From positions 36,909 through 74,182 of the forward strand of contig PMTR01000081.1 in the NCBI GenBank assembly GCA_003167255.1: 37,274 bases of DNA. Direction: 5' to 3'. Source of the DNA: Bryobacterales bacterium. GTDB taxonomy: Bacteria > Acidobacteriota > Terriglobia > Bryobacterales > Bryobacteraceae. Position numbers and translations under genes: made by a program. Shown piece by piece: positions 1-37,274 of the stretch (positions are counted from its first letter, which is position 1; every line of letters starts with the position of its first letter). The notes beneath the pieces are model-generated. The model had not been told where the DNA came from, made no database searches, and saw nothing but the letters and a program-made list of their open reading frames with translations.

Positions 1-522
1 CATGTTGCAGCGGTTGGTGAGGTCGACCGTAAGGACTGAACCGCGGCCGTGGGTGATGGTGCTGGAGCCGTGTTTATGCAGCTTGGAATCGTTGTGGGCG
101 CGGATATCGCGGCCCGGGAAGACATCTTCAAGGTGCTTGAAGAAGGCGGTGTCGATGGCCATGACATCTTCGAAGTGGCCGTGGATGGGGCAATCCTTGA
201 CCATCAGGATTTTGCCGTCGCGCTCGATGACCTGCGCTTTGATTTCGCCGGGCTTGTCGGTGTAGAGGACTTCGAGGGGCGTCTTGCCGTCCAGGATCTG
301 CTGGCGGATTTCGGGGATGCAGCGCGGGCAAAGAGAATCCGTACTGCGCGGCCAGCCCAGCGGAGGTTTGGTTTTCTCCCAGGACTTGAGCAGGGGCTTA
401 TCGGACCAGTTCGGAATGAAGCCGGGGTTTCGGCCGATGGAATTGAACTTGTCGAAGACTACCCAAGCGGCGCCGGCGGCGTATGTCAGAGCTTTCTCTG
501 CGTACTTAATAGGCTTGTGCAT
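1..522 (-). CDS. Radical SAM protein, N-terminal 174 residues (Tes/COG1964-like), cut by window edge
   Basis: The frame starts at the ATG at 522, with AGGGAGG about 10 bases upstream, and stays open to base 1, so the 3' end lies outside the window. The visible protein has CPRC (C65, C68), a CPIHGHF segment (C111) and ends in VDLTNRCNM. C172 would be the first cysteine of the radical SAM CX3CX2C cluster. A cysteine-bearing N-terminal part with a CPxHG segment, followed by the SAM cluster at about residue 170, is the layout of the MJ0619/COG1964 group. That group includes archaeal tetraether lipid synthase and bacterial relatives proposed to join lipid tails. The radical SAM call is well supported. 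The exact substrate is inference, since the core barrel is not visible. Another methyltransferase-like or peptide-modifying radical SAM enzyme is possible. Confidence 0.7.
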   Translation of the reverse strand, partial: MHKPIKYAEKALTYAAGAAWVVFDKFNSIGRNPGFIPNWSDKPLLKSWEKTKPPLGWPRSTDSLCPRCIPEIRQQILDGKTPLEVLYTDKPGEIKAQVIERDGKILMVKDCPIHGHFEDVMAIDTAFFKHLEDVFPGRDIRAHNDSKLHKHGSSTITHGRGSVLTVDLTNRCNM

Positions 523-786
523 CTGGTTGAACCCTCCCTGAACTACCCGGAAATCGAAATAAAACGTGCGCACATAAGGCGAACGAAAGAAGATGCGCTT
601 CCCCAAAGTATAGGGAAAGACGATGCCGGGCGGTACGGATTGCCATTAAAACGTTGGAATTATTGGTTGTACGGCATCGAGCGGGGTTGAACGGGGCAAT
701 TGCGGGGTCGAGTGGATAACGTCTGTAGGCAATTGAAAGCGAACGGTTTATGTGAGGGAACGGCAGTGGTGGGTTATGATGAGGAA
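523..786. other. Divergent intergenic region, radical SAM gene / argD
   Basis: This 264-base stretch separates two divergently transcribed genes and must hold both promoters. I could not pick convincing -35/-10 pairs. It is visibly more AT-rich than the flanking genes, especially around 550-670. No RNA gene or conserved small frame was recognised. Confidence 0.4.
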
Positions 787-2025
787 ATGCCGAGTAATCT
801 TCCACCGGTCGCGGGCGGCGCGGCCCAGGCCATTATGGACCTGGAACGGGACCACCTGTTGCAGAATTATGCGCGGTATCCGCTGGCGTTGGCGCGCGGC
901 AAGGGCAGCTACGTCTATGACCTGGAGGGGCGCCGGTATCTGGATTTCATCACTGGGATCGGGGTGAATGCGCTGGGGCATGCGCATCCGCGGATCGTGA
1001 AGGTGATTCGCGAGCAGGCGGGGCTTCTGCTGCACACGTCGAACCTGTACTATCACGCGTACCAGGGGCCGCTGGCCAAACGGCTGGCGGCGATGAGTGG
1101 CCTCGAGAGGGTGTTCTTCGCCAACTCGGGGACGGAATCGGTGGAGGGCGCGCTCAAGATGGCGCACTCCCACGGGCGCGCGATCGCGCCGGAGAAGTTC
1201 GAGATCATTTCTCTCGAAAATTCGTTCCACGGGCGGTCGCTGGGAGCGCTTTCGGTGACCGGGCAGGCGAAGTACCGGCAGGATTTCGAGCCGCTGGTGC
1301 CGGGAGTCAGGTTCGTCGCAATCAACGAGGTGGCGGCGCTGGAGGCTGCCTTCAGCGAGCGGACGGCGGGGATCATCCTGGAGATGATTCAGGGAGAAGG
1401 CGGGATCAATGCGCTGACGCAGGAGTACGCAGCCAAGGCGCGGGAATTGGCGGACCGCTACAACGCGCTGCTGATTGCCGATGAAACGCAGTGCGGGGTG
1501 GGGCGGCCAGGAACTTATTTCGCGTATCAGCGCGCGACGCCGGTGGTGCTGCCAGACGTGGTGGTGGCGGCCAAGCCGGTGGCGTGCGGAATTCCGCTGG
1601 GCTTCATTCTGGCGAATGCCAAGGCGGCCGCGGCCATCAAGCCGGGCATGCACGGGTCGACATTTGGCGGCGGACCGCTGGCGTGCCGCGTGGGGCTGGA
1701 GTTTCTGGATATCCTGGAGGGCCTGCTGCCGCACATACAGGAAGTGGGAGGATACTTCCATGTGAAGCTGAACGATCTGGCACGCAAGCACGGCTTCGTA
1801 AAAGAAGTGCGGGGCTTCGGCTTGATGCTGGGAGTGGAGCTGGCCGTGCCGGGCAAGCAGATAGTGCTGGACGCCATGGCGGAAGGCCTGCTGATCAACT
1901 GCACGCACGACAAGGTGCTGCGGTTCCTGCCTGCGTACAACGTATCGGAGAAGGAGATCGATCAGGCGGTGAAGGTGTTGGGCAAGGTGTTTGGGAAGGT
2001 GAAAGCGGAGGCCAACCTGTCTTAG
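787..2025 (+). CDS. argD: Class III aminotransferase, acetylornithine/succinyldiaminopimelate aminotransferase type
   Basis: This is a PLP-dependent fold-type I aminotransferase of 412 residues, the usual ArgD size. It would interconvert N-acetylornithine and N-acetylglutamate semialdehyde in arginine synthesis, in the cytosol. Visible signatures are the GIGVNALGHAHP region, FFANSGTESVEGALK near residue 110, the PLP-phosphate region ADETQCGVGRPGTYFAYQ, the Schiff-base lysine in AAKPVACGIPLG, and HGSTFGGGPLACRV near the end. The usual DEVQTGxGR appears as DETQCGVGR. The start is uncertain. ATG 787 has GAGGAA too close to it. An in-frame GTG at 766 has GAGGG seven bases upstream and would add seven residues. 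No other arginine gene is nearby, so a related omega-aminotransferase role (GABA, ornithine) cannot be excluded. Transcription converges on the M1 peptidase gene. Confidence 0.85.
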   Translation: MPSNLPPVAGGAAQAIMDLERDHLLQNYARYPLALARGKGSYVYDLEGRRYLDFITGIGVNALGHAHPRIVKVIREQAGLLLHTSNLYYHAYQGPLAKRLAAMSGLERVFFANSGTESVEGALKMAHSHGRAIAPEKFEIISLENSFHGRSLGALSVTGQAKYRQDFEPLVPGVRFVAINEVAALEAAFSERTAGIILEMIQGEGGINALTQEYAAKARELADRYNALLIADETQCGVGRPGTYFAYQRATPVVLPDVVVAAKPVACGIPLGFILANAKAAAAIKPGMHGSTFGGGPLACRVGLEFLDILEGLLPHIQEVGGYFHVKLNDLARKHGFVKEVRGFGLMLGVELAVPGKQIVLDAMAEGLLINCTHDKVLRFLPAYNVSEKEIDQAVKVLGKVFGKVKAEANLS

Positions 2026-2053
2026 CCTGCGCCTCCGGCAGACTGCACCTTGG

Positions 2054-2181
2054 TGGGGCAGACCCCCTGGTCTGCGCGGGCCCCCTGGACCCGCTTCCGG
2101 GTGCCGTTGGGAAGCCAGAGTGTGCCATGGCGGCAAGCAGGCCGACGAGGGCGTCGGCCGCGGACCACGGGGTCTGCCCCA
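2054..2181. repeat. Palindromic repeat element with 23-base inverted ends (REPIN/MITE-like)
   Basis: The left arm at 2054-2076 (TGGGGCAGACCCCCTGGTC...) is matched by an inverted right arm at 2159-2181, with two mismatches in 23 bases. About 82 bases separate the arms. It fills the gap between the convergent argD and M1 peptidase genes. It has no coding capacity of its own. The form fits paired inverted REP sequences mobilised in trans, and it may also serve as a bidirectional terminator. Only one copy of this family is in the window, so its dispersed nature is inference. Confidence 0.65.
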
Positions 2182-2206
2182 CAAAAGTCCTGCGCCGCAG
2201 TGGTCT

Positions 2207-3502
2207 TCAGAAAACCCAGCGCGCGAAAAGCTTCGTCAGATCCTTGTGAGCCGCTGTGTCCATGGCCCGCTCGAAATCGTTGCTCACGACAGCCGTATTC
2301 CAGTGGTCTTTGGTATAGAGGCGGATGCCTGCCCAAAAAACCTCATCAGTGAGCTGGCGGCGTAGCTCGGCCAGGAACCATGCGCCCTTGTGATAGGGAA
2401 TAGCGCCGCCCACCTGGTCGGAGGTTTGCCATTCGGTGTAGGAGAGCGGGCGATCCTTGCCTTGAGCCACCTGAGCTTCGTAGAGAGTGCGGGAACGCTC
2501 GATCTCCTGGGCGTAGCGGGTCTTGCCGTAGCGGTGTTCGAGGAAGGCGTCGGCCATAAACGTCGCCAGGCCTTCGTTCAACCAGAAATCCGACCAGTCC
2601 TTGCACTGGATGCCGACGGCATACCATTGATGCGCGAACTCGTGCGCGAGCAGCCAGAGATCCTCGGGATGGGTGGCGAGGGTTTCGCCGTAGGATTCCG
2701 GCAGCAGCGTGAGACCGACGGCTTCCTGTTCCACTTTGCCGTGAGTGAAAACCTGCGTGTAGACAGCGCCGGGGTAGGCGTGGCCGGTGCGCTCCGCGAA
2801 GAAGTGGAGCACCTCGGCGGTCGGAGCGGAGACGTTGGCCTTGCCGAGCGTGCGCAGGGTGACGCCATCGATCTGGGTGGTGGATTCGGCGAAATCGCCA
2901 AGCGCGAAGGCGAACAGGAAGGGCGGCGTGGGAGATTCGACAAGCCACGCCGTGCCATCGAAACGGCCACTGGCGGCCACTGTGGCGTGCGGCGGCGGAT
3001 CGATGAGGAGGCGGAGCGTGGCGCGGTCGTCGGGACGGTCGTTCGAGGGAAGCCAATCGTGTGTGAAGAAGGAAGTGTAGACTTGGTCGGTGTAGAAGAC
3101 CAGGCCTTTGGCGGCGCGGGCGATGTAGCGGATGGTGAGGGTGCGGACCTCCTGTTTGTGGGCAGGTGTGGCGAGATCGATGATGAGGCGGCCGCCGTTG
3201 TGCTCAAAGTAGGGCGCACGCTGGTTTTCGAGAACGCGCAAGATTTCGAGGGAGCCGGTATCGAGTTCGATGGCGTCGAGGCGGTCGATCTGGCTGCGGA
3301 GCCGGATGGTGACTTCACCGGCGATGCGCTGGGCGGCCAGATCGGGCGTGACGTGGACGTCGTAGTGCTCCACGGTGTAGGGGCGGGGAAGCGGCGCGCC
3401 TGTGAGCGTAGCCGGGAGAGCGGTGGCGAAAGCGGCGAATGCGAGCCAAGCCTTCGCAACCGAGCCGCGACCGTCAGGGAGCGCTGGCCAACACAATTTC
3501 AT
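2207..3502 (-). CDS. Secreted M1-family (gluzincin) metallopeptidase-like protein
   Basis: The 431-residue protein carries the zinc site HEFAH (287-291) and the downstream ligand in LNEGLATFM (E310), the HEXXH-X18-E spacing of family M1. Residues 40-250 resemble the N-terminal beta saddle domain. The long helical C-terminal domain of aminopeptidase N is absent; the protein ends soon after the catalytic domain. The exopeptidase motif GXMEN is replaced by KVEQE (256-260), so true aminopeptidase activity is doubtful. The N-terminus has a hydrophobic signal-like stretch (WLAFAAFATALPATLTG) preceded by LPDGRGSV, which looks like a translated dispersed repeat. The ATG at 3502 overlaps the stop of the upstream porin gene (ATGA), implying translational coupling. 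Export to the periplasm is inferred. Confidence 0.8.
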   Translation of the reverse strand: MKLCWPALPDGRGSVAKAWLAFAAFATALPATLTGAPLPRPYTVEHYDVHVTPDLAAQRIAGEVTIRLRSQIDRLDAIELDTGSLEILRVLENQRAPYFEHNGGRLIIDLATPAHKQEVRTLTIRYIARAAKGLVFYTDQVYTSFFTHDWLPSNDRPDDRATLRLLIDPPPHATVAASGRFDGTAWLVESPTPPFLFAFALGDFAESTTQIDGVTLRTLGKANVSAPTAEVLHFFAERTGHAYPGAVYTQVFTHGKVEQEAVGLTLLPESYGETLATHPEDLWLLAHEFAHQWYAVGIQCKDWSDFWLNEGLATFMADAFLEHRYGKTRYAQEIERSRTLYEAQVAQGKDRPLSYTEWQTSDQVGGAIPYHKGAWFLAELRRQLTDEVFWAGIRLYTKDHWNTAVVSNDFERAMDTAAHKDLTKLFARWVF

Positions 3503-4821
3503 TTCTTGCCCACTTCCAAGTGGAGGCGGAAGGTGCCGATCCAGACGGGGCCGCGGTCGCGGTTGTAGGCGGGATTATTGGCGTGGTCGAGTCCGATGGT
3601 GGCGAAGAGGGCCGGGATGACGCGCGCGGAGTAGTAGGTTTCCCAAACGGTTTCGGGGCCGTAGCGGAGCGCGCCGTCACCGATTAAGAAGTCATAGCCG
3701 CCGAGCGCGAGGTATTGGGCGTGCACGGCGGAGAGCCCGCTGATGGTGAGTTCGGTGGCCAGGGTATCTTCGGGGCGATGCCAGCGCGAGCCTTTAAGGG
3801 AAGCGCCGAAAGTAGCGAGGCGGTCGATGGCGGTGAAGGCGAAGGCTTCGGTCTTGCCGTCGCTCCAGCCGAGGCGGCCGAAGATGCCGAAGTCTTTGGC
3901 GAGCTCCTGATCGGCGCTGACACCGAAGCCATATTTGAGAGTGCCGGGCTTGCGGGTGGCGGTGATGTCGGGGCGCGTGCCGGCCTGCTGGGCAAGGCGT
4001 ATGGCGTCGGCGTAAGTGCCGCCATCGAAGTGATTGAAGTAAGAGAGCAGGCGGATGGCGCCTTGGTGTTCGCGGAACGCGCCGCGGAACTCGCCTTCGA
4101 ACATGTCGGCGCGGTCGCGAAAGAGTTGGCGGTCGAAGCGCAGGCCGTTGGCCACGCGCGGCATGGCGGCGCTCGCGTAGCGGGCGGACCAGTTGCGCGC
4201 GTGAAACTCGTGGACCCAGCCCCAGGTGTAGCCGCGCGTATCGGCGGGATAATCCCATGCGCCGTTGTACATTACGCCCCAGCCCATGAACTGCGTGCGG
4301 GGGTCGTGGGAGTAGTGGTTGTTGTCGAAGAAATCGGTGACCGTGAAGCGGCCGACAGTGATGGAGTAGCGCGTCATGGGGCGGCTGCCGGCGAGCGAGT
4401 TCTCATCGCTGTCGGTGGTTTCGCGTTTGCTGCCGAAACCGAAATCCTGCGTGACGTAGAGCCGCGCGATGTAAGGTTTGGGAGTGGCCGTAGCGACGCG
4501 TGGCATCTCGCCGTTGGAGAAATTGGCTAGGCCATTGGTGGCGCTGAAGCCGCGTCCGCCGGCGACTTCGGGGTCGAAATAGAACTGGGTATTGGACGCG
4601 AGGCGCAGGCCGAAGAAAAGCGTGGACGTGAGGGAGGCTTCGGCTTCGGGGTGGCCTTGCAGACTGAACTGGCCGGAATAGGGGGACGGAAAACTGCCGT
4701 GATACTGGCCGATGGAGGTGGCCTGGAAGAAGAGGTTCCAGCGCTCGGGGGCAGGGGCGTCCTGCGCGGCCACAGGGAGGGTCAAGGCGAGAAGCAGGGG
4801 GGTGAATCTGTTGAGGCGCAA
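3499..4821 (-). CDS. Carbohydrate-selective porin, OprB family
   Basis: An outer-membrane beta-barrel porin of about 440 residues. The mature part begins near QDAPAPERWNLFFQATSIGQ. It then shows alternating aromatic and polar strands and OprB-like segments such as YSITVGRFTVTDFFDNN, TQFMGWGVMYNGAWDYPAD and YTWGWVHEF. It ends with a beta-strand (WIGTFRLHLEVGKK), as barrel proteins do. I chose TTG 4821 because it gives a clean signal peptide, MRLNRFTPLLLALTLPVAAQ. An in-frame ATG at 4914 adds 31 residues that do not look like a leader, and neither start has a strong ribosome site. The family passes sugars or other small solutes across the outer membrane. It overlaps the M1 peptidase start by four bases, so the two are one operon. 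The substrate is unknown. Confidence 0.8.
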   Translation of the reverse strand: MRLNRFTPLLLALTLPVAAQDAPAPERWNLFFQATSIGQYHGSFPSPYSGQFSLQGHPEAEASLTSTLFFGLRLASNTQFYFDPEVAGGRGFSATNGLANFSNGEMPRVATATPKPYIARLYVTQDFGFGSKRETTDSDENSLAGSRPMTRYSITVGRFTVTDFFDNNHYSHDPRTQFMGWGVMYNGAWDYPADTRGYTWGWVHEFHARNWSARYASAAMPRVANGLRFDRQLFRDRADMFEGEFRGAFREHQGAIRLLSYFNHFDGGTYADAIRLAQQAGTRPDITATRKPGTLKYGFGVSADQELAKDFGIFGRLGWSDGKTEAFAFTAIDRLATFGASLKGSRWHRPEDTLATELTISGLSAVHAQYLALGGYDFLIGDGALRYGPETVWETYYSARVIPALFATIGLDHANNPAYNRDRGPVWIGTFRLHLEVGKK

Positions 4822-4950
4822 ACAACCATCATCGCAGAAGAGGCCGTGGATGGCACATTTCAGGAGGGTTACGGAGATCGCAAATGGCCGGACCCTTTTT
4901 AATAGTCGTTGCATCTAATAATCGTGATAAGGAGAATTCTGGAGGCGGAT

Positions 4951-5541
4951 ATGGAAAAGCCGAAGATCCTGGTGTTTGCGGGAAGGACGCGGAACGATTC
5001 GCTGCACAGGAAATTGGCTCTCGCGGCGGCGGCGGAGTTGAGGCGCGCCGGAGCGGATGTGACAGTGGCGGATTTGCGGGACTACCCGATGCCGCTCTAC
5101 GACGGCGATCTGGAAGCAGCGCAGGGAATGCCGGCGGGCGCCAAAGCCTTCAAGGATCTGGTGCGCGGGCAGGATGGGCTGGTGATTGCGTCGCCGGAGT
5201 ACAACGGCTCTTTTTCGGCGCTGCTCAAGAATGCCATCGATTGGATTTCGCGTCCGGAGACAGGGGAACGACGGCTGGCAGCCTTCCACGGGAAGGCGGC
5301 GGCATTGCTGAGCGCGTCGCCCGGGCCGGGCGGCGGGCAGCGGGGGTTGCGCCATTTGCGCGAACTGCTGGAGATGATCGGCGTGAGAGTGGTGGCGTCG
5401 CAAGTGACGATGGCGCTCGCTATGGACGCCTTCGATGCGAATGGGCGGCTGGCGCGGCACGAAGATAGGACGGCGGTTGAGCGCGCGATCGGGGAATTGG
5501 TCGAGGCCGTGCGCGAGCAGCCGGGCTTAGCGGCGGCATAG
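4951..5541 (+). CDS. NAD(P)H-dependent FMN reductase (SsuE/ChrR/YieF-like)
   Basis: The 196-residue flavodoxin-fold protein starts at ATG 4951 with GGAGG five bases upstream. It shows the FMN phosphate loop near the N-terminus (FAGRTRNDSLHRKL) and the family hallmark SPEYNGSFSALLKNAIDWIS around residues 75-95. A glycine-rich SPGPGGGQRG segment follows near 118. Family members reduce FMN, quinones, chromate or azo compounds with NAD(P)H in the cytosol. The physiological substrate cannot be read from sequence. It is transcribed away from the porin and converges on the CDGSH gene. No sulfonate genes are nearby, so an SsuE role is not supported. Confidence 0.88.
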   Translation: MEKPKILVFAGRTRNDSLHRKLALAAAAELRRAGADVTVADLRDYPMPLYDGDLEAAQGMPAGAKAFKDLVRGQDGLVIASPEYNGSFSALLKNAIDWISRPETGERRLAAFHGKAAALLSASPGPGGGQRGLRHLRELLEMIGVRVVASQVTMALAMDAFDANGRLARHEDRTAVERAIGELVEAVREQPGLAAA

Positions 5542-5608
5542 GGTTCGCGGGCCAGGCGCAGAGAATCGCGGGCATCGTCCGGAGCCAGGTCGGGAGCCAG
5601 GCGTCAGT

Positions 5609-6313
5609 CTACTTATTGAGAAGGCCGTCATTGAATTTGACGCTTGCGTGCGCTCCGTTGCAAAACGGTTTGTTATCGGACGTCCCACAACGGCAGAGTG
5701 TTACGCGGTTCCGTTTCTCGTAGCGTTTGCCGTCGTGCGACTCAATGGCGATCCCCCCGCGCACCCAGAGCGGGCCACTGCATCCCAGCGCCGGATCTTC
5801 CACCACGCCAATCGAGGGAGGCAGAGGTTCTTCGATCTCCCTATGCGTTTTCTTATCGTGAAGGACCAGGCGGCCCGCCGGGCAATGGTTCGCCTCGCGG
5901 ATCGCCAGTTCACGAACCTCGGGATCATCGGTCTTTTCAATGAGCGACCAGATCTTTCCGCCCGGATCGCAGAACCGGGCAAACGCACATAGTTCTTCAG
6001 CATCGCTCAGGACCAAGGTGGGCCCTTCAGTGGTTTCGGCCTGCCGGGCGTAAGGCACGCGGCTCGCGGTCTCGCGGCCATCGAACCCGAACCTGGTATG
6101 AGAACCGTCACAGAAAGGGCTGGCCTTGGAATGGCCGCAACGGCAAAGCGCACAACCGGATTTCCCTTCAAACGTCTTGCCTTCCTTCCATTCCCACGAC
6201 ATTCCATCGTTGTCGGGAGTGATTACCTGGATCGCGACAGGTATATCTCCAAATACCAGGTATGGACCATCCTTGCTTACGACAAGTTTTCTCTCTTGCG
6301 CAGATTCCGCCAT
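5609..6313 (-). CDS. Double CDGSH-type iron-sulfur protein
   Basis: This 234-residue protein has two CDGSH iron-sulfur domains. The first is CRCGHSKASPFCDGSH (57-72), with all ligands for a [2Fe-2S] cluster: C57, C59, C68 and H72. The second, near the C-terminus, is CRCGTSDNKPFCNGAH (207-222), which keeps the three Cys and one His but has N for the aspartate. A middle region (about 100-190) has further cysteines (ELCAFARFC, ANHCPAGRL, GCSGPLW) and resembles the divergent iron-binding part of long bacterial CDGSH proteins. I chose ATG 6313 for its GAGG site eight bases upstream. There is no signal peptide, so it is probably cytosolic. Redox, cluster-transfer or NO/oxidative stress roles are known for relatives; the role here is inferred. 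Its promoter lies in 57 bases shared with the divergent hydrolase-NamZ gene. Confidence 0.88.
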   Translation of the reverse strand: MAESAQERKLVVSKDGPYLVFGDIPVAIQVITPDNDGMSWEWKEGKTFEGKSGCALCRCGHSKASPFCDGSHTRFGFDGRETASRVPYARQAETTEGPTLVLSDAEELCAFARFCDPGGKIWSLIEKTDDPEVRELAIREANHCPAGRLVLHDKKTHREIEEPLPPSIGVVEDPALGCSGPLWVRGGIAIESHDGKRYEKRNRVTLCRCGTSDNKPFCNGAHASVKFNDGLLNK

Positions 6314-6370
6314 GTGAAACCTCATTTGCATCATACACGCATCCCTCGCGTTGCGGTATGAATAGAAGCT

Positions 6371-8698
6371 ATGAAGCTTCTTTGGTGCCCGGTTCTTGCC
6401 GCGGCCACTCTTTCGGCGCAGAGTTTCACCGGCGCCCAAGCCGTGGATCAGGCCATCCAGGAAGCCATCCAACAGAATCGGCTGCCGGGCGCGGTGTTGA
6501 TTGTGGGTCACGACGGCAAGGTGGTTTACCGCAAGGCGTACGGGCAGCGGGCGCTCGTGCCGCAGGCGGAAGCCATGACCGCCGATACCATCTTCGACCT
6601 GGCGTCGCTGACCAAAGTGATTGCCACGACGTCGTCCCTGATGAAATTGTTCGAGCAGGGACGGTTCCGGCTGAACGACAAAGTGACCGACTACATCCCG
6701 GAGTTTCAAGGCGGCAAGAGCGACATCACCCTGCGGAATCTTTTCACCCACTTTTCCGGATTACCGCAGGACGTACCGCTGAAGCCCGAATGGGCGGGCA
6801 ACGAAACGGGATTGCGGCTGGCATACACCGGCAAGCCCACCGGGCCGCCGGGTGTGCGGCACGTGTACAGCGATATCAATTTCATCCTGCTGGGCGAACT
6901 GGTGCATCGTTTGAGCGGGCAGACGCTGGCGGAATACTCGCGGCAAAATATCTTTCTGCCGATCGGGATGAAGGAAACCATGTTCCAGCCGCCGGCCGCG
7001 TGGCTTCCGCGGATCGCACCCACCGAAAGGCCGGATAAGAACAGCGATCCGCTGCGCGGCGTGGTGCATGACCCGACGGCGCGCAACATGGGCGGGATCG
7101 CGGGGCACGCGGGCCTGTTCTCCACGGGCGACGATCTGGCGCGATTCGCGCAAATGATGCTGAACGGCGGCGAACTGGATGGCATCCGGCTCTTCAATCC
7201 GCTGACCGTGGAGAAATTCACGGAGCCGCAGACGCCGCCGGATCAACCGATTCTGCGCGGGCTGGGCTGGGACATCGATTCGCCTTATTCCACGAATCGC
7301 GGTGAGCTGTTTCCGATCGGCTCGTTTGGGCACACCGGCTTTACTGGGACATCGGTCTGGATTGATCCGTCGACCAGGAGCTATGTGATTCTGCTGGCGA
7401 ACAGCGTGCATCCGGATGCGCGGCCGTCGCTGGGGCCGTTGCGGGCGAAGGTGGCGACCATCGCGGCGGCCTCGGTGGGGATCGCGGTGCGGGGCGTAAC
7501 GCTGACGGGATACAACGAGACGCTGGGCGGGGCGGGCGCGCGGCGGGAAGTGGGACGCAATGGCGCCACCAAGACCGGACTCGACGTCCTGGTGGAGCAG
7601 AAGTTTGTGCCGCTGGCCGGAAAGCGCGTGGGCCTGATTACCAACCAGACGGGCCTGGACCGCACGGGCCGGCGCAATGTGAACCTCATGCGCCAGGCGG
7701 GGATCGCCGTGGCGGCGTTGTTTTCACCTGAGCACGGGATCTTGGGCAGGGAAGACCGCCCGGGAATCCAGGACACGAATGACCCAGCTACCGATATCCC
7801 GGTTTTCAGCCTGTACGGGAACACGCTGCGGCCGACGCCGGAGATGCTCAAGGGGATCGACGCGCTGGTTTTCGACATCCAGGATGTCGGCGTGCGCTTT
7901 TATACCTACGAGACCACCATGGCCTACGCGATGGAAGCGGCGGCCAAGGCGGGGATTCCGTATTACGTGCTGGACCGGCCGAATCCGATTGCGGGAACGC
8001 GCGTGGAAGGGCCGCTGCTGGACGTGGGGGCCACTTCGTTCGTCGGCTACTGGGCCGGCATGCCGGTGCGGCACGGCCTGACCATGGGCGAACTGGCGAA
8101 GCTGTTCAACGCGGAGAACAAAATCGGCGCGGCGCTCACGGTGGTTGCCATGGAGGACTGGCATCGCGGCGACTGGCTGGATGCGACGGGCGTGCCGTGG
8201 GTGAACCCGTCGCCCAACATGCGCAGCCTGAACGCGGCGATGCTGTATCCGGGTTTGTGCCTGATGGAGTTTGCCAGGAATTATTCGGTGGGGCGCGGAA
8301 CCGATGCGCCATTCGAACAGATTGGAGCCGATTTCATCGGCGGGCGGGAACTGGCGACTTATCTCAACCAGCGGCAGATTCCGGGCGTGCGGCTATATGC
8401 CACCAGTTTCACGCCGGCGGAATCGAACTTCAAAGGCACGCGGATTGAAGGCGTGCGGTTCGAAATCACGAATCGTGAGCTTTTGGATGCGACGCGGCTG
8501 GGCCTCGAACTCGCGGCAGCGATTCAGAAGCTATACCCGGGCAAGATCGACTGGACGCCGGCGAAGCGGCTGATCGGCAGCGCGGACGTGGTGAAGCGGA
8601 TTGAGGAGGGCGAGGATCCGCGCGCGATTCAGCAGAGCTTTCAGGACGCTGTGACGGAGTTTGTGAAACTGCGGGAGCAGTATTTGATTTACCGGTAG
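6371..8698 (+). CDS. Fusion: serine hydrolase (beta-lactamase fold) + NamZ/DUF1343 exo-muramidase
   Basis: The 775-residue exported protein has a leader (MKLLWCPVLAAATLSAQ) and two enzymes. Residues 25-370 form a class C beta-lactamase/esterase-type hydrolase with SLTK (S79-K82), YSDIN (Y166) and a late FGHTGFTG motif. After a linker at about 373-395, residues 395-775 match DUF1343/NamZ: GLITNQTG (~420), FSPEHG (~450), DIQDVGVRFYTYE (~501), VLDRPNP, and WVNPSPNMRS. NamZ removes N-acetylmuramic acid from the non-reducing end of peptidoglycan fragments. In Bacillus subtilis, namZ (ybbC) lies in an operon with a serine-hydrolase gene (ybbE/amiE) for cell-wall turnover. The fusion therefore joins two known partners. 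Periplasmic peptidoglycan recycling is a strong inference. The hydrolase half could be an amidase, esterase or DD-peptidase. The ribosome site is weak. Confidence 0.9.
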   Translation: MKLLWCPVLAAATLSAQSFTGAQAVDQAIQEAIQQNRLPGAVLIVGHDGKVVYRKAYGQRALVPQAEAMTADTIFDLASLTKVIATTSSLMKLFEQGRFRLNDKVTDYIPEFQGGKSDITLRNLFTHFSGLPQDVPLKPEWAGNETGLRLAYTGKPTGPPGVRHVYSDINFILLGELVHRLSGQTLAEYSRQNIFLPIGMKETMFQPPAAWLPRIAPTERPDKNSDPLRGVVHDPTARNMGGIAGHAGLFSTGDDLARFAQMMLNGGELDGIRLFNPLTVEKFTEPQTPPDQPILRGLGWDIDSPYSTNRGELFPIGSFGHTGFTGTSVWIDPSTRSYVILLANSVHPDARPSLGPLRAKVATIAAASVGIAVRGVTLTGYNETLGGAGARREVGRNGATKTGLDVLVEQKFVPLAGKRVGLITNQTGLDRTGRRNVNLMRQAGIAVAALFSPEHGILGREDRPGIQDTNDPATDIPVFSLYGNTLRPTPEMLKGIDALVFDIQDVGVRFYTYETTMAYAMEAAAKAGIPYYVLDRPNPIAGTRVEGPLLDVGATSFVGYWAGMPVRHGLTMGELAKLFNAENKIGAALTVVAMEDWHRGDWLDATGVPWVNPSPNMRSLNAAMLYPGLCLMEFARNYSVGRGTDAPFEQIGADFIGGRELATYLNQRQIPGVRLYATSFTPAESNFKGTRIEGVRFEITNRELLDATRLGLELAAAIQKLYPGKIDWTPAKRLIGSADVVKRIEEGEDPRAIQQSFQDAVTEFVKLREQYLIYR

Positions 8699-8732
8699 GA
8701 GGCTGCCCAAAAAGCCCGAAAAAGGGCATTGA

Positions 8733-8807
8733 GCCGCCGATGAACGCTGATGAACACCGATAAACCAATTCTTTTGAATCTGCGTTCATCTGTGTTCATC
8801 GGCGGCC
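8733..8807. repeat. Long hairpin repeat built of GATGAAC units, copy 1
   Basis: Left arm 8733-8761 begins GCCGCCGATGAACGCTGAT and the right arm 8779-8807 is its inverted form, with about 25 of 29 positions pairing. Each arm is three imperfect tandem units of the GATGAACRCNGAT kind. It lies between the convergent ends of the hydrolase-NamZ gene and the 59-codon gene. A second copy is at 11139-11212. The transcript would fold into a long stem, so a bidirectional terminator role is plausible. Confidence 0.8.
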
Positions 8808-8824
8808 AGCCTTATTTTGGCTTA

Positions 8825-9004
8825 TTACCCGCCTTCAGAATCGATCTTGCCGTTGCCGGCTTCGTCTTCGATTTTGGTTCCTTTGTTATCGATGCGTTGG
8901 CCAACCGTGCCGCGAACATCGACTTGTTCTTCGGTGGATTTGTAATCGGAAGATTTCCCGGGATCGTGCTTGACTACCGTTTCGGCCGGCTTTGCTGGCG
9001 CCAT
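8825..9004 (-). CDS. Small hydrophilic hypothetical protein, 59 aa
   Basis: I do not recognise this protein. Start ATG 9004 has an excellent ribosome site (TGGAGG, five bases upstream). The gene follows the YkgJ-type gene by 49 bases on the same strand. The product is highly charged, has no cysteine, no leader and no membrane segment, and is rich in D, E, K and G (for example EEQVDVRGTVGQRIDNKG). It looks intrinsically disordered. The ribosome site and clean placement before a terminator-like hairpin support a real gene over a chance frame. No function can be assigned. Confidence 0.55.
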   Translation of the reverse strand: MAPAKPAETVVKHDPGKSSDYKSTEEQVDVRGTVGQRIDNKGTKIEDEAGNGKIDSEGG

Positions 9005-9053
9005 CGCTGCCTCCACTGTGCTGCTTGAGTATGGCGACCGGGTGGAAGCGAAG

Positions 9054-9560
9054 TCAATAGCGGAAGCCCAACTCTTCTTTGAAAGCTTCGAGCGAGTTGT
9101 ACACGATCGGACAGTAACAGGCGCGGTCGACGAATTGCCACATGCGGCTGGCGATGGAGCCGGCGCCGCGCACCATGTGCGGGAAGCGCTGGCAGGTATC
9201 GGGGCGCGCGTCATACACGGTGCAGTCGTTGCCGTCGAGGAAGATGCAACCTGCTTCCTTCGTGCGGCGCAAAATGCGGCCTTCGTCTTCGCTTTCGGTT
9301 GTGTAATCGGTCACAAAGCGGGCTGGAGACACGCGCAGGTAGCGGGCCAGACGTTCGACGTCGCGATCGGCGATGGTGACGGTCGAGACCCGGCAGCAGT
9401 TGGCGCATTGGGTGCAATCGACCTGATCTTCGATGCTTTGGGCGATGCGGCGAAGGATGCGGTCGGAGTGGTCGTGCGCCTTCATGAAACGGCGAAACTT
9501 GAGGTTCTCGTCGCGCTTCTTCTCACCGAGGAGGCGGATCTGTACCAGGTCGGTGAGCAT
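9054..9560 (-). CDS. YkgJ-family cysteine cluster protein (putative Fe-S/zinc binding)
   Basis: The 168-residue protein has CTQCANCCRVS (C49, C52, C55, C56), the signature of the UPF0153/YkgJ family. Later come GCIFLDGNDCTVYDARPDTC, then CQRFPH and a final CYC pair, giving the family's CX2CX2CC ... CX8C ... C pattern. Members probably bind an iron-sulfur cluster or zinc; the reaction is unknown. ATG 9560 was chosen because conservation begins just downstream. A longer in-frame version would overlap the divergent amidase gene and adds an unlikely basic leader. The ribosome site is weak. It shares its promoter region with the amidase and probably forms a two-gene unit with the 59-codon gene. 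Confidence 0.8.
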   Translation of the reverse strand: MLTDLVQIRLLGEKKRDENLKFRRFMKAHDHSDRILRRIAQSIEDQVDCTQCANCCRVSTVTIADRDVERLARYLRVSPARFVTDYTTESEDEGRILRRTKEAGCIFLDGNDCTVYDARPDTCQRFPHMVRGAGSIASRMWQFVDRACYCPIVYNSLEAFKEELGFRY

Positions 9561-9618
9561 GATCCCAGTGTAGACGAGCGTGCGAGCGGATAGAATCGAA
9601 CGCAAGAGGTACCGGCAT

Positions 9619-11121
9619 ATGGTCGAACGGCGGAGTTTTCTGAAGACGGCAGTGGGCATGCTGGCGGCGGGAAGGGTGCGGGCCAATGCGGAGCAGCGGA
9701 CGGTGCTCAACGAAGAGGCTACCATTGCCGATCTGGCTCAGATCCCGGCGCGAGAAGCCACCGAGTATTATTTGGGGCGCATCCGCGAGGTGGACCGCGC
9801 GCTGCGGTCGGTGATCGAGCTCAATCCGGAAGCGCTGGCGCTGGCGGAGCAACTGGACCACACGCAGCGGCGCGGGCCCATGCACGGAGTGCCGGTGCTC
9901 ATCAAAGACAACATCGACACGGCGGATCGCATGCAGACCACGGCCGGTTCGCTCGGGCTGGTGGGAGCGGCGCGGCCGCGGGATGCGGGGGTGGTGGAGC
10001 GGTTGCGCGCCGCGGGCGCGGTGATTCTGGGGAAGACCAATTTGAGCGAGTGGGCGAATTTCCGGTCGCCGCATTCGGTGAGCGGATGGAGCGGGCGCGG
10101 CGGGCAGACGCGGAATCCTTATGCGCTCGACCGGAACCCGTGCGGGTCGAGTTCGGGCTCGGGCGCGGCCGTGACGGCGAATCTCTGCATGGTGGCGGTG
10201 GGCACGGAGACGGATGGGTCCGTGGTATGCCCGTCGTCAATGAACGGGATCGTGGGGATCAAGCCGACTGTGGGACTGGTGAGCGGCCGCGGCATCGTCC
10301 CCATCGCGCACAGCCAGGACACCGCCGGCCCCATGGCGCGCACCGTGCGGGATGCGGCGATTCTGCTGGGTGCCATGGCGGAGGGCCCGCGCGCGGAGCC
10401 GGACTACACCAAATTCCTCGATGCCAACGGACTGCGCGGCGCGCGGCTGGGCGTGGCGCGCAAATTCTTCGATATCTCACCGGATGTGACGCGGCTGATG
10501 GAGAATTGCCTGGCGGAAATGAAACGGCTGGGGGCGGAGATTGTGGATCCGGCGGACCTGCCCTCGCACGGCAAGTACGAAGCGACCGAAAATATCGTGC
10601 TGCAGTACGAGTTCAAGAACGATCTCAATGCGTATTTGCAGGCGCGGGGCACGGGCCTGACGCTGGAGAAACTGATCGCGTTCAACCAGGAACACCGCGG
10701 TGAGGAGATGCCGTGGTTCGAACAGGAAGTCTTTGAGGAATCGCAGAAGCGCGGGCCGCTGACGGAGCTGGCGTACCGCAAAGCCCTGGCTACGAACCAT
10801 CGGCTGGCGCGCTCCGAAGGGATCGACGAAGTGATCCGCGTGCACAGCGTGGATGCGATTGTGGCGCCCACGGCGGGGCCGGCGTGGCTCATCGACCCGG
10901 TAACCGGAGATCACGACACGGGAGGCTGCTCGTCGCCCGCGGCGCTGGCGGGGTATCCGCACATCACGGTGCCGGCCGGGTTCGTGCATGGGCTGCCGGT
11001 GGGGATTTCGTTCTTCGGCGCGGCCTGGCATGAGCCGGTACTGATCCGCCTGGCGTACGCCTTCGAGCAGGCCAGCCAGGCCAGGAAGCCCCCGCGCCTG
11101 TTGCAGACGGTAGAAGGGTGA
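9619..11121 (+). CDS. Tat-exported amidase (amidase signature family)
   Basis: The 500-residue protein starts at ATG 9619, with AAGAGG about ten bases upstream. The leader MVERRSFLKTAVGMLAAG has a twin-arginine motif (RRSFLK), so folded export to the periplasm is likely. The Ser-cisSer-Lys triad of the amidase signature family is visible: Lys in VPVLIKDNID, then GSSSGSG, and Ser in GTETDGSVVCPSS. C-terminal segments (DAIVAPTAGPAW, AALAGYPHITVPAG) match periplasmic or secreted members often annotated as GatA-like or 6-aminohexanoate-dimer-type amidases. It hydrolyses a carboxamide bond; the substrate is unknown. A role in tRNA amidation as GatA is unlikely because of the Tat leader and absence of gatB/gatC nearby. 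It converges on the FHA-GAF-PP2C gene across a hairpin repeat. Confidence 0.88.
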   Translation: MVERRSFLKTAVGMLAAGRVRANAEQRTVLNEEATIADLAQIPAREATEYYLGRIREVDRALRSVIELNPEALALAEQLDHTQRRGPMHGVPVLIKDNIDTADRMQTTAGSLGLVGAARPRDAGVVERLRAAGAVILGKTNLSEWANFRSPHSVSGWSGRGGQTRNPYALDRNPCGSSSGSGAAVTANLCMVAVGTETDGSVVCPSSMNGIVGIKPTVGLVSGRGIVPIAHSQDTAGPMARTVRDAAILLGAMAEGPRAEPDYTKFLDANGLRGARLGVARKFFDISPDVTRLMENCLAEMKRLGAEIVDPADLPSHGKYEATENIVLQYEFKNDLNAYLQARGTGLTLEKLIAFNQEHRGEEMPWFEQEVFEESQKRGPLTELAYRKALATNHRLARSEGIDEVIRVHSVDAIVAPTAGPAWLIDPVTGDHDTGGCSSPAALAGYPHITVPAGFVHGLPVGISFFGAAWHEPVLIRLAYAFEQASQARKPPRLLQTVEG

Positions 11122-11138
11122 GTTGCCGAAAAGATCTA

Positions 11139-11212
11139 GCCGCCGATGAACACCGATCAACGCCGATTAAAAAGAATGTAGTCATCCGCGTTTATCTGCG
11201 TTCATCGGCGGC
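11139..11212. repeat. Long hairpin repeat built of GATGAAC units, copy 2
   Basis: Left arm 11139-11167 begins GCCGCCGATGAACACCGAT; the inverted right arm is 11184-11212. The loop is about 16 bases. It has the same architecture and core as the element at 8733-8807, with substitutions in both arms. Like copy 1 it lies exactly between two convergent gene ends (amidase and FHA-GAF-PP2C), consistent with a terminator or REP-type element. Confidence 0.8.
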
Positions 11213-11226
11213 CCAAACAAGTTCTG

Positions 11227-12870
11227 CTACACGCGCTTGGCTACCACCAGCGTGATGTCGTCGGCCTGTGGGGCGCCGGCGGCGAATTCGGAGAGGTCGT
11301 GGGTGACGGCGTCGACGATGGCGGCCGCGGGGGCCTCGCGGTAGCGCTTGAGCACTTCGATGAAACGGCCTTCGCCGTATTCATCGTAGGCGGCGTTGTT
11401 GGCTTCGGTGACGCCATCGCTATAGAGCACCAGCATGTCGCCCGCGTCGAGATGCACGCGCTGCTCGCCATAGGGCGCGGTGGGGAGGATGCCGAGAACC
11501 GGGCCGCCGCCTTCGAGCATCTGGGCCTCGCCGGAGGCGCGCACCAGGATGGGCGGGTTGTGGCCGGCGTTGGCGAAGGTCAGTTCACCGCTGGCCGTAT
11601 CGAGCACGCAGAAAAAGAAAGTGATGAAGCGGTTGCTCGGGCACTGGGCGCAGGTGGCTTTGTTGAGGCGCGTCATGAAGGTGGCCAGATTGCCGGGCTC
11701 TTCCGCCAGCACCTGCACGCGGGCATGCAGCGCCATCATCATCAGCGACGCCGGCAAGCCTTTGCCGGAGACGTCGCCGAGCGCCATGGCGACGCGGCCA
11801 TTGGGGAAAGGGAAGAAATCGTAGTAGTCGCCGCCCACGGTGCGGCAAGCCGCGTTGAAGCCCGCCAGATCCGTGCCTGCCACTTCGGGAGCCTGGGCGG
11901 GGAGCATGCCGCGCTGGATCTCAGCGGCCTGCGAGAGGTCGCGCTGCATGATGCGTTCGGTCTGCTCGATTTCGGCGAGGCGGGCGTTCTCGACGCGGAT
12001 GGCGGCGATGTGGCCCATGACGGAGAGCAGGTTGAGGTCGTCCTTGGTGAATTCGCGGAGCACGAATGGGGAATCCACGTAGATCAAACCGATGATGCGC
12101 TCCTTGGTTTGGAGCGGCACGGCCATCATGGTGTGGACCTTCTGCTCCACGATGCTCATGCGGCCCTTGAACGCGTCATCGAGCTGCGCGTCGCGAACCA
12201 GGATGGAGGTCTTGTCGTTGAGGACGCGGTCGCGCACACCGGTCGAGATGCGGAAGCCCTCGCCCTTGTATGCCTTGGGGACCAGCGAATCGCCTTCCAG
12301 GATGAGGACGACGCCGCGCTGCGCGTTGACGGCCTGAATGGCGAGGTCAAGGATGACGGGGAAAAGTTCGGAAAGCGGGCGATTTTCGGAGAGTTCCTGG
12401 CCGGCGCGGATAAGCGCCTGCATGGGAGCGGAACCGCGCGGGCCGGCGCCGCGATCCATCTGCATGGTCTGGTTCGCCGAAAGCGCGCCTTCCAGGCTGG
12501 TGACGACAGTCGAAGTGGAGGGCGACTTGTTTTCCTCGCCTTCGAAAACCACGACGCCGGAAGCCGCGTTTTCGGCGTCCGGGCAGTAGACGATGACCAG
12601 ATGGCCGGCGGTAACGCGGTCGCCGGGATTGAGAATGAGTTTGGCCTTGAGCGGGATGTTATTGACGAAGGTGCCGTTCTTGCTGCCGAGGTCCTGCACG
12701 GTCCAATCTTCGCCCTGGATCTCGAAGGCGAAATGCTGGCGGGAGAGCCCGGCGTCCTCCGGGAACGACAATTCGGCCGCGCTGGAGCGGCCAAAGGAAA
12801 TACGCTCACCGGTGAGCGGCACGGTTTTCATTTGGCCGTCGGGACACTGAATCAGGAGTTCGCGGTGCAT
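11227..12870 (-). CDS. FHA-GAF-PP2C (RsbU/SpoIIE-type) protein serine phosphatase
   Basis: The 547-residue signalling protein has three domains. An FHA phosphothreonine-binding domain spans about 10-105 (ISFGRSS, LSRQHF, DLGSKNGTFVNN). A GAF sensor domain spans about 150-300. After a short coiled linker, an RsbU/SpoIIE phosphatase covers about 330-547, with GGDYYDFF, GDVSGKGLPASL, ANAGHNPP, YSDGVTE and ADDITLV supplying the metal-binding aspartates. There is no membrane segment, so it is cytosolic. It probably dephosphorylates an anti-sigma-factor antagonist or similar partner in response to a ligand bound by GAF, while FHA docks a phosphoprotein. No STAS or anti-sigma gene is adjacent, so the partner is unknown. 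Start ATG 12870 has AAAGGA six bases upstream. Confidence 0.93.
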   Translation of the reverse strand: MHRELLIQCPDGQMKTVPLTGERISFGRSSAAELSFPEDAGLSRQHFAFEIQGEDWTVQDLGSKNGTFVNNIPLKAKLILNPGDRVTAGHLVIVYCPDAENAASGVVVFEGEENKSPSTSTVVTSLEGALSANQTMQMDRGAGPRGSAPMQALIRAGQELSENRPLSELFPVILDLAIQAVNAQRGVVLILEGDSLVPKAYKGEGFRISTGVRDRVLNDKTSILVRDAQLDDAFKGRMSIVEQKVHTMMAVPLQTKERIIGLIYVDSPFVLREFTKDDLNLLSVMGHIAAIRVENARLAEIEQTERIMQRDLSQAAEIQRGMLPAQAPEVAGTDLAGFNAACRTVGGDYYDFFPFPNGRVAMALGDVSGKGLPASLMMMALHARVQVLAEEPGNLATFMTRLNKATCAQCPSNRFITFFFCVLDTASGELTFANAGHNPPILVRASGEAQMLEGGGPVLGILPTAPYGEQRVHLDAGDMLVLYSDGVTEANNAAYDEYGEGRFIEVLKRYREAPAAAIVDAVTHDLSEFAAGAPQADDITLVVAKRV

Positions 12871-12936
12871 GAGCTGTCCTTTGGGACTGCGTCGAATCCT
12901 AACATTATAAGCCTGCCGTCCGGTAGAGTGCAGCCT

Positions 12937-15225
12937 TTACGCCGTGGGAGAGAGGTCCCTTCTCCACACACTGCGCAACGCGCCGAGCGTGATGGGCAGG
13001 GCGCCGGCGAAGAGGAAGACCATATCCCCCACCATGCGCAGCCATTCCAGTTTGTGGTAGGCGCCGCTCATCAGGAATGTCAGGCGGCGCGCGTGCCAAT
13101 ACCCGTTGGCAATGGAATCCCAGAGCTGGATTACTCCTCCGGGGAACAGATCCAGGACGATCATGAGCGCGAGGCCCACATTAGCACCCCAGAAGCCCAC
13201 CCGGACGAACTTCTCCGTCCCCTTCCATGTGGCGTCGGATTGCATGGCCCTCAAGCAGAAGATGAGAACTGCCAAGGCCAACATCCCAAAGACGCCAAAC
13301 AGTGCGGCGTGTCCGTGATTGGGGGTGAGCGTCGTGCCCACCTCGAAGTAAGACACGATCGGCAGGTTGATCAGGAAACCGAAGATCCCTGCGCCGACGA
13401 AGTTCCAGACACCCACGGCCATGAGGAAGTAGATGGACCACTTCTGGCCCCAGGCCAGATCGTGGCCGCACGCGGAGCACTGCGCCTTCCTCAGCTTGAT
13501 GAAATCCCAGGCGTCCAGAGTCAGAAGCGTCAGAGGTACAACTTCCAGAGCGGAGAAGCACGAGGCCAGGCCCATGTTGAGCGTTCCCTGGCCTGTGAAG
13601 TACCAATGGTGGCCTGTGCCGATGATCCCGCCGCTGAGATACAGGATGGCATCCAGATAGATCAGACGCGTGGCGCTCTTGGTGCTGACCACGCCCATCT
13701 GGTGGAACATGATGGCCACCAGCACCGTCGCGAAGAGTTCGAAGAATCCCTCCACCCAAAGATGGATGATCCAGAAACGCCAGTTGTCGATGACGGCGAA
13801 GTTTGTGTGAGGGCCATACAAAAGCGCGGGCAGATAGAAGACAGGGATAGCCACGGCCGTGTACAGAAAGAGCGAGGACAGTTCGCGCTTTTCAGGGTTC
13901 TTGAAGGCGGGCTTGAGCGCCCGAAACATCAGAAACAGCCAGAAGAGGAGGCCACCTGCCAGCAGGTATTGCCAGACCCGCCCGAGGTCCAGGTACTCGG
14001 AACCCTGGTGACCGAACCAGAACCAGAGCTGCCCCAGCTTGTCGTTGATGCCGAGGGACTCGCCTGCCAGGCTGCCGGCGACCACCACCACCAGCGCCCC
14101 GAGCAGTGCGTAGACGCCGGTCTTCTGGTGTCTGGGCTCCTCGCCACCGACCCACGACGCCAGGAAAAGGCCGCCGCCCACCCAGGCCGTCGCGATCCAG
14201 AAGATGGCGAGTTGCAGGTGCCAGGTGCGCGCCAGGGTGTAGGGCAGCCAGCGGGCGATGTCGTGCCCGTAAAAGCCTCCTGTCTCCACCCGATAGTGGG
14301 CGAGCACGCCTCCCAGGAATGACTGCGCCAGGAACAGGAGGGCCACGATGCCGAAGAACCATCCCGTAGCCCACTGGCTGGGCGTGAGCTTCAAAGCAGG
14401 GGGAGCGGAGTGCATCACATGGGAGCCGGCGCCCTCGCCCTTCCAGCCCAAGTAGTCGAACTTGCCGACGACGAAGAGGATCAAACCCAACCCTGAGAGG
14501 AGGGTGATGAGACTCAAGGCGCTCCAAACATAGGCCTCGGTGGAAGGACGGTTTCCCGCGATGGGCTCGTAGGGCCAGTTGTTGGTGTATGAGTAATCCT
14601 TCCCAGGGCGATTCGCCGTTGTGGCCCAGGCCGCCCAAGCGAAGTAGGCGGTCAGAGCTTTCAGCTCGGCGGGGTTCCGAATATAGTTGGCCGGCAGCCC
14701 GGGAGCGGCGTCCTTCCTGGTGAAGTAGTCGCTCCATTCGGGAAGCTGTGTGTGGTAGGCAGCCACCTCGCCTGACGAGAGCCGGAGAGTTCGCGAGGCT
14801 GGTTCGTACCGGTTTCGCTTAAGCAACGTCACGGTCCGCGCAGATACGACGCTCCGCTCGTCCGCCGAGAGCTGCGCGAAGAGTTTGCCGTACTTCCCGG
14901 TCGCGATCGTGTCCAGGGTCACCTCGCCGAGCCTATGCAGGTACTCCGCGCTGTAATCGGGACCCAGGTAAGCCCCATGACCCCACAGACTCCCGTGCTC
15001 CATGAGACCGTACTTGAGGAAGACCTCCTGGCCCCTTTGGATGTCGGCTCCGGTAAACACCACAGTTCCCGTTCCGTCTACGGCCTGCTCGGGGATCGGT
15101 GGAGCGTTGGTGTAGGTCAGGACCGTAACCAAGGATAGAACCGAGAAGCCAGCGATCATTACGAGGATGGCCGAGTGTCTCCACCACGGAGAAAGACTGG
15201 TAGCGCCGGCAGACGCGTCGATCAT
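12937..15225 (-). CDS. norZ: Quinol-dependent nitric oxide reductase (qNOR)
   Basis: The 762-residue integral membrane protein matches single-subunit qNOR in length and order. It has an N-terminal transmembrane helix, a periplasmic cytochrome-c-like domain lacking CXXCH (about 40-215, with GSLWGHGAYLGPDY), then about twelve NorB-type helices. Key segments are TWHLQLAIFWIATAWVGGG, HLWVEGFFELFATV, GGIIGTGHHWYFTG with the histidine pair, and TPNHGHAALFGVFG. It reduces two NO to N2O with quinol electrons, in the cytoplasmic membrane. ATG 15225 has AAGGGG seven bases upstream; a TTG at 15240 is the longer alternative but overlaps that site. No other denitrification gene is present, so NO detoxification is likelier than respiration. 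Upstream lie a palindromic site and the cupin gene. Confidence 0.95.
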   Translation of the reverse strand: MIDASAGATSLSPWWRHSAILVMIAGFSVLSLVTVLTYTNAPPIPEQAVDGTGTVVFTGADIQRGQEVFLKYGLMEHGSLWGHGAYLGPDYSAEYLHRLGEVTLDTIATGKYGKLFAQLSADERSVVSARTVTLLKRNRYEPASRTLRLSSGEVAAYHTQLPEWSDYFTRKDAAPGLPANYIRNPAELKALTAYFAWAAWATTANRPGKDYSYTNNWPYEPIAGNRPSTEAYVWSALSLITLLSGLGLILFVVGKFDYLGWKGEGAGSHVMHSAPPALKLTPSQWATGWFFGIVALLFLAQSFLGGVLAHYRVETGGFYGHDIARWLPYTLARTWHLQLAIFWIATAWVGGGLFLASWVGGEEPRHQKTGVYALLGALVVVVAGSLAGESLGINDKLGQLWFWFGHQGSEYLDLGRVWQYLLAGGLLFWLFLMFRALKPAFKNPEKRELSSLFLYTAVAIPVFYLPALLYGPHTNFAVIDNWRFWIIHLWVEGFFELFATVLVAIMFHQMGVVSTKSATRLIYLDAILYLSGGIIGTGHHWYFTGQGTLNMGLASCFSALEVVPLTLLTLDAWDFIKLRKAQCSACGHDLAWGQKWSIYFLMAVGVWNFVGAGIFGFLINLPIVSYFEVGTTLTPNHGHAALFGVFGMLALAVLIFCLRAMQSDATWKGTEKFVRVGFWGANVGLALMIVLDLFPGGVIQLWDSIANGYWHARRLTFLMSGAYHKLEWLRMVGDMVFLFAGALPITLGALRSVWRRDLSPTA

Positions 15226-15246
15226 GATATGCCCCTTCAATTTCTG

Positions 15247-15288
15247 ATGCTATGCCTGAACTGCCGGGATTCATGTGACCGCAGTCAC
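15247..15288 (-). promoter_or_regulatory. norZ promoter: CRP/FNR-type palindrome (15275-15288) with -10 TAGCAT (15247-15252)
   Basis: The palindrome GTGACTGCGGTCAC (reading toward norZ) has the GTGA-N6-TCAC form of the CRP/FNR superfamily. If transcription starts at 15240, its centre is at -41.5 and TAGCAT occupies -12 to -7, matching TATAAT at four of six bases. That is class II activator geometry. No separate -35 is needed. The site overlaps the stop codon of the upstream cupin gene. A near-identical site precedes the RIC gene at 24494-24507. The regulator is not in this window; HcpR, DNR or NnrR types are candidates. Confidence 0.6.
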
Positions 15289-15608
15289 GGATTCTTGATC
15301 ATAGTTAGGAGCATCACCACATCGGTCTTGGCTTTGACGCCATGCTCCAGGTACGGAGGCATGTAGACGAAGGTTCCCTCGACGGCTTCCTTCTCGTCCG
15401 TCCCCAGTTTCAAAGCAGCCTCCCCCTTCAGGAAGGTCAGGATGGCGGGGAACGGCGCCGTGTGAGCTGAGAGTTCCTGCCCCGGCGCAAATCCGAACAG
15501 AATCACTTTGGTTTTCCCGTCGTCATAGAGGGTCTGACTCAAGATTCCGTTTTGCGGAACATGTGCCTGCTCACGAAGCTCCCGTACGTAAACGTAATTG
15601 TCTGCCAT
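15285..15608 (-). CDS. Small cupin-domain protein upstream of norZ
   Basis: The 107-residue single-domain cupin has LFGFAPGQELSAHTAPFPA as its first motif and GTFVYMPPYLEHGVKAKTD as its second. The usual HXH of motif 1 is reduced to one histidine (H49), with H89 in motif 2, so metal binding may be altered. ATG 15608 is preceded by GGAGAGA at eight bases. It has no leader and is cytosolic. Small cupins are often found beside NO reductases and nitrosative-stress genes, but their role is not settled. The norZ start lies 59 bases downstream with its own promoter-like site across the cupin stop, so the two may be co-transcribed and also separately controlled. Confidence 0.8.
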   Translation of the reverse strand: MADNYVYVRELREQAHVPQNGILSQTLYDDGKTKVILFGFAPGQELSAHTAPFPAILTFLKGEAALKLGTDEKEAVEGTFVYMPPYLEHGVKAKTDVVMLLTMIKNP

Positions 15609-15678
15609 TTGAGTTCTCTCCATTAGCTTGGATCGCCTGAAAAGTGCCGGATCAGGCTCCAGATAGTATTATCGGAGG

Positions 15679-17553
15679 ATGCGAATCTCGATGCTCGCTT
15701 TGCTGGCGATTTCCAGCGCGCCCCTTTTTAGTCAAACCGCGGTCAAGCTGCGTGTGGACGCCACGGATGCGCCCAGGCGCCTGTTCCACGTGCAGATGAC
15801 TATGACGGCGAAGGCCGGTCCCTTGACCCTGCTCTATCCCGAATGGATACCCGGCGAGCATGGACCGACCGGGCCCATCGTCAACCTGGTGGGGCTGAAG
15901 ATTGAGGGCGGCGGGAAACCGATTGCGTGGAAGCGCGACTCGGTCAACATGTACGCGTTTCACCTGGATGTGCCGGCGGGAGTGACGTCGCTCGAAGTGG
16001 CGTTCGATTTCATCTCGCCGCCGGAAGCGGAGGGCTTTTCGTCGGGAAGCTCGGCCACCAGCGAGCTGGCGGTGCTGAGCTGGAACCAGTTGCTGCTGTA
16101 TCCGCAAGGGACGCAAGCGGACGATCTGCAATTTCAGGCCACGCTCAAGGTGCCCAACTCCTGGCGCTACGGGACGGCGTTGCCGATCGCGCGGGAATCC
16201 GGCAACGAGATTGAATTCCAGCCGGCGTCGCTGACCACCATGGTGGATTCGCCGGTCTCGACGGGGGCGCACTACCGCACCATCAACTTGGGCACGGATG
16301 GCGGCGCTGCGCATTATCTGCACCTGGCGGCGGATAGCGACCGGGCGCTTGAAGTGAGCCCGGAGATCGTCGGCCAATACGAGAACCTGGTGAAGGAAAC
16401 GGGCGCGCTGTTCGGATCGCGGCACTACCGCGGGTACCATTTTCTCTACACGCTGAGCGACCACGTGGCGCATTTCGGGCTGGAGCACCACGAATCCAGC
16501 GACGACCGGTTCGCGGAGCGGACGCTGATCGATCCGGATCTGCAACGCATTTCCGCGGATTTGCTGTCGCACGAATTCGTCCATTCCTGGAACGGGAAGT
16601 ACCGGCGGCCGAGCGGCCTGATTTCGGGCGGCCATGACGGCGGTTACGACACGCCCATGCAGGGCGATTTGTTGTGGGTCTACGAAGGCCTGACGGAATA
16701 CCTGGGCGAGATTCTGGCGCCGCGGAGCGGGCTGCGGAGCGCCGAAGATTTTCGCGAGAGCCTGGCGGCCAGTGCCGCCGCTCTGGATACGACGTCGGGG
16801 CGGAAGTGGCGGCCGCTCGAAGATACCGCCGTAGCGGCACAGATTCTCTATGAGGCTGGGAGCGATTACGCCGACTACCGGCGCGGCGTGGATTATTATC
16901 CGGAAGGCACGCTGATCTGGCTGGACGCCGACACGCTGATCCGGCAGCTCACCAAGGGCGCAAAATCGTTGGATGACTTTTGCCACGCGTTTCACGGGGG
17001 CCCAAGTGGAGCGCCCGCGCTGAAGCCCTACGATTTCGCGGACGTGGTGGCCGCCATGAATGCGGTGGCGCCTTACGACTGGGCCGGATTCTTTAACCAG
17101 CGGCTGCATTCCACCGACGCGCATGCGCCGCTCGATGGCATCCGGCATTCGGGCTGGAAGCTGGTGTATGACGCAGTACGTTCGGATTACTGGAAGGCCG
17201 GGGAAGACGAGCGCAAACTGGCCGACCTCAGCTATTCGCTGGGCCTCAAGGTGAAGGAAGACGGCACGATTGAAGACGTTGTGTTCGACGGGCCGGCCAG
17301 GAAGGCGGGGATTGCGCCGGCCACCAGGCTGGTGGCGGTGAACAACCGGCAATACAACGAGACGGTGCTCCGCGAGGCGGTGCAGAAGGCCGCGTCGGAT
17401 GCGAAGCCGGTTGAACTGCTGATCAAGACCGGCGAATACTACGAAACTCATCGCATCGATTATCACGGCGGGGAGCGATACCCGCACCTGGTGCGGGATG
17501 CGGCGGCGGCCGACGTACTGAGCCAGATCATTGCGCCGAAAGCCAAGCGGTGA
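15679..17553 (+). CDS. M61-family (glycyl aminopeptidase-like) metallopeptidase with C-terminal PDZ-like region
   Basis: The 624-residue exported peptidase has leader MRISMLALLAISSAPLFSQ and an M61-type N-terminal beta domain (about 22-230) with YPEWIPGEHGPTGPIVNL. The zinc site is SHEFVHSWNGKYRRP (H298, E299, H302), followed by LLWVYEGLTEYLGEIL with the third ligand near E336. A PDZ-like region around 525-600 (GLKVKEDGTIEDVVFDGPARKAGI) ends the protein, as in family M61. It probably acts in the periplasm on peptides. CGGAGG directly abuts ATG 15679; the next in-frame ATG at 15691 has the same site 12 bases away, so the exact start is uncertain by four residues. It converges on the ankyrin gene. 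Confidence 0.9.
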   Translation: MRISMLALLAISSAPLFSQTAVKLRVDATDAPRRLFHVQMTMTAKAGPLTLLYPEWIPGEHGPTGPIVNLVGLKIEGGGKPIAWKRDSVNMYAFHLDVPAGVTSLEVAFDFISPPEAEGFSSGSSATSELAVLSWNQLLLYPQGTQADDLQFQATLKVPNSWRYGTALPIARESGNEIEFQPASLTTMVDSPVSTGAHYRTINLGTDGGAAHYLHLAADSDRALEVSPEIVGQYENLVKETGALFGSRHYRGYHFLYTLSDHVAHFGLEHHESSDDRFAERTLIDPDLQRISADLLSHEFVHSWNGKYRRPSGLISGGHDGGYDTPMQGDLLWVYEGLTEYLGEILAPRSGLRSAEDFRESLAASAAALDTTSGRKWRPLEDTAVAAQILYEAGSDYADYRRGVDYYPEGTLIWLDADTLIRQLTKGAKSLDDFCHAFHGGPSGAPALKPYDFADVVAAMNAVAPYDWAGFFNQRLHSTDAHAPLDGIRHSGWKLVYDAVRSDYWKAGEDERKLADLSYSLGLKVKEDGTIEDVVFDGPARKAGIAPATRLVAVNNRQYNETVLREAVQKAASDAKPVELLIKTGEYYETHRIDYHGGERYPHLVRDAAAADVLSQIIAPKAKR

Positions 17554-17558
17554 CGGAG

Positions 17559-17598
17559 TGGGGCGGGCAATTCTGCCCGCAGCCGGCTTCCAGCCGGC
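17559..17598 (+). repeat. REP-like palindromic repeat, family A, copy 1
   Basis: The unit begins GTGGGGCGGGCAATTCTGCC and contains two small palindromes: GCGGGCAATTCTGCCCGC, and GCCGGC either side of TTCCA. The same unit recurs at 17643, twice at 19816-19934 and at 36482. It lies immediately after the M61 stop codon in a convergent gap. Confidence 0.75.
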
Positions 17599-17642
17599 GC
17601 GCCCTCTGGTCGCGCTCCATAGTTTGGTTGCGGCTCCGCTGA

Positions 17643-17682
17643 GTGGGGCGGCCAATTCTGCCCGCAGCCGGCTTTAGCCGGC
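17643..17682 (+). repeat. REP-like palindromic repeat, family A, copy 2
   Basis: A second unit in direct orientation, 84 bases after copy 1, with GGCCAATTCTGCCC in place of GGGCAATTCTGCCC. The rest of this 223-base gap before the ankyrin gene (17683-17776) holds only another GC-rich palindrome near 17745-17775 (GCGGGCCGCAGGCCCAGGCC). I see no gene in it. Confidence 0.72.
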
Positions 17683-17776
17683 TTCCGGTGCTGCCCGGCC
17701 CGCCCGGAGACATCCAGGCTCCCCCCACTTTTTCATGAAATTTCGCGGGCCGCAGGCCCAGGCCAGGAGGCCTAGC

Positions 17777-19708
17777 CTACCGCGCGGCGCGTTTCGGCGG
17801 CTCGAGCGAATCGGCCAGCGCGATGGCGGCCCAGGAACTGGCGGCGGCGGAAATAAATTGATCGGAGCCGTGCGGGAAGCCGGCGTCGAAGTAGGGCTGG
17901 AAGCCGAAGGCGCGCGAACGCACGAACCAGGTGCCGTCTTCAAGTTGCGTGCGGAGCAGGTAGCGTATGCCTTTCTGATAGCTAACGGCGGCGACGGACA
18001 GGCCGCCGGCGGTTTGCAGGGCATGCAAGGCGTGGCCTGTGGCGTAAGCGTCCGGGTCCATGCCGGGCAGTTGGGCCCAGCCGCCGTCCTCACGTTGGAG
18101 GGCGAGCAGACGATCGCGGACGGACGGGATTTCCGGCGCCATGCCGGCCCAGTGCATTCCAAGCAGCAGGAACGCCAGGGCCTGGGTATCCTTGGGTTGC
18201 GCTTTGCGGAAGAAATCCCGGGCGCGCTCCAGGCGCGACTTCAGTTCGTCGCGACGGCCCAGGGGCAGGTAAACGCCGAGGCCGCGAACCGCCAGCGCAG
18301 TGTACTTAATGACGCTGTTGCCCAGAGGCGGCCGGATGTCGTCGATGTTCCAGGAGCCATCGGCGCGCTGCGAGTGGGCCAGGCAAAGCGCCGCGGCATC
18401 GGTGTTGCGGTTGGGCTGGAAACCCTCGTCGGCCAGGCTGAAGAGGCCGTAGGAAACGTTGGCTACGAAGCCCGGCACCACGTGGCAGTTGCCTTGCATG
18501 AGGCTTTCGCGAAAAGGCGTCCACATCGCCATAGTGGCCTTGTCGGGGTGGGTGGCGAGCTCGGCATCGACGGGGATACCCTGCGCCCGGGCGTGGGCCA
18601 CAGCCATGGCGGGTAGCGACTGGGCGTGGCAGGAGATGCAGCCGAAGCGGCCGAAGAACGCCTTGCTGATGGGCTGAAGGCGCGGAAACAGCGTTTCCAG
18701 GGCGGCGCGGGCGTTGCGCGGCTCAGCCACCGGCGCGGGCGGCGGCGGGAGCGGGGTGGATTTGGCGCCGGCGCTCCGTAAGTATTTCGAGACTTCGGTC
18801 TCTCCTTGAGTGAGAGCCCAATCGAGCACGGTACGGCCCTTCTGGTCGCGCGCGTTGACGTCGGCGCCTTTTTGAACCAGCATGCGGATCAGTTCCAGGT
18901 CGGGCGTGTCGGCGGCGGCGGCCATCATGAGGGGCGTAAAGCCGCGATCGCTTTTCACGTTGGGATTGGCGCCGTGGTCGAGCAGAATCTGGATGGGTGG
19001 GGTAGCGCCCGCAAAAGCCAGAAGACCCATTGCGGGCACGTGAGCCGATTCCATTTTGATCAGTTCGTTGGGGCTTGCGCCCAGGCGGAAAACGGTGGCG
19101 ATGAGGTCCTTGTCGCCGGAACCGAGCGCCGTAAGCACGGGCTCGTCACCCAGTTGCTCCAGCCGCGTGCATTCCAGGCCGGCGGTGCGGGCGGCTTGCT
19201 CCAGGGCGGCGTCTCCCTGTCCGTACGCGATCCGCAGGAATCCGACGCCGTCTTTATCGACGGCTTTGGGATCGGCGCCGTGGGATAGCAGCAGGCGCAC
19301 GGTCTCGATATTGCCGGGGCGGCGAGCGGCCAGCAGCAGGGCGCTCTGGCCGTCGTCGGTGCGGATGTTGACGCCGGCGTTCTTGGAGAGCAACAGCTTG
19401 ACCTTTTCCGGTTCCGGGCTGGCCCACATGAGGGCGGTGGCATGGACTTGGTTCACACCGTCCACGTCGGCGCCCTTGGTGATGAGCAGCCGCATGCATT
19501 CGGGCGAGGAGAATGCTGCCGCGTACATGAGGGCGGACGCACCGGTCTCGTCGTGGGAATTCGGATCGGCATTGTCGCGCAGCAGTTCGTGGACGGCGGA
19601 GACGTCGCCCTTCCGAATCGCCGCGAGCAGTTTAGGACCCAGGCCGTCCGTCTGTGCAGCCAACCCCGCAGTAAACAGAATCCAGAGGAATAGCACTCCG
19701 TTGCGCAT
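17777..19708 (-). CDS. Secreted ankyrin-repeat protein with CXXCH motif and cyclase-like alpha-toroid domain
   Basis: The 643-residue protein has a signal peptide (MRNGVLFLWILFTAGLAAQ). About seven ankyrin repeats fill 24-315 (for example DETGASALMYAAAF, DRGFTPLMMAAAA, GADVNARDQKGRTVLDWAL). After a proline-rich linker (318-330) comes a helical domain with CISCH (C357-H361), a canonical covalent haem c attachment motif. Three DGSW/DGGW/DGTW repeats (450, 541, 591) are typical of squalene-cyclase/prenyltransferase-like toroids. Start ATG 19708 has GGAGG seven bases upstream. It is a stand-alone gene. The likely picture is a periplasmic haem-bearing toroid with an ankyrin binding platform; enzymatic activity is not shown. 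The catalytic DXDD of squalene-hopene cyclase is not visible, so terpene cyclisation is not supported. Confidence 0.85.
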   Translation of the reverse strand: MRNGVLFLWILFTAGLAAQTDGLGPKLLAAIRKGDVSAVHELLRDNADPNSHDETGASALMYAAAFSSPECMRLLITKGADVDGVNQVHATALMWASPEPEKVKLLLSKNAGVNIRTDDGQSALLLAARRPGNIETVRLLLSHGADPKAVDKDGVGFLRIAYGQGDAALEQAARTAGLECTRLEQLGDEPVLTALGSGDKDLIATVFRLGASPNELIKMESAHVPAMGLLAFAGATPPIQILLDHGANPNVKSDRGFTPLMMAAAADTPDLELIRMLVQKGADVNARDQKGRTVLDWALTQGETEVSKYLRSAGAKSTPLPPPPAPVAEPRNARAALETLFPRLQPISKAFFGRFGCISCHAQSLPAMAVAHARAQGIPVDAELATHPDKATMAMWTPFRESLMQGNCHVVPGFVANVSYGLFSLADEGFQPNRNTDAAALCLAHSQRADGSWNIDDIRPPLGNSVIKYTALAVRGLGVYLPLGRRDELKSRLERARDFFRKAQPKDTQALAFLLLGMHWAGMAPEIPSVRDRLLALQREDGGWAQLPGMDPDAYATGHALHALQTAGGLSVAAVSYQKGIRYLLRTQLEDGTWFVRSRAFGFQPYFDAGFPHGSDQFISAAASSWAAIALADSLEPPKRAAR

Positions 19709-19815
19709 CCCTTAGCCTCCAATGTGTCCAAGAGTATAGCAAGGACAGTCACCCAACCTGGTAGTATCCTTAGTACACTATTAACTTCAGAGGACTAGCG
19801 CGATGACGTGGCGCC

Positions 19816-19934
19816 GTGGGGCGGGCAATTTTGCCCGCAGCCGCCTTCAGGCGGCTTCTTCGGGCTGAAAGAGATCCCTCACACCCGGCAAGCGCCGGCT
19901 GAAAGCCGGCGGCAGCCAGGATTGGCCGCCCCAC
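19816..19934. repeat. Paired inverted REP units (REPIN-like), family A
   Basis: A forward unit at 19816-19858 (GTGGGGCGGGCAATTTTGCC start) and an inverted unit at 19893-19934 (ending GGCCGCCCCAC) face each other across about 35 bases. This is the two-REP palindrome arrangement seen in mobile REPINs. It lies in the 331-base gap between the ankyrin start (19708) and the HIT gene end (20040). The remainder of that gap holds no gene that I can support. Confidence 0.75.
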
Positions 19935-20039
19935 AATTTGTGCAGATGTTCAGTATTGGCAAAACTAACTGGCATTGCGCACGAGTGCGTGCGCCACCAC
20001 CGAATGTCTGTGAGAAGAGCGGGCTAGGCACAGCCGGAT

Positions 20040-20525
20040 TTATTGGCCCGCGAAACGGGCGTGCAGCTTCTGCCAGGTCACTTCCAGATCCTCGGGGACG
20101 ACTCGGGTTTCGCCCACCACGGTCATGAAGTTGGTGTCGCCGGTCCAGCGCGGCAATACGTGCAGGTGGACGTGGCCGGCAATACCGGCCCCGGCGCTCT
20201 TGCCCAGGTTCATGCCGAGATTCAACCCGTCGGGCCGGTAGACGGCGCGCAGATGCGTCTCGCACTGGCGGGCCAGCCGGATCATTTCCACCAGAGCTTC
20301 GTCAGGCAGGTCTTCGAGCGATGGGACATGGAGGTAGGGGACCACCATTACGTGGCCGCTGGTATAGGGGAAACGGTTGAGAATGACCAGATTGTGCGCG
20401 CCGCGGTGAACCACCAGCCACGCTTGGTCATTGTCCGCCTTGGCGGCGCGGCAGAAGACGCATTCGCCGGAATCCCCGGTCGTGGTCACGTACTGATACC
20501 GCCAGGGGGTCCAAAGATAATCCAT
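20040..20525 (-). CDS. HIT-family protein (Ap4A phosphorylase/hydrolase-like)
   Basis: The 161-residue nucleotide-binding protein has the histidine triad in GIAGHVHLHVLPRW (H118, H120, H122), where the middle histidines form the nucleotidyl intermediate. It starts with DYLWTPWRYQYV and has CVFC (22-25), typical of the bacterial Ap4A-type branch, plus NRFPYTSGHVMVVPYLH. It probably cleaves dinucleoside polyphosphates or nucleoside phosphoramidates in the cytosol. It starts 19 bases after the HU/IHF stop, on the same strand, with no obvious ribosome site, so translation may depend on coupling to the upstream gene. Confidence 0.9.
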   Translation of the reverse strand: MDYLWTPWRYQYVTTTGDSGECVFCRAAKADNDQAWLVVHRGAHNLVILNRFPYTSGHVMVVPYLHVPSLEDLPDEALVEMIRLARQCETHLRAVYRPDGLNLGMNLGKSAGAGIAGHVHLHVLPRWTGDTNFMTVVGETRVVPEDLEVTWQKLHARFAGQ

Positions 20526-20544
20526 GCGGTACCGGGAGGAACGA

Positions 20545-20877
20545 CTACGGGGTGGGAGTCTCGCCGGGGGCCGGCGCTACCGGAGCGGCGGCGGGGGTGG
20601 CCGAGCTGTTGACCACGTCTTTCAATTCCTTGCTGGGCTTGAAATACGGGATCTTCTTGGCGGGCACTTCCACGCGCGCGCCGGTCTTCGGGTTGCGGCC
20701 GACACGCGGCTGGCGCTGGCGGGTGCGGAAACTGCCGAATCCGCGGATCTCGATCTTGTCACCGCTGCGCAAAGAGCGAACGATGCTGTCGAAAATGGCC
20801 TCCACGATGACCTCCGATTCCTTCCGGGTCATCTCCACTACTCGGGAGACTTCTTCAATCAGATCGGCCTTAGTCAT
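20545..20877 (-). CDS. HU/IHF-family DNA-binding protein with Ala/Pro tail
   Basis: A nucleoid protein of 110 residues. MTKADLIEEVSRVVEMTRKES is the HU/IHF start. GDKIEIRGFGSFRTRQRQPRVGRNPKTG contains the DNA-bending arm with the RNPKTG signature, and the FKPSKELKDVV helix closes the fold. It resembles IHF-beta more than HU in the arm. An unusual Ala/Pro-rich tail of about 18 residues follows (92-110). AGGAGA lies six bases before the start. It sits between rpsA and the HIT gene, and rpsA followed by an ihfB/HU gene is a common bacterial order. A promoter in the 68-base gap after rpsA suggests independent expression as well. Confidence 0.95.
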   Translation of the reverse strand: MTKADLIEEVSRVVEMTRKESEVIVEAIFDSIVRSLRSGDKIEIRGFGSFRTRQRQPRVGRNPKTGARVEVPAKKIPYFKPSKELKDVVNSSATPAAAPVAPAPGETPTP

Positions 20878-20915
20878 CGCATTCTCCTGGGGGAGTCAAT
20901 CCCGTACGAAATCGC

Positions 20916-20944
20916 AGTATCTCTTGATTAGAACAAATTTGCAA
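20916..20944 (-). promoter_or_regulatory. Putative sigma-70 promoter of the HU/IHF gene
   Basis: Reading toward HU/IHF, TTGCAA (20944-20939) and GATACT (20921-20916) are separated by 17 bases. Each matches the consensus at four of six positions. The -35 lies right at the rpsA stop codon. The predicted start is about 30 bases upstream of the ATG. Confidence 0.5.
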
Positions 20945-20945
20945 G

Positions 20946-22664
20946 CTATTCGAGGATACGATCTTTGAGGCTCATCACTTCCTCGATGGTGGTGGTGGCG
21001 GCGGCAGCCTGGCGCTGGTAGTCTTCCAGGCGGTTTTTCTCCTCGTCGTCCGTCACGGCGCGGAGGCTGAGGCCGATTTTTTTCTCCGCCTCGCTCATCT
21101 TGACAATCTTAAAATCGAACTCCTGGTTGAGAGAAACCGGCGGCTCTTCGTGCCCGCGCCGGCCCGCATAACCCGGTATCTCCGAGAAGTGGCAAAGGCC
21201 CTCCACGCCTTCGGCCAGTTCTACAAAAGGGCCGAAACTGGCAAGGCGGCAAATGCGGCCATGGACCGTATCGCCCACCTGATGGTTCTGGAAAAAGGTC
21301 TCCCAGGCGTCCGGCTGAAGCTGCTTGATGCCGAGGGAAAGCCGATGCGACGAGGAATCGATATTCAGGATGACGGCCTGCACCACTTGCCCCTTTTTCA
21401 GGACCTCGGAGGGATGCTTGACGCGCTTGGTCCACGAAAGATCGGAAACGTGCACCAGTCCGTCGATGCCTTCTTCGATTTCGATGAAGGCGCCGAAATC
21501 AGTCATATTGCGGACGCGGCCTTCCACCACCGAACCCACGCTGTAGCGCGTGTCGATGGTGCTCCAGGGGTTGGGCTCCAACTGTTTGAGGCCCAGCGAA
21601 ATGCGGCGGTCGCGGGAATGCACTTCGAGGACCACGGCTTCCACCTGGTCGCCGGGCTTGACCACCTTGGAGGGATGCTTCATACGGCGCGACCAGGTCA
21701 TCTCGCTGATGTGAATGAGGCCTTCGACCCCCGCCTCGAGTTCCACGAAGGCGCCGTAATCGGTCACGTTGACCACCCGCCCGATGACGCGCCCGTTCAG
21801 TGGATAGCGCTGCGCTACGGTCTCCCAGGGGTCGGGTTCGAGCTGCTTCATACCGAGCGAGACGCGTTCCTTGGCGCGGTCGAACTTGAGGATCTTGACG
21901 GTCACCTGATCGCTCACGTGCAGCAGTTCGGACGGATGGGTGACGCGTCCATAGGAGATGTCGGTGACGTGCAGCAAACCGTCGATGCCTCCGAGGTCGA
22001 TGAAGGCGCCGTACTCGGTCAGATTCTTCACCACGCCGGTGACCACGGAGCCCTCGACCAGATGTTCGAGGGTCGCGCTCTTGCGGACGTTGATCTCTTC
22101 CTCCACGGCGGTCTTGCGGGAGACCACCACATTGCCGCGGCGGCGGTTGAGTTTGATGATCTTGACGGGGATGTCCTGCCCAACTAGCGAATCCAGGTTG
22201 TGGACCGGACGCGGATCGGCTTGGGATCCGGGCATGAAGGCTTTGATGCCGACATCCACGGCCAGCCCGCCCTTGACGCGGCCCAGCACCCGGCCGGAAA
22301 CCACCAACTGTTCCTGGTAAGCCTTTTCGAGATTCTCCCAAATACGCAGGCGCGCGGCGCGAGTGTGCGAAAGGAGAACGTATCCTTCTTGCTGTTCGCC
22401 GCCGTGATCGATCATGACGTCCACGGGGTCGCCGCGCTGCACCGTAACGTTGCCATCGGGATTGCGGAACTGCTCGATGGGAACGATGCCTTCGGACTTG
22501 TATCCGAAGTCGATGATCACGTCCTTGGCGGTGACACTGAGTACCGTGCCCTGCAGGACTTCGTCGGCGGCGGGTGGCGCGAAATGGCTGTAATCGTCGA
22601 GAAGATTCTCGTAGCTGTCGGGTCCAGTGTCCTCGATTTGCCCGTTGTTAAGGTCTACGGCCAT
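20946..22664 (-). CDS. rpsA: 30S ribosomal protein S1
   Basis: The 572-residue protein has six S1 RNA-binding repeats, the full complement of proteobacterial-type S1. They begin near residues 36 (VLQGTVLSVTAKDVIIDFG), 120 (VSGRVLGRVKGGLAVDVG), 208 (VVTGVVKNLTEYGAFIDLG), 293, 378 and 465. The last is more divergent. It binds mRNA and helps the 30S subunit engage messages. I chose ATG 22664 for its GGAGG with four-base spacing; a frame extending to 22733 adds a non-conserved leader. Downstream on the same strand are HU/IHF and HIT. A consensus-like promoter lies about 160-190 bases upstream. Confidence 0.97.
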   Translation of the reverse strand: MAVDLNNGQIEDTGPDSYENLLDDYSHFAPPAADEVLQGTVLSVTAKDVIIDFGYKSEGIVPIEQFRNPDGNVTVQRGDPVDVMIDHGGEQQEGYVLLSHTRAARLRIWENLEKAYQEQLVVSGRVLGRVKGGLAVDVGIKAFMPGSQADPRPVHNLDSLVGQDIPVKIIKLNRRRGNVVVSRKTAVEEEINVRKSATLEHLVEGSVVTGVVKNLTEYGAFIDLGGIDGLLHVTDISYGRVTHPSELLHVSDQVTVKILKFDRAKERVSLGMKQLEPDPWETVAQRYPLNGRVIGRVVNVTDYGAFVELEAGVEGLIHISEMTWSRRMKHPSKVVKPGDQVEAVVLEVHSRDRRISLGLKQLEPNPWSTIDTRYSVGSVVEGRVRNMTDFGAFIEIEEGIDGLVHVSDLSWTKRVKHPSEVLKKGQVVQAVILNIDSSSHRLSLGIKQLQPDAWETFFQNHQVGDTVHGRICRLASFGPFVELAEGVEGLCHFSEIPGYAGRRGHEEPPVSLNQEFDFKIVKMSEAEKKIGLSLRAVTDDEEKNRLEDYQRQAAAATTTIEEVMSLKDRILE

Positions 22665-22824
22665 TACGCCTCCGCCGATTACCGATTCGCCGATGGTTGC
22701 GTAGCGGGAATTCCTGAAGCGGGCTGCCAGCACCGACTGGTACCCGCGCCTCGCTTACACCGAGCATTCGATTCCACACCATGCGCCGATCACCAGCAAC
22801 GCCTGAGAGATCAGTATGTTAGCA

Positions 22825-22854
22825 AATATACGCCGAGTCGCGGGAGGTTGTCAA
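22825..22854 (-). promoter_or_regulatory. Strong sigma-70-type promoter of rpsA
   Basis: TTGACA at 22854-22849 is a perfect -35. TATATT at 22830-22825 matches five of six -10 positions, with 18-base spacing. It points at rpsA and predicts a leader of about 150 bases (22818-22665). The surrounding gap 22665-22973 contains no other gene that I can support. Confidence 0.65.
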
Positions 22855-22973
22855 CGGTCCTCCCATGGCCCGCGCGCAGCTTTCTCTTGGCGTGCCGCCA
22901 AATCGCGGCTGGCGCTATTCGGCGGATTGTACCTGCTGATGCAGCACCTGGAGCGCTAAGCTGGAGCCGGGGA

Positions 22974-23447
22974 TCACTGAATCGCTGCGATCCGCCGCAT
23001 CACGGATTTGACCTTGCGGCCATACGCGGCGTCGGGGTTGTACGTAGCCAAAATCTTGTCCAGGCTCTTGTCCCGGTATAGGCCGGAGTGGGCCAGGCGA
23101 TAGCCGACAGTATAGATGCCTGCGGCGGGGGTGGAGAACTGCGCGCGGCCGGAATCCCAGCCGAAAATATTGTTATTCCGCCCGGCTTTCCCACCGGTGG
23201 ATTCCACGTACGAGATGCTGGGGAGCAGGCGCCAGTCCAGTGTATAGGTATCGGCAACATCGAGGAACTCGTCGGCATACCGGCTGGCCGGGCAACTGCC
23301 CTTATCGAAAAACTGATGAAGCGCAGCATAACGGGGATCGAGGCGGTAATCCGGGGCCGGGGCACGGTGGATCTTCTGCGGCGATAAAACCACCGGCAGC
23401 GATGCCATACCGAACATCACCAAACCTCCGGACAATAGTCTTCTCAT
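22974..23447 (-). CDS. Secreted glucosaminidase/lysozyme-like protein
   Basis: The 157-residue protein has a signal peptide (MRRLLSGGLVMFGMASLPVVLS) and one domain resembling the mannosyl-glycoprotein endo-N-acetylglucosaminidase/lysozyme-like group. LLPSISYVESTGGKAG holds the probable catalytic glutamate E82, followed by NNNIFGWDSG and a PAAGIYTVGYRLAHS helix. Family members cut the glycan strands of peptidoglycan, so a periplasmic cell-wall hydrolase is the likely role. AAAGGA lies nine bases before ATG 23447. The gene has its own promoter and an unusually long leader upstream. A lytic transglycosylase activity is the main alternative. Confidence 0.72.
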   Translation of the reverse strand: MRRLLSGGLVMFGMASLPVVLSPQKIHRAPAPDYRLDPRYAALHQFFDKGSCPASRYADEFLDVADTYTLDWRLLPSISYVESTGGKAGRNNNIFGWDSGRAQFSTPAAGIYTVGYRLAHSGLYRDKSLDKILATYNPDAAYGRKVKSVMRRIAAIQ

Positions 23448-23621
23448 GTCTTAAGGTCCTTTAAATTCAATGGCTTGTGCTGCCTGAAGAGGCCCGCTAA
23501 AGCGAGCGCAAAGCAGCTTGGAAAAGCGGCGGAAGCAAGAGCTCCCGAAGAATAAGGAAATGAGTCGGACTAAGGAACTGACATAAGGACTGATTATACC
23601 ACTATGAGGAGTAGGGGTTCA
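23448..23621 (-). promoter_or_regulatory. Promoter and long, possibly structured leader of the glucosaminidase-like gene
   Basis: An extended -10 (TGGTATAAT, 23601-23593) with a weak -35 TGAACC (23621-23616) at 17 bases predicts a start near 23586, and thus a leader of about 138 bases. Within it are a seven-pair stem with a four-base loop (23530-23547), GCTTTTCCAAGC, and an outer GCTGC/GCAGC closure at 23479-23517. That closure encloses CGCTTTAGCG. I could not match it to a known riboswitch class. Confidence 0.45.
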
Positions 23622-23640
23622 GGCTGGAGGCCGACCCCAT

Positions 23641-23730
23641 GTGGGGCCAGGCTTTCAGCCTGCCGCCGGCTTTTAGCCGGCGTTCCTCGCGCTTGTGGCG
23701 AGACGCCGGGGCAGAAGACCGGCGGCAGGC
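23641..23730. repeat. Palindromic repeat element near the end of the RIC gene, family A-related
   Basis: GCCTGCCGCCGG at 23658-23669 is perfectly inverted at 23719-23730. The left side starts GTGGGGCCAGGCTTTCAGCC, like family A, and continues GCCGGCTTTTAGCCGGC. It lies between the RIC stop and the promoter of the next gene. A shorter relative is at 33491. Confidence 0.6.
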
Positions 23731-23736
23731 AGGCTA

Positions 23737-24459
23737 TTAGCGCGGTTCCAAGGCGACCGCGCGGGGGAACAGAATGTTGTTCTCCAGGTGGATATGCTGG
23801 TGGAGGTCGCGCTCCATTCGCTCGAGCTCGAAATAGAACGCCCGGAACGTGTTGCAGGCGTCTTCCGGCGGCGTGTAGCCGGCGGTAAGCTGGCGCATGC
23901 TGCCCAGCGCCTGGCCGGCGGAATCGTGCTCCGCCACCATCACGCGGATGGGATTGCGGACCGATCCGCAATGGAATTCGCGGGCTCCCGGGCCGCTGCC
24001 TTCTTCCAGGGACCGGATCAGCGGGAACAGAATCAGCTCTTCCTTCATGAGGTGGCCTTCCAGCTCCTCCTTCATCGCCCGGAAGGTTTGGGCCAGGGGT
24101 AGCAGCATGGTGCCGTGGCGCGCGGAATGTTTGGCCAGGATCTTCTCCAGCATGCCATCCAGGCGGGGAAGCTGCGTCTTCATGTAGACGTGGTGAGTGC
24201 TGGCGATATGGTCGATCAGCAGGTTCAGCGGGGTGGATTGCCAGTCCGGCTGAGGTGCCGCGGTCGAAGCCGGGTGAGCCTGGCCTTCGATTTCCTCCAG
24301 CACGGCGGCTGGATCGAGACCGCGCGTGCGGCAAACCTGGTCGAAAGCCTGCCCGCCGCCGCAACAATAATCGATGCCGAACCGTTCGAAAACTTGTGCG
24401 CATCCAGGCATCCGGGCGGCCAGTTCGCCAACCGTGATTTCCGTAGAAAGTATGCTCAT
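23737..24459 (-). CDS. ric: Iron-sulfur cluster repair di-iron protein RIC (YtfE/ScdA)
   Basis: The 240-residue protein begins with the DUF542 domain (ITVGELAARMPGCAQVFERFGIDYCCGGG, cysteines C32-C33). It continues with a hemerythrin-like four-helix domain (about 75-235) that supplies His and Glu di-iron ligands in LIDHIASTHHVYMK, HLMKEELILFP, VAEHDSAG and HQHIHLENNILFP. RIC restores iron-sulfur clusters damaged by nitric oxide or peroxide, in the cytosol. ATG 24459 fits the family start and lacks a ribosome site, suggesting a leaderless message. Its upstream palindrome matches the one at norZ, tying it to the NO response. It is monocistronic here. Confidence 0.95.
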   Translation of the reverse strand: MSILSTEITVGELAARMPGCAQVFERFGIDYCCGGGQAFDQVCRTRGLDPAAVLEEIEGQAHPASTAAPQPDWQSTPLNLLIDHIASTHHVYMKTQLPRLDGMLEKILAKHSARHGTMLLPLAQTFRAMKEELEGHLMKEELILFPLIRSLEEGSGPGAREFHCGSVRNPIRVMVAEHDSAGQALGSMRQLTAGYTPPEDACNTFRAFYFELERMERDLHQHIHLENNILFPRAVALEPR

Positions 24460-24465
24460 GTCTTG

Positions 24466-24507
24466 AGTTTGGCGCCAGCGGGAAACCATGTCGGTGACTG
24501 GAGTCAC
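24466..24507 (-). promoter_or_regulatory. ric promoter: CRP/FNR-type palindrome GTGACTCCAGTCAC (24494-24507)
   Basis: The palindrome is centred exactly 41.5 bases upstream of the A of the ric ATG. With a leaderless start at that A, this is a class II activator position. The -12 to -7 hexamer is then CAAACT, matching TATAAT at only three of six bases, as expected for an activator-dependent promoter. Reading toward the gene it shares CCGTGACTNCNGTCAC with the norZ site. The regulator is outside the window. Confidence 0.55.
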
Positions 24508-24659
24508 GGGGCCACCGCGCGAAGGTTCTGCTGGTATACGTCGACTGACGTTCCGGTACTGCTATATCATGAGATTATGCCGGTTTTGTGCATGTACGGG
24601 TGGCGCAAAACATTCGGGTGGCTTAGAGTGAAAGAGAATCAGGTGGTGTGAGGAAACCC

Positions 24660-27038
24660 ATGCGCTCCAAACGTACAAACGTGATCGTTCTGATGGCCTT
24701 GATGGCGTTGGTGTCGTGCAGTCGCGACCCCAACTCCGCCAAGAAACACTATCTCGAGAGCGGCGACAGATACTATACAAAAGGCCGGTACAAAGAAGCG
24801 GCCATTCAATATTCGAACGCCATAAAAATGGATCCGCGATTCGGACCAGCGCACTACAAGCTTGCGTTGGCCGACCTGAAGAAAACGCCGCGCCCCGACC
24901 TGGGCGGGGCGCTGAAGTCTCTGCGGCGCGCGGTGGAGTTGCTCAAGGGTAACAACGCGTACCAGGCAGAGTACCTGGATTCGATGGTCCAGCTCTCCGA
25001 AATTTACCTGGTCTTCTTGAAAGACAAGCAGTCGCTGGAAGAAGTGGACAGCTACTGCGGCATCCTCTTGAAACGGGATCCGAAATCGTTCGACGGCCAC
25101 CGGCTGCGCGGCGACTGGAATTTTGTGCGCGCCACCCAGGCGTTCCGCGTTGCCAATAAGGCTGAAGGCATGAGGCTGGTGGGCGAGGCGTTCAATGAAT
25201 ACGCCCAGGCCGATGCTGTGAAGCCGGGTGACCAGGCCGTCACTATGCAACTGGCGAAAGCGCTGGCGACGGAGGGCAAGTACCCGGAAGCCGAGCAGGA
25301 GTTCAAGAAGGCTATCACGCTGGATAAGACCAAGCCCGACCCCTATAGCGAGCTGTACAAGCTGTACATGATTGAGGGGAAGCCGGCCGATGGCGAACAG
25401 GTGCTTAAACTGGCAGCCCAGAACAATCCGAAGCAGTTCAACTACCTGGAAATGTTGGCTTACCACTATGGCCAGCAGAACCGCCGCGAAGATATGGTCA
25501 ACGTTCTGCAGCAGATCAAGTCGCACGCCAACGAGTGGGACCAGGCTTATCTGAAAGTGGGAGATTTCTATATGCTCTTGGGCGACGGCGATTCGGCGCT
25601 GAAGGAATACCGCGACGGAATGTCGAAAGATCCCAAGCAGAAGACCAAGTACCAGAAGCGTATCATCGAAGTGCTGATGCGGCAGGGCAAGCGGTCCGAA
25701 GCCGCCGAGATCAACAGCCAGATTCTCAAAGCCAATCCGGAAGACAACGACGCGCGCGGTCTGGCGGCGACCCTGCTGCTCGACCGGGGCGACGTTTCGA
25801 AGGCGGCGGCGGAGCTGGAGAACCTTGTAACCCGCGCGCCCGACAATCCGGTGGCGCACTACAACCTGGGCCGGGCCTACGTGGCGCGCGGCGAATGGGC
25901 GCAGGCCAAGCAGCAGTTTCAGAAGGCCATCGAGATTAGGCCGGATTACATTCTGGCCCGCATCACGCTGGCGCAACTGGAACTCAGCCAGCACGACTAC
26001 GAAGCGGCGCTGAAAACCGCCCAGGATATCCTCGAGAAGCTCGATCGCAACAACCTGAACGCGCGGCTGCTCGAATCCGGGGCGCTGACCGGCCTGAAGA
26101 AGTACGGAGATTCCAAAACGCTGCTGAACGCCATGTTGAAAGCCAGCCCCAGTTCTCCCGAGATTCACTTTCAACTCGGTGCAGTGGCTTTGGCGGAGAA
26201 CCGCTACAAGGATGCCGAGGATTCCTTCAAGCGGGCCTACGAGCTGAATCCAGCCAATTCCCGCCCCCTCATGGGCATGGTGGCAAACGACATGGCCCAG
26301 CACAAGCCGGATGCCGCGCTCCAACTGCTGCAGGCCGAATCCAAGAAAGCCCCCAACCGGCTGGATCTGCTCGTCGGCCTGGCCAATACCTCGGCGGAAG
26401 CGGGCCGGTATGACGAGTCCATCGGCTACTATCAGCGGGTTCTCGACGGCCTGGACAAGAACTCCAGATCGCGCGGTGAAATCTACATGTTCATGGGCGA
26501 GACGTATCGCCGTAAAGGAGACAACAACAACGCCATCGCCGCGCTACAAAATGCCCGCGCGGCTGTTCCCGACAGCGAGAATGTATTGCTCCTCCTGGCG
26601 CTGACGTTGGATAACGCCGGCCACCTCGCCGAAGCTCGGAAGGTCTACGAAGCCATCATCCGGATGAACCCGAACAATGGCCAGGCGCTGAACAACCTGG
26701 CCTACCTGATGGTGGAAACCGGATTGGATACCGACGTGGCCCTTTCCTATGTCCAGAGGGCCAAACAACTGCTGCCCGATATGCCGGAAGTTACCGACAC
26801 GCTTGGCTGGATTTACCTCAAGAAGGCGCAATACGATTACGCCGTGGGCGCATTTCAGGACCTCGTTGCCAAAGCGCCGGGGCACTCCACCTTCCACTAC
26901 CATCTGGGCATGGCGTACAAAATGAAGGGCGACAAAGGGAAGGCCATTTCGGAGCTGCACGAAGCCCTCAAATACAACCCAACCGCACAGGAACACCAGA
27001 AGATCAACGACCTGTTGAGCCAGTTGGGCGGTAATTAG
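24660..27038 (+). CDS. Large TPR-repeat lipoprotein
   Basis: The 792-residue protein starts at ATG 24660, with GAGGAA about six bases upstream. The leader ends in a lipobox (LMALVSC, then SRDPN), so it is probably a lipid-anchored envelope protein. The rest is almost entirely tetratricopeptide repeats (at least fifteen), for example GDRYYTKGRYKEAAIQYSNA, PVAHYNLGRAYVARGEWAQA, and a final HYHLGMAYKMKGDKGKAISE. The layout resembles TPR proteins linked to exopolysaccharide or protein export, such as PrsT-type proteins. No EPS cluster or PEP-CTERM gene is in view. It probably scaffolds an envelope complex. It converges, with nine bases between stops, on the VWA gene. Confidence 0.85.
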   Translation: MRSKRTNVIVLMALMALVSCSRDPNSAKKHYLESGDRYYTKGRYKEAAIQYSNAIKMDPRFGPAHYKLALADLKKTPRPDLGGALKSLRRAVELLKGNNAYQAEYLDSMVQLSEIYLVFLKDKQSLEEVDSYCGILLKRDPKSFDGHRLRGDWNFVRATQAFRVANKAEGMRLVGEAFNEYAQADAVKPGDQAVTMQLAKALATEGKYPEAEQEFKKAITLDKTKPDPYSELYKLYMIEGKPADGEQVLKLAAQNNPKQFNYLEMLAYHYGQQNRREDMVNVLQQIKSHANEWDQAYLKVGDFYMLLGDGDSALKEYRDGMSKDPKQKTKYQKRIIEVLMRQGKRSEAAEINSQILKANPEDNDARGLAATLLLDRGDVSKAAAELENLVTRAPDNPVAHYNLGRAYVARGEWAQAKQQFQKAIEIRPDYILARITLAQLELSQHDYEAALKTAQDILEKLDRNNLNARLLESGALTGLKKYGDSKTLLNAMLKASPSSPEIHFQLGAVALAENRYKDAEDSFKRAYELNPANSRPLMGMVANDMAQHKPDAALQLLQAESKKAPNRLDLLVGLANTSAEAGRYDESIGYYQRVLDGLDKNSRSRGEIYMFMGETYRRKGDNNNAIAALQNARAAVPDSENVLLLLALTLDNAGHLAEARKVYEAIIRMNPNNGQALNNLAYLMVETGLDTDVALSYVQRAKQLLPDMPEVTDTLGWIYLKKAQYDYAVGAFQDLVAKAPGHSTFHYHLGMAYKMKGDKGKAISELHEALKYNPTAQEHQKINDLLSQLGGN

Positions 27039-27047
27039 GGCGCCCGC

Positions 27048-28031
27048 TCACAGGATGCGGGTGGGGCGGTAACCGGGGCGGTATTTCAGACGCAGCTTCT
27101 TTCCCGGGTCGCTGATGATCTCCACCAACAGCTTGCGGAACCCCTCGTTGGGGTTCGCCGCCGGGTAGTACGTCACGGTATAGGCGTTGCTCATTTCCTC
27201 GCGGACGTCGTCCAGGGCTTCCACCTGTTTCTGCCAGGTGCGCGCCCAGAAGGCCTTGCCTCCGGTCTGCGCCGCCATGCGGCGGAATACGGCACTGGAG
27301 ATGGGGTCTTTATTCACTTCGCTGGTGGAGATGACGTAGATGGGAATGCCTTCGTCCTCGGCCACGGCGCGCACGTCGTCGGGGGCCACCATGCTGGCGT
27401 TATCGGGGCCGTTCGAGAAGACGATCACCACTTTGCGTCCAGGCACCTTGGCGGCATCGCGCAAGGTCAGCAGCAGGGCGTTATACAGCGCGGTATCGTC
27501 GCCCGCCACGGAGTTGCGCAGGCCGTCGATGGCATCGCCCTTCTCCCGCGTCAGGCTGGCGGCGCGCGAAAGGTTGCGGCTGAAAGTGTAGACCGCTACG
27601 GAATCGGCGCCGTCCAGGCCGCGCACAAATTCGGCGATGGCGTCTTCGGCGTAGACGAAGCCCTTGTACATGAAGTTGCTGGTATCGAAGAGCACGAAGA
27701 CGTTGGTGCCCACGAAAGCATCGGGGTGCTCCAGGCCGGGCAGTTCGTCCTTGCGCGCTTCAAGCAGGGGACGGGTGGAACCATCCTCCGCCACTGCCAG
27801 GGGTGTGCCGGCGCCCTCCGCAAAGGTCGAGATGCGCTGCAGAATTCCGTCCTCATAGATGCGGAAATCGCCTGGCTTGAGGCCTTTGATGTAATGGTTC
27901 TTGCTGTCGGTCACCTGAAAGCTCAGCACCACCATGTCTACCTTGACCTTGAAGATGGGCCGCTGGCTCTGGGCATGGAGGAGCACGCCTCCAGCCGTCG
28001 TTCCGAGGAATCCACGTCGCGAGATGGTCAT
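27048..28031 (-). CDS. Secreted VWA-domain protein of the acidobacterial VWFA-like type
   Basis: The 327-residue protein has a twin-arginine leader (MTISRRGFLGTTAGG). The start of the mature part, VKVDMVVLSFQVTDSKNHYI followed by LKPGDFRIYEDG, is characteristic of a VWFA-related family (TIGR03436) expanded in Acidobacteria. The metal-ion site that is usually DXSXS appears as DTSNF (116-120), so metal binding may be lost or changed. Later are YTFSRN, DDTALYNALLLTLRDAA and VVIVFSNGPDNAS. The role is probably protein-protein adhesion in the envelope. It starts six bases after the 1134-residue gene, whose stop (TAGG) may serve as its ribosome site, so the two are one operon. Confidence 0.88.
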   Translation of the reverse strand: MTISRRGFLGTTAGGVLLHAQSQRPIFKVKVDMVVLSFQVTDSKNHYIKGLKPGDFRIYEDGILQRISTFAEGAGTPLAVAEDGSTRPLLEARKDELPGLEHPDAFVGTNVFVLFDTSNFMYKGFVYAEDAIAEFVRGLDGADSVAVYTFSRNLSRAASLTREKGDAIDGLRNSVAGDDTALYNALLLTLRDAAKVPGRKVVIVFSNGPDNASMVAPDDVRAVAEDEGIPIYVISTSEVNKDPISSAVFRRMAAQTGGKAFWARTWQKQVEALDDVREEMSNAYTVTYYPAANPNEGFRKLLVEIISDPGKKLRLKYRPGYRPTRIL

Positions 28032-28037
28032 CGTTGC

Positions 28038-31000
28038 CTACCGGTTTGGTAATTCCTGAAGTCCAGTTTTCGGTTCGCCGTTCGCGCCCGCGCGGGCGTG
28101 TGCGCGGACCTCTTCACCGACATGCCGCAGCGATTTCAGCACGGCCGGCCAATCCTCCAGATGGGAGGCGAAAATCTCCTCCACCAGTTTTTGAGTCCAT
28201 TCGGGAATCCGCACATTGAGTTGCGATGGCGGCAGGCTGAGCTCGTCGGCCAGGGCCGCCCAATAAAGCGTATTGGATTCCCAGCTCTCCGCCATAATGC
28301 GGCTGGAGTATCCCATTAGGGTGGGAAACGTGCGAAGGTTCAGCAACTCCGGCTGATAGGAATTCGCCAGCGTCGGCTTGGGTGTGCCAAAAGCCCGCGA
28401 AATGGCGGCGTAATTGACTTCTTGCGGCGAGGCTTCCGCCAGTCGCCGGAGTTCGGCCAGCAGGCAGGAAGGATCGCCGGCGCGGCGCGATGCCAGGTCG
28501 CGCGCCACGTCGAACAGTTCCGAGGGAGTCACTTGATTGACCGCCTCCGCGCCGTTGCCTTGCGCCAGAAGCTCCGTGACCGCGCTGCTGCGTACCGGCG
28601 CGGCGACTTTCGCGAGCGCTTCGGCCACCTGATTGCGAATCCCCTCATCCAGCGCCGCTTCGCCGAACAACTCGCGTCCATAGCGCAGGTGCAGGCCCAC
28701 CCAGTGCAACTGGGAAGGCGTCACGGTCCACCACCGGGGAGTCTTGGCGCTGAGAATCATCTGGGGAACCAGGTCGCCCCAGATGAGCGCCTGCGTGTGG
28801 GTCGGGATGAGAAAGTTCTGTTCCGCTTCCGCCAGCGCATAGGGCAGCGCGGAGAGCGACCCCACCAGGCGGCCGCCGCCGTTCGACGGCCATCCCGTTC
28901 CGAACATTTCCGTGGTGCGCCAGGTAGTCGGCGTAGCCGGCATTCCCAGGAAATCGTGGCTACGCACGAAAAGCGGGTTGGTGTAGAGGATCTGTGCCCC
29001 CGGCGGCGCGTAGTAAGCGTAGTTGAAGGCCAGCAACGTATCGCGCAGCAGCGGGGCGAGCTGCGCGCGGATCTCTTTCAGCTTCTCGCCGTCGGCGCCG
29101 GCGCGTTCCACCGCCGCCCGCAGGTTGAGCTTGCGCTCCGCGTCGATGTGGCGATCGGTCCAATAGCCGTAGCCCATGGCGTTCTGTTCGTTGGCAGTCA
29201 ACGGGGCCCGCGGCAGGGGAATCTCGTTGATGCGGCTGGCGAGCTTGGCCACCAGGGTGGTATTCAACTTGGCGCCTTTGGAAACGCTCTCCAGATTGTC
29301 GGCGAGATCGAAAAGCGTTTCCAGCGGAATCACGCGCTGCGATTCCAGAATGCGCCTCATGTCCTGCGCCATTTCTTCACGCGCATCGGCGCTCGCGGTC
29401 TCCGGTCCGGTGAGCAGCCCAACCACGCGTTCCTGCGGCGCGGCGGCCGCCGATCCGGGGGCGGCGCCCAGCAGTTTCTGCACGGCCGCGCGTCCCGCAT
29501 CGAACAGATCGCGATTGCTGTGCAACTGGGCGAACGGGCTCACCATGGCCGCGAACGTCTCATCGGCCTGCGCTTCCGCAATGGTCTGCTGCCGGACCAG
29601 AATCTGCCACAATCCGGTCACCGACTGGAACGTCCCGGCGACATCCGCCTTGAAGGCCTGGTCGCGCATGTGGCCGATGTTCTCCGCCGTATCGAGGAAC
29701 TGGATGATGGAGTGGTCGCTCAAGCTGCGGGATTCGGCGAACAGCGTGTACTGGCTGCCGTAGTCGTGATAGGCGCGGGCCAGTTTATCTACGGTGGCGG
29801 GGTCGAGCGGCTTGGCGCGGCCGCGATCCAGGTCGGTGATCGCCATGAAGATTTTCAGCGGCTCGTTCTCGACGCTCTTGCGGCACAGCGCGAACAGCGC
29901 TTCCAGCACGTCGTCGGGCTCTTTCCAGGTGGTAGCCAGGCGCGTCAGCTTGCCGTCGTACTTCCCCTGCGGGTGGTTGACGAAGAGCGTCTTCCAGACC
30001 TCCAGGTTCCCTGGGATATGCGGCTTGCCGTCCGCATTCATCTGCAGACGCGTGGTGAACAGCATCATGTCGGTGTTGGAGCGGAAGACCGGCCGAGCCG
30101 GCCCGGGGCTGGTGATGCGGCCGCGCACCGCGGTGTAGAAGCGCTTCATGCGAACCGGGTCAGTGAGGTATTCCTCGACCGGCCCGTGAATCCGCGCTAA
30201 GGCGTCGTACAGGCTGGCCAGCCAGCCGTCGTCTTTAGCCAACAGCTTGTCGAAGAAATCGGTGCCCTTGTCCGGGGAGGCGCCCGTCAACTCGGCCCAC
30301 GCCGCGGCCGACCGCGCGCCGCCCGGCACCATCGCCTTGCCGTTGCGGATTTCAAACATTCCACCGAAAAAATCGAGCACATGAGAAAATGCTTTGAGTC
30401 GCGTGTAGGGAACCGCGGTGCGAAGCTCGCCGGCGGTGGCGCGGTCCAGCTTGGCGAGGCCCAAATACAAGCGGCACTGCGCCGGATCTGCGATGAGCGA
30501 TTCCAGGAAGTCGCCGGGTTCCTTGTCCTTGGCGCCCCCGAACCAGTATTCCGTTCCGAACAGTACCGGGACCATGGTGGGGTGGAAATCGTACAAGAAG
30601 GGGCGGTTGGTCCGCAAGGCCTGCTCGAGCCGGTTGAGCGGAAACCCGGAATCCGTGGTCAGGAAGGCCCGTGCCGCGTTGACGGTTTCAAGCACCACTT
30701 CGGCCCCGCAACCGCCGCGCATGCGGAATCCGAGGATGCGCAACAGCTCCGCCACCGTGGGTGAATCGCAGTTCTCGATCTTGATTGCCTCGGCGTCGCC
30801 GGCCAGCTTTTCGAGTTCGCGCGCCTGTGAGATGTAGCGGTGCACCAGCTTCAGGTATTCGGTTTGTTCCAGGGCTTCGTTGCTGTGGGACGCCTGGTAG
30901 CCGTTGGTCACCACGTTGCGGGCGAGCGCCGGCAGAATGTCATCGGGGCCGGCGTCGGGTGAAATGGCGGCCATCCGGGCGAAAGAGCGCAACGGTCCCG

Positions 31001-31442
31001 GAATCGGCGCGGTGGCTCCAGCCGGTGCGCTGGTGGACGCCGGTGGGGGGACGCTCGCCAGCGCGAGGCTCTTGCCGGTTGCCGTGCGGTAGGCTTCGGC
31101 GTCGCGCGCGGCGGCTTCGCGGTCGCCCGCCAGAAGATCGAGCGCCGTCAGGCGCTGGGCGATGATTCCGGCGCGGGCTTTGTTCCCCCCGCTCGCCAGC
31201 GCGGCCAGCAGCCGGGAATAGGCTTCGCGGCTGCCGGGGTCGCCATACTGGTCGAGGAATTCAGCGTACGCGTTCAGCGCGGGGATGCTGTTGGGCTGTG
31301 CCTCGACGGCCTGGGCCAAGGCGGCGCGGGCGCCCGCTACCTCGCCGGCTGCCTCCATTTCGCGAGCCTGATTCTGAGCACCGTTCAGAGCTGGTGACGC
31401 CAGTGCCAGCCCGAATACCGCCACAGCCGTAAAACGCTTCAT
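28038..31442 (-). CDS. Large secreted protein of unknown function, 1134 aa
   Basis: I do not recognise this family. A signal peptide (MKRFTAVAVFGLALASPALNG) is followed by TPR-like helices at about 25-115 and a low-complexity Ala/Pro/Ser linker (128-150). About 980 residues of mainly alpha-helical sequence rich in Ala and Leu follow, with aromatic patches such as FLYDFHPTMVPVLFGTEYWFGG and AFNYAYYAPPGAQILYTNP. No catalytic motif, zinc site or membrane segment stands out. Start ATG 31442 has GGAGGG at six bases. It is the first gene of an operon with the VWA protein and faces the TPR lipoprotein, so all three may belong to one envelope complex; that is inference. Confidence 0.85.
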   Translation of the reverse strand: MKRFTAVAVFGLALASPALNGAQNQAREMEAAGEVAGARAALAQAVEAQPNSIPALNAYAEFLDQYGDPGSREAYSRLLAALASGGNKARAGIIAQRLTALDLLAGDREAAARDAEAYRTATGKSLALASVPPPASTSAPAGATAPIPGPLRSFARMAAISPDAGPDDILPALARNVVTNGYQASHSNEALEQTEYLKLVHRYISQARELEKLAGDAEAIKIENCDSPTVAELLRILGFRMRGGCGAEVVLETVNAARAFLTTDSGFPLNRLEQALRTNRPFLYDFHPTMVPVLFGTEYWFGGAKDKEPGDFLESLIADPAQCRLYLGLAKLDRATAGELRTAVPYTRLKAFSHVLDFFGGMFEIRNGKAMVPGGARSAAAWAELTGASPDKGTDFFDKLLAKDDGWLASLYDALARIHGPVEEYLTDPVRMKRFYTAVRGRITSPGPARPVFRSNTDMMLFTTRLQMNADGKPHIPGNLEVWKTLFVNHPQGKYDGKLTRLATTWKEPDDVLEALFALCRKSVENEPLKIFMAITDLDRGRAKPLDPATVDKLARAYHDYGSQYTLFAESRSLSDHSIIQFLDTAENIGHMRDQAFKADVAGTFQSVTGLWQILVRQQTIAEAQADETFAAMVSPFAQLHSNRDLFDAGRAAVQKLLGAAPGSAAAAPQERVVGLLTGPETASADAREEMAQDMRRILESQRVIPLETLFDLADNLESVSKGAKLNTTLVAKLASRINEIPLPRAPLTANEQNAMGYGYWTDRHIDAERKLNLRAAVERAGADGEKLKEIRAQLAPLLRDTLLAFNYAYYAPPGAQILYTNPLFVRSHDFLGMPATPTTWRTTEMFGTGWPSNGGGRLVGSLSALPYALAEAEQNFLIPTHTQALIWGDLVPQMILSAKTPRWWTVTPSQLHWVGLHLRYGRELFGEAALDEGIRNQVAEALAKVAAPVRSSAVTELLAQGNGAEAVNQVTPSELFDVARDLASRRAGDPSCLLAELRRLAEASPQEVNYAAISRAFGTPKPTLANSYQPELLNLRTFPTLMGYSSRIMAESWESNTLYWAALADELSLPPSQLNVRIPEWTQKLVEEIFASHLEDWPAVLKSLRHVGEEVRAHARAGANGEPKTGLQELPNR

Positions 31443-31472
31443 GCCGGCCCTCCGTTACTGTTGAATCACTCT

Positions 31473-31539
31473 ACCACGAGCCGCCGTGGTTTGGTGATTC
31501 TAAACCAATCAAAACACGCGCCGCAAGTATACGCGTGTT
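31473..31539. promoter_or_regulatory. Inverted repeats in the gap between the 1134-aa gene and the sensor kinase
   Basis: AACACGCG at 31513-31520 is perfectly inverted at 31532-31539, with an 11-base spacer. A smaller palindrome, CCACG-N5-CCGTGG, lies at about 31473-31488. The gap 31443-31665 separates divergent genes and must hold both promoters. The repeats could be operators. The rest of the 223 bases shows no gene. Confidence 0.35.
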
Positions 31540-31665
31540 AAAAGGTGAAAACTGGGCTGGGAAAAGTCCCGTCGGCCAGCCGGTTCATCCCAGCGGAACA
31601 GCCGTTCATCGGAAAGCACGCCCTTTCGTCGCTCGACCGGCCGCGCCGCCGCTCCACCAACTACC

Positions 31666-32745
31666 ATGGTTGGTATGAAAGGTGCGCGCGGCTTGGGCCT
31701 TGTGATCGTGGTCAACACCGCGGGAGCGGTCATCCCTACCGTCCTGCTCCAGCTTTTCACCCCGGGCGCCACCTCCCACGACATGTGGGTTCACTTCCGC
31801 TTCAGCCTGGTTTATTCGTATTGCATCGGAACGCTGGCGTTCTATGTGATGGAACGCGTGGCTGTGCGGCTGCATTGCGTGGCAAGGGTCTGGTCGTTTG
31901 CTGCGCTGTTCGGCACCCTGGTCGCGGTGGCGGTGGTTGGCTCACTGGCCGCCAACCTCTTCTTCCTCGCAGCGGGATGGGCCACCAAATCGGAATTCGC
32001 ACCGGAGTTCATCGGCGGAGCGCGCATCGCCATCTTTCTCACCATCCTGATCGGCGCCGCAGTCACGGTGTTTGAGACCCTGTCTCATCGCCTCAGGGAA
32101 GTCACTGAGGAACTGCAGACACGGCAACTGGCCGAAGAGCGCGCGCGTCAACTGGCCACCGAGGCGCGGCTTTCCTCGCTCGAATCCCGCATCCACCCGC
32201 ACTTCCTCTTTAATACGCTCAACTCCATCAGCGCCCTGATCCGCGAAGATCCGCGCGCGGCCGAACGCACGGTGGAGCGCCTCGCGTCGCTGCTGCGCTA
32301 CTCGCTCGACGCCAACGCGCGCGGCCTGGTTCCGCTGCGGCAGGAGACCCACATCGTCCAGGATTATCTGGAGATCGAAAAGACCCGCTTTGGCGATCGC
32401 CTGCGCTACAGCGTCGAGACGCCCGACGCGCTGGCCGACTTCGATGTGCCGCCGCTCGCCGTCCAGACGCTGGTCGAGAACAGCATCAAGCACGCCATCG
32501 CCGTCAGCCGGCAGGGCGGGGAAGTGCGTTTCGCCGCGCGCCTGGATGGCGGCCACCTGGTTTTGGAAGTGAGCGATGACGGCCCTGGCTTCGATGCGGC
32601 CCCGCTTCGCCGCGGGCACGGCCTCGAGAATCTGCAGGAGCGCCTGACCGCGCTGTTCGACGGCGATGGCCGCCTCGAGATCGCGCGCCGCGATGGGCGC
32701 ACCGTGGCATCGGTGATCCTGCCGGCGAGGAAGCTGGTGGCATGA
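31666..32745 (+). CDS. LytS/YehU-type membrane sensor histidine kinase
   Basis: The 359-residue kinase has four hydrophobic segments in residues 8-145, a short coiled linker (REVTEELQTRQLAEERARQ), then the His_kinase domain of the LytS/YpdA group. SRIHPHFLFNTLNSISALI carries the phospho-accepting histidine. The ATP-binding domain shows LVENSIKHAI, DDGPGFD and GHGLENLQERL. It autophosphorylates and signals to the adjacent LytTR regulator; the ligand is unknown. ATG 31666 and ATG 31675 are both possible starts and neither has a good ribosome site. The stop overlaps the next start by four bases (ATGA). Confidence 0.93.
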   Translation: MVGMKGARGLGLVIVVNTAGAVIPTVLLQLFTPGATSHDMWVHFRFSLVYSYCIGTLAFYVMERVAVRLHCVARVWSFAALFGTLVAVAVVGSLAANLFFLAAGWATKSEFAPEFIGGARIAIFLTILIGAAVTVFETLSHRLREVTEELQTRQLAEERARQLATEARLSSLESRIHPHFLFNTLNSISALIREDPRAAERTVERLASLLRYSLDANARGLVPLRQETHIVQDYLEIEKTRFGDRLRYSVETPDALADFDVPPLAVQTLVENSIKHAIAVSRQGGEVRFAARLDGGHLVLEVSDDGPGFDAAPLRRGHGLENLQERLTALFDGDGRLEIARRDGRTVASVILPARKLVA

Positions 32746-33488
32746 TCCGCGCCTTCGTGGTGGATGACGAACCGCTGGCCGTCAAGCGCCTCAGCCGCAT
32801 GTTGCGCGAGACCGGCCGCGTGGAGGTGGTAGGCGGATCGAGCGACCCCGTTGACGCCTTGGCCGCGCTTTCGTCGGCATCCGTGGACGTGCTCTTTCTC
32901 GATATCCAGATGCCCGGCATGACCGGCTTCGAAATGCTCGCCATGATGGACCCGCAACCCATGGTGGTCTTTACCACGGCCTACGATCAATACGCGCTCC
33001 AGGCCTTCGAAGTGAACTCCATCGATTACCTGCTCAAGCCCATTGAGGAGCGTCACCTGGCGCGGGCGCTGGACAAGATCGAGCGCCTGCGGGCATCGCC
33101 CGGCCCGCCGCCAGACTGGAAGGCGCTCATGGCTCAACTGGCCGTGGGCGGTTACCCGGAACGCATCGCGTCGCGTCTGGGAGATCGCATCCAGATCCTG
33201 GAACTTTCCCACGTGACGTACTTTTTCGCGCACGACAAACTCACCTACGCAGCCACCGAAGCCAAGAACTACGTGGTGGACTACACGGTATCGGATCTCG
33301 AACAGAAGCTCAACCCGCGTTCCTTCTGCCGCATTCACCGCTCCACGCTGGTCAACCTGGCGTGGGTAAAAGAAATGGATGCCTGGTTCGGCGGCCGCAT
33401 ACTGGTGCGCTTGAAAGACGCGAAGTCGACGGAGCTGCAAGTCGCCCGCGAGCGCGTATCCGAGTTGAAGAAGCGCCTCGGCGCCTAG
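32742..33488 (+). CDS. LytTR-type response regulator
   Basis: The 248-residue regulator has an N-terminal receiver domain (VVDDEPLAV; phospho-acceptor D54 in LFLDIQMPGM; TTAYDQYALQAFEVNSIDYLLKP) and a C-terminal LytTR DNA-binding domain at about 140-245. The latter shows THDKLTYAATEAKNYVVDYT-like strands and FCRIHRSTLVNLAWVKE. It pairs with the overlapping kinase gene. Targets are unknown; the family commonly binds imperfect direct repeats. The downstream acyltransferase begins 181 bases later and could be a target, but no direct-repeat operator was identified. Confidence 0.95.
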   Translation: MIRAFVVDDEPLAVKRLSRMLRETGRVEVVGGSSDPVDALAALSSASVDVLFLDIQMPGMTGFEMLAMMDPQPMVVFTTAYDQYALQAFEVNSIDYLLKPIEERHLARALDKIERLRASPGPPPDWKALMAQLAVGGYPERIASRLGDRIQILELSHVTYFFAHDKLTYAATEAKNYVVDYTVSDLEQKLNPRSFCRIHRSTLVNLAWVKEMDAWFGGRILVRLKDAKSTELQVARERVSELKKRLGA

Positions 33489-33490
33489 TG

Positions 33491-33587
33491 TGGGGCATGC
33501 TTTAGCCTGCCCAGTCCAAATCCACAATCGTCGTTCTTCATGGCGCCCGCCCACATTTTCCTCCGCGTCTCCGCGTCTGCGGTGAAT
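33491..33587 (+). repeat. Two short dispersed repeats in the gap after the response regulator
   Basis: GTGGGGCATGCTTTAGCCTGCC at 33491-33512 is a shortened relative of the repeat at 23641. CTCCGCGTCTCCGCGTCTGC and GGTGAAT at 33561-33587 resemble 36698-36720. The rest of the 181-base gap up to 33669 shows no gene and no convincing promoter, apart from AT-rich sequence around 33590-33640. Confidence 0.5.
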
Positions 33588-33669
33588 ACGCAGTTTTGTA
33601 CTTAGTCAAACCCACCCCATTTCGGTTACCATATGGAAGTCAATCCTGGGGGCGTAACACCTTTTTCTT

Positions 33670-34776
33670 GTGAAGAGATTTCCTTTCCTGGACTGGATGC
33701 GCGGGCTCGCCGTAGTCATCATGATCCAGTGCCACGTCTTCAATTCGCTGACGCGCATGGATGTGCGCGACGGCGGTCCCTACGTTCTCTCGCAGTTCAT
33801 CGGCGGCATGGCCGCGCCACTGTTCCTCTTCATGGCCGGCATGACCATGGCCTTCCAGATGGACAGCCTGGAGCGCCGCGAAACCGTGGCCGCGCGCCGT
33901 TGGCTGATCTCACTGCGCCACGCCGGGTACATCCTGGGCATCGCCTTTCTCTTCCGCTTCACCAACTGGGCCGCCAGCTTTCCGAACGCCCAAACTTCGG
34001 AACTCACCAAGGTCGATATCCTCAACTGCATGGGACTCTCCATGATCGTGTTTTCGGTGGCGTCCCTCTTCGGCCACAATGGCCGCCTGCGATTCGCCGT
34101 GGCAGCCGCGGCAGGCATTGCGGGCCTTGCTCCGCTGGTGGCCAACCTCGACTGGGGCTCTACTCCCAGCCTGGTCCGCGAATACCTGGCGGCCAGCAGC
34201 ACCGGCGGGCGCGGGCGCTTCGCCTTTTTCCCGTGCGCCGCCTACCTGGGCTTCGGCATTGCCGCCGGCGCCATCGTGCGCCGCGCCGCCGCGGAGCGCA
34301 TGGAGCGCCTGATGCAGTGGTCTGTGCTCATCGGTTTCACCGTAGTGTTTGTCGCCCAGTATTTCTCGAATATTCCCTACTCTATTTACACGAAATCGAA
34401 CTTCTGGACCGATAACCCCACACTCATTTTCATTCGCACCGGGATTTCGCTGCTCCTGCTGGCGGGCTCCTACCTGTGGACCGAATTCGGCGCGGGTACG
34501 GGCTGGAGCTGGATGCAGTGCCTGGGCAAGAACTCCCTCATGGTTTACTGGGTCCACGTGATGCTGGTCTATGGGACCTGGGTGAATCCCATCAAGCGCA
34601 GTCTGTCCGTTCCCCTGGCCGCGCTGGCCACCGTAGTTGTAATCCTGATGATGATCGCGCTCTCCGTTTTGTGGCTGCGGTGGAAGGCGCGGCGCGCACT
34701 CAGCCTGGCCGCCGGGAATTCCCAATCGCGGAAAGGCTGGACAATACCATGGCAGCCGCGGCGAAAACTGGGCTGA
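33670..34776 (+). CDS. Membrane acyltransferase, HGSNAT/DUF1624-like
   Basis: The 368-residue integral membrane protein has roughly ten hydrophobic helices. FLDWMRGLAVVIMIQCHVFNS near the N-terminus is the signature of the heparan-alpha-glucosaminide N-acetyltransferase-like catalytic family (H22 the likely acyl-accepting residue). FLFMAGMTMAFQ follows, and the last third has CLGKNSLMVYWVHVMLVYG. Members transfer acetyl groups across the membrane to sugars or other acceptors; the acceptor is unknown here. The start is a GTG at 33670 (GTGAAGAGATTT) with no close ribosome site. It follows the two-component genes on the same strand and converges on the Rrf2 gene. Confidence 0.82.
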   Translation: MKRFPFLDWMRGLAVVIMIQCHVFNSLTRMDVRDGGPYVLSQFIGGMAAPLFLFMAGMTMAFQMDSLERRETVAARRWLISLRHAGYILGIAFLFRFTNWAASFPNAQTSELTKVDILNCMGLSMIVFSVASLFGHNGRLRFAVAAAAGIAGLAPLVANLDWGSTPSLVREYLAASSTGGRGRFAFFPCAAYLGFGIAAGAIVRRAAAERMERLMQWSVLIGFTVVFVAQYFSNIPYSIYTKSNFWTDNPTLIFIRTGISLLLLAGSYLWTEFGAGTGWSWMQCLGKNSLMVYWVHVMLVYGTWVNPIKRSLSVPLAALATVVVILMMIALSVLWLRWKARRALSLAAGNSQSRKGWTIPWQPRRKLG

Positions 34777-34819
34777 GTACGCCGGTTACCGCCAGCTACC
34801 GCCGCCATCGCGGTCCCGT

Positions 34820-35269
34820 TTAGTTCAATACCGCCTGTATTACCAGTCCGGCCGCTTTTCGCGCCGCCGCGCGCTCGGCCAGCTCGCTGATCGTGGCCTT
34901 TTGCAGAACCGCCACCAGCGATGCCTGCGCTTCCGCCCATACATCGTGGCCAGGGCACCACGCCTGCCGCGTACAGGAGTGTTCCGAAATGAGGCAGACG
35001 TTCAGCCGGATGCGGCCTTCGATCGCTTCCACTACCTCCAGCAGCGTCGCCGCCTGGTGTTCGCCCGGCAGCTCGAATCCGCCCGTGTTTCCCCGGTGCG
35101 ACACCACCAGCCCGCTCCGCGTCAAGCTCTGCAACACCTTGGACAGGAATTGCTCCGGACATTGCACCGCTTCCGCCAACTCCGACCGGCTGGCCCGTGT
35201 CCCCGGCGGCAGCCCTGCCATATGGATCATCACCCGTACCGCATAATCGGCGGCTCGTGTCAGTTGCAT
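34820..35269 (-). CDS. Rrf2-family transcriptional regulator with three cysteines
   Basis: The 149-residue winged-helix regulator starts MQLTRAADYAVRVMIHMA and has SRSELAEAVQCPEQFLSKVLQSL as its recognition region and SHRGNTGGFELP as its wing. Cysteines C92, C99 and C105 (CX6CX5C) occupy the cluster-ligand loop of IscR, NsrR and RirA, so it probably senses through an iron-sulfur cluster. The spacing differs by one residue from CX5CX5C (IscR) and from CX7CX5C (RirA). I chose ATG 35269 because it matches the family start. A perfect TATAAT ends seven bases upstream, implying a leaderless message. A GTG at 35296 is an alternative. It is divergent from the serine hydrolase gene. Confidence 0.9.
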   Translation of the reverse strand: MQLTRAADYAVRVMIHMAGLPPGTRASRSELAEAVQCPEQFLSKVLQSLTRSGLVVSHRGNTGGFELPGEHQAATLLEVVEAIEGRIRLNVCLISEHSCTRQAWCPGHDVWAEAQASLVAVLQKATISELAERAAARKAAGLVIQAVLN

Positions 35270-35270
35270 A

Positions 35271-35343
35271 TTCGGATTATAGGACTCTGATACCACGAAA
35301 AGGGGACAACCCCCTTTTTCCTCCCAAAGTCTGATAATCGAAA
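35271..35343. promoter_or_regulatory. Nested palindrome spanning the Rrf2 / serine hydrolase divergent promoter region
   Basis: The inner arms AAAAGGGG (35298-35305) and CCCCTTTT (35311-35318) pair perfectly. The outer arms 35271-35286 (TTCGGATTATAGGACT) and 35328-35343 (AGTCTGATAATCGAAA) pair with few mismatches around nearly the same centre. TATAAT toward Rrf2 and GATAAT toward the hydrolase lie in the outer arms. AAAGGAGG at 35341-35348 is the hydrolase ribosome site. This suits an operator for a dimeric regulator such as the adjacent Rrf2 protein. Confidence 0.5.
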
Positions 35344-35353
35344 GGAGGACACC

Positions 35354-36718
35354 ATGACACGCCGCTTCGCCTTCCTGCTGCTGATCGTCGCGGCCAGCCT
35401 GTCCACCGCCCAGTCCGTTTCTTCCCGGTTCGATTCCCTCTTCTCACCTATCGCCGATCCAAAGTCGCCCGGCATGGCCGTCCTGATCCGTAGCCAGGGC
35501 CGCACGCTCTTCCAGCGCGGCTATGGAATTCGCGACCTCCGCACCTCCGCCAAAATCGACGAGCAAACCGATTTCCGCCTGGCGTCCTTCACCAAGCAGT
35601 TCACCGCCATGGCCACCATGCTGTTGATCCATGACGGCAAGCTGCAGTACGACAGCAAACTCACCGGCATCTTCCCGGATTTCCCCGCCTATGGCCGCGC
35701 CATCACCGTTCGTCACCTGCTGACCCACACCGGGGGCCTGCCGGACTACGAAGACCTGATGGACGCCGCCGAAAAAGCCCACGGCCCAACCTGGAGCCCT
35801 ACCCACCAGATTCAGGACCGGGAAGTAATGGACCTGCTCAAGCAACAGACCGCCGGCAAATTCGCGCCCGGCACAGCCTGGTCCTACAGTAATTCCGGTT
35901 ACGTCGTGCTCGGCCTGATTATCGCCAAAATATCCGGCGAGCCCCTCGGCCAATTCCTCGCCGCCCGCATCTTCACCCCGCTTCACATGACCGGCACGCT
36001 AGCCTATGTCAACGGCGAAAACACCGTCCCCAACCGTGCCTACGGACACACCAGGCGTCCCGCCGGTTTCGTCGAGACCGACCAAAGCTCCACCTCCGCG
36101 ACTCTGGGCGATGGCGGTATCTATTCCAATCTGGAGGACCTGGCGAAATGGGATGAGTCGCTGCAGAACCACGCACTGCTGACCTCCGAAGAGATGCGTC
36201 CCGCTCTAACGCCCGTCAAACTCGCCAATGGCGCCCAGCCGGTATGGCCCGTCGCTCCAGGCGGTGACAACCTATCCCCCGGCAACCCAGTCTCCTACGG
36301 ATTCGGCTGGTTCCTCGATCCCTACAAATCCCGCGCGCGCATGTGGCACTTCGGCAGCACGACAGGTTTTAGCACGGTGATTGACCGTTTCACATCGGAC
36401 CGCCTCACCATCATCATTCTCTGCAACCGCACCGACGTCGACCCCGCCACCCTCGCGCTGCAAGTGGCGGATGTCGTCTCAGTGGGGCGGGCAATTTTGC
36501 CCGCAGCCGGCTTCAGCCGGCTCCTGAAGCCGCGGCGCCACTTCTTCGCCGGTGTGATATCCGTCACCGGAACGCTCGCGACGAATTCATCACGCTGGCA
36601 GCCATGCGCGTTCTCCGCTTCCTCCGCGCTCCACCACCGGAAGGCGCAAGTGCTGCTTCCTCCTCACTCCCTGTCTTGGCTCTTCTTCGTTGACTTTCTC
36701 CGCGCCTCGCTGCGGTGA
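35354..36718 (+). CDS. Secreted serine hydrolase (beta-lactamase fold) with repeat-derived C-terminal extension
   Basis: The 454-residue frame has a leader (MTRRFAFLLLIVAASLSTAQ) and a class C beta-lactamase-type domain: SFTK, YSNSGY, and a late HFGSTTGFSTV in place of KTG. AAAGGAGG lies six bases before ATG 35354. The natural domain appears to end near residue 375 (ALQVADVV). From there the frame reads through a family A repeat (giving VGRAILPAAGFSRL) and then 65 residues of unconserved low-complexity sequence. The likely role is an esterase or DD-peptidase in the periplasm; the substrate is unknown. It is divergent from the Rrf2 gene. Confidence 0.87.
   Translation: MTRRFAFLLLIVAASLSTAQSVSSRFDSLFSPIADPKSPGMAVLIRSQGRTLFQRGYGIRDLRTSAKIDEQTDFRLASFTKQFTAMATMLLIHDGKLQYDSKLTGIFPDFPAYGRAITVRHLLTHTGGLPDYEDLMDAAEKAHGPTWSPTHQIQDREVMDLLKQQTAGKFAPGTAWSYSNSGYVVLGLIIAKISGEPLGQFLAARIFTPLHMTGTLAYVNGENTVPNRAYGHTRRPAGFVETDQSSTSATLGDGGIYSNLEDLAKWDESLQNHALLTSEEMRPALTPVKLANGAQPVWPVAPGGDNLSPGNPVSYGFGWFLDPYKSRARMWHFGSTTGFSTVIDRFTSDRLTIIILCNRTDVDPATLALQVADVVSVGRAILPAAGFSRLLKPRRHFFAGVISVTGTLATNSSRWQPCAFSASSALHHRKAQVLLPPHSLSWLFFVDFLRASLR
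36482..36522 (+). repeat. REP-like palindromic repeat, family A, inside the hydrolase reading frame
   Basis: GTGGGGCGGGCAATTTTGCC begins a unit almost identical to 19816 and 17559. It lies in frame at the 3' end of the serine hydrolase gene and appears to have replaced or displaced the original stop codon. Confidence 0.78.
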
Positions 36719-36780
36719 ATTCCTAATTCCTGACTTCTAACTCCTCAACTCCTAACTCCCTCAACTCCTAACTCCTCCTC
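36698..36780. repeat. Short dispersed repeat followed by CTCCTAA-type low-complexity tract
   Basis: CTCCGCGCCTCGCTGCGGTG (36698-36717) resembles 33561-33587. From 36719 to 36780 the sequence is a degenerate tandem of CTAACTCCT and CAACTCCT units. It contains no gene and separates the hydrolase from the M2 fragment. Confidence 0.6.
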
Positions 36781-37083
36781 CTACCATCCCACCGCCTTCC
36801 CCTGGTTCTGCTCGTCCAGCCACTTCTCGAGCGGCGCGAAGTAATCCCGGATCGCCGACGCGTCCATCTGGCGTGCGCCCGCAATCTTTTCCAGCGCGTC
36901 CTGCCACGGCTGGCTCAAACCCATCTGCAACATGCCGTTCAGTTTTGTACCCGCTTCTTTGTTGCCGTAAATCGAGCAGCGGTTGAGCGGCGACGCGCAC
37001 CCCGCCGTCTGCGCCAGCGCGCGATGAAACTGGAATTGCAGTATGTCCGCCAGGAAGTAACGCATGTATGGAACATTCGCCGC
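36781..37083 (-). pseudogene. 3' fragment of an M2-family (ACE-like) peptidase gene
   Basis: About 101 codons match the C-terminal end of M2 peptidyl-dipeptidases: AANVPYMRYFLADILQFQFH, then CSIYGNKEAGTKLNGMLQMG and LEKWLDEQNQGKAVGW. Full-length bacterial members are about 600 residues and carry HEXXH well upstream of this part. Here homology stops abruptly near 37083, and an in-frame stop lies at 37102-37104. The zinc site is therefore missing. The remaining sequence is well conserved with no internal stops, so truncation is recent or reflects an assembly join. A short product starting at ATG 37065 could be made but would not be a peptidase. Confidence 0.75.
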
Positions 37084-37274
37084 CTCGCTCCGGCAAAGAC
37101 CTCATCCTCACCGACGCCGGCCGCACCGTCCTCGACTACGCTCGCCGCTTTCAAAGCCTCCACCAGGAGCTCGATAACGCGCTCGCCGAACTGCGCGACA
37201 ACTCCGCCGGCCGCCTCGTCATCGGCGCCAACGAATCTACCATCCTCTATTTGCTCCGCCACATCGAGCGGTAT
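37083..37274 (+). pseudogene. LysR-type regulator fragment lacking its helix-turn-helix, runs off window
   Basis: The forward frame from about 37083 reads RSGKDLILTDAGRTVLDYAR, then a linker helix (QELDNALAELRDNSAG) and the first strand of the effector domain (RLVIGANESTILYLL). This is the middle of a LysR-type regulator. The N-terminal helix-turn-helix (about 55-60 residues before RSGKD) is absent, because the sequence to the left is the M2 peptidase fragment on the other strand. An ATG at 37068 is in frame but would give only a headless protein. The gene continues beyond the right edge. Confidence 0.72.

Follow-up and report, generated by a model that had tools for sequence, protein, structure and literature searches.

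The locus and its product

The window, by which we mean the whole 37,274-nucleotide stretch of DNA analysed here, contains an open reading frame of 643 codons that reads on the minus strand from 19708 to 17777, exactly the interval originally proposed. Frame 1 of the plus strand has four stops over the same interval. The gene and the features of its product are as follows (all on the minus strand).

17777..19708, minus strand: whole open reading frame, 643 amino acids, ankyrin platform plus CXXCH toroid (open reading frame and Pfam)
19716..19720, minus strand: Shine-Dalgarno sequence GGAGG, seven bases before the ATG (read from the sequence)
19652..19708, minus strand: signal peptide, residues 1-19, MRNGVLFLWILFTAGLAAQ (by eye)
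18770..19642, minus strand: ankyrin repeats, residues 23-313, nine helix pairs (Pfam and model)
17801..18721, minus strand: alpha/alpha toroid, residues 330-636, twelve main helices (model, fold search and profile)
18626..18640, minus strand: CXXCH, putative haem-attachment motif, C357-H361, predicted loop between toroid helices 1 and 2 (alignment, 87/87)
18326..18334, minus strand: R459-P460-P461 loop (R459 and P461 each 88/88)
18035..18052, minus strand: D553-A-Y-A-T-G558, start of an inner helix (T557 88/88)
17849..17926, minus strand: residues 595-620, candidate distal-ligand loop with R599, H613, Q617 and S620, before and at the start of the last toroid helix (alignment)

The product had been predicted to be secreted, and this is supported by a typical signal peptide; here and throughout, for the target as well as its relatives, signal peptides were judged by eye. 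C357-I-S-C-H361 and the three DG[SGT]W motifs (residues 450-453, 541-544 and 591-594) are indeed present in the translation. The original prediction also described about seven ankyrin repeats. Pfam bears out the repeats themselves, with Ank_2 scoring 126.9 bits against a cut-off of 27.3, while their number needs correction, the full-length AlphaFold2 model having nine ankyrin helix pairs within residues 23-312. Apart from ankyrin models, the only Pfam families in the target are cyclase-toroid models, and the target falls just below the cut-off of both (SQHop_cyclase_N, 24.8 against 26.2; SQHop_cyclase_C, 21.0 against 26.1). Prenyltrans, the protein prenyltransferase beta subunit model, is also below its cut-off (13 against 26.5), as is the NCBIfam hopene_cyclase model (22.8 against 431.1). 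No Pfam cytochrome domain (class I cytochrome c or PSCyt1) was found in the target up to an E value of 1, and sCache_heme (PF11845, Tll0287-like) has no Pfam match in it. A promoter scan of the window found no promoter-like site, and terminator-like sites occur at chance level.

The toroid and its relation to cyclases

The full-length model is weak at residues 319-369 and 587-643, and the best 50 PDB matches in a structure search with it are all of ankyrin type. Modelled alone, from a four-sequence alignment, the toroid gave twelve main helices with a pLDDT of 72 and a pTM of 0.78, a better model than the toroid part of the full-length one. VIA-align matched it to oxidosqualene, squalene and drimenyl-type cyclases with Z scores of 21 to 22.4 (256-289 residues, rmsd 3.2 to 4.1). 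The next matches, GH105 enzymes and complement domains, also reach Z 19-20, so the fold alone assigns no function. The complement-type thioester domain, whose thioester motif is GCGEQ, was considered and rejected, as the fold is similar (Z about 19) but GCGEQ occurs in 0 of 88 toroids.

A squalene-hopene cyclase profile matches the toroid at an E value of 1.8e-31, summed over several repeats, and a profile-profile comparison of the family against eight cyclases gave an alignment of 150 columns (probability 98.8%). On the basis of this profile comparison, shared descent of the toroid and the squalene cyclases is well supported, though the catalytic motif has been lost. The alpha/alpha toroid fold and the QxxDGxW motifs expected of a class II cyclase are both present in the target. 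The absence of a catalytic DXDD, pointed out originally for the target, extends to the whole family (0 of 88 aligned toroids, target included), as compared with true squalene cyclases of the same phylum, in which DXDD is present in 8/8 and CXXCH in 0/8. DxDT occurs somewhere in five of the 88, and the aligned inner-helix motif is mostly SDAYATG or close to it (exact in 38/88). Some relatives, unlike the target, pass the Pfam cyclase cut-off.

Conservation of the CXXCH motif

The haem proposal depended on conservation of CXXCH among homologues, and the motif is conserved in all 87 of the aligned toroids that reach the position. These come from 118 frame hits, reduced to 93 by removal of duplicates and to 88 by removal of five rows scoring below 100 bits; one of the 88 (L016) stops short of the motif, making the denominator 87. 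The 88 toroids are those in the fetched loci, a subset of all search matches. Among the five removed rows (two pieces of L093, L096, L116 and L117), L116 and one L093 piece have CXXCH, L096 has CFGRH in its place and looks decayed, and L117 and the other L093 piece have no CXXCH in the open frame. Identity to the target across the aligned family ranges from 33 to 89% among the matches listed, and 19 different CXXCH pentapeptides occur in the 87 toroids (CVSCH in 22, CISCH in 14, CNSCH in 11, and others). The two cysteines of the motif are the sole conserved cysteine columns in the family alignment. Given the composition of the toroid, chance would produce a CXXCH about 1.6e-5 times in 320 residues, and the motif was found in 5 of 1249 other stop-to-stop frames of at least 200 codons in the fetched loci.

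Beyond the ankyrin family, the wider searches returned 17 distinct proteins with CXXCH and 11 without, the latter being the eight true, DXDD-bearing squalene cyclases and three unclassified proteins (L143, L150 and L154). We aligned 16 relatives from other families of the phylum, chosen by hand from the 17 (L138, a short frame, was omitted); CXXCH is at the same place in 16/16, a count which, given the manual choice, shows spread and not rate. A Pfam ankyrin match was found in 0/16 (at E 0.05 for four and 0.001 for twelve). Ankyrin-free CXXCH toroids occur in several families of the phylum (L116, L118-L122, L129-L133, L138-L142, L144 and L149), in frames of approximately 250-680 amino acids and of at least three sequence types (CHNNGDxxRAL, CHTNGTY and CHTxxPYALARP).

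A 60-residue profile around the motif, searched against the PDB at E values up to 1, gave 30 matches, 28 of them to c-type cytochromes or cytochrome c peroxidases; the likeness is short and, copy by copy, weak, the top match being to a threefold repeat, each copy of which scores only 0.12. Pfam cytochrome models barely match single motif segments (FixO in 4/38, at best 0.0013), and the Tll0287-like model matches 1/38, at 0.064.

Distribution and domain architecture

A search with the toroid half covered 101 genomes of the host's family. Of these, 73 matched at E 1e-3 and, among the matches listed, 52 did so at E 1e-30 or better; a single genome gave as many as eight matches. Searches across the phylum, in 149 and 247 genomes, found shorter relatives in other families. 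Matches of E 1e-90 or better were seen in four of the 247, namely G000 and G024 in the host's family and G287 and G301 in two other families, the last two having PSCyt1-ankyrin-toroid members according to Pfam. No relative was found in viral contigs, and in plasmids there were seven records with partial matches, none covering 80%. All of these counts refer to the sampled genomes and fetched loci.

By architecture, the 88 toroids comprise 48 with the ankyrin-toroid arrangement, 26 with an extra N-terminal CXXCH domain, eight with the order reversed and six that are short. The classes were assigned by regular expression, and Pfam over all 88 frames gives equal totals, with ankyrins in 82 (41 + 41) and PSCyt1 in 26 (16 + 10). 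At E 0.001 the Pfam matches of these frames are dominated by ankyrin, cyclase-toroid and cytochrome c models, the exceptions being one TED_complement (2.9e-5), one HTH_upst_double_PIN and two Prenyltrans; neither these frames nor the target show a signalling output domain among their Pfam matches. Of the 26 PSCyt1-bearing members, 25 have an MPP upstream of the toroid, which we take to provide the usual methionine ligand. One PSCyt1-bearing protein is encoded in the host genome itself: L002, a paralogue 39% identical to the target over most of its length, scores 46.1 bits against a PSCyt1 cut-off of 22 and is the only PSCyt1 match of that genome.

The toroid-ankyrin order is found in L057, L061, L076, L080, L083, L092, L094 and L095, and Pfam confirmed it in the three that were scanned singly. 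These eight, together with one broken member, form one group in a quick tree (support 86); all trees here come from quick searches and were not bootstrapped. Three of the six short members belong to adjacent gene pairs, each consisting of a PSCyt1-ankyrin gene followed by a toroid gene:

L107:4657-6939
L077:4603-6906
L055:5989-8445

In 3/3 of these pairs Pfam recognises PSCyt1 and ankyrins in the first protein, the frame of which then reaches a stop, and the second is a toroid with what appears by eye to be its own signal peptide; we read the pairs as the fused form split by nature. The split pairs, taken with the fusions, indicate that toroid, ankyrin domain and cytochrome are separable exported parts which repeatedly occur together, and we regard this recurrent association as the best hint to function.

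Other arrangements were noted among the relatives. At L079:5807-10596, two family members stand in tandem and are followed by a DinB-superfamily protein, and L082, L106 and L108 have frames similar to the latter close to their toroid gene. In the same-genus orthologue (L098:5518-7815, also L005), the start of the ankyrin part is out of frame with the toroid, and there is a run of N near the 3' end, due either to decay or to an assembly error.

Invariant loops and a candidate second ligand

The motif was originally placed on the first helices of the toroid. This is the correct region, and the site itself is predicted by the model to be the loop between helices 1 and 2. Two further loops are invariant, one (R459-P-P) linking helices 5 and 6 and the other (R599 to Q617) helices 11 and 12, and each of the three joins an odd-numbered helix to an even-numbered one. 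We infer that these loops would share one face of the toroid, with the 1-2 and 11-12 loops as neighbours at ring closure, a reading based on alpha6/alpha6 topology and secondary structure and not on distances. All three are modelled with low confidence, the mean pLDDT of the CXXCH loop being about 43, which is what one would expect if a cofactor were absent from the model but would fit a thin alignment equally well.

No conserved histidine or methionine column other than H361 was found in the family alignment. Nevertheless, the loop that leads into the last helix has a histidine at position 613, 615 or 616 in 77 of 86 toroids (the variable-histidine loop of the target is at 17861-17872 of the window). 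Considering 613 and 615, both are histidine in 10 toroids, exactly one in 64 and neither in 12, the last compared with about 22 of 86 expected (Fisher p 6e-6, with relatedness ignored), and the quick tree implies 27 changes among the 613/615/616 labels. One explanation of this pattern might be a ligand or catalytic histidine that moves along the loop, and the histidine at 613, 615 or 616 is a candidate second axial ligand. The nine of 86 members with histidine at none of the three positions count against a strict need for it.

Gene neighbourhood

An all-against-all comparison of frames from 80 loci found no conserved partner. With the family and what are presumably its own antisense frames set aside, the widest neighbour group is a kinase-like frame in 10 of the 80. 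Ten hand-picked locus proteins, mostly neighbours, gave unrelated families, two of them having no family. Within the 37 kb of the window are three genes that share a nitric-oxide theme:

12937-15240, minus strand: nitric oxide reductase, with a cytochrome-c-like domain
23737-24507, minus strand: ScdA/hemerythrin protein
34820-35296, minus strand: Rrf2 regulator

The same-genus locus L098, the start of which excludes the reductase side, retains five of 14 nearby genes (those for M61, HIT, S1, a protein of 157 aa and the hemerythrin protein), and in the remaining fetched loci the sole neighbour match at 1e-20 is one amidase, at 33%. Two proteins of the window, at 28038-31442 (1134 aa) and 22974-23447 (157 aa), both on the minus strand, have no Pfam match at 1e-5. 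Elsewhere, a toroid gene lies directly upstream of a molybdopterin oxidoreductase gene (L086:4729-8961 and L090:3952-8043); this adjacency fits a redox role, and comes from two genomes of one genus and thus from a single lineage. The host genome has four matches over the cut-off to the cytochrome c assembly family PF01578.

Proposed function and alternatives

An invariant CXXCH in a family of toroids that appear, by eye, to be exported is most readily understood as a site of c-type haem attachment. The target is probably a haem protein of a kind not yet described, and not a cyclase, with haem binding putative. We consider it moderately likely that a squalene-cyclase-type toroid, retired from catalysis, serves here as the scaffold of an exported c-type haem protein, with the ankyrin repeats docking redox partners. 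The cell's cytochrome c assembly system would attach the haem, after export, to C357 and C360, with H361 as the proximal ligand. The haem would cap the mouth of the toroid, the former cyclase pocket, where it might be held by the invariant loops (R459, R599, Q617 and S620), and in most members the histidine of the 613-616 loop would ligate or approach it. The ankyrin domain would dock a partner protein, and the haem could then exchange electrons with a cytochrome, either fused at the N-terminus (26/88) or present as a separate adjacent exported protein (three genomes). The multiplication of paralogues may reflect different partners or substrates.

The suggestion that the protein is concerned with redox or gas sensing and not with terpene cyclization is partly supported, by the invariance of CXXCH and the loss of DXDD, and within that pair the evidence leans towards redox, since there is a cytochrome domain in 26/88 relatives and no signalling output domain. 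A gas or redox sensor, in which NO, CO or oxygen would bind to a labile or five-coordinate haem and the ankyrins would signal to a partner, is nonetheless the main rival to electron transfer. It would account for the want of a strictly conserved second ligand, it suits the three window genes with a nitric-oxide theme listed above, and it has a parallel in sCache_heme domains, which behave as NO sensors when fused to signalling modules, according to the excerpted text of PMC12889525. The same excerpt describes a stand-alone sCache_heme protein as redox-like, however, and neither the target nor the 88 family frames have a signalling output domain by Pfam. The neighbourhood, moreover, is poorly kept, with five of 14 nearby genes retained in the same-genus locus and one amidase at 33% elsewhere, and on balance we think a sensor unlikely.

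The CXXCH might instead carry no haem and serve as a metal site, or as a disulphide with a structural histidine, as could be argued from the shortness of the motif segment and the poor modelling of its loop. Yet there is no extra conserved cysteine or histidine column to complete a zinc or iron-sulphur site, and the histidine is as invariant as both cysteines, which a disulphide would not need; given also that the protein looks exported and that the genome encodes cytochrome c assembly proteins, this seems to us decidedly unlikely. It would be a long shot that a haem set over the pocket of the isoprenoid-cyclase fold makes the protein an exported oxidase, peroxidase or oxygenase acting on hydrophobic, perhaps isoprenoid, molecules, the ankyrins choosing substrates or partners and the PSCyt1 cytochrome relaying electrons or peroxide equivalents; if true, this would be a new class of haem enzyme descended from a cyclase that had lost its activity. 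That the protein is still active as a class II terpene cyclase, or processes isoprenoids in some other way, with the haem motif as an addition, is hardly credible. The fold and the profile similarity to squalene-hopene cyclases speak for it, but DXDD is found in 0/88 family toroids as opposed to 8/8 true cyclases of the phylum, which lack CXXCH, the Pfam scores of the target are under the curated cut-offs (though some relatives pass), and the protein looks exported. If haem is confirmed on the toroid, the so far unassigned paralogue expansion of these soil Acidobacteriota would be placed in redox biology.

Comparison with known systems

The combination of domains had been described as having no obvious assigned function, and no published description of an ankyrin/CXXCH-toroid protein was found in openly licensed papers, among the matches listed. 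With the squalene-hopene and oxidosqualene cyclases the family shares the alpha/alpha toroid, the QxxDGxW repeats and a TG inner-helix pattern; unlike them, it has a single toroid of approximately 300 amino acids with no DXDD, a CXXCH at helices 1-2 and an apparently exported product. PSCyt1 (PF07635), the planctomycete cytochrome c domain, is fused to the toroid in 26/88 relatives and missing from the target, and the toroid, in contrast to the stretch upstream with its MPP in 25 of those 26, has no conserved methionine. Cj1386, a Campylobacter ankyrin protein concerned with haem trafficking to catalase, is another bacterial ankyrin-repeat protein with a link to a haem protein; the comparison is by description only, and the excerpt of PMC4178425 mentions neither a toroid nor CXXCH.

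The nearest precedent is sCache_heme (DUF3365/Tll0287), in which, as set out in the sections of PMC12889525 consulted, insertion of a CXXCH fragment of cytochrome origin into a Cache fold has been proposed, so that there too a cytochrome-like CXXCH stands in a non-cytochrome extracytoplasmic fold. Those sections give conservation of the motif as 99% and 99.4% in two data sets, report measured NO binding for a signalling-associated member, and describe both stand-alone and cytochrome-fused forms, as in the toroid family (PMC12889525). The difference is one of fold, a Cache domain with no ankyrin repeats named in those sections (PMC12889525), as against a toroid in the target. The family described here lacks the motif that defines squalene cyclases and does not have the fold of a cytochrome, and it poses the question of whether a cyclase fold can hold a covalent haem; if haem is confirmed, the toroid would join Cache as a fold turned into a c-type haem protein by means of a short CXXCH segment.
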